A stretch of DNA of 64,000 nt from Brachyspira intermedia PWS/A (lineage in GTDB: Bacteria > Spirochaetota > Brachyspiria > Brachyspirales > Brachyspiraceae): assembly GCF_000223215.1 (NCBI RefSeq), contig NC_017243.1, forward strand, positions 372,001 through 436,000, given 5' to 3'. Both the position numbers and the translations under genes were made by a program. The notes below the pieces were generated by a model, which was given only the letters and a program-made list of their open reading frames with translations, was not told the origin of the DNA and made no database searches. Shown one piece after another: positions 1 to 64,000 of this stretch. Position 1 is the stretch's first letter. Each line of letters begins with the position of its first letter.

Positions 1-44
1 TGCAAATTTTTGGCAGTAAATATTAGAATTAATCATATTTTATA

Positions 45-85
45 AAAAGACCCGCTTTATTTTATAAGGCGGGTTTTTTATTTTT
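45..85. terminator. Rho-independent terminator, probably bidirectional
   Basis: A GC stem (acccgc at 50-55 pairing with gcgggt at 69-74) is followed by a T tract at 74-80 and preceded by an A run at 45-49. On the minus strand it would end the transcript of the radical SAM gene that stops at 186. On the plus strand it would end a gene left of the window. Confidence 0.75.
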
Positions 86-185
86 AATAAGCATTTAAAT
101 AATATAATGCAAAAAATAAAGCAAATATTAAAAAGTGATTCTATAAATTAAATATTAAAAAACATTATAAATAAAAAATCAAATG

Positions 186-2597
186 TTAAACTAGATCCAG
201 CTTTCTAATATTTTTTATATTGATATTATTCTTTGAAAGATAGCTTTTTATGTCGCGTACCCTTATAGCTTTTTCATTGCTTTCTAAAAGTGTTATGAGC
301 AACTCATCTCCTTTCTTTATAGCTAAATAATCGCCTTTTCTCTCCTCGCTTGTTTTTAAATCTTCCTTGTTTGATAGTGTTTTTAATGCTTCTTCATCAT
401 TATCGGTTTCGATTTTGTAAATAGTATTTTTTGGAAGAGCTTGAATATTTTTAGCATTTAAAGGAGTAGATACTGCATTAATTATTTCAATTCCTATATG
501 AGAAAGTAAATTGTTTATTTTGTTTTTTAATAAGTCTATGTCCATAGAGTCAGTTAAACTTATTTCCATATATTCTGCTTCACTCTCGCATGCAAATGGA
601 GTAGGGGGAGTAAACACAACTTTTTCTAATGGGTGAAAACCTTTGCTTAATGCTATGCTTGCACCTGCTATCTTTAAAGCACAAATCATAACCCTTGATA
701 AATCATGCATTCCTAAAAGTGATGATATACCTTCTTTTTTGAATTTCATTAACACTTTATAGTTTACAGCGAATATATCTCTTTTCTTTAGAGTTTTTAA
801 TTCTTCAACCATTTGAGTGAAATTTGTATTTAAAACTTCTTTTTTGTATTTGTGGCAGTATTTTTTATAATCTATACCGCAGTTCTGACAATTTCCTGTA
901 AAGCAGTAATCTGTGAATTTACCGTTTTGAAATCTTTCGTATTCTTTATCAAAGAAAGTTTGACTTACAAGAGTATCAATGCATTTCCAAGGAGTATTTA
1001 TTTTTTTGCTTAATAATTCTTTGATTGTGTATCCGCTTTCTTCTATTACTTCTTTCCAAACATCATATTTAAAATATTCTACCCAAGCATCAAATCTTGC
1101 ACCTTTCTTATATGCTTTATAAATAATATCTCCTATTTTTTCATCGCCTCTAGAAATTATGCCTTCAATTTCAGCCATTCTAGGAGGGTGATATTTTATA
1201 GCTACTTTAGTTCCTCTGAAATGATCGCGTACCTTTCCTATATAAGTAATTGCTTCTTCATCTGTAAGCTGATTATTATTTTCTAAAGGTGTATGTGGCT
1301 TTGGAATAAATACATTGATAGCGGCATTTATTTTTACTTTATTATTTGATACCTTTATCATTTTTTCAAGTGCTTCTATTATCTCATCAGCTTCTTTATC
1401 TGGATTATCAGTGAATCCTATCATAAAATAAATTTTTACTATTTTCCAACCCATCTTCTGAACATCTGCAAGTATATTGTATATGGCATCTTCGTCCATT
1501 TCTTTATTGATTTTTTCTCTTAATTCATGGCTTCCTACTTCCAATGCAAATGTTAAGCCTGTTTTTCTAAACTGTGCTATTCTGTCTGCAGTGTCCTTAT
1601 CAAATGAATCTATTCTTAATGAAGGAAGAGAAAGAGAAAATCCTTTATGTTCTCCTAATGTCTGTAAATATTCAATTAATTCTCCAATATGAGGATAATC
1701 ATCAGCGGAAAGAGAAAATAAATTTAAAGTATTAGCTCCAGTTGCTTCTAATGATTCCATTGCTATATCGACAATTTTTTCTATAGTGCGGTTTCTTACA
1801 GGGCGATAAGTTATTCCAGCCAAACAGAATCTGCAGCTATGAGTACAGCCTCTAGCTATTTCAACAGATATTCTGTTTTGAATGCCTTCTACAAGAGGTA
1901 CTAAAGGCTTCTTCACATAAGGCATTTCATTAATATTTTCAACGAATATTCTTTTTACATGTTCTCTTGGGTATTTTGGAACATAAGCATATTCAAGTTT
2001 TGAAAGCTCTTTTAAAATATCATCTCTTTTAGCTCCATTCTTTTTGAGATTATAAATTATATCAACAAAGTTTTTCATCTCAAAATCAAACTCACCAAAT
2101 AAAAATACATCGATAAAATCAGCCAAAGGAAATGGATTGAATACGCTTGGTCCGCCTGCAGCTATTATAGGAACATCTTCTCCTCTTTCATCTCTATGTA
2201 TAGGTATTTGGCTTAATTCGAGTACCTGAAGTATATTTGTATATATAAGTTCATACTGCAAAGTAAATCCCAAAACATCAGCGTCTTTTACTCTGCTGAA
2301 AGTTTCTAAAGTATAAAGAGGTATATTTTTTTCTTTTAAAAGTTTTTCAAAGTCTTCAGCTACTGCATATACTCTTTCACAGGAAGCGTATTCTATAGAG
2401 TTAATAACTTCATAAAGTATAGAAAGCCCTAAATTGCTAATTGCTATTTCGTACATATCTGCAAAGCACATAATGAATTTAAAAGGCATATCAGGTTTTA
2501 TTATTGCATTTATTTCACCACCTAAATATCTAGTAGGCTTTATTATATCTTCACTTTTAACAAGTTCTAGTATTTCGTTTTTCAAATTTTCGCTCAT
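186..2597 (-). CDS. Large radical SAM protein (TIGR03960 type) with C-terminal DUF2344-like domain
   Basis: 803-residue protein. The N-terminal ~230 residues resemble the B12-binding-like region of this family. A canonical radical SAM motif follows, GCTHSCRFC, with cysteines near residues 251, 255 and 258 (CX3CX2C). The C-terminal ~200 residues, after a cysteine cluster (CFTGNCQNCGIDYKKYC), match the DUF2344 domain usually fused to this family (TIGR03936). Length agrees with full-length bacterial homologues. The family lies near ribosome or RNase E/G genes in many bacteria, but its substrate is not established. The ATG at 2597 begins MSENLKNEI; a strong terminator lies just past the stop. It appears monocistronic, with about 190 bp of AT-only sequence separating it from the cluster upstream. 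Confidence 0.85.
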   Translation of the reverse strand: MSENLKNEILELVKSEDIIKPTRYLGGEINAIIKPDMPFKFIMCFADMYEIAISNLGLSILYEVINSIEYASCERVYAVAEDFEKLLKEKNIPLYTLETFSRVKDADVLGFTLQYELIYTNILQVLELSQIPIHRDERGEDVPIIAAGGPSVFNPFPLADFIDVFLFGEFDFEMKNFVDIIYNLKKNGAKRDDILKELSKLEYAYVPKYPREHVKRIFVENINEMPYVKKPLVPLVEGIQNRISVEIARGCTHSCRFCLAGITYRPVRNRTIEKIVDIAMESLEATGANTLNLFSLSADDYPHIGELIEYLQTLGEHKGFSLSLPSLRIDSFDKDTADRIAQFRKTGLTFALEVGSHELREKINKEMDEDAIYNILADVQKMGWKIVKIYFMIGFTDNPDKEADEIIEALEKMIKVSNNKVKINAAINVFIPKPHTPLENNNQLTDEEAITYIGKVRDHFRGTKVAIKYHPPRMAEIEGIISRGDEKIGDIIYKAYKKGARFDAWVEYFKYDVWKEVIEESGYTIKELLSKKINTPWKCIDTLVSQTFFDKEYERFQNGKFTDYCFTGNCQNCGIDYKKYCHKYKKEVLNTNFTQMVEELKTLKKRDIFAVNYKVLMKFKKEGISSLLGMHDLSRVMICALKIAGASIALSKGFHPLEKVVFTPPTPFACESEAEYMEISLTDSMDIDLLKNKINNLLSHIGIEIINAVSTPLNAKNIQALPKNTIYKIETDNDEEALKTLSNKEDLKTSEERKGDYLAIKKGDELLITLLESNEKAIRVRDIKSYLSKNNINIKNIRKLDLV

Positions 2598-2790
2598 TAT
2601 TTTATATAGTCCCGATTATTATTTTGAATGATTATTATATAGTAAAGTTCATTATAATACAAATTTATTATAATATTATGAAAAATATTAGTTTATGATT
2701 TAATAATATTTATTATTATTGAAAATATGTAAATATTAATAAATACTTTTATTGTTATTATTGACTAAATAAAAGTATTATAAATATAAT

Positions 2791-3390
2791 CTATGACTGT
2801 TTAATATTTTTTATAAATTCAATTATATTATTGCAAATTATATTAAAATCTTTATCAATATTATTTGTGTTTATTTTTAATGTGTGATTTCCAAAGACCT
2901 CTTCTTCTATTTGATTATATGATTGCAAAACATTATTAATATTTATTTTTTCATGAAATTTTGTAATATTATTTATTATAGGATATTGATTATTAATGGA
3001 TAATGATATATGTCTTTTTTTATTAAAAATTCTATCATTATATCTATTAGCTAATATAGTGTAATCAGCATAACAAAAAATACATATAATAGTTACTTTA
3101 TTATAACTTATGTTTTTTAATATATCTTTCATTATATAAAAATTTTAAAATAATTATCTATAATTAAATCTACGTTTTTAAAAATATATTTATAATTTTT
3201 TATACATTCTTTTATCAGCTATTGTGCTTAAATATTTTTTTTCATCATTGCTAGTAAAACCATATTTTTCATATAATTCCACTTTTAAATCATCTTTTGA
3301 TATACATTTAATTCCAAGAATATTAGATATATGTTTTGATATAGATGTTTTACCGCTGGCAGGAAGCCCTGTAAATATGATAATATTCAT
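2791..3390 (-). pseudogene. P-loop kinase (AAA_33 type), interrupted by two compensating 1-nt frameshifts
   Basis: Read in three frames, this is a single small kinase of about 199 residues. The first part (3390 to about 3196) carries a Walker A, GLPASGKTS, followed by KDDLK, typical of AAA_33/zeta-toxin-like small-molecule or RNA kinases. It stops at 3190. The next frame continues with KNVDLIIDNYFK (a Walker-B-like strand). The original frame then resumes at 3132 with MKDILKN and a lid containing YNDR. A T6 run at 3196-3201 and the A/T runs at 3134-3150 are where one extra and one missing base would restore it. It is the last gene of the nine-gene minus-strand operon, 18 bp after the radical SAM gene. 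It may be decayed, or mis-sequenced and intact. Confidence 0.65.
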
Positions 3391-3408
3391 AATTTACCTT
3401 TAATTATT

Positions 3409-4646
3409 TTATAGTTTTATTATTCTTTTATCATAAACTTCATTTGATAAACTAGTTCTTAATGCTTTTGAACAATAGAAAGGTAAAAAACCATACTCAT
3501 TATTTATTTTTTCTAAATTGTAGAAGAAATAAATAGCATCATATATATTGGGCATTTTACAATCTAAAGTGTTTCCTTTATCTAAATGTAAAATATTAGC
3601 ACTTATTACTATGCCTTCTTTTGCAAATTCCTTACATAATTCTAACATAGATTCAATAGGCTCTAATCCAAATACTAAATTACTCCAAACATTTCCTTTC
3701 CCATATATATTAACAGCTTCCTTTAATCTATTTACAAAAAAATCATATCCTATTTCAAATTTACCGGGGCAATATTTTTTATGATAATCTCTATTAATGA
3801 CTTCCATATTAAATACTATTTTTTTATACCAGATTTTTTAAATTCTTTTATCAAATTTAAATCATTTGGAGGTGTTATAACAAGTACAATTCCTTCTGTA
3901 GTTTTATCATTAACTAAAGGAAAAATTTCTTTAGCAATTTCGGCAAATATTTTTGATTCTAAATCCAATTGTGAATTAGATAAATTTCCAGCTATTAAAA
4001 TAAGATGCATATGTTCTTTAAAACATTCTTCATTTTTAGCTACTAAAATGGCTTCTTTCAGATTATTAATATATTCTTTTTTATATTCTTCCCAATAATT
4101 ATTATTTTCTATAAATGTAAATGCGGAAACTTCTCCATCATTTATGAAATTATTTACCCCGCAAAAACGGCACATTTTTGATATAGCACATCCTTTCCAT
4201 GGTATTATATTAAGTTCATCAAGACCGCATGAAGATATATATTTTTTAGCATATTCTCCATTACTTAATAAAGCTTTATAGTAATTTGGTTCTTTTACAA
4301 AGTCTATATTAATATTATCAATTTTTTTACCATCTACTAAGGCAATAAAATTTCCTTCATTATCCACATCTATTTCTACTTCTCTTATGTCATTGTTATT
4401 TGCTACACATGATACAACAGTTTTATAGTTATCATCTATATTTGTTATTATTAATTCCTGAGGCCTATCTTTAGAACTATTGATTGGCATATTATAAACC
4501 ATATTTTGCAGTTTTATATTTTTATCTTTTAATAATTTTATAGTATTGTTTGAAAATATTATGCCTGAAGTTAAAATTGAAGCTTTTAAAAAAGTTTCTT
4601 CTTTTATATTGTATAAACCATCTTTACAATTAATATTAATTGACAT
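3409..4646 (-). pseudogene. Radical SAM enzyme of the cluster, one apparent 1-nt frameshift
   Basis: Two adjacent open frames (4646-3816 and 3807-3409) form one protein of about 412 residues. The first ends GIKK-stop at a T7 run (3819-3825 on the plus strand). One more base would continue it as GIKKIVFNMEVINRDYHKK, joining the second frame with no residue lost. The SAM cluster motif is CAISKMCRFC, cysteines at about 153, 159 and 162: CX5CX2C spacing rather than CX3CX2C. The C-terminal part includes HLDKGNTLD and YCSKALRTSL. I do not recognise the subfamily; the barrel-like second half recalls BioB/HydE/ThiH-type enzymes. It lies 9 bp after the glycosyltransferase gene and next to dedicated cysteine desulfurase/scaffold genes. 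Sulfur or Fe-S chemistry is an inference. Confidence 0.7.
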
Positions 4647-4655
4647 ATTTTCTAA

Positions 4656-5594
4656 TTACTCCTTTTTGATAAGTTCAGTAAAAACTTTAATTATCCATTT
4701 TATATGTAGTATTGGGAAAAAAAATTGATATATTATAGAGTATATAAATAGTTCAACTTTTTTATTTATTATTATAAAAGCAGTTAATAATACATATATT
4801 AAAGATAATTGATAACATAATTTAAATATATATATTATAATAATCCAATGTAATATCCATAAAGCATGGTAGTTTATACCATGTATTAAAATTAGTATAA
4901 GGTATCTGTAGTTTTTATATACTTTTTTCAAAATAGAAGAATACCCTATAGCCCATCTATTTCTTTGTTGGCAAAGTTTTTTAAATTTTGTATTTAGCTT
5001 TTCATAACCTAAAATATCTGAAGTAATGTACTTATTAATTTTATTTGTATTAGCATATAAACCTAATGCTAAATCATCTAAATAAGTATCCATGTATATC
5101 AATTTATTTTTGAATGAATTTACTTTTATACAAAAAAGTTGTCCTGGTACAGATATACCTATATTTAATTTCCATAATAAAGGTCTTATAATATTATGTG
5201 ATAATAATTTATCTACGGCTATTATCTTTGAAATAAAATTATTATGAGTATTAGAGTATATTTTTCCCCAAGCTATTTCATAATTATTATTAATAGCTAT
5301 GTCTATAAATTTTTCTATATTTTCCATATTTACACTTATATCATTATCTATACTAATAAAATATTCAGAATCATCTGTATCAATTAAGTCTATTAGTCTT
5401 TTATATTTAGTAGAAGATTTTTTGATAAGTTTTATTTCATAATCTCTGTATTCAAGTTGAAATAATTCTTCACAATAAACTACTACTTTAAAATTACCGT
5501 TTAATTTAAAGTTTAATCTATCTGATATTTTATATAATTCATTTGTGAAAGTTTCACCTAATAAAGTGTATGTTATTAGACAAAGTTTTTTCAT
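4656..5594 (-). CDS. Membrane-associated family 2-like glycosyltransferase
   Basis: About 312 residues from the ATG at 5594 (MKKLCLITYTLLGE). The open frame extends to 5672, but the extra N-terminus overlaps the 3' end of the upstream gene and looks spurious. A nucleotide-sugar/metal site SIDND, an acidic YLDDLALG acceptor-site segment and the processive-type QQRNRW motif place it with GT2/GT21-like (ceramide-glucosyltransferase-like) enzymes. Three or four hydrophobic segments in the last ~90 residues suggest the C-terminus sits in the inner membrane. It probably adds a sugar to a lipid or surface glycan. It lies inside the operon, 22 bp after the nucleotidyltransferase gene. Confidence 0.75.
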   Translation of the reverse strand: MKKLCLITYTLLGETFTNELYKISDRLNFKLNGNFKVVVYCEELFQLEYRDYEIKLIKKSSTKYKRLIDLIDTDDSEYFISIDNDISVNMENIEKFIDIAINNNYEIAWGKIYSNTHNNFISKIIAVDKLLSHNIIRPLLWKLNIGISVPGQLFCIKVNSFKNKLIYMDTYLDDLALGLYANTNKINKYITSDILGYEKLNTKFKKLCQQRNRWAIGYSSILKKVYKNYRYLILILIHGINYHALWILHWIIIIYIFKLCYQLSLIYVLLTAFIIINKKVELFIYSIIYQFFFPILHIKWIIKVFTELIKKE

Positions 5595-5616
5595 AATTAA
5601 TATCCAATAGTTAAAA

Positions 5617-7010
5617 TTAATAAAGCCAAATATCTTTTCTTGCTTCCATAATATAATGATAATTACAATCATTCTCCGATATATTAAAAATACTGAATAT
5701 GTAATTTATATCTCTTTGCATATTCTCCCTTGATTCTTTTTGATTATCATTGGTTTGGATAATAAAAAGTCCTATTGGAAATATAGCTATATTATTATAA
5801 ATACCTATTATATCATCTATAAATTCAATATTATTATCTATTTTATCAAAATTAAAATATTTATTAAAAAAATAATGGGATAAAGATACGTTCTTTGATT
5901 AAAAAAACTACATATCTTTTTATATTTTTTAGTATTTATTGTATTCGTAAATCCGCATAACTGTTTTTTGGTTTCTATTATTCCATTTATAAGTCCATAC
6001 TGTTTAATACATAAATTAAACATATATAATAGTTTGATTAAAAAATGTCTTTTTTTAGAGTATGGCCAATTGTTTTTAGATATATGAAGCATAAGTTTAT
6101 TTCCACTTGACTTATACTTATTTTTTAATTTCATATTTTTGCGAAGGAAGTTATAAGTTAAAAAAATAAATCTTTAAGGTTATAATCATTGATTTTTTTA
6201 ATAATAATTCTTTGTTAACTTCACTGCTTTCTAATAAATAATATAAATCATTAATATCTTTTATAAATGCATGCTCATGTTTAAATAGATGTGCTAATGT
6301 AATACAAATTAAATCTTCTAAATCTAATTTTCCATTATCATTACATTTTATTAATGATGTTCTTCCTAATGGAAATCCTCCCATATTAATATCAATAATA
6401 ACTTGGTATCTATCTTGAAGTACTTTTTCTAAATGTATATGTCCTGTTAATGTTTCATTTTTCTGATTGTCAAATACTGTTTTAAATGAAAAAGGAACTG
6501 ATCCTCCTACAACCAAACGAAATCCCCTAATATTTATTAAATAGTTAATCAATATGAAAGCATCTTTTATATTAGAAGATAAGAAATCATAATCCATATG
6601 TGTCCTATACATGTTTTTAGGATAAAATATATTGGTTTTGCCTCCTTTTACAGAATCTATTTTTAGATTATTATTTTTTATATATTTTTCTATTATTTTA
6701 ATTTCTTCATTAGAAATCATCATACTTGCAATTTGTTTAGATACTAATATGTCAAGCTTTTTATTTAACTCTACACCATATTTAAAAGCATTATTATAAT
6801 AAGGAGCAGCAAGCCTTAACTTTTTTATTTTTTTATATATTTTTTCTGAAATATTATTATTCATAAGCTTTTTGAATTCATCTATTTCATTATCATTAAG
6901 TACAGCTACAGCATATTTTTGAAGTAGTATTTCATCTTTATCTTCAATATTTTTAATGAAGTTATGTATAATTTCTATAAAAGATGACTTTTTTTTTGTG
7001 TTATTATCAT
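5617..7010 (-). pseudogene. Nucleotidyltransferase (NTP_transf_5 type), three apparent 1-nt frameshifts
   Basis: A single gene of about 464 residues is spread over several frames. ATG at 7010 gives MIITQKKK if the T9 run (6989-6997) had ten bases. The 6864-6151 frame (AAPYYNNAFKYG; GGKTNIFYPKNMYRTHMDYD; HLFKHEHAFIKDINDLYYLL) is the family core, with a D-x-D-like THMDYDF and the helical EHxxxKDxxDL segment. An A7 run at 6160-6166, one base shorter, joins it to LTYNFLRKNMKLKN. An A7 run at 5866-5872, one base longer, joins that to KYFNFDKIDNNIEFIDD and a stop at 5617. Net +1 restores a frame divisible by three. NTP_transf_5 proteins accompany natural-product and surface-glycan clusters; the substrate is unknown. 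Confidence 0.65.
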
Positions 7011-7022
7011 CAGATTGCCAAT

Positions 7023-7442
7023 TTATTTTTTTACACTAACACATGCATCACAAGCTAATGGTTCATTCTTTATTTCAGCTTCTTCAATACTGCATATTTT
7101 ATCTTCTTTGAATATTGATGCTAATGTATTTATTACTGATTCTATACATGCATATCTATGTCTAGGTATATCAAGTATCCACTTTTCACAATCTAAATAC
7201 TTTTTATTTTTTAATCGTTCTATATTTATTAATATCTCTTCTTTAGATTTTCCAGATAATGATATTTCCAAATATTCAGCAAATTTTTTTGATATACTAC
7301 AAGAAAAGCATAAAAAAGTGAAAAATATTTTGCCATTATTATTGTAGATATAAATACTTAATTGATCACCACATGCTATTCCGCTAGATTCCACAATATA
7401 ATCAGCAGCCCAAATAGAATTGTTAAATATATTGTTATTCAT
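7023..7442 (-). CDS. SufU/IscU-like iron-sulfur scaffold or sulfur-acceptor protein
   Basis: 139 residues with the three cysteines of the IscU/SufU fold: SGIACGDQL (compare NPxCGD), FSCSISKKFAEYL (compare GxGCxIS) and HRYACIESVINTL (compare RxxCxxL). A CDACVSVKK tail adds two more cysteines. The start overlaps the end of the cysteine desulfurase gene by 8 bp, a classic SufS-SufU arrangement, so the pair is probably translationally coupled. It should accept persulfide sulfur from the desulfurase and either build Fe-S clusters or pass sulfur on. Being within a kinase/nucleotidyltransferase/glycosyltransferase operon rather than a suf operon suggests a dedicated role; that is inference. Confidence 0.75.
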   Translation of the reverse strand: MNNNIFNNSIWAADYIVESSGIACGDQLSIYIYNNNGKIFFTFLCFSCSISKKFAEYLEISLSGKSKEEILINIERLKNKKYLDCEKWILDIPRHRYACIESVINTLASIFKEDKICSIEEAEIKNEPLACDACVSVKK

Positions 7443-8631
7443 ATCTTTTAGTTTCCTTTTTTATTATTTCTACCAATTTATCAATATCAGAATGAAAACT
7501 GCCAATACCCCAAGAAATTCTACATAAGCTAGTTTTATTAAAAATATTTAATGTATTTTGGGAACACATATGTCCTGTTCTAATTTCTATATTGTTTTTA
7601 GAAAGTATTTCAGCTATATCATGTGTATGTATGGAATGTATATCAAAAGAAAAAATAGAACTTTTATTAACGTATGGTATTATATCCAAAATATCACTTA
7701 AATCATTAAATTTATCTTTAGTATAATCAAATAGATCTTCTTCAAAAGATTGTATATTTTTCATATCTATATCGTTTAAATATATACAGGCTTTACTCCA
7801 AGCATAAATTAATCCTATATCAAAAGTTCCAGCATCAAATTTCCTTGCTCCAGAATGCCATTGTATATTACCGCCTATTGTATTCCATACCATACCTCCT
7901 CCTAATAAAAATGGAGGTAAAATATCAATTAAGTCTTTTTTTATAAAACAAGCGCCTATATTTTTGGGACCATACATTTTATGTGCTGACATGACAAAAG
8001 CATCAGCATCTATGGCATCAAAATTTAATTTTATATGTCCACAAGCTTGAGATATATCTAATATTGTATATGCATTTGTTAGTTTAGCTATATCTTTTAT
8101 TGTATGTAAATCTAGCAGATATCCTGTAACATTAGATATTAAAGATAAACTGATAATCTTTATCCTTTTATAATCAATATTATATATAAAATTATAATCT
8201 AAGGAACCATCATCTAATATAGGAAATTGTATAATGCTTGCTTCTTTTAATTTTGCTATCTCATTCCAAGGTATTATATTACTATGATGTTCGTATGGGC
8301 TCATTAGAATATAATCACCTGCATTTAAAAAGTTAGATATAGTATTTGCCATCAAATTCAATCCTTCTGTTGCATTTTTGGTAAAGGCTATATCATATTT
8401 GCTTGAGGCACCAAAAAAATTTAATAATTCTTTTTTGCTATTATAATATATTTCGGATGCTTTATCTGATAGTATTCCGCTTCCTCTATTAATACTAACT
8501 CCAATATTGGAATGAAAATCATGCCAAGCCGATATTACATTATCAGGCATAAAAGTTGTAGCAGCATAATCAAGATATACTAATTTTGTGTTGTTCCTAT
8601 ATATAGGAAAATCATTTCTTAAATTCTTCAT
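7435..8631 (-). CDS. SufS-like cysteine desulfurase (class V aminotransferase fold)
   Basis: 398 residues, full length for the SufS/CsdA family. The N-terminus reads VYLDYAATT, the PLP lysine is in MSAHKMYGP (about residue 218) and the catalytic cysteine in RTGHMCSQ (about residue 356). CRISWGIGS near the C-terminus matches the family's RxSxxxYN-type segment. It should release sulfur from L-cysteine as an enzyme persulfide and deliver it to the SufU-like partner encoded immediately downstream. All catalytic residues are present and the frame is intact, unlike several neighbours. A selenocysteine-lyase or desulfurase-like cyclase role cannot be excluded. Confidence 0.85.
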   Translation of the reverse strand: MKNLRNDFPIYRNNTKLVYLDYAATTFMPDNVISAWHDFHSNIGVSINRGSGILSDKASEIYYNSKKELLNFFGASSKYDIAFTKNATEGLNLMANTISNFLNAGDYILMSPYEHHSNIIPWNEIAKLKEASIIQFPILDDGSLDYNFIYNIDYKRIKIISLSLISNVTGYLLDLHTIKDIAKLTNAYTILDISQACGHIKLNFDAIDADAFVMSAHKMYGPKNIGACFIKKDLIDILPPFLLGGGMVWNTIGGNIQWHSGARKFDAGTFDIGLIYAWSKACIYLNDIDMKNIQSFEEDLFDYTKDKFNDLSDILDIIPYVNKSSIFSFDIHSIHTHDIAEILSKNNIEIRTGHMCSQNTLNIFNKTSLCRISWGIGSFHSDIDKLVEIIKKETKRYE

Positions 8632-8661
8632 AATGTTTTATTTATTTTAATAAAAAGTATT

Positions 8662-9645
8662 TTAAATAAATTCTTCAATACTATCTAATATATAATCTAT
8701 AGTAATATTTTCCATGCATTTATGATTATTATGGCATTTATTATTCCATATATCACTACATATACAATCACTTTCTATTTTTATAGTTTTTCCTTTTCCG
8801 AATTTCCAAACTCCATTTATAACTTCAGATGTAGGACCACATATCATTATTGTGGGAATATTTTTCCAAATAGCTAAATGTGTATAAGCACAATCATTAC
8901 CTATTACTATTTTACTATTAATAATTTTATCTAAAATAATTTCTAAATAATTTGTGATGATAAAATTAAATCCTGATTTCTTTACAACTTCTATCAAATC
9001 ATCATCTTCTTTTCCAAGCACAAACTGTACTTCTGATTTTTTTGAAAGCAAATTTGCCAACTCTAGATATTTATTTATATTTAATCTTTTTAATATTCCC
9101 ATTTTACTGCTTCCAGGAAATATACTTATAATATTATTGTTGTTTTGGGCATAATTATTAATTATAGGTTTTATATTTGGGAAAATCTTTTGGCATAAAT
9201 CAAAATGCCTAAACATTCTATTAATATTTTTCTCTTTTATAGAGTAAATATCCGTATAAAATAAACTAGCACCATCTTTTGAAGTTTCTTTACTTCTTCC
9301 TAATCTATGTTTTATATTACACATCATGCCAAATATTGCACTTTGAAAAACTCCATGAAAATCAATATATAAATCAAATTTTTCTTTTTTGACTTTTTCA
9401 ATTGTTTCATAAAATATTGAACAGTCTAATATTCTAGTTCCTCCCTGTGTATCTGTTACTGGTGAGAATTTTGGCTGTGGTATTATAATATCTATACTTT
9501 TACAAAGAGAACAAGTTTCTTGCATTTCTTCAAAACATGTATATCCTATAAAATAATTTGGATTATTGATCTTTATTGCTTCTATAGAAGGAAAAGTTCT
9601 AATTATATCTCCATGATTTCTTAATTGACAAAATAATATTCTCAT
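8662..9645 (-). CDS. Family 9 glycosyltransferase (heptosyltransferase-like)
   Basis: 327 residues with the ADP-heptose:LPS transferase pattern: N-terminal MRILFCQLRNHGDIIRTFPS, DFHGVFQSAIFG, then IFPGSSKMG with KRLNINKY, VIGNDCAYTHLA and MICGPTSEV for the nucleotide-sugar binding half. The C-terminus is cysteine-rich (CICSDIWNNKCHNNHKCM), a common end for this family. It probably transfers a heptose or another sugar to a surface glycolipid such as the spirochaetal lipooligosaccharide. It overlaps the preceding nucleotidyltransferase gene by one base and precedes the desulfurase gene by 30 bp. Confidence 0.8.
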   Translation of the reverse strand: MRILFCQLRNHGDIIRTFPSIEAIKINNPNYFIGYTCFEEMQETCSLCKSIDIIIPQPKFSPVTDTQGGTRILDCSIFYETIEKVKKEKFDLYIDFHGVFQSAIFGMMCNIKHRLGRSKETSKDGASLFYTDIYSIKEKNINRMFRHFDLCQKIFPNIKPIINNYAQNNNNIISIFPGSSKMGILKRLNINKYLELANLLSKKSEVQFVLGKEDDDLIEVVKKSGFNFIITNYLEIILDKIINSKIVIGNDCAYTHLAIWKNIPTIMICGPTSEVINGVWKFGKGKTIKIESDCICSDIWNNKCHNNHKCMENITIDYILDSIEEFI

Positions 9646-10334
9646 TATTGAAAACTACCTATTAATTGCTTTTGCATATTAAAAAATAAATCAATTTCAT
9701 TATCAGAAACTATATTTTTTAATATATCATCTATTCCAATAAGTTTTTCTCTAATTATATCTTTATATTTTTTATCTATGATGTAATTATTTTTAATCAT
9801 ATATTCAGATAGATAATAAGAAACATAAAAATGATTTTTAGTTTTATTGTCATCATGATTTCTTTGAAACTTTTCTCTTATTTTAGATATTCTATCTGTT
9901 AATAAATATTGTTTTGTAATGCAATAATATTTATTTCCATTCCATATGCATTCATCATAATCTATAATATCTTCAGTTAATAATATATCCAATTTATAAT
10001 ATTCATCCAAGTGAAAATAACTGCATTTCCAAAAACTAGTAATTACGGTATTTCCAAAACTATTTTTATTAACATATATAATTTCTGAATTATTAGATAA
10101 AATTTTTAATATATCATTTTGATTTTTATAATATGCTATCATATCAATATCTTTTAGCATATAATCATTTTTTGATAGTAGAAATATGAATGACATTCCG
10201 CCTCTAATAATCGCGAGTTTTTTATATGATAATTCTTTTATTATATTTAATATATATGAAGGTACATCATTAATATAAAATCTTTTTAATTGATACTTAT
10301 TTGAGTCATATTGCCCATATATAATATTATTCAT
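9645..10334 (-). CDS. Small nucleotidyltransferase-superfamily protein
   Basis: 229 residues. IIRGGMSFIF followed by LKDIDMIAYY is the GG/S...DxD catalytic signature of the polymerase-beta-like nucleotidyltransferase fold. A third acidic strand may be YKLDILLTED. The later TDRISKIREKF and KNHFYVSYYLSEYM segments resemble the helical region of AbiEii- or aminoglycoside-type nucleotidyltransferases. The start overlaps the end of the kinase gene by 4 bp (ATGA type). It could activate a phosphorylated metabolite by transferring a nucleotide, consistent with its kinase neighbour. No antitoxin partner is visible, so a toxin role is not favoured. Confidence 0.6.
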   Translation of the reverse strand: MNNIIYGQYDSNKYQLKRFYINDVPSYILNIIKELSYKKLAIIRGGMSFIFLLSKNDYMLKDIDMIAYYKNQNDILKILSNNSEIIYVNKNSFGNTVITSFWKCSYFHLDEYYKLDILLTEDIIDYDECIWNGNKYYCITKQYLLTDRISKIREKFQRNHDDNKTKNHFYVSYYLSEYMIKNNYIIDKKYKDIIREKLIGIDDILKNIVSDNEIDLFFNMQKQLIGSFQ

Positions 10335-11023
10335 AGATATATTTTTAACTCTTTTATAATTTTATCTGTTACTTCTTCTTCGCTGCCTAATGCATCTATA
10401 TAATGAATTGGTATATTTTCTAAACGTTTTATGAAATCATCAAATACCAATCTATCTTTTTTCATTTTTTCTATCTTGTCCATTTCTCTTAAAGGACCTC
10501 TATTTCTTTTTAAGATACGTTTATGAGCCTCTTCTTCTGGTAGGTTCATAAAAATTATTGCAGTAGGTTTATAAAAAGCTTTCATATGATATTGCATTTT
10601 TGACCATATTATATTTATATCCTCTTCCCCATAAGCATCGATATTATAATAATATGTGGATAAAATTCCTCTTGACATAACTGCATATTTAGCGCCATTT
10701 TCCACTGCATTATTAATAGATATTATTAAATCCGTTGAAAGCATAACAGGATTGAGCCAAGGATTTTTTATTCTTATTTCATTCCATTTTTTCTCATCTG
10801 AATATAGTGATTTAAGAATGCTTCCTATAGGTGATGAAGTTGGTAAATCTATATAATGTACTTTACCTACTTTTTCACTTAAATATTTTGAAACTTTTTT
10901 AATTTGAGTTGTTTTTCCAACTCCTGGCAATCCTTCAAAAGAAAATATTGGAATAGGTGATTTAATATTGTTATTATCTATAATACTATTAAAGACTTTG
11001 TATAGCTCATCAAAAACATTCAT
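10331..11023 (-). CDS. Thymidylate-kinase-like P-loop kinase
   Basis: 230 residues. The Walker A is EGLPGVGKTTQIKK and the following YIDLPTSSPIGSIL matches the dTMP-kinase DR(E)P-loop region. SRGILSTYYYN is the base-binding segment and RILKRNRGPLREMDK the lid. It phosphorylates a nucleotide or a related monophosphate, but differs enough from housekeeping Tmk (a long N-terminus and an insertion before NPWLNP) that another substrate is likely. It is the first gene of the operon. No Shine-Dalgarno precedes its ATG, and a near-consensus promoter sits so close that the mRNA may be leaderless. Confidence 0.75.
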   Translation of the reverse strand: MNVFDELYKVFNSIIDNNNIKSPIPIFSFEGLPGVGKTTQIKKVSKYLSEKVGKVHYIDLPTSSPIGSILKSLYSDEKKWNEIRIKNPWLNPVMLSTDLIISINNAVENGAKYAVMSRGILSTYYYNIDAYGEEDINIIWSKMQYHMKAFYKPTAIIFMNLPEEEAHKRILKRNRGPLREMDKIEKMKKDRLVFDDFIKRLENIPIHYIDALGSEEEVTDKIIKELKIYL

Positions 11024-11030
11024 TGTTATA

Positions 11031-11059
11031 ATGATAAAATAATTTGTAAATTATGTCAA
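11031..11059 (-). promoter_or_regulatory. Sigma-70-type promoter of the nine-gene operon
   Basis: On the minus strand a perfect -35 TTGACA (11054-11059) is followed by a 17-nt spacer and a -10 TATCAT (11031-11036). Seven bases separate the -10 box from the ATG at 11023, so transcription would begin at or next to the start codon. Confidence 0.55.
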
Positions 11060-11121
11060 GTATATTTATATGTAATATTATTTATCCTGAAATAATGATA
11101 TTAGTTATGCTTAATTAAATA

Positions 11122-11165
11122 AAAAGAGGTCTGCTCTAAAAAACAAGCCTCTTTATATTTTTTAT
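11122..11165 (-). terminator. Rho-independent terminator after rseP
   Basis: The arms aaagagg (near 11123) and cctcttt (near 11148) enclose an A-rich loop. Read on the minus strand the stem is followed by CTCTTTTTATTT. It ends the rseP transcript upstream of the operon promoter. Confidence 0.7.
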
Positions 11166-11178
11166 TTTTATAAATATT

Positions 11179-12543
11179 TTATCTGAACAACTGTGTTATA
11201 TCATTAATAGTGATGAATATAGCTAAAGTTATTAAGAAAGCAGCACCTACAGCCTGTATCTTAGTTAAAACTTTTCTGTCTATAGGTCTTCTCATAATTA
11301 GCTCTATAAATGAAAATACTATCATACCTCCGTCTACTACAGGAAGAGGAAGAAGATTCATAAGGAAAAGTATCAAACTTATAGTAGCTGTGAATGAGAG
11401 TATAGTTCTAAGTCTGTACTCTATATCAACAGAAATAACCTGAGAAGAAATCTGTATTATTCTAACAGGGCCTCCCAAATTCTCGCGAACTGATAATTTA
11501 CCTGTGAATAGAAGTTTTAATCCATTTACATATGAAACAATATAATTACCTGTTTCTTTGAAAGCCTCCGGTATAGATTTTGGAAAAGGTATTCCTGCTA
11601 CTTTTTCAACTCTCATAGGAGTGCTGTCAAACTCTACTCCCAAACTTCCATAAGTTCCAAGTGCTTTTGAAGTTACAGGTCTTGGTATAGCCTCTCTTGT
11701 GATCTCTTCACCATTTCTAAGAATTGTGATATTGATTTTTTGAGAAGCATTATCCATTACTATAGGTCTAAAATCCGCTATATTATTGGCATTCATTCCA
11801 TTGATAGATATTATTTTATCGCCTGCCATAAGCCCTGCTTCGGAAGCAGCAGAATCAGCAATTACATTTTTTATTATAAGGTCATTTCCAAAATATAATC
11901 CTAATGCTCTCTCTCCGCTTAATGCCTTTAACATTTCTACAGAAGGTATTACTATATCTAAAGTTTCACCGTTTCTGTTTAATGTGAAAGTTATATTTTC
12001 AGCAGCTTTCTGTATAGCTTCATCATTTATTGTTTTTAATATGTCATTATCAGATTCTACTTTTATACCGTTTATAGCAGTTATAGTATCTCCGCTTTGT
12101 ATTCCGTATTCATAAGCTAATGTTATGCCTGATTTTGAATGCATATATCTTCCGTCTTTGAATACTGATACAGTAGGCGAATATAAATCTATCTTTGATG
12201 GCATAGAAACCAATACAGCTAAAAGTACAAAAGCAAATAGATAATTAAAGAAAGGACCTGCAAAATAAACTATTATTCTTTTTAAAGGAGACATATTTAA
12301 AAAATCTCCCTCTTCTACTTTTCCGTCTTCAGCAATTTCACCTTTAAATTTGCAGTATCCTCCGAAAGGTATTGCAGAAAATCTAAAGTCTATCCCTTTA
12401 ATTTCTTTTTTAAAAAGTATAGGGCCGAAACCTATAGAGAAAGCCTCAGCCTTTATTCCAACCGCTAAGCCCGCAAGTAAATGCCCCATCTCATGAACAA
12501 ATACAAGCACACTTAATAGTATAATAGCGCCTATCCAACTCAA
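11179..12543 (-). CDS. rseP: RseP-family site-2 membrane metalloprotease
   Basis: 454 residues, typical length. The N-terminal membrane helix holds the zinc motif HEMGH (residues 17-21). The second metal site is in LLPLPVVDGG near residue 415 in a C-terminal helix. Two PDZ domains lie between (SGITLAYEYGIQSGDTITAI and SAASEAGLMAGDKIISINGM). It cleaves transmembrane substrates such as anti-sigma factors or remnant signal peptides in the inner membrane. The ATG at 12543 has a Shine-Dalgarno-like AGGA upstream. It is followed by a strong terminator, so it is monocistronic here. Confidence 0.92.
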   Translation of the reverse strand: MSWIGAIILLSVLVFVHEMGHLLAGLAVGIKAEAFSIGFGPILFKKEIKGIDFRFSAIPFGGYCKFKGEIAEDGKVEEGDFLNMSPLKRIIVYFAGPFFNYLFAFVLLAVLVSMPSKIDLYSPTVSVFKDGRYMHSKSGITLAYEYGIQSGDTITAINGIKVESDNDILKTINDEAIQKAAENITFTLNRNGETLDIVIPSVEMLKALSGERALGLYFGNDLIIKNVIADSAASEAGLMAGDKIISINGMNANNIADFRPIVMDNASQKINITILRNGEEITREAIPRPVTSKALGTYGSLGVEFDSTPMRVEKVAGIPFPKSIPEAFKETGNYIVSYVNGLKLLFTGKLSVRENLGGPVRIIQISSQVISVDIEYRLRTILSFTATISLILFLMNLLPLPVVDGGMIVFSFIELIMRRPIDRKVLTKIQAVGAAFLITLAIFITINDITQLFR

Positions 12544-12961
12544 ATTAATCCTCCTAAAATTGTATTTATAATACTTATTGATAATTATTACTAATAAGTA
12601 TATATTTAATATAAATTTATTTCAATATGTTTTATAAAAATAATAAACATAATATATCATAATTTTAGAATTTACAATACATTTACAATTATATCTATTA
12701 AATTTAAGAAAAATATTAACAAAGGATATTAAATTTATTCATTTTTTATAAAAAGAATAAAGGTTCAAAATTAGCAATGTGGCTTTAATATCAATAGTTT
12801 TATATCCCGACAATAATATATAAATTTACATTTAACAGTTTTGAAATTAAATAGTTATAAAGTTTATATCAATTAAATAATACTGTTAATTTGATTATAT
12901 GTAAAAATTACTATATAATACACTAAACTAATTAATATAAATTTACTTAAATAATATTTTA
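12544..12961. other. Intergenic region between divergent rseP and CHAT gene
   Basis: 418 bp of A/T-rich sequence. It must contain the promoters of the two divergent genes. I see no hairpin, repeat or small gene that I could support. Confidence 0.4.
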
Positions 12962-14284
12962 ATGATAGAATATAAATCATATATAGTAACACAAAATAGA
13001 GATTATTTTTTATCTCATAATATGGAATATATTAATTTGAAGAATTCTTCTATAAAAAAGATTTTAAAAAATAATAAAAAAGATAATAGTTTAATAAATA
13101 TATTCCTTTATGATAATGATAAAAATAAATTATATGGTTATTATGAAATAGATTTTAATAATAGAAAACAAATTGATGATAATTATATAAGCATAAATAT
13201 AAGCGATAATTATAAAAGAAGACGCGGAATATATTATAAATTAGAAGATAAATACTCTGATTTTTCAATATATGAAATAGATTTAAAAACATTTTCAAAA
13301 TTAAAAGACAGATTAATACTTTTAAATGATAATATATCTCAGACATTTTTTTCATGTTCTATAGATAATAATATTTTCAAATACCAAGCTATAGAAACAT
13401 ATCCTTCACTTTATGTAGCAGAATATGAAAAACATTTTGACAATAAAGCTTATGAAAGCATATATAAAGAATATATCCGTTTATTAAAATATTCAAATAG
13501 TGAAAATAATAATATAGATAGATATATAGAGCTTGGAAGCTATTTAATGAATATGCTCATTCCTGAAAAAGACTTTAGGGTACATTTGCTTGACGGATTT
13601 AGAATAGTTTATTTGCATCTTGATGATAAAACATATAGTATTCCTTGGGATATACTTTCTTATGACGGTAAATTTTTATCAGAGAATATAATTTTTTCAT
13701 ATAGCAATGCATCCAACATTTTACACAATAAAAAATCAGATAATAAAAAATTAAAAATGGCTATTATTTCAATACCAAATGATGATATATCATATGATAA
13801 ACAAGAAATTGATTCTATTCTGTCATTACAAAATAATATAAAAAATATAGAAATAGATTTATACAAAAAAGAGCATAATTATTTTGAGTTTGTAAAAATA
13901 TTGGAAAGCTATGATATAGTACATATTATAACTCATGGATATAAAGACGGAATAAAATTAAGCGAGGATTATATACTAAATTCAGTAACAGCATTACAAA
14001 ATCCTCCTTCGCTTATTTTTATTAATGCATGCAATATGGAAGAAGCTGATAATAAACTTACAAAATCACTGCTTTCTTCTGGAGTAGCTACAGTTATTTC
14101 CGGAATTGGTTCTTTAGCTGACGGTAAATACTTAGATTTTATTTATAGTTTTTACAGTAATTTACTTCATAAATATGCCCGAATCAATACAGCACAAGCA
14201 TATTATTTTGCTTATGTAGAAGTTAAAGAGTTTTATAAAGGTTTTATACGATATAGATTTAATGGAGTTCCTATATATGTTTAA
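12962..14284 (+). CDS. CHAT-domain (caspase-like) cysteine peptidase
   Basis: 440 residues. The C-terminal ~190 residues form a CHAT peptidase: YDIVHIITHGYKDG supplies the histidine (residue 325) and PSLIFINACNMEEA the cysteine (residue 357), followed by the family's LLSSGVATVISGIG strand. The segment around residues 155-215 (IRLLKYSNSENNNIDRYIEL, LGSYLMNMLI) resembles the helical linker found before CHAT domains. The first ~140 residues match nothing I know. No signal peptide or membrane span is seen, so it is probably cytoplasmic. It overlaps the amidase gene by 8 bp, implying coupled translation. CHAT proteases are proposed effectors in stress and anti-phage systems; a role here is inference. 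Confidence 0.8.
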   Translation: MIEYKSYIVTQNRDYFLSHNMEYINLKNSSIKKILKNNKKDNSLINIFLYDNDKNKLYGYYEIDFNNRKQIDDNYISINISDNYKRRRGIYYKLEDKYSDFSIYEIDLKTFSKLKDRLILLNDNISQTFFSCSIDNNIFKYQAIETYPSLYVAEYEKHFDNKAYESIYKEYIRLLKYSNSENNNIDRYIELGSYLMNMLIPEKDFRVHLLDGFRIVYLHLDDKTYSIPWDILSYDGKFLSENIIFSYSNASNILHNKKSDNKKLKMAIISIPNDDISYDKQEIDSILSLQNNIKNIEIDLYKKEHNYFEFVKILESYDIVHIITHGYKDGIKLSEDYILNSVTALQNPPSLIFINACNMEEADNKLTKSLLSSGVATVISGIGSLADGKYLDFIYSFYSNLLHKYARINTAQAYYFAYVEVKEFYKGFIRYRFNGVPIYV

Positions 14285-15308
14285 ATTGATTAGATTTATA
14301 TATTTATTAATAATAATATTGGCATTTACATCATGTAATAATAATGAGAATATAACACCTATAAGAACTAGAAAAATAGCACCGAAAGTTTCAAGTGCTT
14401 TCAAATCTCCAGCATATAATTTAAGAATAAAATATATTATACTTCATTACACTGCTTTAAATGATGATTTATCATTCAAAGTATTGACTGATCCCGGAGT
14501 ATCTGCTCATTATCTCATAACTACAAAAAAAGATGAGCCTATATATAAACTTGTAGATGATGGAGACCGAGCTTGGCATGCTGGTATTACTATGTTTGAT
14601 AACAGATATAGTATGAATGATTCCTCAATCGGTATAGAAATAGTGAATTTAGGATTCCTAAAAAAAGTTACTAATACTTATGAAGAATTAAATAGAATGA
14701 CGCAAAAGCAAAGAGATGAATTATTCTTTACTTCTTATGATGAATATATAGAATTTGAAGAAAGTCAAATAGAGAAAGTAGCATACTTACTTAAAGACTT
14801 AATAGAGAAATATGAAATAAAACCTTATAATATATTAGGCCATTCTGATATAGCGCCATATAGAAAAAAAGATCCAGGTCCTAAATTCCCATGGAAAAGA
14901 CTTCATGATGAATATAATTTGGGCATTTGGTATGATGAATATGATTACAGCAACTTTTTAAATGATGATGAATATAAAAAAGCAAAAGTAATGGATATAA
15001 AAGAAGAGTTTATAAAATACGGATATACAAGTATGCCTACAAATAATGTTTGGGATCTTGATTCCAGAAAGGTGATTTATGCTTTTCAATGTCATTTCAG
15101 ACCTGAAAAAATAGACGGAAATATTGACAATGAAACTTATGCTGTTATTAGAGCTTTGAATCTTAAAGTAAAAAAGATTAATGAAATGGATGAACGTTCT
15201 AAAGCTAATAACTTTCTTACTAATACATTCTTTACTAATATATTTATAAGCAATAACATAATAAGTACAAATTGGAACTACAATACAAATAGATCATTCA
15301 GGAAATAG
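14277..15308 (+). CDS. N-acetylmuramoyl-L-alanine amidase lipoprotein (AmiD-like)
   Basis: 343 residues from ATG 14277 (MFKLIRFIYLL); an earlier in-frame ATG at 14262 would only add MEFLY. A lipoprotein signal ends FTSCNNN. An Amidase_2/PGRP domain follows, with zinc ligands in IILHYTA, AWHAG and GHSDIAPYRKKDPG. A peptidoglycan-binding_1 domain lies near residues 245-300 (VWDLDSRKVIYAFQCHF, DGNIDNETYAVIRAL). It cleaves the amide bond between muramic acid and the peptide stem, probably from the periplasmic face. Its start lies inside the CHAT gene, and rsmI follows 8 bp later, so the three genes look like one operon. Confidence 0.85.
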   Translation: MFKLIRFIYLLIIILAFTSCNNNENITPIRTRKIAPKVSSAFKSPAYNLRIKYIILHYTALNDDLSFKVLTDPGVSAHYLITTKKDEPIYKLVDDGDRAWHAGITMFDNRYSMNDSSIGIEIVNLGFLKKVTNTYEELNRMTQKQRDELFFTSYDEYIEFEESQIEKVAYLLKDLIEKYEIKPYNILGHSDIAPYRKKDPGPKFPWKRLHDEYNLGIWYDEYDYSNFLNDDEYKKAKVMDIKEEFIKYGYTSMPTNNVWDLDSRKVIYAFQCHFRPEKIDGNIDNETYAVIRALNLKVKKINEMDERSKANNFLTNTFFTNIFISNNIISTNWNYNTNRSFRK

Positions 15309-15316
15309 GATTATAT

Positions 15317-15991
15317 ATGCTTACTGTTTACATTGCTGCAAGAGATATAGGTAACTATAAAGACAATACCGAAAGATTAAAAGAGGTTTTAATTGAAAGC
15401 GATATTGTTTTAGTTGAAAGCTTCAGAGAGGCCACTACACTTTTTAAAGCACTTAATATAAATAAAAATAAAGAATGCTTAATAGAGTTTAGCGAACATA
15501 CAAAAAAATCTAAAGATATTGATGAAATAATTACAAAGATTATAAATTGCAAAACTGTTACCCTTATAAGTGATTGCGGCACTCCAATATTAGAAGATCC
15601 CGGAAGGCTTTTGCTTGAATATTGCTATGCTCATAATATAAAGGTACGTCCTGTAGCAGGTGTAAGCAGTGTTACAGCAGCTATTATGTGCTTGCCTTTT
15701 AATTTTAAAGAATTTTATTATGCTGGTCTTTTGCCTCGTGATGACAGAGAACGTGAAAAAAAATTATCATATTTAAAAAGATTAAATGTACCTGTTATCA
15801 TATTAGATACACCATACAGATTAGGCAAAGTACTTAATGCAATCAAAAAAGTATATTCCAAAGATAAAGAAATAGCTTTATGTTTGGATATCACAATGGA
15901 AAGCGAAGAAATCATTATAGATAGAGTATCAGATATATGCAGTAAATATCAGGAAAACAAAAAAAGAGAATTTGTAATAGTTATAAGCTGA
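15317..15991 (+). CDS. rsmI: RsmI-like 16S rRNA 2'-O-methyltransferase (tetrapyrrole methylase fold)
   Basis: 224 residues, shorter than usual RsmI (about 275-285) because the C-terminal extension is missing. Family motifs are LISDCGTPILEDPG (compare SDAGTPxISDPG), VRPVAGVSSVTAAIMCLPF, YYAGLLPRDDREREK and a final KREFVIVIS. It should methylate the ribose of C1402 in 16S rRNA using SAM. The usual FxPHR variant reads LLPRDD, so substrate identity is slightly less certain. It is preceded by only 8 bp after the amidase gene and followed by a repeat-rich region. Confidence 0.75.
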   Translation: MLTVYIAARDIGNYKDNTERLKEVLIESDIVLVESFREATTLFKALNINKNKECLIEFSEHTKKSKDIDEIITKIINCKTVTLISDCGTPILEDPGRLLLEYCYAHNIKVRPVAGVSSVTAAIMCLPFNFKEFYYAGLLPRDDREREKKLSYLKRLNVPVIILDTPYRLGKVLNAIKKVYSKDKEIALCLDITMESEEIIIDRVSDICSKYQENKKREFVIVIS

Positions 15992-16002
15992 TTATGTTCT
16001 TA

Positions 16003-16123
16003 ACCGCACGCTGAGTGATGCTAAAAATATAAAATTGATTATAAATACAATTCAAATAATATGTAAAAATGTATTTACCGTGCGTTTAAAAAATTTTTAA
16101 ATTTAATTAATGCTTGGGTGGGC
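16003..16123. repeat. Dispersed GC-rich hairpin repeat, copy 1
   Basis: The modules accgcacgctgagtga (16003-16018), accgtgcgt (16077-16085) and gcttgggtgggc (16112-16123) sit in A/T-only sequence. CGCACG and CGTGCG are mutually complementary. The same modules recur near 17.6-17.9 kb and 58.1-58.4 kb. Confidence 0.6.
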
Positions 16124-16150
16124 ATTCATTTTTCTAATTATGCATTTAAT

Positions 16151-16435
16151 ATATACTAAAAATTTTAGAGTTTGTCATTTTTTTATTCAACTTTTTCCCG
16201 CCGCAAAAAGTTGCAAAAAGTGCAAGTATAAAATTAGTACTAAATAATACTAAAATTGTTTTACATGTAAGATAGGTTATTAATTTGAGCTAAAATATAG
16301 CCCTTTTGCTTCTTTGGGGCACCAAAAGAAGTGGGGGTTTTGGGACTAGTCCCCGAAAATAATAAAAATATAAAAAATAAAATTGATAAAATATAATTGT
16401 TTAGGTATATACTAAAAATTTTTAAGTTTGTCAAC
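16151..16435 (+). mobile_element. MITE-like intergenic element, copy 1
   Basis: About 285 bp. It starts with atatactaaaaatttt... ending in gtttgtca (16151-16177) and a second copy of that end sequence lies at 16407-16433. Inside are a caactttttcccgccgc / gcaaaaagttgca hairpin and a ttctttggggcaccaaaaga / gtgggggttttgggact block. Each block has a clear counterpart in reverse orientation inside 47156-47425. It carries no coding capacity that I trust. Confidence 0.55.
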
Positions 16436-16600
16436 CGCGAGCTGCGGCACCTTACCGCACGGTACTGTCTCATATTATAAAATGCCAACTATACGTGCGG
16501 CTGATTACTTATTATTTTTAAAAATTAATAATTTATCTTACAGATAAAACATATTCAACTAATATTATATAATAAAAGCAAAATAGGTATATATTTAATA

Positions 16601-17488
16601 CTAAATTATAACATCATAAATATTTCTTGTTTCAAGTACTTTCACTCCCACTTCATATTCACGCATATATTTAGCAAGTCTGTATCCATTAATCAAAATT
16701 ATTTTTACATCTTTTAATTCTTCTACAACTTTTTTAGCCTGAGGAGTATAATCTGAAGTGGTTATAAAAATTCCTCTGTTTATACCATTAACATTTTTAA
16801 GCCCATGAGCAAATTTAGTTATTTCGGTATCATTAACTTTATTATTTTCTTTGTAGCATTTGCATTGTATTCCTATCATATCAAAACCGAATTTATCCAT
16901 AGTAAGAGTGCCATCAATTCCTCTGTCGCCGCTTCCGCCTGTTCTGTACTTTTTACCATACCCCATTTTTTCAAGCAGTTCTAAACATATATTTTCAAAT
17001 TTAGTACCCTTATCAACATTGTTATCACCCATAGACTGCAAACGATCAAGTATATCTTTCTCTACACTTTCATAATACTCTTCGATACTCTTTTCTATTT
17101 CATTTCTGTTTTCATCTTCTATTTCCTCTATGTCATCATCATCTGAATTATTTTTGCTGTTTTCTAAATAAGGAGTTTTTTCTTTTAATGTTTTGAAATC
17201 AAAGTTCGGATTTTCTTCATAGAATTTTTTACCGAAGTCGGTTATTTGATATACGCCCCTTTCTATATTTTCTATTAATTGAGCTTTTTTAAGATAAGTC
17301 AATGACCAATCAACTCTATCATTAAATTTGAAATATCCATTTCCTTTTACTAGTTTTAAATCTTCTTCAGAAGGATTAGTATATTCTTTTATTTTTTCAT
17401 ATATTTTACTTCTATGTACTGCTTCATTAATTTCATAGAAAAATCTTAATACATATTTAAAATATTCTCTTGTCTTTAAAAGTGCCAT
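16601..17488 (-). CDS. mrr: Mrr-family restriction endonuclease
   Basis: 295 residues. The N-terminal ~100 residues form the winged-helix Mrr_N domain (INEAVHRSKIYEKIKEY, RGVYQITDFGKKFYEE). An acidic, low-complexity linker (NSDDDDIEEIEDENRNEIEK) follows. The Mrr catalytic domain has GTKFENICLELLEKMGY, GGSGDRGIDG and IGIQCKCYKE: the D...QxK PD-(D/E)XK-type active site. Such enzymes cut modified DNA (type IV restriction). No methylase or specificity gene is adjacent. It is a lone gene bordered on both sides by repeat-rich intergenic DNA, consistent with an acquired defence gene; that is inference. Confidence 0.87.
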   Translation of the reverse strand: MALLKTREYFKYVLRFFYEINEAVHRSKIYEKIKEYTNPSEEDLKLVKGNGYFKFNDRVDWSLTYLKKAQLIENIERGVYQITDFGKKFYEENPNFDFKTLKEKTPYLENSKNNSDDDDIEEIEDENRNEIEKSIEEYYESVEKDILDRLQSMGDNNVDKGTKFENICLELLEKMGYGKKYRTGGSGDRGIDGTLTMDKFGFDMIGIQCKCYKENNKVNDTEITKFAHGLKNVNGINRGIFITTSDYTPQAKKVVEELKDVKIILINGYRLAKYMREYEVGVKVLETRNIYDVII

Positions 17489-17560
17489 TTATAAAACTCC
17501 TATACTATATAAATCATACTTTAATAATTGCTTTTTTACAATGTTTTTTAATTTTATTCT

Positions 17561-17882
17561 AATCCCCACCCTTTTATATTTATTGCCTTATACAGAATAT
17601 TTAACTTCTATTATTTTCATTGCTTTATTAGAAATTCTAGCACCCACCCAAGCTTTTTTAAATTTTAAAACTTTACTCTACGCACGATAAGAGAAATTTA
17701 AAATATAGTAAAAATTAGAATTCAGAATTATATATATTTTATAATTTTACTCTGCGTGCGGTGTGTAGATTATAAAGTAAAATAAAATTTTGGGTGGGTT
17801 TTGTAATTGCATAAAATATTTTAAAGAAGTATTAAAGTAAAAATAACAAATAAAAGTTGTAAATATAGAAGGGTGGGATTTC
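17561..17882. repeat. Dispersed GC-rich hairpin repeat, copy 2 (nested inverted repeats)
   Basis: Nested complementary pairs: aatccccaccctttta (17561-) with agaagggtgggatttc (to 17882); cacccacccaag (near 17642) with ttttgggtgggtttt (near 17792); ctctacgcacg (near 17686) with ctctgcgtgcggt (near 17751). It lies upstream of the mrr start and before the CAP gene's 3' end. No small gene is visible in the 572-bp gap. Confidence 0.6.
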
Positions 17883-18060
17883 AAAATAAAACAAAAAAGT
17901 AAAATTATTATATTTTTAGATAAATTAAAAAATTACATTAACTTTTTTGACTTCATCAAAGCCGCAAAAATACAAATGTTATAATTGAAATGGCATTTAA
18001 TAACTTTAGTATTGCACTAAAAAGTTGATATAAAATTTATTTTCTATAAGTTATAAAATA

Positions 18061-18888
18061 TTAGTTAGTAAATACCTGCACCCAATATAATCTGCCATTA
18101 TATTCAAATACACCAACACCTATTTTACCGAAATTCTTTTGAAGTATATTTGCTCTGTGTCCGGGTGATTTAAGCCAAGACTTCATAACATCATCAGCAT
18201 CAAATTGTCCGTTGGCTATATTTTCACCTGCTGTTTTGTAAGTGATATTATATTCTTTTAATACTGTAGAAAAGTCTGTTCTGTTCGGTCTTGTATGCGA
18301 GAATAATTTTATTAATTCTTCGGCTCTTTTCTGTGCAGCTTCGCTTAATTTAGTATCTAAGACTAAATTAACAGATATATTATTTTGCTTTCTAGCCTCA
18401 TTGCATAATTCAACAACTCTTTCTCTCTCTTTTTGTATATTTAATTCCTGTTTTACTATGCTGTCATTTCTTGATACTACATAAATCATAACCCAATATT
18501 TTTTGCCATTATTCTCATATACAGAAGCAGCAGCATGAGTGAATTTATTGTTTAGTATTAAATTTCTTTGTGATTTAAGCATTTGAGCAAATACTTCATC
18601 AGCTGTCATATCTGCAATTATGGAACCTTCAGAGTATGAAGCAAATTGTATATTATTATCTTTTAAAGCAGTAGATTTTCTTATTCCATTTGCTATTTCT
18701 TTTACTCTTTGATTAGCAGCATTTTGTAATTGAGTTTCTGCTTTGTATTCATTAAGGCCTGATTTTTTTCTTTCATCATTTATTAATTTAAATAATTGAT
18801 TGGCTTCATCATTATTTTGAGCAAAAGATATTTGAGTAAAAAGTATCAAACTTAATAATATTAAATATGCTTTTTTACAATATTTCAT
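18061..18888 (-). CDS. Secreted CAP/SCP-domain protein with two CAP-like units
   Basis: 275 residues from the ATG at 18888, chosen over the one at 18909 because AAAAGGAC precedes it and a signal peptide (KKAYLILLSLILFTQISFAQ) follows directly. Two related CAP-like units are visible: residues ~25-140 (LFKLINDERKKSGL ... YWVMIYVV) and ~145-275 (VELCNEARKQNNI ... FSHTRPNRTDF ... AGENIANG ... SPGHRANIL ... GVGVFEYNGRLYWVQVF). Only the second keeps the family's HTR and GEN motifs. The substrate is unknown; bacterial CAP proteins are exported and often envelope-associated. Confidence 0.85.
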   Translation of the reverse strand: MKYCKKAYLILLSLILFTQISFAQNNDEANQLFKLINDERKKSGLNEYKAETQLQNAANQRVKEIANGIRKSTALKDNNIQFASYSEGSIIADMTADEVFAQMLKSQRNLILNNKFTHAAASVYENNGKKYWVMIYVVSRNDSIVKQELNIQKERERVVELCNEARKQNNISVNLVLDTKLSEAAQKRAEELIKLFSHTRPNRTDFSTVLKEYNITYKTAGENIANGQFDADDVMKSWLKSPGHRANILQKNFGKIGVGVFEYNGRLYWVQVFTN

Positions 18889-19069
18889 TTTTAGTCCTTT
18901 TGAATACATTATTTACAAAAATTATATTTCTTATATAATACTACATATAATAAAAACTGTTTATTTTTAAAGTATGTAAAATAATAGTAAATTTTAAATG
19001 ATAATTTTTTATAACTAGTAAGTGATAACTATATCAATCAGATTTATCACTAAAGACAAAGGAATATCT

Positions 19070-20632
19070 ATGAAATATATAATAGCTTTAACAGGTGCCA
19101 CAGGAAATATGGGACTTGAAACTTTAAGACAATTAATGGAAATAGAAGATATTGAGCTTGTAAAGGTTCTTGTAAGAAAGGAAAGTAAAAAAGCAGGAGA
19201 GAAATTTAAAAAACAATACGGAAAAAGGGTAGAGATAATACCAGGTTATTTATATGAAAGAGATGACTGCGAGAAATTATTGAAAGATTGTCATTATGTA
19301 CTTAATCTTGCTGCAGTGATACCTCCAAAATCTGATAAATACCCAAAACTAGCACATCTTACAAACTTTGTTGGAGTTAAGCATATAGTAGATATATTAG
19401 AGGCGATGGATAAAAATAAACGCCCTAAACTTGTACATATATCAACAGTAGCACTTTATGGCAATAGAAATGAAAAACACCCTTGGGGCAGAGTAGGTGA
19501 TCCATTATTAATAAGTCCTTATGATGCATATTCTTTTTCAAAATTAAAAGGCGAAAGATATGTACTTGATTCATCATTAGAAAATAGAGCAATAATAAGA
19601 CAAACTGCAATGCTTCATAGCAGAATGCTTACTGATAATATGAGCGACGGACTAATGTTCCATACTTGCTATAATGCACCGCTTGAATGGGCTACTGCAA
19701 GAGACAGCGGTTTATTAATGAAAAGAATTATTGAAGAGGATATAAAAGGCAATTTAGATGATTATTTCTGGAAAGGCTGTTTCAATTTGGGAAGCAAGGC
19801 AGAAAATAGACTTATTGGTTATGATACATTTAATGACGGATTCAAACTCATAGGCGGATCAACTAAAACATATATGAAGCCTAATTGGAATGCTACAAGA
19901 AATTTCCATGGACTTTGGTATTATGATGGATACAAACTTGAAGAATTATTCTCTTATCAGAAAGAGTCAGTTACAGATTATTGGAATGAAATAGGAAAAA
20001 CTCATTGGTATTATTCATTAGGAAAGATAGTACCTCCTTCTTTAATATCATTCTTTGCTATACAAAGGCTTTTACCTCATCCTAATTCACCTACATATTG
20101 GAGAAGAAACGGAGAAGACGGTAAGATCATAGCTACATTCGGAAGTTTAGAAAATTTTGATAATCTGCCAAAGAAATGGGAGAATTTTAATTTATTATTT
20201 GAGAATAAAGACTCAGAAGGAAATTATATAGATTATAAGGCTTTGCTTGATATAAAGAATGCCAAACTTCTTAATCATGGCTATGATGAAAGTAAAAAAG
20301 ACAGTGAGATTGATTTAGAAGATCTTAAAAAAGCGGCAGAGTTCAGAGGCGGAAAACTTTTAAGCACTAGCATGACTAAAGGCGATTTGCATACAAAATT
20401 AAAATGGGCTTGTGCAGAAGGTCATGAATTTGAGGCTTCTCCATTCACAGTTATAAAGGCTGGTCATTGGTGTGAAGAATGTATGCCTGATTATACTTGG
20501 AATTTTGATATGCTTGCTAAGAAAAATCCTTTCTTTGCTCAGGTTTGGTATGACTCACATAAAGAAGATGAGAATATGCTTTATTATTTTGATGAGGATT
20601 TTAAGGCACATCATAAGAAAATTGATCAATAA
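19070..20632 (+). CDS. NAD(P)-dependent epimerase/dehydratase with C-terminal zinc-ribbon domain
   Basis: 520 residues from ATG 19070, preceded by AAAGGA; the longer frame from a GTG at 19022 lacks a ribosome site. The N-terminus has the Rossmann motif ALTGATGNMG, then NLAAVIPP, VHISTVALYG and YDAYSFSKLKGE (the YxxxK-type active site). The last ~110 residues contain WACAEGHEFEA and GHWCEEC, a C-x3-H / C-x2-C zinc-ribbon of the kind found in nucleic-acid-binding proteins, followed by a TWNFDMLAKKNPFFAQVWYD tail. The fusion is unusual. The sugar or other substrate cannot be named. Confidence 0.72.
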   Translation: MKYIIALTGATGNMGLETLRQLMEIEDIELVKVLVRKESKKAGEKFKKQYGKRVEIIPGYLYERDDCEKLLKDCHYVLNLAAVIPPKSDKYPKLAHLTNFVGVKHIVDILEAMDKNKRPKLVHISTVALYGNRNEKHPWGRVGDPLLISPYDAYSFSKLKGERYVLDSSLENRAIIRQTAMLHSRMLTDNMSDGLMFHTCYNAPLEWATARDSGLLMKRIIEEDIKGNLDDYFWKGCFNLGSKAENRLIGYDTFNDGFKLIGGSTKTYMKPNWNATRNFHGLWYYDGYKLEELFSYQKESVTDYWNEIGKTHWYYSLGKIVPPSLISFFAIQRLLPHPNSPTYWRRNGEDGKIIATFGSLENFDNLPKKWENFNLLFENKDSEGNYIDYKALLDIKNAKLLNHGYDESKKDSEIDLEDLKKAAEFRGGKLLSTSMTKGDLHTKLKWACAEGHEFEASPFTVIKAGHWCEECMPDYTWNFDMLAKKNPFFAQVWYDSHKEDENMLYYFDEDFKAHHKKIDQ

Positions 20633-20728
20633 TAGTTATTTTTTTAATTATATTTGTTATGATTAAATTATAGTTAATATAGAATGCATATAAAAACTTA
20701 TAATGAAAACTTATAGTAGGATAATAAT

Positions 20729-21670
20729 ATGTCAGAAAATAAAAAAGCTGTGATATATTGTTTTTCAGGAACCGGAAACACTGAAAAGGCAGCTAAAGAA
20801 TATAAAAAAATATTTGAAGAAAATGGTGTTGAAACTTTACTTTATAATGTAGGCGATAATTTTGATAATATGCCTAATCCTAAAGATTATGATTATGTAG
20901 GACTTGCTTATCCTATACATGGCTTCAATGCACCTTATCCCATTTTTGATTTAATAAAATTATTTCCAAAGCTAGATAAAAAGAAGATATTTATTATAAA
21001 AACTTCCGGAGAGCCTTTAACAATTAATAACATTTCTTCAGAGCCTTTAATGGCAAGATTAAAACCAAAAGGTTATATACTTACTAATGAATATCATTAT
21101 ATAATGCCTTATAATATAATATTCAGACATACTGATGAGTTTGCCGCTAAGATGTGGAAAACTGCTAAGGCTTTATGCGTTATAGAGGCTAATGAAGTTT
21201 TACAAGGCAAAGAATGTTTTTTAAAGAAATTTCCATTCGGCAGATTAATAGCATTTTTATTCAGAATAGAGCATCCTGCCATGAAAGTTAATGGTAATTT
21301 GTTCAGAGTAAAAAAGATTTGCACTCATTGTAATTTGTGCGTGAAAAAATGTCCTGTTAATAATATTTATAATGATGAAAAAGGAAATATCAAATTCAAA
21401 AATAAATGCGTAATGTGTACAAGCTGTGCCTTCAGATGTCCTGTTGATGCCATTAGTATAGGTATATTAAATTTCTGGAGAGTTAATGGAGTTTATAAAT
21501 TTGAGAATCCTCCTACAGGAATAAAAGGCAAACATGACAATTACTGCAAAAAAGCCTATGACAGATATTTTGCAGATGCCGACAAAAAAATACATTCTTA
21601 CATTGATAATGCTGAAGAAGAATATAAACAAAAATCATATTATAAAAACATAGAGAATTATATATCATAA
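20729..21670 (+). CDS. EFR1-family flavodoxin/ferredoxin fusion
   Basis: 313 residues. An N-terminal flavodoxin-like domain (IYCFSGTGNTEKAAKEY as the phosphate loop) is fused to two 4Fe-4S motifs: CTHCNLCVKKCPVNNI and CVMCTSCAFRCPVDAI. This is the layout of the EFR1 ferredoxins common in anaerobes. It likely shuttles electrons in the cytoplasm; the partner is unknown. It starts about 100 bp after the epimerase gene and the following gene encodes a lipoprotein. Confidence 0.85.
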   Translation: MSENKKAVIYCFSGTGNTEKAAKEYKKIFEENGVETLLYNVGDNFDNMPNPKDYDYVGLAYPIHGFNAPYPIFDLIKLFPKLDKKKIFIIKTSGEPLTINNISSEPLMARLKPKGYILTNEYHYIMPYNIIFRHTDEFAAKMWKTAKALCVIEANEVLQGKECFLKKFPFGRLIAFLFRIEHPAMKVNGNLFRVKKICTHCNLCVKKCPVNNIYNDEKGNIKFKNKCVMCTSCAFRCPVDAISIGILNFWRVNGVYKFENPPTGIKGKHDNYCKKAYDRYFADADKKIHSYIDNAEEEYKQKSYYKNIENYIS

Positions 21671-21748
21671 CAATAAATATTATTCTAACGCTTTTTTTAT
21701 AATTTCCGAAAATAAAAAAACAATATAAAAATAAGTTTGGAGCGGAAA

Positions 21749-22681
21749 ATGATAAAGAAGTCTTTAGCAATATTAATAGCTTTATTGTTAGTTTTTACAA
21801 TATCATGTAAGAAACCTGCAGAAGGCAATATAGAAGATGATTATATCAATGAGATAGAAAAGGAATATCAAAACTCATCAAGCAATGATGTTGTTGTTGA
21901 AACTAATAATGGTGTTTCTAATAATAATACATCAGATAATATGTCATCTGCATTAGATAATAATTTTAATAATCAGCCTGTAAATAACAAGCCTAATCAA
22001 AATATAAATAAAACAGATAATAATACTTCATCGTCTTCTTCAGCAGCAGCACCTGCTAAGAAAAGACCATTGAAAGCTACTATATATAATTTTTATAGCC
22101 CTTGGACTTCTAATGATGATCCTTTGATGATTAGAGAAATAAGAGTTATGATAGCTAATAAAGAGTATACTCAGGCTCTAAATTATATAAATAAATTAGA
22201 TTTTAATAATTTACCTGAAGATGTTGATGTAGGACATTTATATCAATTTAAGGGTATAGTTCATTATTTCCTTGCTAAAGAGGGAAAATCAAACAATACT
22301 GTAGCTAAAAATCATATTACTTTAGCTGATGAATGCTTTAAGAAAGTAGCAGGATTAACTTCTATAGAGAAATTTAAACCTCTTTCATTATTATGGAATG
22401 GTATGCTTTATCAAACTTATTCAAGTGATAAGAATGAACTTCAGGAAGCTATTGCTTTATTTGACAGAGTTATTACGGAATATCCTAGAACTAGATTTGC
22501 TAATGATGCAGTATTCTATAAGGCTGTAACTATGAAGAAATTAGGTATGCCTGAAAATGAATATAATGATCTTTTCCTTTCTATAAAAAGAGGCGGTTTT
22601 GTTGATACTTTAGTTTTCTCACAAGTAATAAACGATTATGTTCCTGCTAATGATTTAGTAGATAGAGAAATGTTAAAATAA
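21749..22681 (+). CDS. TPR-containing lipoprotein
   Basis: 310 residues from ATG 21749 (MIKKSLAIL), preceded by GGAGCGG. The signal peptide ends FTISCKK, a spirochaetal lipobox. Residues ~35-110 are low-complexity Asn/Ser, a flexible linker. Helical repeats follow, ending in a BamD-like unit (ALFDRVITEYPRTRFANDAVFYKA). It is probably anchored in an envelope membrane; a scaffolding role is inference. A strong bidirectional terminator follows. Confidence 0.7.
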   Translation: MIKKSLAILIALLLVFTISCKKPAEGNIEDDYINEIEKEYQNSSSNDVVVETNNGVSNNNTSDNMSSALDNNFNNQPVNNKPNQNINKTDNNTSSSSSAAAPAKKRPLKATIYNFYSPWTSNDDPLMIREIRVMIANKEYTQALNYINKLDFNNLPEDVDVGHLYQFKGIVHYFLAKEGKSNNTVAKNHITLADECFKKVAGLTSIEKFKPLSLLWNGMLYQTYSSDKNELQEAIALFDRVITEYPRTRFANDAVFYKAVTMKKLGMPENEYNDLFLSIKRGGFVDTLVFSQVINDYVPANDLVDREMLK

Positions 22682-22702
22682 ATTTTCGCTTATTTTTGTT
22701 TT

Positions 22703-22750
22703 CAAAAAGTGATAATCTATATAAAAATAGACTATCACTTTTTTATTTTT
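22703..22750. terminator. Bidirectional terminator between convergent genes
   Basis: The near-perfect inverted repeat aaaaagtgata...tatcacttttt has a short loop and T tracts on both strands. It sits between the lipoprotein stop (22681) and the stop of the minus-strand gene (22765). Confidence 0.85.
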
Positions 22751-22764
22751 ATGATTATTTCTTA

Positions 22765-24399
22765 TTACAGTTTTTCATCTTTAAGAAGATTATTAAATTG
22801 ATTTCTTGAATAAACTGTTATTTTGTCATTGTATGAAACATAGCTTTTAGCACTATTACTTAAAGTTACAGGAACTATTAAAATACCGTTTTTAGCACCT
22901 GATTCATTAATCATCATTTGGAAATCTCTTATTAATAATTCTCCTATTTCAATTTTTTTCCATCTTTTGAAAGATATCAAAGTAGTATCTTTTTTATTAC
23001 CTTTGGTATTGTATGTTATATAATTAACCTCATCACCATAATCACTTTTAGAAGCAGCATCCGTATATTCCTGTATTATAGAATATGATAATTTTGTGCG
23101 TATTAAATTCTGGCATAATTTTTTGAAGTCTATGATATTCATATTATAAATTTTATCTACTTTCTGTACAATCTTTAAACTCATTTCATTATTGCTTTTA
23201 TCATCGTTTATTTTTAATTCATCTAATATTTTCTTAACATTTATATTATTTTGTATTGTTATAAGAGAACTCAAATAACTTATATCTATAAAAGAACCTT
23301 CCCATAAATCAACAGCTCTCTCCCAATTTTGAATATCTTCTTTTTCTACATACTTTTCATAATTATCATTTTTAGAATTATCTAATTTCATTAGATTTCT
23401 TAATTTGTTAAGCTGTTCTGTGGCTTTACTTATATCTGATAAATATTTTATTATAAGATCAAAATTATAAGTATTTAATTCAGGTAATTTTAAATCATTT
23501 ATAATTTCAAATAATCTTTTGGATAAAGTTATGTCTCTTAAAAAATATGAGTAAAAAGAATAGTCTAATACTAAATCTGATATTTTTTTATTAGGGTTTG
23601 ATATATTATATTTTTTATATAGATTATCATATAATTCTCTAAACTTTTCATTATCAAGAACTTTATACAATATATGCAAATAAATTCTATCTATATATAA
23701 CGGATTATTAATATGCTTACTAATTATAATCTGCTCTATAAAACCTCTGGCTATATTTAATTCATCAGAAAGCATATACATAGATATCAAAGTTTGATTA
23801 ATGTTATCTATATCTTTATCATTTTCTTTTGCTAATCTTTTTTGAAGTTCTTCTAAAAATACAATAGATTTTTTATAATCTTTTGTTTTAAAAAAACTAA
23901 AAGCAGCTGCTTTAAGATTGTCTGTATCAAATTCATTTTTATTTAGTATAGCCTTATTAAAATAATCGCATGCAAGTACATAATATCCTTCATTGCAAAG
24001 AGTAGTTCCTGTTTTAATATTACAAGGCATATTATTGGAATCTAATCTGGCAATTTTTATGGTATATTTAAAAGCTTCTTCATTTTTATCGAAATTCTCA
24101 TAAAAGCTTTCAAGTTTTTGACATATCTCTAATTCCTCTTTTTCTTTAAAGAAAGAAACCTGCAGTAATTTTTCATACATTTTTAAGGCTTCTTCTATTT
24201 CGCCTATTTCTTCTTTAAGTTTTGCTAATTGATAAATAGATACATAATCTTTTTCATCTTCATTAATTTTTTTTGTCAATTCTTCTATTTGCTTTTTTAC
24301 ATATTTTGGCGATAAAGTTTTCTTGTTGTTAAGAATTTTCTTTATAAGAATAATAATTAAAATTAATAATACTATTGCTGATAATATAATATAAACCAT
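22765..24399 (-). CDS. Membrane-anchored TPR protein with C-terminal restriction-endonuclease-like domain
   Basis: 544 residues from ATG 24399 (AAAAGG upstream); an ATG at 24432 is possible but has no ribosome site. One N-terminal membrane span (VYIILSAIVLLILIIILIKK). Residues ~35-350 are TPR-like helices (EEALKMYEKLLQVS, YVLACDYFNKAI). The last ~100 residues (TLISFKRWKKIEIGELLIRD ... GILIVPVTLSNSAKSYV ... FNNLL) have the strand order of Mrr-like PD-(D/E)XK folds, but the active-site acid/Gln-x-Lys is not clear (SFKRW). This may be an inactive nuclease fold used for binding. Confidence 0.55.
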   Translation of the reverse strand: MVYIILSAIVLLILIIILIKKILNNKKTLSPKYVKKQIEELTKKINEDEKDYVSIYQLAKLKEEIGEIEEALKMYEKLLQVSFFKEKEELEICQKLESFYENFDKNEEAFKYTIKIARLDSNNMPCNIKTGTTLCNEGYYVLACDYFNKAILNKNEFDTDNLKAAAFSFFKTKDYKKSIVFLEELQKRLAKENDKDIDNINQTLISMYMLSDELNIARGFIEQIIISKHINNPLYIDRIYLHILYKVLDNEKFRELYDNLYKKYNISNPNKKISDLVLDYSFYSYFLRDITLSKRLFEIINDLKLPELNTYNFDLIIKYLSDISKATEQLNKLRNLMKLDNSKNDNYEKYVEKEDIQNWERAVDLWEGSFIDISYLSSLITIQNNINVKKILDELKINDDKSNNEMSLKIVQKVDKIYNMNIIDFKKLCQNLIRTKLSYSIIQEYTDAASKSDYGDEVNYITYNTKGNKKDTTLISFKRWKKIEIGELLIRDFQMMINESGAKNGILIVPVTLSNSAKSYVSYNDKITVYSRNQFNNLLKDEKL

Positions 24400-24562
24400 T
24401 TTAACAAACCTTTTACTTATATTTATATACAATAAATATAATAAAAATTATATAATTTTTTTACATAAAATCAATTTTTTTATTATAAAAAAACTATAGA
24501 CTAAAATATTTTTTTAGTATATTATATATCAACTAAATATATCAAATTAATAGGTTTTCAAT

Positions 24563-25189
24563 ATGGAAAAAAGGGAAGAAGATTTTAGTATTTCATTTAT
24601 TACTATACTGATTATTTGTTCTTATATAGCTTGTCAAATGATATCAAATATAGCAAGTGTTAAAATAGCCAATGTTTTAAGTCTTGCCGTTGATGGAGGT
24701 ACATTTTTGTATCCATTAGCTTTTACAATAAGGGATATGGCACATAAAACTATAGGTAAGAAAAATACCCAGAAACTTATAATAGTATCAGCAATTATTA
24801 ATATTTTTTCTCCTATTTATTTCTATATAATATCTCAAATACCTGCAGATGCAAGCTGGGAGTTTAATGAGGCTTTTCAATTAACTTTAAGTCCTGTTTT
24901 AAGAATAGCAATAGCATCTATATTGGGTTCTACATTATCAGAGCTTGTTGATACAGAAATATATCATCTTTTTGTAACTAAGATAACAAAGAAACATCAA
25001 TGGCTTAGGGTATTAGTAAGTAATGCTTTCAGTATACCTGTAGATAATTTAGTATTTGTTGCTATAGCATTCTGGGGAGCTTTGCCTTTCGATGCTTTGG
25101 TAGGAATATTTATATTTAATTTCATAGTAAAATATGCTGTTACAGTGATAAGTGTTCCTATGATATATTTAGTAAAAGATAAAAATTGA
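24563..25189 (+). CDS. Queuosine-precursor transporter (VUT/YhhQ family)
   Basis: 208 residues with about six hydrophobic segments. Family features are CQMISNIASVKI, VDGGTFLYPLAFTIRDMAHK and the SELVDTEIYHL segment with acidic residues in a helix. It imports queuosine precursors such as preQ0/preQ1 or queuine. It sits divergently from the TPR gene. I looked for a preQ1 riboswitch in the 160 bp upstream and see none. Confidence 0.85.
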   Translation: MEKREEDFSISFITILIICSYIACQMISNIASVKIANVLSLAVDGGTFLYPLAFTIRDMAHKTIGKKNTQKLIIVSAIINIFSPIYFYIISQIPADASWEFNEAFQLTLSPVLRIAIASILGSTLSELVDTEIYHLFVTKITKKHQWLRVLVSNAFSIPVDNLVFVAIAFWGALPFDALVGIFIFNFIVKYAVTVISVPMIYLVKDKN

Positions 25190-25224
25190 TTTTAGAAAAT
25201 AAATAAAGAGAGAGTTTAATTAAT

Positions 25225-26202
25225 ATGAGAGCTAGTATTAAATATTTGTCATCATATTTACCTGAAAATGTAATGACTAATTATGATTTAGAAAAGAAAT
25301 TGGATACTAATAATGATTGGATAGTTTCAAGAACAGGAATAGAAGAGAGAAGAATAGCAGATAAAAAAGAAAGTACAGGAGATATGGCGGTTAAAGCTGT
25401 ATCAAAATTAAAAGATAAAGGTGCTGTAATAGAAGATGCTGATGCTGTAATAGTTGCTACTTCTACAAAATCATATACTTTTCCTTCTACTGCTGGACTT
25501 GTTCAAAAGGCATTTAATATAAAAAATTCATGTCTTGCTTTTGATATATCTGCTGCTTGTTCAGGATATATATATGCTTTAAATACAGCTGCTTCACTTA
25601 TAGAAAGCGGAGAATGTAAGAAGGTTTTAATAGTTGCTGCTGAAAAATGTTCTGATATACTTAATTGGGAAGATAGAACTACTGCTATATTATTTGGAGA
25701 TGGGGTTAGCAGTGCTTTATTAGAAGCTTCTTCAGATGATTCTAAAGGCATTATTTCAACAGATATAGGTTCTGAATCTAATGATGAAATACTTATAGTA
25801 AAAGGCGGCGGAAGTGTTAATCCTATTACAGAGGAGAATGTTGAAGATAATACAAATACCATAAGTATGGCAGGTACTGAAGTTTTTAAAAAGGCTGTTA
25901 AGACTTTCGATGAAACTATTAATAAAACTGTTAAAAATGCTGATTTAGAGTTAAAAGATTTATCACTTATAATAACCCATCAGGCTAATACTAGAATAAT
26001 GAATGCTGTTGCTAAAACTTTAGGTTTGAATGATGATAAATTTTATATTAATATACAAAAGTACGGCAATACATCTGCAGCAAGCGTAGGAATAGCATTT
26101 ACAGAGGCTTTTGAATCTAATGCTATAAAAGAAGGTGATTATGTTCTTCTTACTGCTTTCGGAGCTGGTCTTACTTGGGGATCTACTTTAATTAAATTCT
26201 AA
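25225..26202 (+). CDS. fabH: Beta-ketoacyl-ACP synthase III
   Basis: 325 residues, full length. It has the SRTGIEERRIA start, the active-site cysteine in DISAACSGYIYAL, the histidine in LIITHQANTRIM and the asparagine in KYGNTSAASVGIA. It condenses an acyl-CoA with malonyl-ACP to begin fatty acid synthesis. It starts 35 bp after the transporter gene with GAGAGAG upstream. Confidence 0.95.
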   Translation: MRASIKYLSSYLPENVMTNYDLEKKLDTNNDWIVSRTGIEERRIADKKESTGDMAVKAVSKLKDKGAVIEDADAVIVATSTKSYTFPSTAGLVQKAFNIKNSCLAFDISAACSGYIYALNTAASLIESGECKKVLIVAAEKCSDILNWEDRTTAILFGDGVSSALLEASSDDSKGIISTDIGSESNDEILIVKGGGSVNPITEENVEDNTNTISMAGTEVFKKAVKTFDETINKTVKNADLELKDLSLIITHQANTRIMNAVAKTLGLNDDKFYINIQKYGNTSAASVGIAFTEAFESNAIKEGDYVLLTAFGAGLTWGSTLIKF

Positions 26203-26217
26203 TTAAGGAGGTATTTT

Positions 26218-26637
26218 ATGACATTATATGAGTATTTATATTCTGGATTTGGTAAGGCAGAAGATTTGAATTGTGCTGAGAAAATGCTTTATGGAGCTAA
26301 TAAGGTTTATGAGCTTGGTATAAATAGAAATGATTTGAAATTGGCGGCAGGTTTCGGTGGCGGTATGGCTGTTGGTATAACTTGCGGTATATTAACAGGC
26401 GGAATAATGGCTTTTGCTAAGGCTTTTATAGAAGATAGAGGACATGAGGGTACTCTATTAAAAGAAATAGAAGCAGAATATATAAATAAGTTTAATGAAA
26501 AAATGAACAGCATTAATTGCGATTATTTGGTAGAGCATTACAGAGATGAAGAAAAAGGATGCGATTATCTTATATTTGAAGCTGCTAAAATATTCGATGA
26601 ATTAATGGAAAAATATAAAGACTATAGAAAAATATAA
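26218..26637 (+). CDS. C_GCAxxG_C_C family protein
   Basis: 139 residues with the family signature: LNCAEKMLYG, then GFGGGMAVGITCGILTGGIMAF, and a C-terminal INCDYL...EKGCDYLIFEAA pair of cysteines. This redox-associated family (PF09719) is common in anaerobes and may bind a metal or cluster. It lies 15 bp after fabH with AAGGAGG as ribosome site, so it is cotranscribed with it. Confidence 0.88.
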   Translation: MTLYEYLYSGFGKAEDLNCAEKMLYGANKVYELGINRNDLKLAAGFGGGMAVGITCGILTGGIMAFAKAFIEDRGHEGTLLKEIEAEYINKFNEKMNSINCDYLVEHYRDEEKGCDYLIFEAAKIFDELMEKYKDYRKI

Positions 26638-26654
26638 TTAATTTATAAAGTTTT

Positions 26655-26696
26655 AAAAAGATAGAGTATTAAATAAACAATACTCACTTTTTAAAA
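26655..26696. terminator. Bidirectional terminator
   Basis: aaaaag...gagtatt / aatactc...cttttt form a hairpin with A/T flanks on both sides, between the convergent genes ending at 26637 and 26745. Confidence 0.6.
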
Positions 26697-26744
26697 CTTA
26701 ATATAAATACTTTTAAACAATATCACATATAGAATTGATAATAT

Positions 26745-27002
26745 TTACTTTTTTCTTTCTCTTTCGCTTAAAGGTGCATATTTCGATTTATACATTATAT
26801 CATTAGCAAGTACTATAAACTGCTCTTTAACCATTTCAGCAGCCTCTTTAGGAGTTTTTCCTGTAGATTTGATAGCTAAATCCTCATTGCCTATAACATA
26901 ATGATCCTCTGCTATTTTAAGCATATAACCTTTCAGTGGTTTTTTAAAATGAAAATCATCTACATCGCTAAAATTTAATTCTATTTTTTGTTTTTGTGCC
27001 AT
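26745..27002 (-). CDS. Small conserved protein of unknown function
   Basis: 85 residues, soluble, charged. The KSTGKTPKEAAEMVKEQF segment loosely resembles HicB-like folds, but no HicA toxin is adjacent. Its ATG overlaps the end of the upstream lipoprotein gene, so it is translated with it. I do not recognise a function. Confidence 0.6.
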   Translation of the reverse strand: MAQKQKIELNFSDVDDFHFKKPLKGYMLKIAEDHYVIGNEDLAIKSTGKTPKEAAEMVKEQFIVLANDIMYKSKYAPLSERERKK

Positions 27003-27784
27003 TAATATATACCCGCCTTTTTTGCATAATCTTCATTAGTTAAACTAAATGTTTTTTGTGTGAATATAATATCATTGGTATTGAATGCATAAGGAACTTT
27101 TCCTTTTAAACCGCTCACACCATTTGATATAGCCTGATCTATAACTATGTATAATTCTTCAGCATGCTTTTTTTGATATTTCATGACATCGGCTATAACT
27201 ATTTCATAAGCAGTTTGTCTGGTAGGTGCTCCTGTATCTCCTATTATATAATAAGAAGCCCCATTCAAAGTATCTATCCATAAATAATTTCCATCCATAT
27301 CGTAAATCTCAAAATCTATATTAACTTTTTGAGACCAGAAAGACATAGCAGATTCAGCATACATTACTCCATCTACTTTATCAGCAAGCAATGCTAAAGT
27401 TTCTTCGCTTAATCTATTAGTTGCAAGTGTACCTGTTGCAGCAACATAATCAGCCCCCAATATAGAGTGATGAGGAAGATTAGCAAATTCTTTATTTCCT
27501 ATAGCTTCCTGCAAAGTTACAAGCTTAACCATTTCATTTTGAGAATTAAAATTACTAATGAAACTGTTTAATACAAAATCAGTATATATCTCAGTATTTA
27601 AATATTTTAATCTATCCCAATACTCATTAGTCATGCTCTTTGGAAAAGTAAAAGAAGCAACAGCAATAGTTCTATTTTTGTCTATTATATCATCTACTCT
27701 TACATAAGAATATTTTGATGCACATGATATTGTAATAAATAAAGACAATATTAATATAAAAAGAAAATTGATTTTATTATTCAT
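27002..27784 (-). CDS. Lipoprotein of unknown function
   Basis: 260 residues. The signal peptide ends FITISCASK (lipobox). The mature protein begins with RTIAVASFTFPKS and holds YDMDGNYLWIDTLNG, patterns seen in envelope lipoproteins with CsgG-like or GNA1162-like folds; this assignment is weak. It lies in a minus-strand run alaS - HEAT lipoprotein - this gene - small gene with short gaps, so one operon is likely. Confidence 0.65.
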   Translation of the reverse strand: MNNKINFLFILILSLFITISCASKYSYVRVDDIIDKNRTIAVASFTFPKSMTNEYWDRLKYLNTEIYTDFVLNSFISNFNSQNEMVKLVTLQEAIGNKEFANLPHHSILGADYVAATGTLATNRLSEETLALLADKVDGVMYAESAMSFWSQKVNIDFEIYDMDGNYLWIDTLNGASYYIIGDTGAPTRQTAYEIVIADVMKYQKKHAEELYIVIDQAISNGVSGLKGKVPYAFNTNDIIFTQKTFSLTNEDYAKKAGIY

Positions 27785-27814
27785 TCAATATATTTTCCTT
27801 TATTACGTATATTA

Positions 27815-28483
27815 TTATTCTGCTGATGCTGTTTCTTTTATTTCTTCTTCAGCTTTTGAATTTTTCTTATTTTTTCTGTATTCTATTACCTGATTGATAG
27901 TAGATCTTACAGCATAATCTTTATCTGTAGAAGCTAGTAGATTTAAAGACCTATCAACTCTAGCATCATCATAATCTTTTAAAGCCTCAACAGCAGCCAT
28001 TCTTACCCATTTATTTTTACTTGATAAGCTATCGAGTATAGAATTCAAAAGAGTCTTAGCATTCATTCTTCCAGCCACTTTAAGACCTTCTATCTGAACC
28101 TGCAAATCAGTATCTGATATAGCCCTTTTTATTCTGTCAATAGCTTCAGGATTATTTGCATCTAATTTTCCAAGTCCTAAAACTGCCAAACATCTCACAT
28201 TAAAATCAGGATCTTCTACACTAGCACGAAGAAAATCACTGTATGCTATATCCGCCTCTATTTTTCCAAGTACCCATATAGCTTCAGCACGTACCTCTCT
28301 TCCTCCGTTTTGTGCTGCATTAAGTACTTCTAATACAGTTTCTTCATCATCAGGATTTTTTGCAAGTTTCTGCTCTGCTTTATGTACATCTTCGATTCTT
28401 CTTAATGTAACATCTTTAGCAGAGCATGAAATAATAAGCATAGAACTTACTGCAAATATGAAAAGTATAATATTTTTCTTCAT
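27815..28483 (-). CDS. HEAT-repeat lipoprotein
   Basis: 222 residues. The lipoprotein signal ends LIISCSAK. Four to five HEAT-like helical pairs follow (REVRAEAIWVLGKIE, DFNVRCLAVLGLGKLD, LQVQIEGLKVAGRMN, KWVRMAAVEALKDYD, YAVRSTINQVIEYR). A charged tail ends the protein. Probably a protein-interaction scaffold in the periplasm. It begins 11 bp downstream of alaS. Confidence 0.8.
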   Translation of the reverse strand: MKKNIILFIFAVSSMLIISCSAKDVTLRRIEDVHKAEQKLAKNPDDEETVLEVLNAAQNGGREVRAEAIWVLGKIEADIAYSDFLRASVEDPDFNVRCLAVLGLGKLDANNPEAIDRIKRAISDTDLQVQIEGLKVAGRMNAKTLLNSILDSLSSKNKWVRMAAVEALKDYDDARVDRSLNLLASTDKDYAVRSTINQVIEYRKNKKNSKAEEEIKETASAE

Positions 28484-28493
28484 ATTAAAATTT

Positions 28494-31097
28494 TTATAAC
28501 CATTTACTCTTTAATTTATTAATTTCTTCTTTAGCTTTTTCTATATTTTCTATAGAACCTTGAGCAAAAGTATCTTTTCCGCCTCCGCGTCCTCCAGCAG
28601 CAGCAATAATATCTTTTATTATATTATTTGCAGATAATTTCTTCTCTTTTAAAGCATTACCTGTTATCTGTACTAATATAGAGTTGGAAGAATCAGTTTT
28701 ACTTATCATTACAGCAATACTGTCTTTTACTCTCTCTTTTATAGTATCAGCATAAAGTCTAACTTCTTTAATATCTTCATTAAACTCTAAATTATAGAAT
28801 TTAATTCCTTTCAAATCTTCAAAATTATCCATAAATGAAACAGCAGAAGCACCTGAAGTTTTAAGCTGTTTAATTTCTTTTTGAAGTTTTTTCACTTCAT
28901 TTTGAAGACTTTCAGCTCTTACAGTAAGCTCATCTGTTTTTGAAGCATTAAGTATATGTGCTAAATTCTTAACTTTGCTGAATAATTTACTAGCTTCATT
29001 AGCAGCTTTTAATCCTGTGATAGCCTCTATTCTTCTTACACCGCTAGCTACAGAACCTTCACTCACTATATGGAAATAACCAACTTCTGATGTATTTGTC
29101 AAATGGCTTCCTCCGCAAAGCTCTACTGAAAAACCATTTCCTATATCAAGTATTCTTACAGTATCGGGATATTTTTCTCCAAATAAAGCCTTAGCACCGC
29201 AAGCAATAGCCTCTTCTTTAGGCATATATTTTATTACAGCAGGCATTGATTTAAATACTACTTCATTAACCTGATTTTCTATACTTATTAATGTATCTTC
29301 TGAAATTGAATCAGGGTGTGTGAAATCGAATCTTAAATATTCATCATTTACAAAACTTCCAGCCTGATTAACATGGCTTCCTAATGTAAGCTCTAATACC
29401 TTTTGAAGTATATGTGTAGCTGTATGATTTTTTCTTATAGCACATCTTCTGTCGAAATTAACGAATAATTTTATTTCTTCACCTACACTTAAAGAATTAC
29501 TGCTGCAGTCTGCTATATGTATAATAGTATTTTCTTTCTTTTGAGTATCTATTATTTTTATCATTTCTTTTTTGCTGTTTTCTATATATCCATTATCTCC
29601 AATCTGTCCGCCCATTTCTCCATAGAAAGGTGAAACATCTGTGATAATAACAGCATTTGAAGATGATGTTTTATCTTTTTTGGCATTATCTTCATATACA
29701 GCAACTATTTTTGCATTTACGCCGTTTATTAAATTATCAGTTTCTTCTCCGACATATTTAGTTTCATAATTTTCAACATATCCGAATTTTGATCTTTTAT
29801 CTTCTCCAGCTCCTCTGCTTCTTTTCTTCTGTTCTTCCATAGCCTCTTCAAATCCAGCCTTATCAACTGTAAATCCATGATCGGCTGCTTCTTCTTCTGT
29901 TATGTCTATAGGAAGTCCGTAAGTATCAAATAGCATGAAAGCATCTTTACCTGATATTACTTTGCTTTCTTTATTTTCTTCCATTACAGCATAAAGTTTA
30001 TTCATACCTGCTGATATTGTATTTATGAATTTATTTTCTTCATCTTTTAATATTCTTTTTACATTTTCTTCTTCTTTAGGAAGATAATCATATATTTCTT
30101 TATATACATTAACTACAGATGATGTAATTTCATTTAAGAAAGAACCTTTATGTCCTAAATCGCTTGCAGTTTTTAAAGCTCTTCTTAAAAGTCTTCTAAG
30201 TACATAGCCTCTTCCCTCATTAGAAGGAGTACAGCCTTCGGATATTACGAATACTAATGCTCTTAAGTGATCTGCTATTAAATTGATTTTAGTTTTATTT
30301 TTATCATCATATTTAACATTCAATTTTTTAGCTATAGCATCAACTATAGGCTTCATTACATCAGTTTGATAATTGCTTTCTACACCTTGAGTAATATAGC
30401 ATAATCTTTCAAGTCCCATTCCTGTATCTATACCAACATTAGGAAGAGGAGATAAATTGCCTTCAGTATCTTGGAAAAATTCATTAAATACCAAATTCCA
30501 GAACTCTAAATATCTTTCGCAATCGCATCCAACAAAACAATCAGGCTTTCCGCATCCTTTCTCTTCACCCATATCAATATAAAGCTCACTGCAAGGTCCG
30601 CAAGCTCCTGAATCTCCAGCAGGTCCCCAGAAATTATCTTTCTTTCCAAGTCTTACAATCTTCTCTTTTGGTACACCTATATGCTCATTCCAAATTTTAA
30701 AAGCATCATCGTCTTTTTCATAAATAGAAACATATATTCTTTCAATAGGAAGTTTAATAACTTGAGTAGAAAATTCCCAAGCAAATTCTATAGCTTCTTT
30801 TTTGAAATAATCACCCATAAAACAGAAATTACCAAACATCTCAAAGAATGTATGGTGTCTTGCTGTTTTTCCTATATTTTCTAAGTCAGAAAGTCTGAAA
30901 CATTTTTGTATAGTAGCCACTCTTGAATAAGGTGCTTTTTTTATACCGGCATAATAAGGTTTGAATTGCAGCATTCCCGCTGTTGTAAATAATAGGCTAG
31001 GGTCATCTATTGGTATAAGAGATGATGATTTCTCTATAGCATGCTTTTTACTTTTAAAAAACTCTTTAAATTTTTCTCTCAATTCTAAATGTGTCAT
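28494..31097 (-). CDS. alaS: Alanyl-tRNA synthetase
   Basis: 867 residues, standard full length. The class II catalytic core is at the N-terminus (LLFTTAGMLQFKPY, RHHTFFEMFGNF, GIDTGMGLER). The editing domain has the zinc motif HTATHILQ and CGGSH, followed by GSVASGVRRIEAITG. The C-terminal coiled coil plus DHHA1 domain has GGRGGGKDTFAQG. It charges tRNA-Ala and clears mischarged Ser/Gly. A TACTCC ribosome site is visible in complement upstream of the ATG at 31097. Confidence 0.97.
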   Translation of the reverse strand: MTHLELREKFKEFFKSKKHAIEKSSSLIPIDDPSLLFTTAGMLQFKPYYAGIKKAPYSRVATIQKCFRLSDLENIGKTARHHTFFEMFGNFCFMGDYFKKEAIEFAWEFSTQVIKLPIERIYVSIYEKDDDAFKIWNEHIGVPKEKIVRLGKKDNFWGPAGDSGACGPCSELYIDMGEEKGCGKPDCFVGCDCERYLEFWNLVFNEFFQDTEGNLSPLPNVGIDTGMGLERLCYITQGVESNYQTDVMKPIVDAIAKKLNVKYDDKNKTKINLIADHLRALVFVISEGCTPSNEGRGYVLRRLLRRALKTASDLGHKGSFLNEITSSVVNVYKEIYDYLPKEEENVKRILKDEENKFINTISAGMNKLYAVMEENKESKVISGKDAFMLFDTYGLPIDITEEEAADHGFTVDKAGFEEAMEEQKKRSRGAGEDKRSKFGYVENYETKYVGEETDNLINGVNAKIVAVYEDNAKKDKTSSSNAVIITDVSPFYGEMGGQIGDNGYIENSKKEMIKIIDTQKKENTIIHIADCSSNSLSVGEEIKLFVNFDRRCAIRKNHTATHILQKVLELTLGSHVNQAGSFVNDEYLRFDFTHPDSISEDTLISIENQVNEVVFKSMPAVIKYMPKEEAIACGAKALFGEKYPDTVRILDIGNGFSVELCGGSHLTNTSEVGYFHIVSEGSVASGVRRIEAITGLKAANEASKLFSKVKNLAHILNASKTDELTVRAESLQNEVKKLQKEIKQLKTSGASAVSFMDNFEDLKGIKFYNLEFNEDIKEVRLYADTIKERVKDSIAVMISKTDSSNSILVQITGNALKEKKLSANNIIKDIIAAAGGRGGGKDTFAQGSIENIEKAKEEINKLKSKWL

Positions 31098-31253
31098 GAT
31101 AAACTACTCCTATTTTTTAAGAACATTTATATATATGAAAATTTAAATTTTAATTGTCAAATAATATATTTCATTAATAATATATTAAATCAATTATGAA
31201 TGCAAGTACAAAATATAAAAATAGTTAACATAATTAATATAAAGTATTTAACA

Positions 31254-31292
31254 TAAAAAAAGAATTGCAAGCATTTGCCTGCAATTCCTTTC
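31254..31292 (-). terminator. Terminator after the HtrA gene
   Basis: The arms gaattgca (31262-31269) and tgcaattc (31280-31287) form a hairpin that, read on the minus strand, is followed by seven T residues. It ends the transcript of the protease gene that stops at 31314. Confidence 0.8.
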
Positions 31293-31313
31293 TATTAACT
31301 TTTTATTAAAGCA

Positions 31314-32825
31314 CTATTCTATAATTATAACATAAGTCATTCTTGCTCGTTTTATAGTTATTGTAAAGGACTTATCATTACCATAAGATTTTACAAAGTT
31401 GTCATAATCATCAGTATTTGATATTGTTATGCCATTGATAGCTTTTATAACATCTCCAGGTCTAAGTCCGTATTGATATGCTTTTGAGTTCTGAGTCATA
31501 TTAAGAACTACAACTCCTCTCTCATTGCTTCTTATCTGAAGTCTTTGAGATATTTCAGGAGTGATATTAGAAACATCTAATCCCATCCAAGAACGAGTGC
31601 TACCTTGTGAGTTATTCTGAGATTGTCTTGTAGGAACAACTTCCTCATCTTCAACTCTAGCTTCTATAGTAATTTTAGTGCTTCTTTCTCTTCCGTTTCT
31701 TAAATATTTAACATTAACCTCTTTTCCCACTTTAGTAGTAGCTACTTTATTGAATAAATCACCTGATTTAGTCATTTTTTCGCCGTCATACTCTATTATA
31801 ATATCTCCGTCCTGTAAACCGCCTTTTGCAGCAGGTGAATCAGGTATAACTTCACTTACATAAACACCGCTATTTTGCTTAACATTCAAACCTCTTGAAA
31901 GATTTTCATCAATATCTTGTAAATATATACCTAAATATCCTCTTGTAACTCTTCCATTTTCTTTTAAGTCAGTCATTACTGAAGTAGCAAGATTAATAGG
32001 TGTAGCAAATCCTATACCTATGCTTCCGCCTGAAGTGGAATATATTAATGTATTTATTCCTATAACCTGACCATGAATATTGAATAAAGGTCCTCCAGAG
32101 TTACCAGGGTTTATAGCAACATCAGTTTGTATATATCTTTGATATTTATTAGCACCAACATCGCTTCTTCCTTTAGCACTTACAATACCGAAAGTAACTG
32201 TATTATTAAGTCCATAAGGGTTTCCTATAGCAATAGCGAATTCTCCAGGCTCTATAGCATCACTATCACCTAAAGCAACATAAGGAAAAGTTCTATTATT
32301 TGCTTCTATTTTTAATAATGCTAAATCATAAGCTTCATCATATCCTATTAATTGTGCAGGAAGTTCTCCATCTTCTCCATAAAGTGTAATCATAATTTTA
32401 GTAGCACCTTTCACAACATGGTAATTAGAAAGTACATATCCTTCTTCATTAATGATAAAACCGCTTCCTAAAGATTTCTGACTTCTTTTTTGTCTAGGCA
32501 TTTGATCGCCAAAGAAGAATCTAAAGAATTCATCTGCATATCTGTCTTCTTCAGTTTGTCCTGCTTCTATTTCTGTAGATATATTAACCACAGCAGGCAT
32601 ATTTTTATCAACTACATCTCTTATAGCATTTTCAACAGCCAAAGCTCCATCTAATGAACCTGTAAAAGCTGTTTTTTCAGGTGCAGCTTGTGCATGAACC
32701 AAGAACTCGTCTTTTTTATAATTTTTTTCATAAGAAAATATGAAAAATGAAATGATTATACCAACCAAAGTAAATGTAAGCCCAAGGTTTAAAAAGAACA
32801 TAAATGAACGTTTTTTTTGCTCCAT
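31314..32825 (-). CDS. HtrA/DegP-family serine protease with two PDZ domains
   Basis: 503 residues. An N-terminal membrane span (FFLNLGLTFTLVGIIISFFI) anchors it on the periplasmic side. The trypsin-like domain has His in LSNYHVV, Asp in EAYDLALLKI and Ser in NPGNSGGPLFN. Two PDZ domains follow (GVYVSEVIPDSPAAKGGLQD and RGVVVLNMTQNSKAYQYGLR). It degrades or refolds damaged envelope proteins. A GGAGG ribosome site lies upstream of the ATG at 32825. Confidence 0.93.
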   Translation of the reverse strand: MEQKKRSFMFFLNLGLTFTLVGIIISFFIFSYEKNYKKDEFLVHAQAAPEKTAFTGSLDGALAVENAIRDVVDKNMPAVVNISTEIEAGQTEEDRYADEFFRFFFGDQMPRQKRSQKSLGSGFIINEEGYVLSNYHVVKGATKIMITLYGEDGELPAQLIGYDEAYDLALLKIEANNRTFPYVALGDSDAIEPGEFAIAIGNPYGLNNTVTFGIVSAKGRSDVGANKYQRYIQTDVAINPGNSGGPLFNIHGQVIGINTLIYSTSGGSIGIGFATPINLATSVMTDLKENGRVTRGYLGIYLQDIDENLSRGLNVKQNSGVYVSEVIPDSPAAKGGLQDGDIIIEYDGEKMTKSGDLFNKVATTKVGKEVNVKYLRNGRERSTKITIEARVEDEEVVPTRQSQNNSQGSTRSWMGLDVSNITPEISQRLQIRSNERGVVVLNMTQNSKAYQYGLRPGDVIKAINGITISNTDDYDNFVKSYGNDKSFTITIKRARMTYVIIIE

Positions 32826-33066
32826 ATACTCATAACCTCCAGTTTAATGTATTTTTCGGACTAAAATTTTAATAATTTGCCACAACTTTATTATAGTAAA
32901 AAATATTAATTTTTAAATAAAAATTATAATAAAAAATAAAATTGAAAAAACTATATGAAGATTATTACCTCATTATCCTGTAAAATTAAGAAATTTATAT
33001 TATTTATATAATGTTATTCTGACAATTATTATCGTTTTAGTACATTTAATATATAATATAAACCTA

Positions 33067-34020
33067 TCAAAAAAAACAAAGTAAAAAACTATTTATAATT
33101 ATTATGTTTGTAAAAATTTCAGGCTGGCCCTTAGGTCTTGTATTCCACCTAGGATGAACCCAAAGCCAATTTTCAGGATATTTTGATATTATTTCTTCTA
33201 ATTTTTTTGTATATCTTTGAACATTATGTTTTATAGTTTCTTCTTTAGTTTCTTTTTCTTCTATGTACATTATATCATGTATAATGATTTTATGATGACC
33301 GTATCTATCAGGCAAACTATAAAGTATAGCCATTGGAGAACCTGTTTTCATAGCAATGGCAACAGGACCAACTGCAGTTGCAGCCGGATATCCGAAAAAG
33401 TCAACAAAAACACCATCTAGATAATTTTGATCGCATAAAAAGGCAACAGGACCATTATTATTTAAAACATGAAATATCTCTCTTAAATCTCCTTTTTTTG
33501 GTATACATTTCATACCTCTTTTTTCTCTCCAAGAACGCATATAAGTATCTAATTTTGGATTATCAAGAGGTCTGAATATTACACCGGGATGATATTTTTT
33601 TATAGCAAAATAAAAAGCTATATATTCCCAATTTCCTATATGACCTGTAATAGCTATGATTCCTCTTTTTTTCTTATTCATAGCTTCATCAAATTTGTCC
33701 TGGCCTTCTATTTTTATCCTCTTTAATATTTGCTCATCTGACATTCTTGATGATTTAATAAATTCGGCAAAAGTCATCATCATAGATTTCATAGATCTTT
33801 TAGCTATTACTTTTCTTTCATGAAAACTTTTTTCAGGAAATGCCTGTTTTAAATTAATAAGCGCTACTTTTCTTGCACTTGGTACAAGATAGTACATTAA
33901 AGTACCTATAAGTTTAGCAAATAATATAACAAATATATAAGGCATAAATGCCATGATTTCCATCAATATACGAAGCGGAATATATTCAAGCATTATAACC
34001 TTTGGTGATTTATAAGCCAA
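33067..34020 (-). CDS. LpxL/HtrB-like lysophospholipid acyltransferase
   Basis: 317 residues. The acyltransferase motif HX4E is in TGHIGNWEYIAF; later family segments are FRPLDNPKLD, LCDQNYLDGVFVDFFG and LWVHPRWNTRP. An N-terminal hydrophobic segment (ILMEIMAFMPYIFVILFAKL) anchors it to the inner membrane. It likely adds a secondary acyl chain to a glycolipid. The last ~15 residues (TNIIIINSFLLCFF) are hydrophobic and unusual for the family. It begins 16 bp after the large gene upstream. Confidence 0.85.
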   Translation of the reverse strand: MAYKSPKVIMLEYIPLRILMEIMAFMPYIFVILFAKLIGTLMYYLVPSARKVALINLKQAFPEKSFHERKVIAKRSMKSMMMTFAEFIKSSRMSDEQILKRIKIEGQDKFDEAMNKKKRGIIAITGHIGNWEYIAFYFAIKKYHPGVIFRPLDNPKLDTYMRSWREKRGMKCIPKKGDLREIFHVLNNNGPVAFLCDQNYLDGVFVDFFGYPAATAVGPVAIAMKTGSPMAILYSLPDRYGHHKIIIHDIMYIEEKETKEETIKHNVQRYTKKLEEIISKYPENWLWVHPRWNTRPKGQPEIFTNIIIINSFLLCFF

Positions 34021-34036
34021 AATAACCTCTCTATAC

Positions 34037-36040
34037 TTACTGTTTTAAATTTTCATCTTCTGATTCAGACTCTGTGAACAAATCTTCATCTTCTAATGAT
34101 TCATTAAATCCGTCATCTCCCAATACAATTTCATTTGGATCAGTTATGTTATTATCTGAATTTTCAGCATTTGATTCTTCAGTTTCAGATATTTGATTTT
34201 CATCATTTTCTACATTGTTTTCAGTGTTCTCATTTTCTGTACCAGTATTATTTTCAGCATTAACATTTTCTAAAGTATTATTAGATGCTTCTGTATTTTC
34301 GATAGTTTCCTGTTTTTGAGCGATGCTTATATCTTGCTCTTCGTTGTCATCGCCTTCTATAAGAATTCCTGCACCTGATAACTCACCTTGTGTGATTAAA
34401 TAATTAAGTCCGGATATAAAATAATAAGCTTCTGTTAACGCTTTCATCACATTATATCCCTGTATTCTTTTTTTACCTTTTCCTATTTCTGCTGAGAAAG
34501 TTAATATGTCATTAGGGTTTTCTATTATTCTTTCTCTCTCTTCTTTATCCAATAATAATTTATCTAATTTTCTTTTAAAAGGTGTTATTATTGATACATA
34601 GGTGTTTCTTAAGTTTTTAGCTAAATATGAACGCTGACCGTTTTTATCTGAAAGCATAGAAACTCTCTGTTCAAAACGCATAGTTTTATCTTCTTCTACT
34701 TTATTTATTGTTTTACAAAGCTCACTGTATTCATTTAATCTCGAATTAGTATCTGATAAAGATAAGAATATATTATTAAAATCATTTTTATAGTCTGTTC
34801 TTACCTGATTATCATAAACTAAATTATATCTTACTTTATTAGAAACGAATACCGCAGAATACTCTCTGTCTAAAAAGTCTATTAATACTTTAATTCTATA
34901 TATTTTGTCTTTTATAGGAACAATGAAAAAAGGATCTGCTTCATATTCTATATTGTTGTCAGATTTTTTGAATGATACGCATTTATCTATAAGTTTTACA
35001 CCTATAGATTCTACTTTACTCAATTTTTCTTCTTCATTGTCTTTTTGCTTTCCTATATTTTCTTTTGCCTGCTGTATTTTAGTTTCTTGTAATTTTTCTT
35101 TTTCTTTTCTTATTTTTGTATAATATCCTAATATATCTTCATCAGTGATATTTAAATAGCGGTTAAAATCATTTATAGTTTCTAATGGTTCTTTTGATGC
35201 ATACTGTAAAAGAGTGAATAGTTTAGGGTAATATTTTCCATATATCAAATCTACAGCTCTTTTAAAAGCAGATATTCTAGAGTTTACAATTCCTTTGCTT
35301 ATATTATCAACCATAGCATATGCAAACATAGCTTTTTCACCTGCTAATTTTATTCTTGAAGAATAAGCATGAAGTACATAAAGCGGTCTGAACATAGCTT
35401 TGATTTCTTTTACATAGCTTTCAGCCATAACGGTGCTGTTTAATTCTTTATATGGTCTTAAAAAATCTTTATAAACGCCTTCATTATATTGATCTTTTAT
35501 TCTTTCTAATAACTCTAAATCATCTAAAGTTTTAGCAAATTGAGAAATTACTTTTTGATGTTTTGCTTTTGCATCTATATCAGAGGCTTCACTTGGATTT
35601 AAAGCATTAAAAATTAAAGTGTCCATTTCTAATAGGGCAGCTATAACATTTTTATCTATAAAGTTTAAGAATTTAGGATTAACATTTCCGCCCATCAATG
35701 TGATTACACCAGAACTTAAAGCATTGAACCATAATTTGATATTGAAAAATAATCCGGTATTTTTTTTATTTTGAACACTTACAGCAGAAGAAGATTTATT
35801 ATTTTTGCTGTCATTTTTGGTATTGGCAGAACTAGAACCTTTAGAACCTCTACCGCCATTTCCACCTACTACTGCATTTTGTCCTTTTTTTGATGATCCT
35901 ACAAGAACATTATTATCCTTTTTCTTATCTGGTACTACTTCACCGCCGGCATCTACGAATTTATTAAATAGATCTTTTCTAGCATCTTTATTAAGTTCAT
36001 CTAGCTTTAATCTATCTCTAGTGTTATCTATATCTCCCAT
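34037..36040 (-). CDS. Large spirochaetal protein of unknown function
   Basis: 667 residues, no signal peptide. Residues ~55-95 are Gly/Ser/Asn/Lys-rich. One hydrophobic stretch (FNALSSGVITLMGG) precedes a long helical central region (KEKLQETKIQQAKENIGKQK coiled coil). The last ~90 residues are strongly acidic (Glu/Asn/Asp repeats, ending EDLFTESESEDENLKQ). It may be a member of the spirochaete-restricted DUF5312 group, but I cannot confirm that. It is followed at 16 bp by the acyltransferase gene and preceded by an SDR gene. Confidence 0.6.
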   Translation of the reverse strand: MGDIDNTRDRLKLDELNKDARKDLFNKFVDAGGEVVPDKKKDNNVLVGSSKKGQNAVVGGNGGRGSKGSSSANTKNDSKNNKSSSAVSVQNKKNTGLFFNIKLWFNALSSGVITLMGGNVNPKFLNFIDKNVIAALLEMDTLIFNALNPSEASDIDAKAKHQKVISQFAKTLDDLELLERIKDQYNEGVYKDFLRPYKELNSTVMAESYVKEIKAMFRPLYVLHAYSSRIKLAGEKAMFAYAMVDNISKGIVNSRISAFKRAVDLIYGKYYPKLFTLLQYASKEPLETINDFNRYLNITDEDILGYYTKIRKEKEKLQETKIQQAKENIGKQKDNEEEKLSKVESIGVKLIDKCVSFKKSDNNIEYEADPFFIVPIKDKIYRIKVLIDFLDREYSAVFVSNKVRYNLVYDNQVRTDYKNDFNNIFLSLSDTNSRLNEYSELCKTINKVEEDKTMRFEQRVSMLSDKNGQRSYLAKNLRNTYVSIITPFKRKLDKLLLDKEERERIIENPNDILTFSAEIGKGKKRIQGYNVMKALTEAYYFISGLNYLITQGELSGAGILIEGDDNEEQDISIAQKQETIENTEASNNTLENVNAENNTGTENENTENNVENDENQISETEESNAENSDNNITDPNEIVLGDDGFNESLEDEDLFTESESEDENLKQ

Positions 36041-36061
36041 AAATGAAACTCCCTAAATAAA

Positions 36062-36841
36062 TTAATTGTTTTTATGTATTATAGTAGCACTACCTTGATT
36101 CTCCGCCATTATAGTCATACTTGATATTTGTACATGACTTTTTCTAGTTAATGCATACTCTATATTATCGGCTATATCTTCAGCATATAAAGGATTAAAT
36201 CCTTTGTATACATTGTCAGCTTTCTCTTTATCGCCTTTAAATCTTACTGTAGAAAATTCTGTATTAACTGCGCCTGGTTTTATATTTGTTATTTTTACAG
36301 GTTTGTCTATTAATTCTATTCTCAAACTGTCTCCAAACATTTCTACAAAAGATTTAGTAGCACAATATATTGCACCTCCACTATAAGCTTCATCAGCAGC
36401 TGTGGATGATAGATTTACTATATGTCCATATTTGCTTTTTAATATATATGGAAGTAAAAGTCTTGTTAATACTATTAATCCTTCACAATTAACTCTAATC
36501 ATTTGTAGAGAATCTTCTATAGGATTATTATAATAAAAATCTTTACCCAAAGCTAAACCAGCATTATTTATGAGTATATCTATTTTTTTATCTTCATCAC
36601 TAAGAGAATCTATAGCCTTTACTATATCTTCAGGTTTTGAAAAATCTAATTTTATAACTGTTACTTTTACATTATGATTTTTTTCTAATTCATTTTTTAA
36701 AGTTTCAAGTTTCTCTATTCTTCTTGCAGCTAAGATAAGATTAACTCCATTAGAAGCAAGCATTTTAGCTACAGCTTCTCCAATACCGGCACTTGCTCCT
36801 GATACAAATGCAGTTCTTCCTTTAATATTTTCTACATACAT
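36062..36841 (-). CDS. Short-chain dehydrogenase/reductase
   Basis: 259 residues with the classical SDR signature: FVSGASAGIGEAVAKML (cofactor loop), LINNAGLALG, VNLSSTAAD and the catalytic YCATKSF. Basic residues after the second strand (LAARRIEKL) favour NADPH. The substrate is unknown. It begins just before the tandem hairpin array. Confidence 0.88.
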   Translation of the reverse strand: MYVENIKGRTAFVSGASAGIGEAVAKMLASNGVNLILAARRIEKLETLKNELEKNHNVKVTVIKLDFSKPEDIVKAIDSLSDEDKKIDILINNAGLALGKDFYYNNPIEDSLQMIRVNCEGLIVLTRLLLPYILKSKYGHIVNLSSTAADEAYSGGAIYCATKSFVEMFGDSLRIELIDKPVKITNIKPGAVNTEFSTVRFKGDKEKADNVYKGFNPLYAEDIADNIEYALTRKSHVQISSMTIMAENQGSATIIHKNN

Positions 36842-36853
36842 AATTATTCCTTA

Positions 36854-37271
36854 TTATTGCTAATAAAAATTATTTTCTTAGAGGTTCTGTCAAGTAAACT
36901 TGCCAGAAAGAAAATAATTTTTATAATTAGCTTTTTAATATTTTTCACCTATATTTTTTAATTATTGCTAATAAAAATTATTTTCTTAGAGGTTTTGTCA
37001 AGTAAACTTGCCAGAAGAAAATAATTTTTATAATTAGCTTTTTAATATTTTTCACCTATATTTTTAATTATTGCTAATAAAAATTATTTTCTTAGAGGTT
37101 CTGTCAAGTAAACTTGCTAGAGGAAAATAATTTTTATGATTAGCTTTTTAATATTTTTTCACCTATATTTTTTAATTATTGCTAATAAAAATTATTTTCT
37201 TAAAGGCTAGTCAGTCAAGTAAACTTGCTAGAGGAAAATAATTTTTATGATTAGCTTTTTAATATTTTTTA
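36854..37271. repeat. Four tandem ~107-bp units, each a long imperfect hairpin
   Basis: Unit starts (ttattgctaataaaaatta) fall at 36854, 36962, 37068 and 37176: spacing 108, 106 and 108. In each unit gctaataaaaattattttct pairs with agaaaataatttttat..ttagc, and inside it ctgtcaagt pairs with acttgccag. Units 3 and 4 differ in paired positions of the inner stem. The array lies between the SDR start and the 3' end of a lipoprotein gene. Confidence 0.85.
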
Positions 37272-37335
37272 CTATTATTCTCTATTACCAATTATTGATA
37301 GATTATATATAATAAATTAGATATAAAAATCATTA

Positions 37336-37836
37336 TTAATAAGTTTCTACCATTCCTGCAACATCTTGAGCTGTGTATTGCATACCAACTTCATTAAGAT
37401 ATTTTGTAATTAATGCATCTACCTGTTTTTTTAATCCTTTAGAATAAAGCTCCATAACCACAGTACAATTCTGCTTAGAATCCCATTTAGTTTCTACAAC
37501 AGAAGCTCCTCTTATTCTTCCTGCCACTCTTTCCTGTATAACATATTCATCTATCATGCCTTTTTCAGTAGAGCTTAAAGATTCTATATAAGAACCTACT
37601 ATTCTTGCTACAATTTTATTTTTAGCATCTAATTCTGCTGCTTGTTTTGATGTTAATTCCCTTCTGAATTTATCATCTATATCTATATCTTCTGCTGGTG
37701 AACCCATTCCCATTACTCTGAATGTGTCATCATTAATCCAGCCTTCTGGTCTTTCTCTGCTTACTCCACTTCCGCATGAAATAACGAATAGTGAAACCAT
37801 TGATGTCATAATAAATAATTTTATAAATTTATTCAT
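37336..37836 (-). CDS. LPP20-like lipoprotein, paralogue A
   Basis: 166 residues. The lipoprotein signal ends LFVISCGSG. The mature part begins RPEGWINDDTFRVMGMG and ends with LNEVGMQYTAQDVAGMVETY. It is about 85% identical by eye to the gene at 38050-38547 and lies about 210 bp downstream of it on the same strand: a tandem duplication. The alternating VxxTKWDSKQNCTVVMELYS strand resembles LPP20-type lipoproteins. No function can be named. Confidence 0.75.
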   Translation of the reverse strand: MNKFIKLFIMTSMVSLFVISCGSGVSRERPEGWINDDTFRVMGMGSPAEDIDIDDKFRRELTSKQAAELDAKNKIVARIVGSYIESLSSTEKGMIDEYVIQERVAGRIRGASVVETKWDSKQNCTVVMELYSKGLKKQVDALITKYLNEVGMQYTAQDVAGMVETY

Positions 37837-38004
37837 ATTTAATCCTTTCTAGTTTGTTGTAGTATTATATATTTTGAATACTATATTGCAATACCATAAT
37901 AAAAATAATTTTATTAGTATATTTTAAATATAATAAAAAATATAGCAAATTTTAATTACTTTTATAATTATCGATTATTATTAATTTTTATTTTACAAAA
38001 AAAT

Positions 38005-38036
38005 AAGGACTCCTTAATAGGAGTCCTTTTAATTTC
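38005..38036 (-). terminator. Terminator after lipoprotein paralogue B
   Basis: Perfect stem aaggactcc / ggagtcctt with the loop ttaata at 38005-38030, and a T-rich run on either side. It ends the gene stopping at 38050. Confidence 0.85.
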
Positions 38037-38049
38037 ATAATTTTAATGA

Positions 38050-38547
38050 TTATTTATAAGTTCTTACCATTCCTGCAACATCTTGAGCAGTATATTGCAT
38101 ACCAACCTCATTAAGATATTGAGTTACTAAATTATCCATCTGTTTTTTAAGGTTTTTTGAATATAGTTCCATTACTATAGTGCAATTTTGTTTAGAGTCC
38201 CATTTGCTTTCTATAACAGAAGTACCTCTTATTCTTCCTGCCACTCTTTCCTGTATAACATATTCATCTATCATACCTTTTTCAGTAGAACTTAAAGATT
38301 CTATATAAGAACCTACAATTTTTGCAGCGATTTTATTTTTGGCATCTAATTCAGCTGCTTGTTTTGCTACTACTTCTCTTCTGAATTTATCGTCTATATC
38401 ATCTGATGGGGATCCCATTCCCATTACTCTGAATGTGTCATCATTAATCCAGCCTTCTGGTTGGCTTCTGCTTACACCAGTTCCGCATGATACTGCAAAT
38501 AATAGTAGAGAAATAGAAATTGCTACATTAAATATTTTTCTTATCAT
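38050..38547 (-). CDS. LPP20-like lipoprotein, paralogue B
   Basis: 165 residues. The signal ends LLFAVSCGTG, then SQPEGWINDDTFRVMGMG. Same architecture as paralogue A, with small differences (one ID pair missing after SPSDDIDD, and a final YK). It has its own terminator and an AGGAGG ribosome site upstream of the ATG at 38547, so each copy is expressed alone. Confidence 0.75.
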   Translation of the reverse strand: MIRKIFNVAISISLLLFAVSCGTGVSRSQPEGWINDDTFRVMGMGSPSDDIDDKFRREVVAKQAAELDAKNKIAAKIVGSYIESLSSTEKGMIDEYVIQERVAGRIRGTSVIESKWDSKQNCTIVMELYSKNLKKQMDNLVTQYLNEVGMQYTAQDVAGMVRTYK

Positions 38548-38715
38548 ATATTTTCAACCTCCTAATAAAATAATATGTAAGTTTATATGGATTATATACC
38601 TTTAATAGTATATTGCAACATCTTTTATAATATTTTTTATATTATAATTGACATAAAATAAACATTATATATAATTATTAATCGAAGTTATTTTTAAATC
38701 ATAAAGGAACAAAAA

Positions 38716-40191
38716 ATGAAATTAAAACATACAATCAATTTCATTAAAAAACATACTGTAGCAGTATTTGTAAAAGTAGAGAAAGAGCAGCTTAAAGTAT
38801 GCTCATTTAATGAAGAATACATAAAGTTATTTAATAGTTTGGTAAAAGATAAATATTATAATACTTCTACTCCATTTGCATTCGCATTTGCAAGCAATAC
38901 AAGAGTTATTTATATTACATATAAAGAAGTAAAAAATTATATGTATGAGACTTGGAAGAATGCCGGTGCTTCATTAGTAAAAATAATGAAAGATTTACAT
39001 ATAGATGATATAGAAGTGGATATGGCTGAATTATTCGCTGAAATAGCTTCCGAAGAATCATATATTCAGTTTTGTTTAGGTATATTGCTTTCTTCTTATA
39101 GTTTTGATAATTATTTAGGCAATAAAAGATTAAAAGAACAATCTAACATTAAGAATATACTTTTAGTTTCTGAACATAAAAAAGATACTGAAAATGCTAT
39201 ATCTAAGGCCAATCAGATAGCAAGCAGCATATTTTGGGCAAGAGATATGGTTAATGAGCCTAGCAATGTTATAAATTCATTGACATTTGTTGACAGAGCT
39301 AAAAAACAGGCTGAAAGCAGAAAAATAACTACTACGGTTCTTACTGAAAAAGAATTAAAAACTCTTGGTATGAATGGAATATTAGGAGTTAATGCTGGAA
39401 GTAAGAATCCTCCTAGAGTTTTTATTGCTCAATATAAGAAAGCTAAGGCTAAAAAACATATTTTATTGGTAGGAAAAGGTATTACTTTTGATACAGGCGG
39501 AATGGTTTTAAAGCCTAGTACAAGTATGCTTGGTATGAAAGACGATATGGCTGGAGCTGCTGCTGTTTGCGGAGCTTTATTCTTAATATCTGATATGAAT
39601 TTGGAAGCAAATGTTACTGTAATATGTCCTTTAACTGATAATAAAACAGGAAGTGCAGCTATAAATCCGGGTGATATATTAAAAATGTATAATGGTGTTA
39701 CTGTAGAGGTAGTTAATACAGATGCTGAAGGAAGATTAATACTTGCTGATGCTTTGGCTTATGGAATAAAAAAATACAATCCTGATTTTGTAATAGATAT
39801 TGCTACTTTAACAGGAGCTTGTTCAATAGCTTTAGGAAGACATGCTTCAGGACTTCTTTCTAATGATGAAGCTTTATCTGCTGCTTTAAAAGAGGCAGGC
39901 AATGATACTTATGAGAGAGTATGGGAACTTCCTATGTTTGATGAATATAAAGAAGATATAAGATCTGATATTGCTGATATAAAAAATTCAGGCGGAAGAT
40001 ATGCTGGAGTTATAACAGCAGCACAATTCTTATCATACTTTACAGAAGGGGCAAGATGGGCTCATTTGGATATAGCAGGTACTGATATGAGCGATGTAAA
40101 TGTAAAATATATATCTAAAGGTGCTACAGGAGTAGGAGTGTATTTGCTTGCTAAAACAGTAGAAAAACTTGTTGATATAGATAAATTTTAA
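38716..40191 (+). CDS. pepA: Leucyl aminopeptidase (M17 family)
   Basis: 491 residues, full length. The metal-binding and active-site motifs are VGKGITFDTGGMVLKP, GMKDDMAGAAAVCGAL and VVNTDAEGRLILADALAYG, with TLTGACSIALGRHASGL. It is a cytoplasmic two-metal exopeptidase releasing N-terminal residues. AAAGGAAC precedes the ATG. The hairpin terminator at 40228 ends the transcript. Confidence 0.95.
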   Translation: MKLKHTINFIKKHTVAVFVKVEKEQLKVCSFNEEYIKLFNSLVKDKYYNTSTPFAFAFASNTRVIYITYKEVKNYMYETWKNAGASLVKIMKDLHIDDIEVDMAELFAEIASEESYIQFCLGILLSSYSFDNYLGNKRLKEQSNIKNILLVSEHKKDTENAISKANQIASSIFWARDMVNEPSNVINSLTFVDRAKKQAESRKITTTVLTEKELKTLGMNGILGVNAGSKNPPRVFIAQYKKAKAKKHILLVGKGITFDTGGMVLKPSTSMLGMKDDMAGAAAVCGALFLISDMNLEANVTVICPLTDNKTGSAAINPGDILKMYNGVTVEVVNTDAEGRLILADALAYGIKKYNPDFVIDIATLTGACSIALGRHASGLLSNDEALSAALKEAGNDTYERVWELPMFDEYKEDIRSDIADIKNSGGRYAGVITAAQFLSYFTEGARWAHLDIAGTDMSDVNVKYISKGATGVGVYLLAKTVEKLVDIDKF

Positions 40192-40227
40192 TTGGTAAAT
40201 ATTAATTAATTTTTTAATAGTTATAAG

Positions 40228-40268
40228 AATAATCATAGTGTTTTTATAAAATGCTATGATTATTTTTT
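40228..40268 (+). terminator. Terminator after pepA
   Basis: Perfect stem aataatcatag / ctatgattatt with a 15-nt loop, followed by a T tract at 40263-40268. Confidence 0.85.
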
Positions 40269-40430
40269 ATCTATAACAATATTTTTTATTAGTATTTTTA
40301 ATTATTCTATATTTAAATATTATCTTTTAAATAAATGTAAAAAAATGAAATTAGTTTTTAGTTTAAACTTGAAATTATTTGTGTAAAATGTTATAATAAA
40401 TTTTCAAATTAGATAAAAATGGGAGTGTAT

Positions 40431-40520
40431 ATGCCTTCAGGAAGAAAAAGACTTCGTCAAAAGATGGCTACGCATAAACGTAAAAAACGTTTACGCAAAA
40501 ATAGGCATAAGAAAAAGTAA
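40431..40520 (+). CDS. 29-residue AURKAIP1/COX24 (mS38)-like basic protein
   Basis: A tiny gene: ATG 40431 to TAA 40518-40520, with GGGAG just upstream. The protein begins MPSGRKRLRQKMATHKRK and ends RKNRHKKK; over half the residues are Lys/Arg. The KMxTHKxKKRxRKxR pattern is the conserved core of the mitochondrial small-subunit protein mS38 (COX24/AURKAIP1) and of short bacterial homologues, thought to be ribosome-bound. Recognition is by sequence pattern only. It stands alone between pepA and the Nuo-like genes, about 70 bp before the latter. Confidence 0.75.
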   Translation: MPSGRKRLRQKMATHKRKKRLRKNRHKKK

Positions 40521-40589
40521 TATAATATAACATTATACATATTAATGTTTTTCATCTCTTGGAATTTATATTTTTAATGGGAAAATAAT

Positions 40590-40859
40590 ATGGCAAGCAA
40601 TGTAAAAACTGTCATAGAGGTATGCGTAGGACTTCATTGCTCTATGAAAGGGGCTTATGGTCTTTTAGAAGCTATTCGTTCCCATTATGATTTAGAAATA
40701 GGAGTACCGTCATCTGATGGTATGCTCCTTAAAGAGATGGAGTGTATGCATAATTGCCATAATGCCGTACCTGTCCTTATTAATGGTATGGAATGTACAA
40801 AATCGTCTTTTAAAAGTATTATTAAGTATATAGAAGCTATACATGTAAGAAAAAGATGA
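40590..40859 (+). CDS. NuoE-like thioredoxin-fold [2Fe-2S] protein
   Basis: 89 residues, only the C-terminal ferredoxin half of NuoE (full NuoE ~160). The four cluster ligands are in VCVGLHCSMKG and ECMHNCHNAVPVLING: the CX4C and CX3C of NuoE/HydC. It overlaps the NuoF-like gene by 4 bp (ATGA), so the two products are probably made in equal amounts. It may hand electrons to the NuoF-like subunit. Confidence 0.75.
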   Translation: MASNVKTVIEVCVGLHCSMKGAYGLLEAIRSHYDLEIGVPSSDGMLLKEMECMHNCHNAVPVLINGMECTKSSFKSIIKYIEAIHVRKR

Positions 40860-42019
40860 AGAAATTTGTACTGCATAGTGAAAATAATATAGAAAATATT
40901 CAGTCATATAGAGATCATTTCGGAGAATATTTAGCAGTTCAAAAAATAGGTAATTCTTTTTTTGAAGATTTAAAAGAATATCCTTTGTTTAAAAGAGATA
41001 TTACTCAAACTTCTATATATCAATTATTAACTGACGGAAATATTAAAGAGGATTATATTTTAGTCAATGCCGCTTCATTTGATTATTTGGTTTTCAAAGA
41101 TAAATTTCTATTAAAAAATAATCCGCATCTTATATTAGACGGTTCTGTCTTTATAGCCAAAATTTTAAATATTAAAAGAATAGATATAATATTAAAAGAT
41201 TATTATTTAGAAGAAAGAGATATTTTATTAAAAGCCATAGTTGAAGCGGAAGATGCTAATTTTGTAGCTGATATAGAAATAAATATATATGATGAATATG
41301 GTTACTATAATAAATATAATATCAGAATCACACCTTCTTTTTTAGAAAATAAAAAATACATATTCGATTTGGAAACTATATCACAGATTGCATATTTGGC
41401 TCATATCGGAGGATTTACTTTCAAAGATTATGGAAATGGAGAGTATAAAGGAAGTAATATACTTTCTATTACAGGAGATATTATTAATCCTAATCTATAT
41501 GAATTTGAAATGTATACCCCATTAAGAAATATTGTTAAAGCTGCCGGCGGAACGGTAAAAGAATATACTATAAAATGTGTATTTACTAATGGTTTTTTGA
41601 ACCCTCCTATTGATTTTGAAACTTTCCAGAAAATGACTTTAGATTATGAATGTTTTGACAGTCTTAATATGAAGATGGGAAATGGAGGTATATGTTTCAT
41701 ACAAGAGGATAGATGTATAATAAGGGTTGTAGTAAAAATAATTCAGTTTGGTAAAAGCATATCATGTGGAAAATGTTCTCCTTGTCATTATGGATTCGAT
41801 TTATGCGAATATTATATCAATAGAATGCTTTTAGGAAATTCAAATTTTGATGATTATTCTAATTTGAAAGAAGCTGTTGAAATGATTAAAATAGGGGCTT
41901 CATGTTTATATATAAGAAGTCTTGCTAACTGTATATTATCTGCTATGGAAATGTTTAGAGATGAGTTTGTATATTTGATAGAAAATAAGATAACATTATA
42001 TAGTTTTTTAAAAAGTTAA
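40856..42019 (+). CDS. Degenerate NuoF-like protein
   Basis: 387 residues. The 4Fe-4S site of NuoF is preserved (SISCGKCSPCHYGFDL and a distal ANC). The order of secondary features also matches: ILVNAASFDYLVFKDKFLL aligns with the NADESEPGTFKDR stretch, followed by NPHLILDG. But the Gly-rich FMN/NADH loop (RGxGGxGFP) is absent and NADESEPGT has become NAASFDYLV, so NADH oxidation seems unlikely. It sits between NuoE-like and NuoG-like genes. It may pass electrons between unknown partners. Confidence 0.65.
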   Translation: MKKFVLHSENNIENIQSYRDHFGEYLAVQKIGNSFFEDLKEYPLFKRDITQTSIYQLLTDGNIKEDYILVNAASFDYLVFKDKFLLKNNPHLILDGSVFIAKILNIKRIDIILKDYYLEERDILLKAIVEAEDANFVADIEINIYDEYGYYNKYNIRITPSFLENKKYIFDLETISQIAYLAHIGGFTFKDYGNGEYKGSNILSITGDIINPNLYEFEMYTPLRNIVKAAGGTVKEYTIKCVFTNGFLNPPIDFETFQKMTLDYECFDSLNMKMGNGGICFIQEDRCIIRVVVKIIQFGKSISCGKCSPCHYGFDLCEYYINRMLLGNSNFDDYSNLKEAVEMIKIGASCLYIRSLANCILSAMEMFRDEFVYLIENKITLYSFLKS

Positions 42020-42049
42020 AAATCTTTTTTATATTAGAGGTTTTATTTA

Positions 42050-43447
42050 ATGATAGTAAAATTTAATGTTGATGGAAAGACGGTATCATCTCAGAAAGGA
42101 TATACTATACTTCAGGCACTGTCATACATCAATATAGATATACCTCATTTATGCTCATATAAAATAAATAGTACAAATACTTTTGAAGAGAAAAACAATA
42201 TTCTAAGATGCAAATTATGTTTGGTAAAAGTAAAGAAAAAAAATGAAAATGATTATTCTTATAAATACGCCTGTAATGAAATAGTAGAAAATGGAATGAG
42301 TGTTTTAAATGAGCATGATGATGATATTATAAGATATAGAACTTCTTTATTAAAGGCTATGCTTTATATGCATGAGCCTATATGCGAAAGCTGTAAGGCT
42401 GATTATATATGCAGATTAAAAAAGTATTTAGATATTTATAATATTTCAATAGAAGCATCTCCAAATGCATTTGATGAAAATGATATTAACTTGATAGAAT
42501 TAAAAAACATACTAGAAAAAATGAATCTTCCTAACTTTATAAATGCAAATTTTGAAAGATGTATTAATTGCGGTATATGCGAAGATTATAAAGTTATAGA
42601 CGGATATAATTCTATGATAACAGATTTATGTCCTACTCATGTATTTGAAGTTCAAAGAGATATAGATAATAAAATCAATGATGATATAAGTACAGTAAGA
42701 AGCATAGAAAGTTTTTGTATAGGATGCAATCATCTATGCGATGCCAAATATAGTTATATTGATTATAGTATAAAAGATATATCATCTCCAAATGGTAAAA
42801 AATACGGAATATGTGATTATGGAAGAAAACTTGATTATTATTCAAATAATACCTTAGAAAAGCCTTTTTATAGCGGTATGCAGTATGAATTTGATGAGGC
42901 TAAAGAATTGTATCATAAATTTATTAATGATATTGAGGCAGAATCTACTTTGGCTTTAAACTCCAGCATGTATCCTATTGAAGATATTAAGGCTTTCAAT
43001 GAATTTATTGATTCTTTGGGAATACAAAATCTAATATTCAAAAAAAATAGAATGGCCACTAATTCAAAAAATATTAGAGATAATTATACAAATATTAATG
43101 ATTTTTCTATAAGAGATTTAAAGCAGGATATAAAGCATTCTATATTTGACGATAATTACATATATAATGAGAAATTTAAAAAATTTATTATAGTAGGCGA
43201 CTCATTAGATGATAGTGATAATATGATTGATTTTGCCAAGAAAAATAAGGGTAATTATATAGTATTTAGTCCGAATTTTTCTGTTTTGGCTTATAATGCT
43301 TATTTAAGTTTTCCTATATCATATCTTGGTGAGTTTGAGGGGCATTATATAGATAATCATGGCAAGGTTAAAGAGATGCAGTCTTTTTTAAAAGTTAGTA
43401 AAAATCGTATGAGTTTGAGAGAATTGTTAAAATATTTGTATTTATAA
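42050..43447 (+). CDS. Degenerate NuoG/HydA-N-like iron-sulfur protein
   Basis: 465 residues. The N-terminus resembles the [2Fe-2S] domain of NuoG (GYTILQALSYINIDIPHLCSY ... RCKLCLVKV). Then PICESCKADYICRLKKYL recalls the His-Cys cluster region, ERCINCGICEDY plus DLCPTHVF one ferredoxin-type 4Fe-4S site, and FCIGCNHLCDAKYSY a third cluster. The C-terminal third ends with EFEGHYIDNHGKVKEMQ, a NuoG-like segment, but is far shorter than real NuoG. No hydrogenase H-cluster motifs are present. Confidence 0.6.
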   Translation: MIVKFNVDGKTVSSQKGYTILQALSYINIDIPHLCSYKINSTNTFEEKNNILRCKLCLVKVKKKNENDYSYKYACNEIVENGMSVLNEHDDDIIRYRTSLLKAMLYMHEPICESCKADYICRLKKYLDIYNISIEASPNAFDENDINLIELKNILEKMNLPNFINANFERCINCGICEDYKVIDGYNSMITDLCPTHVFEVQRDIDNKINDDISTVRSIESFCIGCNHLCDAKYSYIDYSIKDISSPNGKKYGICDYGRKLDYYSNNTLEKPFYSGMQYEFDEAKELYHKFINDIEAESTLALNSSMYPIEDIKAFNEFIDSLGIQNLIFKKNRMATNSKNIRDNYTNINDFSIRDLKQDIKHSIFDDNYIYNEKFKKFIIVGDSLDDSDNMIDFAKKNKGNYIVFSPNFSVLAYNAYLSFPISYLGEFEGHYIDNHGKVKEMQSFLKVSKNRMSLRELLKYLYL

Positions 43448-43495
43448 TGATTTTGTATATACTAGAATATATGGAGCTTATATATTATTTTTTTT

Positions 43496-43613
43496 ATTAT
43501 TGCTAATACAAAGCGAGTTTATTTATAAGCAATAAAAAACTATAAACGAGCAGCTGATAACTGACGAAGGAAGTTGTCAGCTAATGTATAGCGAGTTTAT
43601 TTATAAACAATAA
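43496..43613 (+). repeat. Palindromic repeat related to the 54.2-kb tandem array
   Basis: It contains attattgctaat, agcgagtttatttataa (twice, 43512- and 43590-), aaacgagcagctgataac and gttgtcagct. These modules reappear in the opposite orientation at 54151-54412. The repeat ends directly at the ribosome site (aaaggagag) of the following gene, so it forms that gene's leader. Confidence 0.7.
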
Positions 43614-43626
43614 AGGAGAGTTATTT

Positions 43627-45180
43627 ATGCCAAAAACAAGAGCTGAGATACTCCACAATAGTAATAAAAAATATGATATCATCATTATAGGCGGCGGAGT
43701 TATGGGTGCTACTATAGCATTAAAGGCTTCCAGAGTAGGACTTTCCGTACTTTTGCTTGATAAGCATGATTTTGCTTTCGGTTCTTCTTCCAGAACTTCT
43801 AAAATGCTTTCAGGCGGATTTAATGATATGAATAGTAAAAATCTAATGTATACAATTCATAGGGTAAGAGAAAGAAATAACCTTATGTATAAGGCTTCGT
43901 CTGAACATTTTGGCATTATCAATCCTATATATGAGCATAGCAGTACAGGTCTTTTAAGAGAAGAAATAAAAATGATGTTATATGATATGTTTTCTCTTTT
44001 TGGTAAGGGTAAAAAGCATAAATCACATAGCAGAAATGAAACATTAGATGCCTTGCCTGATTTGATAAATAATGATGTTATAGCATCTGTAGAATATTAT
44101 GAAGGTTTACTAGATGATTCTAGATATGTTATAGAGCTTCTTTTGAAGGCTGAAGAGTTCGGGGCAGATATATTAAATTACTGTGAAGTTAAGGCTTTTG
44201 AATATAATCAGAAAGAAATAGAGAATGTAGTTTTTACTGATCATATCTCAGGAAGAGTATATACAGCAAGTGCTAAAACTATATTAATAGCTGCAGGAGC
44301 TTGGGGACATAGTATAAGTTCTCTTCTTCCTAATGGAAATTTTGAAGACAGACTTGTTTATGTTAAGGGCAGTCATTTAATCATAGATAGCGATTTGATT
44401 CATATAAATAAATCAGTTATTCTACCTAAGATAAAATCAAGACCTAATGTATTTTTAATGCGTTGGAAGAACAATACTATCATAGGTCCTACAATCAAAA
44501 AAAATACTCATGATTTAGATTGTATATATACTACAAGCGATGAAGCTGAATATTTGCTTGATATATATAATACTTATTTCAGTTCTATTGTTAATAAAAA
44601 TCATATAATAACTACACAATCTGGAATGATGCCTCTTAATCCTTCACAGGTTAAAATACATTCTCATCCTCAATACAGACTATTTTTAGTTGAAGGAGGA
44701 AACTTTACAACTTCTTCTGCTGTTACTATGAAAACATTAGTAAAAATGTATGGCAAGCCTTATAAATGGTTCAGTAATCAGAAAGTTGTTAATAATAAAT
44801 TCGATAAAAATGCAGAATTAGTTTTGAATGAAGATTTAGTTAAATTCCTTATAGATTATTTCGGTTCTGTTAATTTGATTCTAAAATTGAATGAGCTTTG
44901 CAAAAATGATTCATCTCTTTTAGTGGAAGTTGGGCTTGATTATAGAATCAATAGAGGACTCATAAAATATTTTGTAGAAGTAGAGCATGCTATGCATTTA
45001 GATGATATTATGATGAGAAGATTAAGATTCATATTAACAGAGAATGACTGCGGTACTTTAATATCAGAGCATATAGCAGAGGAAATGGCCAATATACTTA
45101 AATGGGATAAAAGCAGAACTGAATGGGAGATAAAAAGATACAGAACAGAGATTAAAAGGGCAAGAGTAGCTTTATTTTAA
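43627..45180 (+). CDS. glpD: FAD-dependent glycerol-3-phosphate dehydrogenase
   Basis: 517 residues. The FAD-binding motif is IIIIGGGVMGATIALKA, followed by FAFGSSSRTSKMLSGGF (GlpD uses a similar xGTSxxSSxxxHGG). A C-terminal DAO_C-like helical domain covers residues ~400-517. It oxidises glycerol-3-phosphate to DHAP at the membrane. Other FAD-dependent oxidoreductases of the DAO group share this layout, so the substrate is not certain. AAAGGAGAG precedes the ATG. Confidence 0.8.
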   Translation: MPKTRAEILHNSNKKYDIIIIGGGVMGATIALKASRVGLSVLLLDKHDFAFGSSSRTSKMLSGGFNDMNSKNLMYTIHRVRERNNLMYKASSEHFGIINPIYEHSSTGLLREEIKMMLYDMFSLFGKGKKHKSHSRNETLDALPDLINNDVIASVEYYEGLLDDSRYVIELLLKAEEFGADILNYCEVKAFEYNQKEIENVVFTDHISGRVYTASAKTILIAAGAWGHSISSLLPNGNFEDRLVYVKGSHLIIDSDLIHINKSVILPKIKSRPNVFLMRWKNNTIIGPTIKKNTHDLDCIYTTSDEAEYLLDIYNTYFSSIVNKNHIITTQSGMMPLNPSQVKIHSHPQYRLFLVEGGNFTTSSAVTMKTLVKMYGKPYKWFSNQKVVNNKFDKNAELVLNEDLVKFLIDYFGSVNLILKLNELCKNDSSLLVEVGLDYRINRGLIKYFVEVEHAMHLDDIMMRRLRFILTENDCGTLISEHIAEEMANILKWDKSRTEWEIKRYRTEIKRARVALF

Positions 45181-45181
45181 T

Positions 45182-45814
45182 TTAACTTTTTTGTACTAAA
45201 TCTTTGAAGCCTCTCAATATATTAAGTCCTGTATTTCCGCTTTTTTCAGGGTGAAACTGTATCCCGTATACATTTTCATTTTTTACTATGGCTGGTATTT
45301 GAACATCATATTCACTGTCAGCTATTATGCTTTCATCGCAATCCTTGCCATAGTATGAATGTACAAAATAAACATATTCCATATTATTAATATATTTAAA
45401 TAGTTTATCTTCTTTTTTTATATTGAGATTATTCCAGCCCATATGAGGCACTTTCAAATCTTTATTTTTTAAATCTTTTTCTATAGGGCATATATTTCCT
45501 TTTATAAGTCCAAGTCCGTTATACTCACCATATTCATAGCTCTTATCAAAAAGCATTTGCATACCCAAGCATATACCCAAAATTAATTTTCCTTTTTTAG
45601 CTTCTTCTATAATAGTATTTTTTAATGTTCCGTCTTTTCTTCTTTCAAGTTTTGCCAATGCATCTCTGAAAGCTCCTACTCCCGGCAGTATCAAAGCATC
45701 GGCTTCTTTTATAGTTTTTTCATCATCTGTAAGTTTAGCATCTATTCCTACATACTTTAATGATGACATAAGAGAGAATAAATTTCCTACTTCATAATCT
45801 ATTATAGCTGTCAT
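45182..45814 (-). CDS. hisH: Imidazole glycerol phosphate synthase glutaminase subunit
   Basis: 210 residues. The class I amidotransferase triad is present: Cys in LILGICLGMQMLF, and His/Glu in YGIQFHPEKSG. The N-terminus IDYEVGNLFSLMSSLKYVG is typical. It supplies ammonia to HisF. HisF is not in the window; only hisB lies next to it, upstream on the same strand. Confidence 0.95.
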   Translation of the reverse strand: MTAIIDYEVGNLFSLMSSLKYVGIDAKLTDDEKTIKEADALILPGVGAFRDALAKLERRKDGTLKNTIIEEAKKGKLILGICLGMQMLFDKSYEYGEYNGLGLIKGNICPIEKDLKNKDLKVPHMGWNNLNIKKEDKLFKYINNMEYVYFVHSYYGKDCDESIIADSEYDVQIPAIVKNENVYGIQFHPEKSGNTGLNILRGFKDLVQKS

Positions 45815-45877
45815 AAAAAAATCCTATTAATTTATTGAAGTTATTATACTAAAATAAAACATAAAAGTCAAAGTATA

Positions 45878-45893
45878 GGGGTGGGCGGGCGGG
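45878..45893 (+). other. Perfect G-quadruplex motif between hisB and hisH
   Basis: Four runs of three or more G separated by single bases (ggggtgggcgggcggg). It lies on the plus strand, which is the template strand for both his genes, in a genome where G runs are rare. The gggtggg core also occurs in the dispersed repeats at 16.1, 17.8 and 58.1 kb. Confidence 0.8.
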
Positions 45894-45954
45894 CTGAATA
45901 AATTAAAAAATATTAATTATATGCCTTTTATAAAAAGAACAAAAAATCAATTTT

Positions 45955-46572
45955 TTAATTTTTATTATTTTCAAGCATTCCCTTTGTAGATAATACTTCA
46001 TTTTTATATTTTTCATCTATTTCACAAGCCTGTGCTAAAGCTCTGGCAACACCTTTAAAAATGGATTCTATTATATGATGAGTATTCTCTCCATATAAAG
46101 TATTTATATGCAAAGTAATATTCATAGAATTAGTAAATGCTGTAAAAAACTCTTTAACAAGTTCAGTATCGAAATCTCCTACTTTTTCATGCTTCAAATC
46201 ACTGTTAAAAACTAAATGACTTCTTCCGCATATATCAACCGCAGTCATAGTAAGAGCCTCGCACATAGGCATACTAAAATTACCATATCTTTTAATACCT
46301 TTTAAATCTCCTAAAGCTTCAGCAAAACATTTTCCCAATACAATACCAACATCCTCCACAGAATGATGATAATCAATATGAATATCACCATCGCATATAG
46401 TTTCTAAATCGAATCTTCCATGGCGTGCAAACAAATCAAGCATATGATCCAAAAATCCTACTTTAGTATTGTTTTTGTATTTTCCTGTTCCATCTATATT
46501 TAATTTTATTTTTATCTTTGTTTCATTAGTATTTCTTTCTATTTCAGAAACTCTCATTTTATTATTCTCCAT
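45955..46572 (-). CDS. hisB: Imidazoleglycerol-phosphate dehydratase
   Basis: 205 residues, the size of the monofunctional enzyme (no phosphatase domain). The manganese-site motifs are GFLDHMLDLFARHGRFDL, DYHHSVEDVGIVLG and THHIIESIFKGVARAL. It performs step 6 of histidine synthesis. With hisH it forms a minus-strand pair with a 140-bp gap. Confidence 0.95.
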   Translation of the reverse strand: MENNKMRVSEIERNTNETKIKIKLNIDGTGKYKNNTKVGFLDHMLDLFARHGRFDLETICDGDIHIDYHHSVEDVGIVLGKCFAEALGDLKGIKRYGNFSMPMCEALTMTAVDICGRSHLVFNSDLKHEKVGDFDTELVKEFFTAFTNSMNITLHINTLYGENTHHIIESIFKGVARALAQACEIDEKYKNEVLSTKGMLENNKN

Positions 46573-46686
46573 TTATAAAAATTATAATTCTTAATATTTG
46601 ATATATATATCATTTTTAATATATAATTGCAATAATATATTTTAATTGATAAAAGTATTTTTAATAAATGTTCAGGAGAAATAATA

Positions 46687-47136
46687 ATGATTGATTCAGA
46701 GAGTCTTAACAGTTTTAACGATTATAAACATAGAATTACAAAAGAAGATGTAAGAGATAAAATTTATAAAGATTCTAATATTGAGAAGAAAATAAAAGAA
46801 GGCGTGGAAAATTATTTAGATTTATCAATATTGAAAAAATATTCTGATAATGCCTATAGTGAATATGATTATTTAAACAATTACATGCTCATTACTACAG
46901 AAGTATTTGAGGAAGGATATATAATCTGTGATATACATATAGATGTTAACATGAAAATATACGATTATATGTCCAAAGGTGATAATAAGAATGAAAGATA
47001 TATCGCTTTAGATAATACATATTTAATGGGACTAAATTTAAAATTTTCATTGAAAGAAATAGATGATGATATAGAAAATATAGAATTAAGATTTTTTAAT
47101 ATTTATGGAATTTCAGATAACTTACATCAATCATAA
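46687..47136 (+). CDS. Hypothetical protein
   Basis: 149 residues, acidic, no signal peptide or membrane span. Start ATG 46687 has AGGAGAAAT upstream. The pattern of strands (YMLITTEVFEEGYIICDIHI, LGLNLKFSLKE-like) suggests a small alpha/beta fold. I recognise no family. A MITE-like element begins 20 bp after its stop. Confidence 0.55.
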   Translation: MIDSESLNSFNDYKHRITKEDVRDKIYKDSNIEKKIKEGVENYLDLSILKKYSDNAYSEYDYLNNYMLITTEVFEEGYIICDIHIDVNMKIYDYMSKGDNKNERYIALDNTYLMGLNLKFSLKEIDDDIENIELRFFNIYGISDNLHQS

Positions 47137-47155
47137 ATAATTAAAAAATTAATTT

Positions 47156-47425
47156 ATACTGAAAATTTTTAACTTTTTCAAAATTTATATTTTTAATTTT
47201 ATTGTTTGTGGTGGCTTTGCCCCCACACCCCCAGTTCTTTTGTTGGCACAAAGAACCAAAAAGCCTGCATTTATTGTATAAATTTAGGTTATGTCATATA
47301 TTTAATAAGTATATATTTAATATAAAGTTCTAGTAATTGCGTTTTTTGCAACTTTTTTGTGCGGCAAAAAAGTTGATAATTCTATATAAAGTGCATCAGT
47401 TGACAAAGTTAAAAATTTTCAGTAT
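47156..47425 (-). mobile_element. MITE-like intergenic element, copy 2, with perfect 21-bp inverted ends
   Basis: The ends 47156-47176 and 47405-47425 are exact reverse complements (atactgaaaattttt... and its complement). Inside, a gtggctttgccccca / ttctttt...aaagaacc block and a tgcaacttttttgtgcggca hairpin match, in reverse orientation, the blocks of the 16151-16435 element. Total 270 bp, no reading frame of note. Confidence 0.75.
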
Positions 47426-47441
47426 ATTTAAATTATATTTT

Positions 47442-48572
47442 TTATTTTAAATCTATATTTATAAATCTTAATGCTCTTTCAGAAGCATTTTCTACCAAAA
47501 GAGCGGTATTAGAAATAGATTCTTCAATAGTCATAGCTTTTGTGCATAGAGGCATTATGGACTTAATACCTAAATCATATACGATTTCAGCACCTTCTTT
47601 TATTTGTCCAACTATAGCAATTACAGGTATATTTCCGGCTCTTTTTGCAACACCTACAGGCACTTTTCCTTCTTTTGTTTGTCCGTCAATAGCTCCCTCT
47701 CCAGTTATTATAAGAGAAGCATCTTTTATTTTTGATTCAAAATCTATTATATCAAGCACAGCGTCTATTCCTCTTTTTAGCTTAGCATTACAAAAAGCAA
47801 CAAGTCCGCCTCCTAATCCTCCAGCAGCACCGGCTCCTTCCATATAGTCTATTTCTTTACCAAATTTTTCTTTTATGATTTTTGCTATATTTTTAAGTCC
47901 ATCATCAAGTATATCAAAACTTTCTTCTGTAACACCTTTTTGTTTTCCATATACAGCAGTAGCACCATTCTTTCCATAAAGCGGATTTTTTACATCGCAT
48001 GCGGCAGTTATTTTTATATCAAATATTCTTTTATCAACATTACTATCGTCTATATCGGCAACTTTTATCATGTTTTCAGCAATGGCTTCAAGTTCATTAT
48101 TATCTTTATCAAGAAATTTATATCCTAAAGCATTAGCCATGCCTATACCGCAGTCATTAGTTGCACTTCCGCCTATTCCTATTAAAATTTCTTTTATATT
48201 ATTATTGAGAGCGTCTTTTATAAATTCCCCTGTTCCATAAGTAGAATATTTTAAAGGATTTCTTGTTTTATCATCAACTAAAGTAAGTCCTGATGCTTCA
48301 GCCATTTCTATAACTGCTTTGTCTTTATTAATGATTCCATATTTAGCTTCTATTATTTTGCCTTCAGGGTTTTTTACATTTATTTTTTTAATATTTCCTC
48401 CTGCTGCATAAAGTATAGATTCAACAGTTCCTTCTCCTCCGTCAGCAACAGGAATCTTTATTATATCAGCATCTTTAATAACTTTTAATACTCCTTTCTC
48501 TATGTAATTGCAAACTTCTAAACTGCTTGCACTGCCTTTGAAAGAGTCTGGTATTATTATGATTTTTTTCAT
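47442..48572 (-). CDS. Glycerate kinase (GlxK/GarK family)
   Basis: 376 residues, full length for family PF02595. The motifs are IIPDSFKGSASSLEVC, VADGGEGTVES, EMAEASGLTLV, GIGGSATNDCGIGMANALG and ITGEGAIDGQT. It phosphorylates D-glycerate to 2- or 3-phosphoglycerate. It is transcribed divergently from a CdaR-like regulator, the pairing seen in sugar-diacid and glycerate regulons. Confidence 0.93.
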   Translation of the reverse strand: MKKIIIIPDSFKGSASSLEVCNYIEKGVLKVIKDADIIKIPVADGGEGTVESILYAAGGNIKKINVKNPEGKIIEAKYGIINKDKAVIEMAEASGLTLVDDKTRNPLKYSTYGTGEFIKDALNNNIKEILIGIGGSATNDCGIGMANALGYKFLDKDNNELEAIAENMIKVADIDDSNVDKRIFDIKITAACDVKNPLYGKNGATAVYGKQKGVTEESFDILDDGLKNIAKIIKEKFGKEIDYMEGAGAAGGLGGGLVAFCNAKLKRGIDAVLDIIDFESKIKDASLIITGEGAIDGQTKEGKVPVGVAKRAGNIPVIAIVGQIKEGAEIVYDLGIKSIMPLCTKAMTIEESISNTALLVENASERALRFINIDLK

Positions 48573-48826
48573 ATTATATTCCTTTTATATCTTTCTATGT
48601 ATTTTTTAACATTTGCTCATTGTTTAATATATACAATAAATATTTCAAAAATTGTATTTATAATACAAAGAAATATATATGTAATTTGATATAATTAAGA
48701 TACTAAAACAAATATAATTAAATGATATAAGTATTTTATATAGTATTATATCATTAATATAATACTTTATTTTTTAGTGATATCAATCGTAATTATTTTT
48801 ATAATAAATTTGTTCCAATACCATAT

Positions 48827-48860
48827 TATATGCCTAGTATTTAATCCTGCTAGGCATATA
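48827..48860. promoter_or_regulatory. Perfect 11-bp inverted repeat in the glycerate kinase-cdaR intergenic region
   Basis: tatatgcctag (48827-48837) and ctaggcatata (48849-48859) are exact complements with an 11-nt loop. It is the only GC-containing structure between the divergent genes and lies about 92 bp before the regulator's ATG. It may be an operator for the regulator or a leader hairpin. Confidence 0.5.
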
Positions 48861-48951
48861 TGTATTTTAAAGTTTAAATATTTTCTTGTTTTTTATATAT
48901 TATAAAGATAATATATTTTATATAAAAAAATTAATTATTTTCAAGGTGCTT

Positions 48952-50079
48952 ATGTATATTGATAATGAAATGGCTCAAAGATTATTAGATAAGATAATGA
49001 AAGTTATAGATTATGAAGTTAATATTAATATTATGAATGAATATGGGGAGATTATTGCAAGCGGTGATAAGGGCAGAATAGGAAAAATAAATTTGGGAGC
49101 TTTGGAAGTATTAAAAAATTCTGAAAATATGAATTATTTCAATTTTATAGATAATGAAAAAGAAAGCAGCAGACCGGGTATTAATATGCCTCTTATATTT
49201 AATAATGAACTTATAGGTGTTGTTGGAGTTACAGGAGATCCTAAAGAAATAAAATTAATAGCAAATATGATAAAAATGACTACCGAAATATTAATCGAAA
49301 GAGAGATTGATATTGATAAAAAAACATTGAAACAAACAACATTAAATAATTATATATATAAAATCATATCCAAAGAAAATCACAAATATTTATCATCTAT
49401 TAATATATGGGCTGAAAATAATGGTTATTCATTTAATATAAATAGAATGGTATGCTTAATTAAAATAGAAAAAAATAATGATTATGATATAAAAAAAATA
49501 TCTGAATGTATATTGAATAAAATAAAATTAATAAAATATTTCAGTAATCAGGATATAATCTCTCATATTGGAAACGGTCAGTTTATCATCATAAAAAGTT
49601 TGAATGATAATGATAAAAATAAAACAGTGTCATTATTTTTTAAATATCTAAGAAAAGAAATAAAAATACAATTTTCCGTTATGTGCGGATGTATAGTTAA
49701 TAGTTTAGATAATATACCTAATAGTTTTGAACAGGCTAATTTTCTTTTTAATTATATTGAATATACGAATAATGATATTTATTTTATAGAAGATTATATA
49801 TTGGAATATATTGTTTTAAATGAAGGTTATTTCAGTTCTTCTATGATTCTTAAAAATACATTAAATATTATTAATAAAAATTCAACTTTCAAAGAAACTA
49901 TAATAACTATATGTAAATATGATCTAAATATTAATAAAACTTGTGAAAAATTATCTCTTCATAGAAATACTATTTTGCATAGAATGAAAAAAATTAAAGA
50001 AATATTAGGGCTTGATCCTATTAAAAACCATACTGACAGAATAAAATTTTATATTATAGCAGCATTATTAGAAAAATAG
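48952..50079 (+). CDS. CdaR-like sugar-diacid/glycerate regulator
   Basis: 375 residues from ATG 48952, chosen because AAGGTG precedes it and the protein then starts MYIDNEMAQRLLDKIMKVID as in CdaR. The N-terminal sugar-diacid-recognition domain (RPGINMPLIFNNELIGVVGV) is followed by a GGDEF-like central region and a C-terminal helix-turn-helix (KTCEKLSLHRNTILHRMKKI). It should activate the divergent glycerate kinase gene in response to glycerate or a related acid. Confidence 0.88.
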   Translation: MYIDNEMAQRLLDKIMKVIDYEVNINIMNEYGEIIASGDKGRIGKINLGALEVLKNSENMNYFNFIDNEKESSRPGINMPLIFNNELIGVVGVTGDPKEIKLIANMIKMTTEILIEREIDIDKKTLKQTTLNNYIYKIISKENHKYLSSINIWAENNGYSFNINRMVCLIKIEKNNDYDIKKISECILNKIKLIKYFSNQDIISHIGNGQFIIIKSLNDNDKNKTVSLFFKYLRKEIKIQFSVMCGCIVNSLDNIPNSFEQANFLFNYIEYTNNDIYFIEDYILEYIVLNEGYFSSSMILKNTLNIINKNSTFKETIITICKYDLNINKTCEKLSLHRNTILHRMKKIKEILGLDPIKNHTDRIKFYIIAALLEK

Positions 50080-50311
50080 TTGTTTAATTTTAAGTATTAT
50101 AAGATATTGTGATATTCATTACAATTTTAAGTATATATAAATGTTATATTATTAATGATATAATATTATGTAAAAAATAATTTAATAATTTTAATATAAA
50201 TTTTATGTGAAAAAATAAATCAAAAATTTCTATAAAAAGTATTGATATTTTATGATTTTACATATATTATAAAAAATTGATAATGAAAAAATAAAAATAA
50301 GGAGAGGAAAG

Positions 50312-51811
50312 ATGAGTCATCATCATCACAGAGGACAATGGGGGACTAGAGCAGGATTCATACTTGCTGCTATAGGTTCTGCTGTTGGTTTAGGTAATAT
50401 ATGGCGTTTCCCATATATGGTTGCATCTAATGGTGGCGGTGCTTTTATGATAGTTTTCCTTTTGGCTATGCTTACTGCAGGCATACCTATAATGATACTA
50501 GAATTTTCTATAGGTCATAAGACTCATAAAAGTGCACCTGGTGCTTTGAAAGCATTGAACCCTTCTTGGGAATGGTTAGGTTGGTTACAAGTATTTACAT
50601 GTTTTGCAATAGTTATTTATTATTCAGTCATTATTGCTTGGTCATTATCTTACGGACTCTTTTCTATTCAAGGTTTAAAATGGGGAACTGATACAGCAGG
50701 TTTCTTCACAAAAGAATATTTAAAACTTCAAGATGGTTTTTCACTCAGCAATTTTAATATTGGAGTTGCTATACCATTAGTTATTGTTTGGATTATTATA
50801 TTAGTTTCTGTTATTGGCGGTGTTAAAGATGGTATAGAAAAAGCAAATAAAATATTCATGCCTTTATTAGCTATATTGGTAGTAATTATTCTTATTAGAG
50901 GTGTAACTTTACCTGGAGCTTTAGCAGGTCTTGATTATATGTTCAAACCTGATTTTTCTAAACTTACTAATCCTAAAATTTGGATAGATGCTTATGGTCA
51001 GGTATTCTACAGTATGTCTGTAGCATTCGGTATAATGATTACTTATTCTAGTTATTTGCCTGATGATTCAGATATAGCAAATAATGCATTTATGACAGGT
51101 TTTGCTGATACTAGTTTCAGTTTGTTTGCTGGTATAACAGTATTTAGTATAATTGGTTATATGGCACATACTCAAGGAAAGCCTGTTTCTGAAGTAGCTG
51201 GAAGCGGCGGTATAGGTTTAGCATTTATGGTATTCCCTGAAGCTATTAACTCTTTACCTGGTTTAAATGGATTATTTGGAGTAGTATTCTTCTTGGTGCT
51301 TTCATTTGCTGGATTAACATCTGCTATTTCTCTCGCTGAAGTTGTTATATCTTCATTTATAGATAAGTTCCATTTCAATAGAAAAAAAGTAAGTATTGTT
51401 ATTATTATAATACAAGGTGCTATATCTATGGTATATGCTACAGGAAGCGGACTTTCTATACTTGATATAGTTGATGCTTTTATAAACAATTATAATATTG
51501 TAGTAAGCGGTTTAATAGAGATTATATTAGTTGCTTGGGTATATAAACTTGGATCATTCAAAGAAACTATCAATACAGTTAGTGAATTTAGAGTAGGTAA
51601 TTGGTGGGATTTCTGTTTGAAATTCTTAACTCCGGTATTCTTAGCTGTAATGTTATCATTAAAATTAATAAATGATTTCAAAACTCCTTACGGCGGTTAT
51701 CCTACTTGGGCATTATTTGCTTTAGGTTGGTCAATGCCTGTTATAGCATTTATAGCTGGAATATTATTGGCTAAGTTTAAAGACAGACAGCCTAATATAC
51801 CTCATCAATGA
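50312..51811 (+). CDS. Sodium-dependent NSS-family amino-acid transporter
   Basis: 499 residues with about 12 membrane spans. The family start is GTRAGFILAAIGSAVGLGNIWRFPYM, with the sodium-site region of helix 1, then GGAFMIVFLLAMLTAGIP. An HHHH run follows the start Met. It imports an amino acid with sodium ions. Strong ribosome site AAGGAGAGG. A small MetS-like gene follows 25 bp later, which supports an MetP/MetS-type methionine/alanine system. Confidence 0.92.
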   Translation: MSHHHHRGQWGTRAGFILAAIGSAVGLGNIWRFPYMVASNGGGAFMIVFLLAMLTAGIPIMILEFSIGHKTHKSAPGALKALNPSWEWLGWLQVFTCFAIVIYYSVIIAWSLSYGLFSIQGLKWGTDTAGFFTKEYLKLQDGFSLSNFNIGVAIPLVIVWIIILVSVIGGVKDGIEKANKIFMPLLAILVVIILIRGVTLPGALAGLDYMFKPDFSKLTNPKIWIDAYGQVFYSMSVAFGIMITYSSYLPDDSDIANNAFMTGFADTSFSLFAGITVFSIIGYMAHTQGKPVSEVAGSGGIGLAFMVFPEAINSLPGLNGLFGVVFFLVLSFAGLTSAISLAEVVISSFIDKFHFNRKKVSIVIIIIQGAISMVYATGSGLSILDIVDAFINNYNIVVSGLIEIILVAWVYKLGSFKETINTVSEFRVGNWWDFCLKFLTPVFLAVMLSLKLINDFKTPYGGYPTWALFALGWSMPVIAFIAGILLAKFKDRQPNIPHQ

Positions 51812-51836
51812 AAATAAATAAAAGGAGGAATTAATT

Positions 51837-51932
51837 ATGGGATTAGATTCTGCTATATTTATGGGATTCAGCTTATTAGCTATTTGGGGAGGATTTGCTT
51901 TCTTTTTAGGAATAGCTTTAAGAAAGATGTAA
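51837..51932 (+). CDS. MetS-family small subunit of the NSS transporter
   Basis: 31 residues, ATG 51837 to TAA 51930-51932. A perfect AAAGGAGGAA ribosome site lies upstream. One membrane helix, MGFSLLAIWGGFAFFLGIAL, then a basic end RKM. This fits the MetS family, single-span partners encoded directly after NSS transporters such as MetP. Cotranscribed with the transporter and closed by the terminator at 51956. Confidence 0.82.
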   Translation: MGLDSAIFMGFSLLAIWGGFAFFLGIALRKM

Positions 51933-51955
51933 ATTATAATTTGAATTAAAAATAT

Positions 51956-51992
51956 AAGGCATAGGCTTGTTTTAAGTCTATGCCTTTTTATA
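51956..51992 (+). terminator. Terminator of the transporter operon
   Basis: aaggcatag / ctatgcctt with a 15-nt loop followed by a T tract (51983-51989). Confidence 0.85.
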
Positions 51993-52092
51993 TTATTAGT
52001 TTTATATTATATGAATATTAAATAATGTATATGTATTTACATTTGTTTAATTTTGTATAATATATAATATCAATATAATTTAGGTGTGCAAA

Positions 52093-53217
52093 ATGAAAAA
52101 GATTTTTATAATGATGATGGCATCACTGAGTATGTCATATTCTTCAATATTTGGTATGTATGGAGATCAGGACGATTGGATTGATTTTCTTACAGATGGC
52201 AATCAGTTTAGAGCTAGAATGGATCAATTAGGATTTGTTTTAGGTAATAGTACTATTAAAGGTACTTTCGGTTTTAGAACTCAAAGTTCATTAACTCAAT
52301 TAGGATATATTTTGTTGAATAATAAGGTTGGTACTTATTTGGGAGCAACTATTTCCGGCGGTATAGGATATACTTCTGAGGCTTTTAGTATAGGTTTAGG
52401 TTATAATTATACTACCGCATCATTTTTGCCTACTAGCGATAACTTTGGTTCTCATACTCCTGTACTTATGATTAATGCTTTAAATGATAATTTGAGGATA
52501 GTTATTCCTGTGCAAATATTAGTACATAATGGAAGTATTGATCAACTTGGGAGCTATAGAGATAATTATTTAGGTATAAGTACTGATACGCAAATAAGAT
52601 ATTATACAGGTATAGATGCTTTTAATGAAATAAGATTATATGTAAAATATGGGCAATTAGGATATAAGTTTAATACGCAAGAAGTTTTAGCAAGATCATT
52701 TGGTTTTGAAACGAGATTCTATTTTTTGAATACTGCTGTTGGAAATGTAACTATTAATCCTTTTATTAAAGTAGCATATAATACAGCTTTGCATGGATTT
52801 AGTACTATGGTAAGAGCATTAGATGGTATGTATGAAGAAATAGGAGGTTATTCAAATACTACTGTTTCCCCGCAAGCAAATATCAATGCTAAATGGGATA
52901 AGAATCCTTATGATGTAACTGTGCAGGCAGTATTGGGAGTAACAGCTAATAGTGATATAGTATCACTTTATGTTGAGCCTTCTTTAGGTTATAAGGCTAG
53001 ATATTTAGGAAAAATGCAATATGAAAAAGTTAATTATGATTTTAAAGTTAATCATTATTTATCTTGGGGTGCTTATGCAGAGCTTTATATAACGCCGGTA
53101 AAAGATTTGGAATGGTATTTTGAAATGGATGTTAATAACAGTGATTCATATTCTACTGGTACACCTGTTAGTTTTGCTTCTACTACAGGAATAACTTGGT
53201 ATTTGCCTGAATTTTAA
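52093..53217 (+). CDS. Vsp-like variable surface protein (outer-membrane beta barrel)
   Basis: 374 residues from ATG 52093 (GTG 52084 in frame, less likely). The signal peptide is MKKIFIMMMASLSMSYSSIFG. The mature start YGDQDDWIDFLTDGNQFRAR is the hallmark of the Brachyspira Vsp family as I recall it. The rest alternates short hydrophobic strands with Gly/Asn turns and ends with an aromatic residue (TWYLPEF), as expected for an outer-membrane barrel. It is a single copy here, whereas vsp genes often lie in tandem groups. It is closed by a 14-bp perfect terminator. Confidence 0.8.
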   Translation: MKKIFIMMMASLSMSYSSIFGMYGDQDDWIDFLTDGNQFRARMDQLGFVLGNSTIKGTFGFRTQSSLTQLGYILLNNKVGTYLGATISGGIGYTSEAFSIGLGYNYTTASFLPTSDNFGSHTPVLMINALNDNLRIVIPVQILVHNGSIDQLGSYRDNYLGISTDTQIRYYTGIDAFNEIRLYVKYGQLGYKFNTQEVLARSFGFETRFYFLNTAVGNVTINPFIKVAYNTALHGFSTMVRALDGMYEEIGGYSNTTVSPQANINAKWDKNPYDVTVQAVLGVTANSDIVSLYVEPSLGYKARYLGKMQYEKVNYDFKVNHYLSWGAYAELYITPVKDLEWYFEMDVNNSDSYSTGTPVSFASTTGITWYLPEF

Positions 53218-53252
53218 TTCTAAAGAAAATTTTATATGACAAAATAAAAAAT

Positions 53253-53290
53253 AAGAGGTATTTATTTTTTAATAATAAATACCTCTTTCA
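53253..53290. terminator. Bidirectional terminator
   Basis: Perfect 14-bp arms aagaggtatttatt (53253-53266) and aataaatacctctt (53274-53287), between the convergent genes ending at 53217 and 53311. Confidence 0.9.
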
Positions 53291-53310
53291 TTTTATTTAT
53301 ATTTTTTAAT

Positions 53311-54018
53311 TTAATCTCTTCTTCTTTGTGCCAACATTAAAAGTCTTAATAATGTAAGTATAGCAGTAACAGCGGCAGCAACATAAGTTAAAGCGGCAGC
53401 AGATAAAACTTTTTTAGCTCCGTCAAGTTCTTCACTGTCTAAGAATCCGCCTTTATCCAATATCTTTATAGCTCTGTTTGAAGCATCAAATTCAACAGGT
53501 AAAGTAACTAAGGAGAAGAATACAGCAAATGCAAAAAGTATAATACCAGCCATCATTATATAGTATGAGAAACTTCCTGCACCTCCTATCATAATACCTA
53601 ATAATACCAAGAAAGGTCCGAATTGATCACCTATAGCACATAAAGGATAAAAGCCATTTCTTATAGAAAGAGGAGCATATCCTCTGTTATGCTGTATAGC
53701 ATGTCCTACCTCATGAGCAGCAACTCCCAAAGCAGCAACATCTGTACCATCATATACACCATGAGAAAGTCTTAATACTCTTGAAGAAGGGTCATAATGA
53801 TCAGTTAATGTACCGCCTATTCTTTCAACAGGAATATCTATTCCATATCCTTCTAGAATATATTTTGCTGTTTGAGCACCTGTAATTCCTCTTTTATTTT
53901 CCATTCTGCTGTATTTAGCATAGGTGGATTTTACTTTCATTTGAGCCCAGAAACCAAGAATTATACCTGGAATTAGTATCCATATATATCCGAAATAATA
54001 TTCAAAATATCCAAACAT
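53311..54018 (-). CDS. YugP-like membrane zinc metallopeptidase
   Basis: 235 residues (family PF04298). The zinc motif is VAAHEVGHAIQHNRGYAPL. About four membrane segments: YIWILIPGIILGFWA at the N-terminus and three after residue 130. The conserved VILPVEFDASNRA-like stretch is here FSLVTLPVEFDASNRAIKIL. Its substrate is unknown. AGGAGG precedes the ATG at 54018. Confidence 0.9.
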   Translation of the reverse strand: MFGYFEYYFGYIWILIPGIILGFWAQMKVKSTYAKYSRMENKRGITGAQTAKYILEGYGIDIPVERIGGTLTDHYDPSSRVLRLSHGVYDGTDVAALGVAAHEVGHAIQHNRGYAPLSIRNGFYPLCAIGDQFGPFLVLLGIMIGGAGSFSYYIMMAGIILFAFAVFFSLVTLPVEFDASNRAIKILDKGGFLDSEELDGAKKVLSAAALTYVAAAVTAILTLLRLLMLAQRRRD

Positions 54019-54150
54019 TAAAAACCTCCTATTTTTTAGTATTTTTCATTTATAAATATATGAATTAATTACAATAATTATAACATTTTTTTATAACTAT
54101 GTTAATAGTTTTAATGTAAAATTAAATTTTGTATGTTATATAATTATTTT

Positions 54151-54412
54151 ATAATAGCTGATAATTTTATTTTTAAGTAAGTTATCAGCTGCTCGTTTAT
54201 GACAGAAAATCAATAAACTTTATCTATTATTGCTAGTCATAAACTCGCTTTATAATAGCTGACAACTAAAGTTATCAGCTGCTCGTTTATGACTGAAAAA
54301 TTAATAAACTTTATCTATTATTGCTAGTCATAAACTCGCTTTATAATAGCTGACAACTAAAGTTATCAGCTGCTCGTTTATGACTGAAAAATTAATAAAC
54401 TTTATCAGCATT
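54151..54412 (-). repeat. Tandem ~90-bp palindromic repeat overlapping the 3' end of a peptidase gene
   Basis: gttatcagctgctcgtttat recurs at 54181, 54271 and 54362 (spacing 90 and 91). Each unit carries gctgacaact / agttatcagc and ataaactcgc / gctcgtttat complementary pairs, plus aataaactttatc. The last copy of aataaactttatc (54394-54406) is the final coding segment and stop of the M28 peptidase gene. Confidence 0.8.
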
Positions 54413-55381
54413 TTTAATTGTGTATTCTAGGGTTTTTCCTACTGCTTCTAAAGTCTTTTTATCTAATTTATCTATAGTATCCTGTGATGTATGATGAAAT
54501 GGATATCCCATATCTATAACATCAATGAAAGGTATTCTCTCATTTAAAAAAGGAGTATGATCATCTATTATAGTGCCATAATGTCCGTCAATAAAATATT
54601 CTTTGTATCCTAAATTATTAGCATAATTCCACACTTTATCATATATTGTAGAATAATATGTATGGGCAAAACTTTCATATCTGAATTTAGCATTTTTGCT
54701 TCCAACCATATCAAGAAGTATACCGAATTTTATTTTTTGTTTATCTAATATTTTATCTCTTAATATAATTTCATTAACAAAAGCAATGCTTCCCTGTATC
54801 CAATCTGTTTCTATTAAAGAATCACCTTCTACATCGAATAGATTTCCGTCATCTTCCAAATCGAATAGTACAAAGCATACACTATAAGGCAAATCATTAT
54901 AATTTTTTAAAGCCTTCATAAGTTCAAGTAAAACACCACTGCTGCTTGCTCCATCATTAGCACCGCTTATAGGCTTATCTCTATTAAATAGTACAGGGTC
55001 TTTTTCAGCAACAGAACGGCTGTCAAAATGACTAGTAATAATTACATAATCATCAGTTTTGCCTTTTAGAAATGCATATATATTTTCGCCTTTTCTTCCT
55101 TTTATGTAAGGAGCTTCAAAATTATGACTATAAACTTCATATCCAAGATTAGAAATTTCCTGTTTAAAAAACTCTCTTACTTTTTTATGAGCTTCAGATC
55201 CATAATTGCGAGGGCCTAAATCTGTTTGTTTTTTTATATAACTATAGGCATTATCAGCGTTGAAATAAAAATTTTCATTAATTTTTTGATTGTTTTCTTT
55301 TTGAGCTGTATTTGCTTTGGCGTTACTGCATGAATATAACATTATTGTCATTACTATAAAAAGGGTTGTAATATATTTCAT
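54392..55381 (-). CDS. M28-family zinc peptidase lipoprotein
   Basis: 329 residues. The lipoprotein signal ends IMLYSCSNA. The metal ligands are in VIITSHFDSR, SGANDGASSSGVLLELM and FVLFDLEDDGN, with LDMVGS and FHHTSQDTIDKL. This is the aminopeptidase/glutaminyl-cyclase-like group. It acts in the periplasm or on the cell surface. The stop codon lies within the tandem repeat, so the last four residues (DKVY) may have been set by repeat insertion. Confidence 0.88.
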   Translation of the reverse strand: MKYITTLFIVMTIMLYSCSNAKANTAQKENNQKINENFYFNADNAYSYIKKQTDLGPRNYGSEAHKKVREFFKQEISNLGYEVYSHNFEAPYIKGRKGENIYAFLKGKTDDYVIITSHFDSRSVAEKDPVLFNRDKPISGANDGASSSGVLLELMKALKNYNDLPYSVCFVLFDLEDDGNLFDVEGDSLIETDWIQGSIAFVNEIILRDKILDKQKIKFGILLDMVGSKNAKFRYESFAHTYYSTIYDKVWNYANNLGYKEYFIDGHYGTIIDDHTPFLNERIPFIDVIDMGYPFHHTSQDTIDKLDKKTLEAVGKTLEYTIKNADKVY

Positions 55382-55584
55382 ATTTTTATAACCATATATA
55401 TTTATTTGTATTGTGTTTGTTGATTTTAATTTAATAATAGTAAAAAGTCAATAAAATAGTATGTTTTAATGTATAAGAATACAGTTAAAAGCCCTATCGG
55501 ATTTTTTTATAAAAAATTAGTCTTTACTTTTTTTTAAAAGATATTATAATATGGTGTACGTGAAGTTAATATTATGTTACTGTT

Positions 55585-55612
55585 TTGTAGGGGATGACTA
55601 AACAGATATAAA
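55585..55612 (+). promoter_or_regulatory. Possible sigma-70-type promoter of flaB
   Basis: TTGTAG (55585-55590), 16-nt spacer, TATAAA (55607-55612), 70 bp before the ATG. I looked for a sigma-28 (TAAA ... GCCGATAA) box and did not find a convincing one. Confidence 0.35.
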
Positions 55613-55682
55613 ATGCATAATATAGATAGCTTTAGAAAATAAAATTACAAAATATTTTAAGCACTATTCATGGAGGGTAGTT

Positions 55683-56519
55683 ATGATTATCAACAATAAT
55701 ATTTCTGCATTAAATGCAAACAGACAATTGAATTTAACAGGAAATTCAATGACTAAAACAATAGCTCAGCTTTCTAGCGGTATGAGAATTAACACTGCTG
55801 GAGATGATGCTTCTGGATTAGCAGTATCTGAAAAAATGCGTTCACAATACCGTGGTTTACAACAAGCTACTAGAAACGCTCAAAACGGTATATCTTTCAT
55901 TCAAACAACTGAAGGTTATTTAAATGAAACTACTAACATTATGCAAAGAATGAGAGAATTAGCTATTCAATCTGCTAACGGTATATACTCTGACAGCGAC
56001 AGAGCTTTAATACAAGTAGAAGTTAATCAATTAGTAGCTGAAGTTGACAGAATCGCTTCTCAAGCTGAATTCAACAAAATGAACATGTTAACAGGACGTT
56101 TTGCTGCTGATGGTCAAACTCCTATGACTTTCCACATCGGTGCTAACATGGATCAAAGAGTATCTGTTAATATAGGTTCTATGACTGCTGCTAACTTACA
56201 AGTTGGTGGAGACACTCCTATTTCTATTTCTTCTGTTGAAACTGCTAACCAAGCTTTAGGAAGAATAGATGAAGGTATTCAAATGGTTGTAGCTCAAAGA
56301 GCTGAATTAGGTGCTGTTCAAAATAGAATGGAATCTATGGTAAAAAGCTTAATGATCGCTACTGAAAACACTATCGCTTCTGAAAGTGTTATACGTGATG
56401 CTGATATGGCTTCTGCTATGGTTGCTTATACTCGTGAGCAAATCTTACAACAAACAGGTGCTGCTATGTTAGCTAACGCTAATATGAAAAATCAATCTAT
56501 AATGAGAATTATTGGATAA
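55683..56519 (+). CDS. flaB: Flagellin FlaB (periplasmic flagellar core)
   Basis: 278 residues, typical spirochaetal FlaB length with no central variable domain. The N-terminal D0/D1 region is MIINNNISALNANRQL ... LSSGMRINTAGDDASGLAVS; the C-terminal D0 is EQILQQTGAAMLANANMKNQ. It polymerises in the periplasm to form the core of the endoflagella. Ribosome site GGAGGG. Codon use is richer in AAC/ATC/TCC-type codons than its neighbours, as expected for a highly expressed gene. A terminator follows. Confidence 0.96.
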   Translation: MIINNNISALNANRQLNLTGNSMTKTIAQLSSGMRINTAGDDASGLAVSEKMRSQYRGLQQATRNAQNGISFIQTTEGYLNETTNIMQRMRELAIQSANGIYSDSDRALIQVEVNQLVAEVDRIASQAEFNKMNMLTGRFAADGQTPMTFHIGANMDQRVSVNIGSMTAANLQVGGDTPISISSVETANQALGRIDEGIQMVVAQRAELGAVQNRMESMVKSLMIATENTIASESVIRDADMASAMVAYTREQILQQTGAAMLANANMKNQSIMRIIG

Positions 56520-56552
56520 TTTGATTTAAGCGACTTATTACAAATGTAGATA

Positions 56553-56592
56553 TAAAGCCCATTAATAGAAATATTAGTGGGCTTTTATTTTT
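56553..56592 (+). terminator. Terminator after flaB
   Basis: aaagcccattaata / tattagtgggctttt with a GAAA-type loop and a T tract to 56592. Confidence 0.88.
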
Positions 56593-56629
56593 TGTCTAAT
56601 TTAATTTTTTTATTTATGAAAGGATTTTT

Positions 56630-57472
56630 ATGCGTGAGATAGATGTTAATCTTATAACAGAAAATGTAGCTCAATTATGTATAGATGCTAATATTTATTT
56701 AAATGATGATATTAAAAAAGCTCTGATTGAAAGCGAAAAAAAAGAAGAAAATAAAATTGCAAAAAATATTCTTAATGTTTTGATAGAAAATGCTGATATA
56801 GCTTCTAAAGAATTAAAGCCTATATGTCAGGATACGGGTATGGCTATTATATATATGGATATAGGAATGGACGTGCATTTTACCGGCGGTAATTTAACAG
56901 ACGCTATTAATAAAGGTGTTGCTTTAGGATATACTAAAGGTTATCTAAGAAAGTCAGTATTAAATGATCCTATAGATAGAAAAAATACTAATGATAACAC
57001 TCCGGCTGTAATACATTATAATATTGTAGATGGGGATAAAGTAAAAATCATAGTGGCACCTAAAGGTTTCGGCAGTGAGAATATGAGTAAAATAAAGATG
57101 CTTCCTCCTTCAGCTGGAATAGAGGGTGTAAAAGAGTTTGTATATGAAACAATAAGAACAGCCGCTTCTAATGCTTGCCCTCCTATGATTATAGGGATAG
57201 GTTTGGGAGGAAGTATGGAGAAATGTGCTGATATTGCAAAAAGGGCTTTACTTAGAGAAGTAGGCACAAAAAATGAAGATATTCGTTTACAAAAGTTAGA
57301 AGAAGAATTACTTGAGAATATTAATAAAATGAATATAGGGCCTTCAGGATTCGGAGGAAATACAACTGCTTTAGCAGTTCATATAAACATGTATGCTGCA
57401 CATATAACTTCTCTTCCTGTATGTGTTTGTACCGGATGTCATGTAACAAGGCATAGAGAAATTGTTCTATAA
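56630..57472 (+). CDS. Fumarate hydratase class I, alpha subunit
   Basis: 280 residues, the N-terminal-type subunit of the two-gene fumarase/L(+)-tartrate dehydratase family. The three 4Fe-4S cysteines are in LKPICQDTGMA, SNACPPMIIGIG and VCVCTGCHVTRHREI. It interconverts fumarate and malate with the beta subunit encoded 45 bp later. Confidence 0.92.
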   Translation: MREIDVNLITENVAQLCIDANIYLNDDIKKALIESEKKEENKIAKNILNVLIENADIASKELKPICQDTGMAIIYMDIGMDVHFTGGNLTDAINKGVALGYTKGYLRKSVLNDPIDRKNTNDNTPAVIHYNIVDGDKVKIIVAPKGFGSENMSKIKMLPPSAGIEGVKEFVYETIRTAASNACPPMIIGIGLGGSMEKCADIAKRALLREVGTKNEDIRLQKLEEELLENINKMNIGPSGFGGNTTALAVHINMYAAHITSLPVCVCTGCHVTRHREIVL

Positions 57473-57517
57473 AAACAGTGTCATTATAGTAGCAATAAAA
57501 ATTAGGAGCGATAGAAA

Positions 57518-58048
57518 ATGGAAATAAAAAAATTAAATACGCCTTTAACAAAAGAAAAATTATCTGTTTTAAATGCCGGAGATATGGTGGCTTTAACAGG
57601 TACTATTTATACTGCAAGAGATGCTGCTCATAAAAGATTAATCGATATGTTAAACAACAATGAAAAACTTCCTTTCGATATAGAAAATCAAACAATTTTT
57701 TATGCGGGGCCTTCTCCTGCAAAACCTAATGAAGTTATGGGAAGTATTGGACCTACTACTAGTTATAGAATGGATGCTTATTCACCTAAACTTTTAGAGC
57801 TTGGACTTTTATCTATGATAGGGAAGGGTAAAAGAAGTAAAGAAGTGATAGATGCCATAATAAAATATGGCGGAGTTTATTTTGCTGCTATTGGAGGGGC
57901 TGCTGCCTATATGTCTAATTGTGTTAAGTCTGCTAAAATTATAGCTTTTGAAGATTTAGGTACTGAGGCCATAAGAGAGCTTTATGTTGAAGATATGCCT
58001 TTGATTGTAGCTATAGATTCTAAAGGAAACAATGCCTTAACTGCATAA
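57518..58048 (+). CDS. Fumarate hydratase class I, beta subunit
   Basis: 176 residues, the C-terminal-type subunit. Recognisable segments are LNAGDMVALTGTIYTARDAA, FYAGPSPAKPNEVMGSIGPT, MIGKGKRSKEVIDAI and IGGAAAYMSNCVK. The alpha and beta genes form an operon, and a tartrate dehydratase activity is possible from sequence alone. A repeat region starts 15 bp after the stop. Confidence 0.92.
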   Translation: MEIKKLNTPLTKEKLSVLNAGDMVALTGTIYTARDAAHKRLIDMLNNNEKLPFDIENQTIFYAGPSPAKPNEVMGSIGPTTSYRMDAYSPKLLELGLLSMIGKGKRSKEVIDAIIKYGGVYFAAIGGAAAYMSNCVKSAKIIAFEDLGTEAIRELYVEDMPLIVAIDSKGNNALTA

Positions 58049-58062
58049 TAAATTTAAATAAA

Positions 58063-58400
58063 GCTTGGGTGGGAGCTGTATTTTATAGTTTAGTAATAAG
58101 GCTAATAAAAATTATAATTTTAAAATAGATTAAAAAATATATAGGGCGGGGTATGTAAATAAATCAAAAAAATAATTTGTTTTTTGTTTTATTTTGTAAT
58201 CCCTCCCTATATGCTTATTGCTTATTTTAGAGTTAATAATTTTTTTATTTTTTATAATTTAATTCTGCACTTATAACACCCACCCAGAATTTATTTAGAA
58301 TTTAAAAAATATTATCACCGCACGCAGAGTGAATTTTTATATATTGATTAATTAATAAATAGAATAATACTTATATATAAAGTTTCGCTAACCGTGCGTT
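58063..58400. repeat. Dispersed GC-rich hairpin repeat, copy 3 (nested inverted repeats)
   Basis: gcttgggtggg (58063-) pairs with cacccacccag (near 58289); atatagggcgggg (near 58139) with ccctccctatatg (near 58201); then accgcacgcagagtga (58317-58332) and accgtgcgtt (58391-58400). Same module order as near 16.0-16.1 and 17.6-17.9 kb. The 384-bp gap contains no gene that I can support. Confidence 0.65.
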
Positions 58401-58432
58401 ATTTATTAGTTAATAATTTTAGAATAAATAAG

Positions 58433-58926
58433 TTAATTATTAATCAAAACAATATGTCTGTATGCTTCATAAGCAACTATAGCTGCAGTATTCGATACAT
58501 TTATAGAACGTATATTATCACTCATAGGTATGTATACAGAATTTTCTAAATCGTTTTCCCATAATGATTCTCTAAGCCCAGTTGATTCTCTTCCGAATAA
58601 AAGTATATCATTATTATGATATTGAAATTCATCGTATCTATGCTTTCCAAATTTTGTAATAGGCACTATTCTTTTATTGTTGTTATTGCAGTATTCTAAA
58701 AAAGTGTTTTCATTTTCATGTTTTACTAATTGCAAATGCTCCCAATAATCAAGTCCGGCACGTTTAACTTCTTTAGAGCTAATTATAAAAGAAGGCTTTG
58801 AAACAATATGTAAAGGTATATTAAGTCCTACACATAATCTTCCAATATTTCCTGTATTAGCAGGTATTTCCGGACGATATAAAGCTATAATTATATTAAA
58901 GTCATCATTTATTTTTTTTGAGTCAT
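58433..58926 (-). CDS. trmL: tRNA (cytidine/uridine-34 2'-O)-methyltransferase TrmL, apparent frameshift at codon ~5
   Basis: SPOUT methyltransferase of ~164 residues: ALYRPEIPANTGNIGRLC, KEVKRAGLDYWEHL, LLFGRESTGL and IPMSDNIRSINVSNTAAI are all diagnostic. The only plausible ATG (58926, MTQKK) is out of frame by one base at a T8 run (58912-58919 on the plus strand); nine bases would give MTQKKINDDFNIIIALYRPE. Without that, only a TTG at 58735 in the middle of the fold is available. It methylates the wobble ribose of tRNA-Leu. It may be intact with a sequence error, or disabled. Confidence 0.8.
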
Positions 58927-59078
58927 AATTTTACACTAAATTTCATAAATTTATTTTTATTTTATTCTAGTATAGATTATATTTTTTCAATATGTTTTAT
59001 AATATCTATTGATTTTTTTTGTTTATAAGTTAAAGTAATAACATGGCTATTTAGATCAAATTAAGGTAAGGGAAGAAA

Positions 59079-60572
59079 GTGAACAAAATAGAAGAATTTA
59101 ACCAATCCACTTCCAAATATGAATTATATACTCATTTAAGTGAAAAAATAGTATCAGGCGAAATAAAAACATTTTCAGAAATTTTCACTTATGCTAAAAA
59201 TGTTAATTTTGAAAAAGTACATGACCATAAGAAAATATTAAAAGGTTTATTCGATCTCATACGAAAAATTAATTGGGGGTTTTTTAATAATTTAGATAAA
59301 GAACTTTATCCAAAATTATGGTCGCAATTTGTTACAGAGAATCAAAAATATAATTTTGCTGGTGATTTAAAATTAAGTCTTTCAATAGCTGATATTTATA
59401 TAGCAATGCTTGATATACATGGTTATACAAAGTTCTGCGAAGAAAATAAGAACAATCTTTCTAAAATGCATGCCTTAGATGATTTAATGCAAAATAAAGT
59501 AAGTGAAGTAACTAGATTTTATAATGTTATATCACATAGAAAACAGGGCGATGAAATAATTATGGTATGCCCTACGGCAACAGATGCTTTGAGTGCTACC
59601 ATTGCTATAATAGGTGTATTAAGTAAGAAAAGATTATTGAATGAATACCCAAGTGTAGATACGAGCGGTTTGCCTGAGTTTAAAATCAGTGCCGGAATAT
59701 CTGGAGGTAATACTAATAGTTCTTTGATTATTACAGAAGATGGGGATTTATCAGGATTTTTAATTAATAATGCTGCGAGAATGCAGGCAAGAGCAAATAC
59801 TTTAGCACCTAAAGAAAATAAAGTGATAGTAACTAAAAATTTACAGTTTAACTTTTTGAAAGAAAACAGTAAAGTTAAAAGTGAAATATTTGAAAAGGAT
59901 ATAATATCTTTTTATGATAATGGTATGATATCATTTAAAGGTACTGAAATACCTATAGTAGAAGCGATATTCAATCCGGATGAAAAATATAAAGAGCATT
60001 TCTTTACAGAGATGGAAGAGCTTGTTAAAAGTGTTAAAGGTAATTTATGGAAGCAGAGAATGTTTACAGCAATTTTAGATTTAATATCAAAAGTTGCTAA
60101 ATCAATGCCTCCTTTCCAAATAGATGAACATGTGAATGAATATATATCAAGCTATACAAATTCGACTATATGCGATTTATGTGATAAGGCAAACGGAGCT
60201 TATGTAGTTAAAGAAAATTATAAAGAGGCTATAGATACTTTTGCTTTGATTATTAAGTTGCTAAAAACTATTCCGGATTTTGATAAAATGGTTTTAGAAT
60301 ATGCAGAAAGCATTTGTGCAGGATACGAAAAGGTTTTGCCTATATATGATGTTGTTATTAAGAAAGATATAGAAGCTAATATATCAGAGATTTTCCCTGC
60401 TAATCATATACCGATATTTCAGAATGTTCAGAAGGCTAATGAAACATATAATAAATTGATGAATATTGCTATGAGCAGTAAAACATTAAAAAGAAGAAAA
60501 TCTATTTGGTATGGAATATTAGAAAAAGAACTTCCTAATTTAGTGATTAATATGTATTCAGGAAAAAAATAA
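59079..60572 (+). CDS. Class III nucleotidyl (adenylate/guanylate) cyclase-domain protein
   Basis: 497 residues from GTG 59079 with AAGGTAAGGGAAG upstream. Residues ~105-260 form the catalytic domain: AMLDIHGYTKFCEE (metal Asp), RKQGDEIIMVCPTATDALSA, ISAGISGGNTN and INNAARMQARA. The metal aspartate of the second site (GDE) is present. The N-terminal ~100 and C-terminal ~200 residues are helical and unassigned, the latter with CDLCDKANGAYVV. No membrane span. It may make cAMP or cGMP; a degenerate or other signalling role is possible. Confidence 0.75.
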   Translation: MNKIEEFNQSTSKYELYTHLSEKIVSGEIKTFSEIFTYAKNVNFEKVHDHKKILKGLFDLIRKINWGFFNNLDKELYPKLWSQFVTENQKYNFAGDLKLSLSIADIYIAMLDIHGYTKFCEENKNNLSKMHALDDLMQNKVSEVTRFYNVISHRKQGDEIIMVCPTATDALSATIAIIGVLSKKRLLNEYPSVDTSGLPEFKISAGISGGNTNSSLIITEDGDLSGFLINNAARMQARANTLAPKENKVIVTKNLQFNFLKENSKVKSEIFEKDIISFYDNGMISFKGTEIPIVEAIFNPDEKYKEHFFTEMEELVKSVKGNLWKQRMFTAILDLISKVAKSMPPFQIDEHVNEYISSYTNSTICDLCDKANGAYVVKENYKEAIDTFALIIKLLKTIPDFDKMVLEYAESICAGYEKVLPIYDVVIKKDIEANISEIFPANHIPIFQNVQKANETYNKLMNIAMSSKTLKRRKSIWYGILEKELPNLVINMYSGKK

Positions 60573-60703
60573 TATTTATTTAGGAATTAATTATTTTTGT
60601 CAAGTTTGTATATGTAAATTTTATATGTTTTATACTTGCAGAAATATTTATATATGATACACTATACTATTATTAAATTGTTTTTTTATTTTAAGGAGTA
60701 TTT

Positions 60704-61453
60704 ATGAGTTTGAAAAACCTGAAAAAATTAATATTGATAATATCTTCATTTTCTATAATAGCTTGCTCACAAACACAAGGAGGAAGTACAAGCGGATCAA
60801 AAACTTCATCAGATTCTCTAGCTTATTTGAAAGGCGGAGAAGGTGAATGGGTATTAAAAGTAGATGATTTCGCTATTAATCAAACTAATTTTACTAAAGA
60901 CTTACAAGCTTCTTTGGTACTTCAAGGTGCTACAGCTGAACAAATAGCTATGTATGCTAATGATGCTACTACTAAACAAATATATGCAGATCAGTTGATA
61001 AATTCTATTTTATTATTAAATAAAGCAGAACAAGAAAAATTCTTTGAAACAGAAGAAGCTAAAGATTTTATTAATCTTTCAATAAGAAATATAAAATTTC
61101 AATATTATGTAACAAAACTCATGGCAGATGCTTCTAAAAATATACCAGATCCTACACCAGAACAGGCTCAGGCATTCTTTGAACAAGCTAAACAGCAATT
61201 GACTCAAATGTATGGAATCACAGCATATAATACAGAAACAGCTCCTTATATTGCTCAATTATACAAAAATGCTTATGCCCAGCAATTAGTAGAAAGAGAT
61301 ATACAGGATTTAAAAGATAAAGCAGTAATAGAAAGAAATACAGCTGTATTAGGTGAGGCAAGCATACTTCCTCCTCAAATAGGGGATAGTAATGCTACAG
61401 CTTTACCTCAGCAAGGTGTTGATAACAATTTATTACCAAGAACAAATAATTAA
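60704..61453 (+). CDS. SurA-N/PrsA-like lipoprotein
   Basis: 249 residues. The lipoprotein signal ends SIIACSQ. A Ser/Gly linker is followed by VLKVDDFAINQTNFTKDLQA, a chaperone-type SurA_N pattern, and a helical region (QAQAFFEQAKQQLTQMYG). There is no peptidyl-prolyl isomerase domain. The C-terminus is Asn/Pro/Gln-rich. It may act as a periplasmic chaperone. It is 28 bp upstream of infB. Confidence 0.65.
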   Translation: MSLKNLKKLILIISSFSIIACSQTQGGSTSGSKTSSDSLAYLKGGEGEWVLKVDDFAINQTNFTKDLQASLVLQGATAEQIAMYANDATTKQIYADQLINSILLLNKAEQEKFFETEEAKDFINLSIRNIKFQYYVTKLMADASKNIPDPTPEQAQAFFEQAKQQLTQMYGITAYNTETAPYIAQLYKNAYAQQLVERDIQDLKDKAVIERNTAVLGEASILPPQIGDSNATALPQQGVDNNLLPRTNN

Positions 61454-61481
61454 AATTTAATATTAATGGGAAAGGAAAAGA

Positions 61482-63816
61482 ATGTCTCAAAAAAATGAGA
61501 ATAATGAAAAAAATTTAAATCAGGAAAGCTCTGCAGCTGATAATAAGCCAAAAGTTATTATCAAAAAAATAATGCATCTAATAACAATAATGATGATAAT
61601 CAAGCTGCAGCAGCTGTTAAGAAAGTAAAAAAATTATAGTAAAAAAGAAAATAATAATACATAATAAATCAGATAAGCCTGATGCTCAAAAACAGGATAA
61701 TAACAACAACAACAATAATACTCCTGAAAAAAATAATATAGCAAAAGAAAATAGAGATACTAGAGATAACAATAAAGAATCTAAAAATAAAAATTATTCT
61801 CATAATAGAGAAAATAGAGATTTTAAAGAAAATAAATCATATAAAGATTCTTCTCCTATGGAAGCTCCTGTTGAAGATGTATCTTCTTTCAAGAAAGACA
61901 ATAAAAAAGATAATAAGAAAAGAGATTACGAGAAAAAAGATAAAGAATACGATAAGAAATCATCTCAAAAAGATTCTAAAGCAGAGGCAGCTCAAAGACA
62001 GGAAAATAAAATATTTAATAAACTTCAGGCTAAAAAACGTCAGCAGGAACAAAGACTTGCAAGTGTTGAAAAAGAAATCAGCATAATGGAAACTATTACG
62101 GTTGGTGATTTAGCTAAAAAGATGAATTTAAGAGCTTCTGACATAATATCCAAACTTATGGGTATGGGTACTATGGCAAGAGTTAATGATATAATAGACT
62201 CTGATACAGCTACAATTATTGCCGATGATTTCGGATGTAAAGTTAATGTTATATCTTTACAGGAAGAGGCAACTATTGAAGTAAAAGAAGACAGAGAAGA
62301 AGATTTGAAGCCTCGTCCTCCAGTAGTTACAATAATGGGTCACGTTGACCATGGTAAAACTTCTTTGCTTGATGCTATAAGACATAGTAATATCACATCA
62401 AAAGAAAGCGGAGGAATCACTCAAAATATTGGTGCTTATAAGGTAAAAATACCTAGCGGAGAAATAGCTTTTATTGATACTCCTGGACACGCTGCATTTA
62501 CTATGATGAGAGCTAGAGGTGCTAAGAGTACTGATATAGTAATACTTGTTGTTGCTTCAGATGACGGTGTAATGCCTCAAACAGTTGAAGCTTTGAACCA
62601 TGCTAAAGAAGCTAATGTTCCTATTATAGTTGCTGTTAATAAAATGGATTTGCCTAATGCAAGTATGGATAAGGTAAAAGCAGCATTATCAGAGTATGGA
62701 CTTACTCCTGAAGAATGGGGAGGAGATACTCAATATATAGGTGTAAGTGCTTTAACTAAGCAGGGTATTAATGATTTATTAGAAGCTATTATATTACAGG
62801 CTGAAATGCTTGAATTAAAAGCTAATCCTAATAGAGAAGCAATAGGTATAGTATTAGAGGCTTCACTTGATCCGGGCAGAGGTCCTGTAGGTACTGTACT
62901 TGTACAAAATGGTACTTTGAAAATAGGTGATTATTTTGTATGCGGGCTTTCTGTTGGTAAAGTACGTGCTATGGTTAATGATTTAGGACAGAGAGTTACA
63001 AAAGCTTTACCTTCCACTCCTGTTGAAGTTTTAGGTTTTGAAAAGACTCCTGAAGCTGGAGAATCATTCAATGTTATGCTTGATGAAAAAGAGGCTAAGG
63101 CTATAGCTGATAAGAGAGTTCAATTAAAACAGCAGGAAGCTTTAAAAGCTAATGTTAAAGTTACATTAGAAAACCTTTATGAGAAAATAGCTTCTGAATC
63201 TATGAAAGAGTTTAAAGTAATAATTAAAGCTGATGTTCAGGGTAGTGCTGAGGCTTTGAGAGATGCTTTAAATAAAATACAAAGTGATAAAATAAGATTC
63301 GTTTCAATATATAGTGCTTCAGGTGCGGTTACTGAAAGTGATGTAAACTTAGCCCATGCATCTAATGCAATTATTATAGCTTATAGAGTTCGTCCTTCCG
63401 GAAAGGCTAGAGAATTAGCTGAAAAACTTGGAATACCTATAGAAAGATATGATATTATTTATGAGGCAATAGAGGCTATTCAAAATGCTATGAAAGGTTC
63501 TCTTGAAAGACTCAAAAAAGAAGTTGATATTGGTACTGTTGAGGTTAGAGATGTATTCCATGTTCCTAAAGTTGGTACTATTGCCGGTTGTTATGTAACT
63601 AATGGAAAAATAGAAAGAAATGCTGGTGTAAGGGTTATGAGAGATAATGTTCTCATTTATACAAGCAAGATTTCTAGTTTAAGAAGAATTAAAGATGATG
63701 TAAAAGAAGTAGCTAGCGGTTATGAATGCGGTGCTTCTATAGAAAACTTTAATGATATTAAGAAAGGCGATGTTCTTGAGATATTCAAAATTGAAGAAAT
63801 AGCTCAGGATTTATAA
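61482..63816 (+). CDS. infB: Translation initiation factor IF-2, two apparent 1-nt frameshifts in the N-terminal linker
   Basis: About 778 residues when corrected. The ATG 61482 follows GGGAAAGGAAAAG and starts [10 protein letters not shown]. The frame breaks in A7 runs at 61563-61569 and 61627-61633; one added base in each restores it (net +2), joining an Asn/Lys-rich linker to the intact part from 61858. Domains: IF2_N ([19 protein letters not shown]), GTPase with G1 [17 protein letters not shown] and NKMD, then domains II-IV ending IAQDL. The frame that begins at 61858 (MEAPVED) has no ribosome site. Essential gene, so a sequence error or slippage is likelier than loss. Confidence 0.88.
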
Positions 63817-63833
63817 TTTTTGATTTTTAATAA

Positions 63834-64000
63834 AAGGGTTATGAGAGATAATGTTCTCATTTATACAAGCAAGATTTCTAGTTTAAGAAGAATTAAAGAT
63901 GATGTAAAAGAAGTGGCTAGCGGTTATGAATGCGGTGCTTCTATAGAAAACTTTAATGATATTAAGAAAGGCGATGTTCTTGAGATATTCAAAATTGAAG
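63834..64000 (+). repeat. Partial tandem copy of the infB 3' end, cut by the window edge
   Basis: 63834-64000 matches 63630-63796 with a constant offset of 204 bp and one difference (a at 63711, g at 63915; GTA to GTG, both Val). It is in frame with infB after the stop codon and can be read from an ATG at 63841 ([15 protein letters not shown]). An 18-bp T-rich spacer (63817-63833) separates it from the infB stop. Confidence 0.95.

Follow-up and report, generated by a model that had tools for sequence, protein, structure and literature searches.

A dispersed, Brachyspira-specific intergenic G-quadruplex motif with a copy beside the predicted hisH promoter

The four-run G-quadruplex motif between hisB and hisH of the gut bacterium Brachyspira intermedia PWS/A belongs to a family of intergenic elements that is scattered through Brachyspira genomes and specific to that genus; from comparison of orthologous loci, the family's G-runs appear to be preserved by selection. 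The family is real, non-random and present across most of the genus, and on sequence evidence it is a candidate functional element.

We analyzed a 64,000-nucleotide stretch of DNA (the window). Its genome totals 3,308,048 bases, and the larger of the two contigs has 3,304,788; these sizes match those published for PWS/A (3,304,788 and 3,260), for which an intergenic GC content of 20.4% is given (PMC3163572). The motif, GGGGTGGGCGGGCGGG, was read exactly at 45878-45893 on the + strand, with T, C and C as its loops, and conforms to the canonical definition of an intramolecular G-quadruplex (four runs of at least three G, loops of 1 to 7 nt). The window contains no other canonical G3+N1-7 motif on either strand, the 16-mer has a G4Hunter score of 2.56, and none of 100 dinucleotide shuffles of the window produced a match. 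The earlier note, made from the window's letters alone, had described a quadruplex motif of the one-base-loop class that is striking in such AT-rich DNA, and that description holds. Plain single-strand folding at the motif returned no structure, a result that carries no weight either way on quadruplex formation.

Both neighboring genes lie on the - strand, which puts the G-runs on the template strand of the his genes, as the earlier note had said. Upstream is the open reading frame at 45955-46572, which we take, following the earlier note, to be hisB, encoding imidazoleglycerol-phosphate dehydratase; downstream is hisH (45182-45814), a glutamine amidotransferase gene identified by its reading frame and a Pfam GATase match. 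Between them, a promoter scan predicted a near-consensus hisH promoter only 6 bp from the motif, which the earlier note had not described, with a -35 box TTGACT at 45866-45871 and a -10 box TATAAT at 45843-45848, both on the - strand. Read along the his strand, 61 nt separate the hisB stop from the C-rich complement of the motif, and a further 6 bp lead to TTGACT-17-TATAAT, after which comes hisH; the motif thus sits within an 83-nt spacer (45872-45954) that runs from the hisB stop to the -35 box. On the 3' side of the G-runs (45894-45903, + strand) is a conserved flank, with ATYYATTC(T/A)R as its C-strand consensus ahead of the first C-run, based on an alignment and column profile of 27 locus representatives. 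An intrinsic terminator (a GC-rich stem-loop followed by a T-run) was ruled out at the motif, as none was found in 45700-46050.

The earlier note had proposed that transcription into hisH could be paused or blocked by a template-strand quadruplex. The strand of the G-runs fits, and quadruplexes in the template strand are described as lowering or blocking T7 transcription in vitro (PMC7341879). Against this, the predicted promoter is on the hisH side of the motif, so that transcription from it would begin past the motif and the predicted hisH transcript would not include it; therefore only read-through from hisB could meet the motif. Across the family there is also no preferred orientation to genes (see below). 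We consider the proposed mechanism at hisH very unlikely.

Comparison of hisH loci across Brachyspira points the same way for the promoter and gives a split answer for the motif. On loss of the G-runs in relatives, which the earlier note had raised, the motif is present at 8 of 19 hisH loci, all with four intact runs and at an equal distance from hisH, and is absent from the other 11, one of which has a HisH identity of 92%. The predicted promoter, including the -35 box, is kept in relatives with and without the motif; six of the 19 loci (L009-L013 and L016) have the promoter and lack the motif. It follows that hisH does not need the motif, which is a point against the quadruplex element that we propose below. 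In one of these loci (L009), about 15 nt separate hisB from the promoter, versus 83 nt in the B. intermedia window. Among the hisH loci, L015 is truncated by a contig end, and its motif scan was negative.

The same element recurs well beyond hisH. The B. intermedia genome has nine GGGNGGGNGGGNGGG sites, a multiplicity that goes beyond the earlier note, versus about 0.0003 expected for independent bases; it has one further three-run site and no one-mismatch sites. Non-homopolymer copies were found in 19 of 25 Brachyspira genomes, at 2 to 14 each, while five genomes have no copy and one (G021) has a poly-G tract only. These six copy-less genomes, together with G018, which has only two copies, show the lowest identity for a conserved flanking peptidase (60-71%); other genomes with an ortholog of this peptidase show 81% or more, and G020 gave only a weak paralog match. 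The family totals 132 distinct sites in 34 locus groups, counted from 136 non-homopolymer matches after removal of three whose loops include a G and one whose flanks duplicated those of another match. Nearly all sites (128 of 132) are outside open reading frames of 80 amino acids or more.

An extended 23-base form of the motif occurs in nine stretches among 84,980 GTDB species genomes, all of them in Brachyspira. It has no match in viral contigs, and a phage origin of the family was ruled out on that basis. A known structured RNA was likewise rejected, based on the absence of Rfam matches at gathering score in ten loci (30,741 bases). Our literature search found nothing linking Brachyspira with G-quadruplexes; of four Brachyspira papers that mention "quadruplex", the three listed have titles on PCR, epidemiology and infectomes.

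Other unusual sequences were seen in this AT-rich DNA. Isolated poly-G tracts of 15 or more occur at L053 (G005:C3, near 59503) and L080 (G021:C1, near 1234868) and are slippage candidates. The window has two GC-rich islands in opposite orientation, at 16313-16350 and 47208-47245 (AGAAGTGGGGGTTTTGGGACTAG... and ...GCTTTGCCCCCACACCCCCAGTTCTTTTG), which resemble stretches in L053, L212 and L246 and are probably another dispersed Brachyspira repeat. A second recurring motif lies near GCCGCAAAAAGTTGCAAAAAGTGC / GCAACTTTTTTGTGCGGCAAAAAAGTTG at 16200-16225 and 47340-47375, with similar stretches in L033 and L215.

We compared runs, loops and flanks in orthologs collected by gene rather than by motif, because a motif-based search would find intact copies only. 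The sets comprised eight hisH loci, 10 of the 11 motif-bearing KptA/C26 loci and six cation efflux loci, and the alignment omitted L239 and L237. Pairwise difference in the runs was 0.000 for hisH, 0.033 for KptA/C26 and 0.028 for cation efflux, whereas the loops gave 0.167, 0.197 and 0.222. For the 20 bases to the left, the corresponding values were 0.036, 0.174 and 0.168. Variable columns made up 3 of 36 in the runs versus 6 of 9 in the loops (p 0.0007) and 18 of 60 in the left flank (p 0.01); with two further run breaks included, 5 of 36 run columns vary (p 0.003 versus loops, 0.06 versus left flank). The columns are related through a common tree, and the p values should be taken only as guides. 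Loops vary in 15 of the 22 multi-member locus groups. Several observations count against strong selection: runs are broken at four of the 11 motif-bearing KptA/C26 loci (L236, L239, L240 and L249), the core motif is absent from the KptA/C26 locus L237 although its flanks are kept, and seven genomes contain 17 one-mismatch sites versus 62 perfect ones. Of the one-mismatch sites that we fetched, 14 of 15 belong to known locus groups.

These comparisons bear on the possibility that the element is a passive short repeat, left by a mini-transposon or a duplication, whose spread is simply recent and whose G-runs have no function. Flanks are similar between non-orthologous loci, as expected of a spreading repeat, and presence or absence differs between species at hisH and KptA/C26. 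However, the runs diverge more slowly than the loops and flanks, intact orthologous copies are kept between species whose neighboring protein is only 84% identical (L247), and L237 lost the core alone instead of a unit with clean ends. A passive repeat is therefore doubtful in our view.

The flanks fall into two classes, with the class and representative counts resting on 27 and 9 representatives, respectively. In the main class, the C strand carries a T-rich stretch and ATYYATTC(T/A)R directly before the first C-run. In the second, TTAAACAAACATTTTTAAC lies on the other side of the core (22 sites aligned). Both flanks occur together at a few sites, such as L160 and L174. Loci of the TTAAACAAACATTTTTAAC class (L090, L091, L126, L045, L095 and L092) adjoin vsp surface-protein genes, type I specificity (hsdS) and methylase (hsdM) genes, an Eco57I-type methylase gene and hicA, a setting typical of variable regions and thus a further point for a passive repeat. 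L126 and L090 each hold two motif copies, 400-480 bp apart.

The loops are not random in base. Loops on the G strand are nearly always pyrimidines, with A at 15 of 396 loop positions, and C predominates despite an intergenic GC content of about 20%, which counts against a quadruplex reading. Adenine loops are often reported as unfavorable to quadruplexes, although the effect is described as context-dependent (PMC12650012), and the rarity of A fits quadruplex stability. The first loop on the C strand is G in 119 of 132 sites, which fits either base recognition or shared descent.

This preference brings in a second alternative, that the element is the duplex site of a putative Brachyspira regulator or nucleoid protein, which would read CCC triplets in a four-base rhythm plus a TATTCTG-like flank, with the quadruplex incidental. 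The position-specific loop base and the asymmetric flank of about 10 bp, conserved beside the core at 27 locus representatives, look more like base recognition and argue against a quadruplex reading, and the absence of an orientation rule relative to genes also suits a duplex site. Yet the loops are more variable than the runs in every ortholog set, and the same core is common to two different flank classes. We regard this explanation as possible, if on the unlikely side, and as standing close behind a DNA-level structural element.

Position relative to genes argues against several simpler functions. Among the 34 locus groups, the G-runs are sense in 10, antisense in seven, divergent in nine, convergent in five and undetermined in three. 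This mixed orientation makes a function dependent on transcription direction unlikely for the family, and a template-strand roadblock is therefore not its common function. We rejected a regulon, as the flanking genes have no common function (40 of 43 listed flanking proteins, 22 groups). A universal upstream promoter element was also rejected: many groups have no good adjacent promoter and five of 34 are convergent, while hisH, cation efflux, DUF6506 and a few other groups do have a good promoter beside the motif.

On the chromosome, copies in the B. intermedia genome lie closer to the origin than a uniform spread would place them (KS p 0.004), using the published origin, where the PWS/A sequence start was placed by GC skew (PMC3163572). 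In three other complete genomes, copies are nearer parS-like sites than uniform (KS p 0.0001, 0.063 and 0.058; 13 of 14 sites used for G019, one of two neighboring sites having been dropped). These p values are not independent, because the genomes share orthologous sites. In the B. intermedia genome, the copy at 15218 (locus L048, G000:C2 14726-15331) has a perfect parS-like site, TGTTTCACATGAAACA, on each side, at 14726 and 15316. Such positions might be expected of a chromosome-organizing site and lend some weight to a duplex-binding protein, although the lack of independence among the origin tests weakens that point. In G009, two parS-like sites flank a one-mismatch motif copy (L198). A leading/lagging strand bias was rejected, with five leading versus four lagging copies in the B. 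intermedia genome, assigned by hand from the published origin.

Draft assemblies break near the motif more often than expected. Contig ends lie at most 100 bp from 6 of 62 sites, where 0.86 would be expected; one genome accounts for four of the six. Stalling of polymerases or assemblers at the motif would give such a pattern, but these ends could instead reflect repeats. In G023 (L100 and L239), the KptA side and the C26-peptidase side of a single motif locus are on separate contigs. Both sides have a motif copy of their own, intact in one and with a broken run in the other, which points to a rearrangement breakpoint at or beside the motif.

The mixed orientation, loop bases, origin proximity and contig ends lead us to favor a DNA-level structural or docking element. 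Specifically, we propose, tentatively and with a little less than even confidence, a dispersed Brachyspira intergenic element that is kept for its G-runs and acts as a quadruplex barrier or docking site. The nine perfect copies, the intergenic placing and the slower divergence of runs than loops support an element kept for its G-runs. The family would have arisen in an inner clade of the genus and then reached about ten loci per genome, being retained because the G-runs matter. When strands part, whether by read-through transcription, replication or supercoiling, the G-strand could fold into a parallel quadruplex, which may form a barrier, or a docking site for a quadruplex-binding protein, at transcription-unit boundaries. 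At hisH, RNA polymerase bound to the promoter would have the motif immediately upstream, and the motif might shield or tune that promoter, the shielding being chiefly against hisB read-through. It is from sequence patterns that we infer folding in the cell, an effect on expression and a protein partner. In a more specific version, the copies, about ten per genome and in one case between the two parS-like sites, would be genus-specific, origin-near chromosomal quadruplex landmarks that dock a nucleoid or replication protein, with the second flank class promoting vsp/hsdS recombination; we think this improbable.

The closest published parallel comes from Xanthomonas and Nostoc, whose interspersed quadruplex repeats (Rehm et al. 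2015, PMC4692102) are abundant tandem heptamers (GGGNATC or GGGGA(C/T)T) with 2 to 26 units. As described there, those repeats share with the Brachyspira family an enrichment in noncoding DNA and a preference for four units (nine four-run sites versus one three-run site in the B. intermedia genome). The Brachyspira unit, however, is GGGN and not a heptamer, and the family differs in having four runs with loops of a single base, about ten copies, a genome of 27% GC and a conserved asymmetric flank. Recurrent potential quadruplex sequences of the archaeal Methanomicrobiaceae similarly comprise several highly similar interspersed motifs per genome, but the account in PMC8044849 has them followed by a C-rich track that can form hairpins or triplexes; none was seen in Brachyspira, where the flank is AT-rich. 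The vls quadruplex DNA of Lyme Borrelia offers another spirochete case, and one Brachyspira flank class lies by vsp and hsdS; unlike the vls motifs as reported in PMC3585125, most loci, the hisH copy among them, lie away from antigen genes. The Neisseria pilE quadruplex is of the recombinogenic type and belongs in the same comparison group as Borrelia vls. A placing suited to antigenic variation (pilE/vlsE type) was not seen at hisH and was seen for the class beside vsp and hsdS.

Whether bacteria retain quadruplexes for a function has mostly been debated on the evidence of GC-rich genomes, whose base composition makes G-runs common. In Brachyspira, each copy is individually improbable, because intergenic GC is only about 20% (PMC3163572). 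With 19 species that offer orthologous loci, sites lacking the motif and natural variation in the loops, this small family forms a clean natural experiment and would let selection on the quadruplex itself be directly tested.
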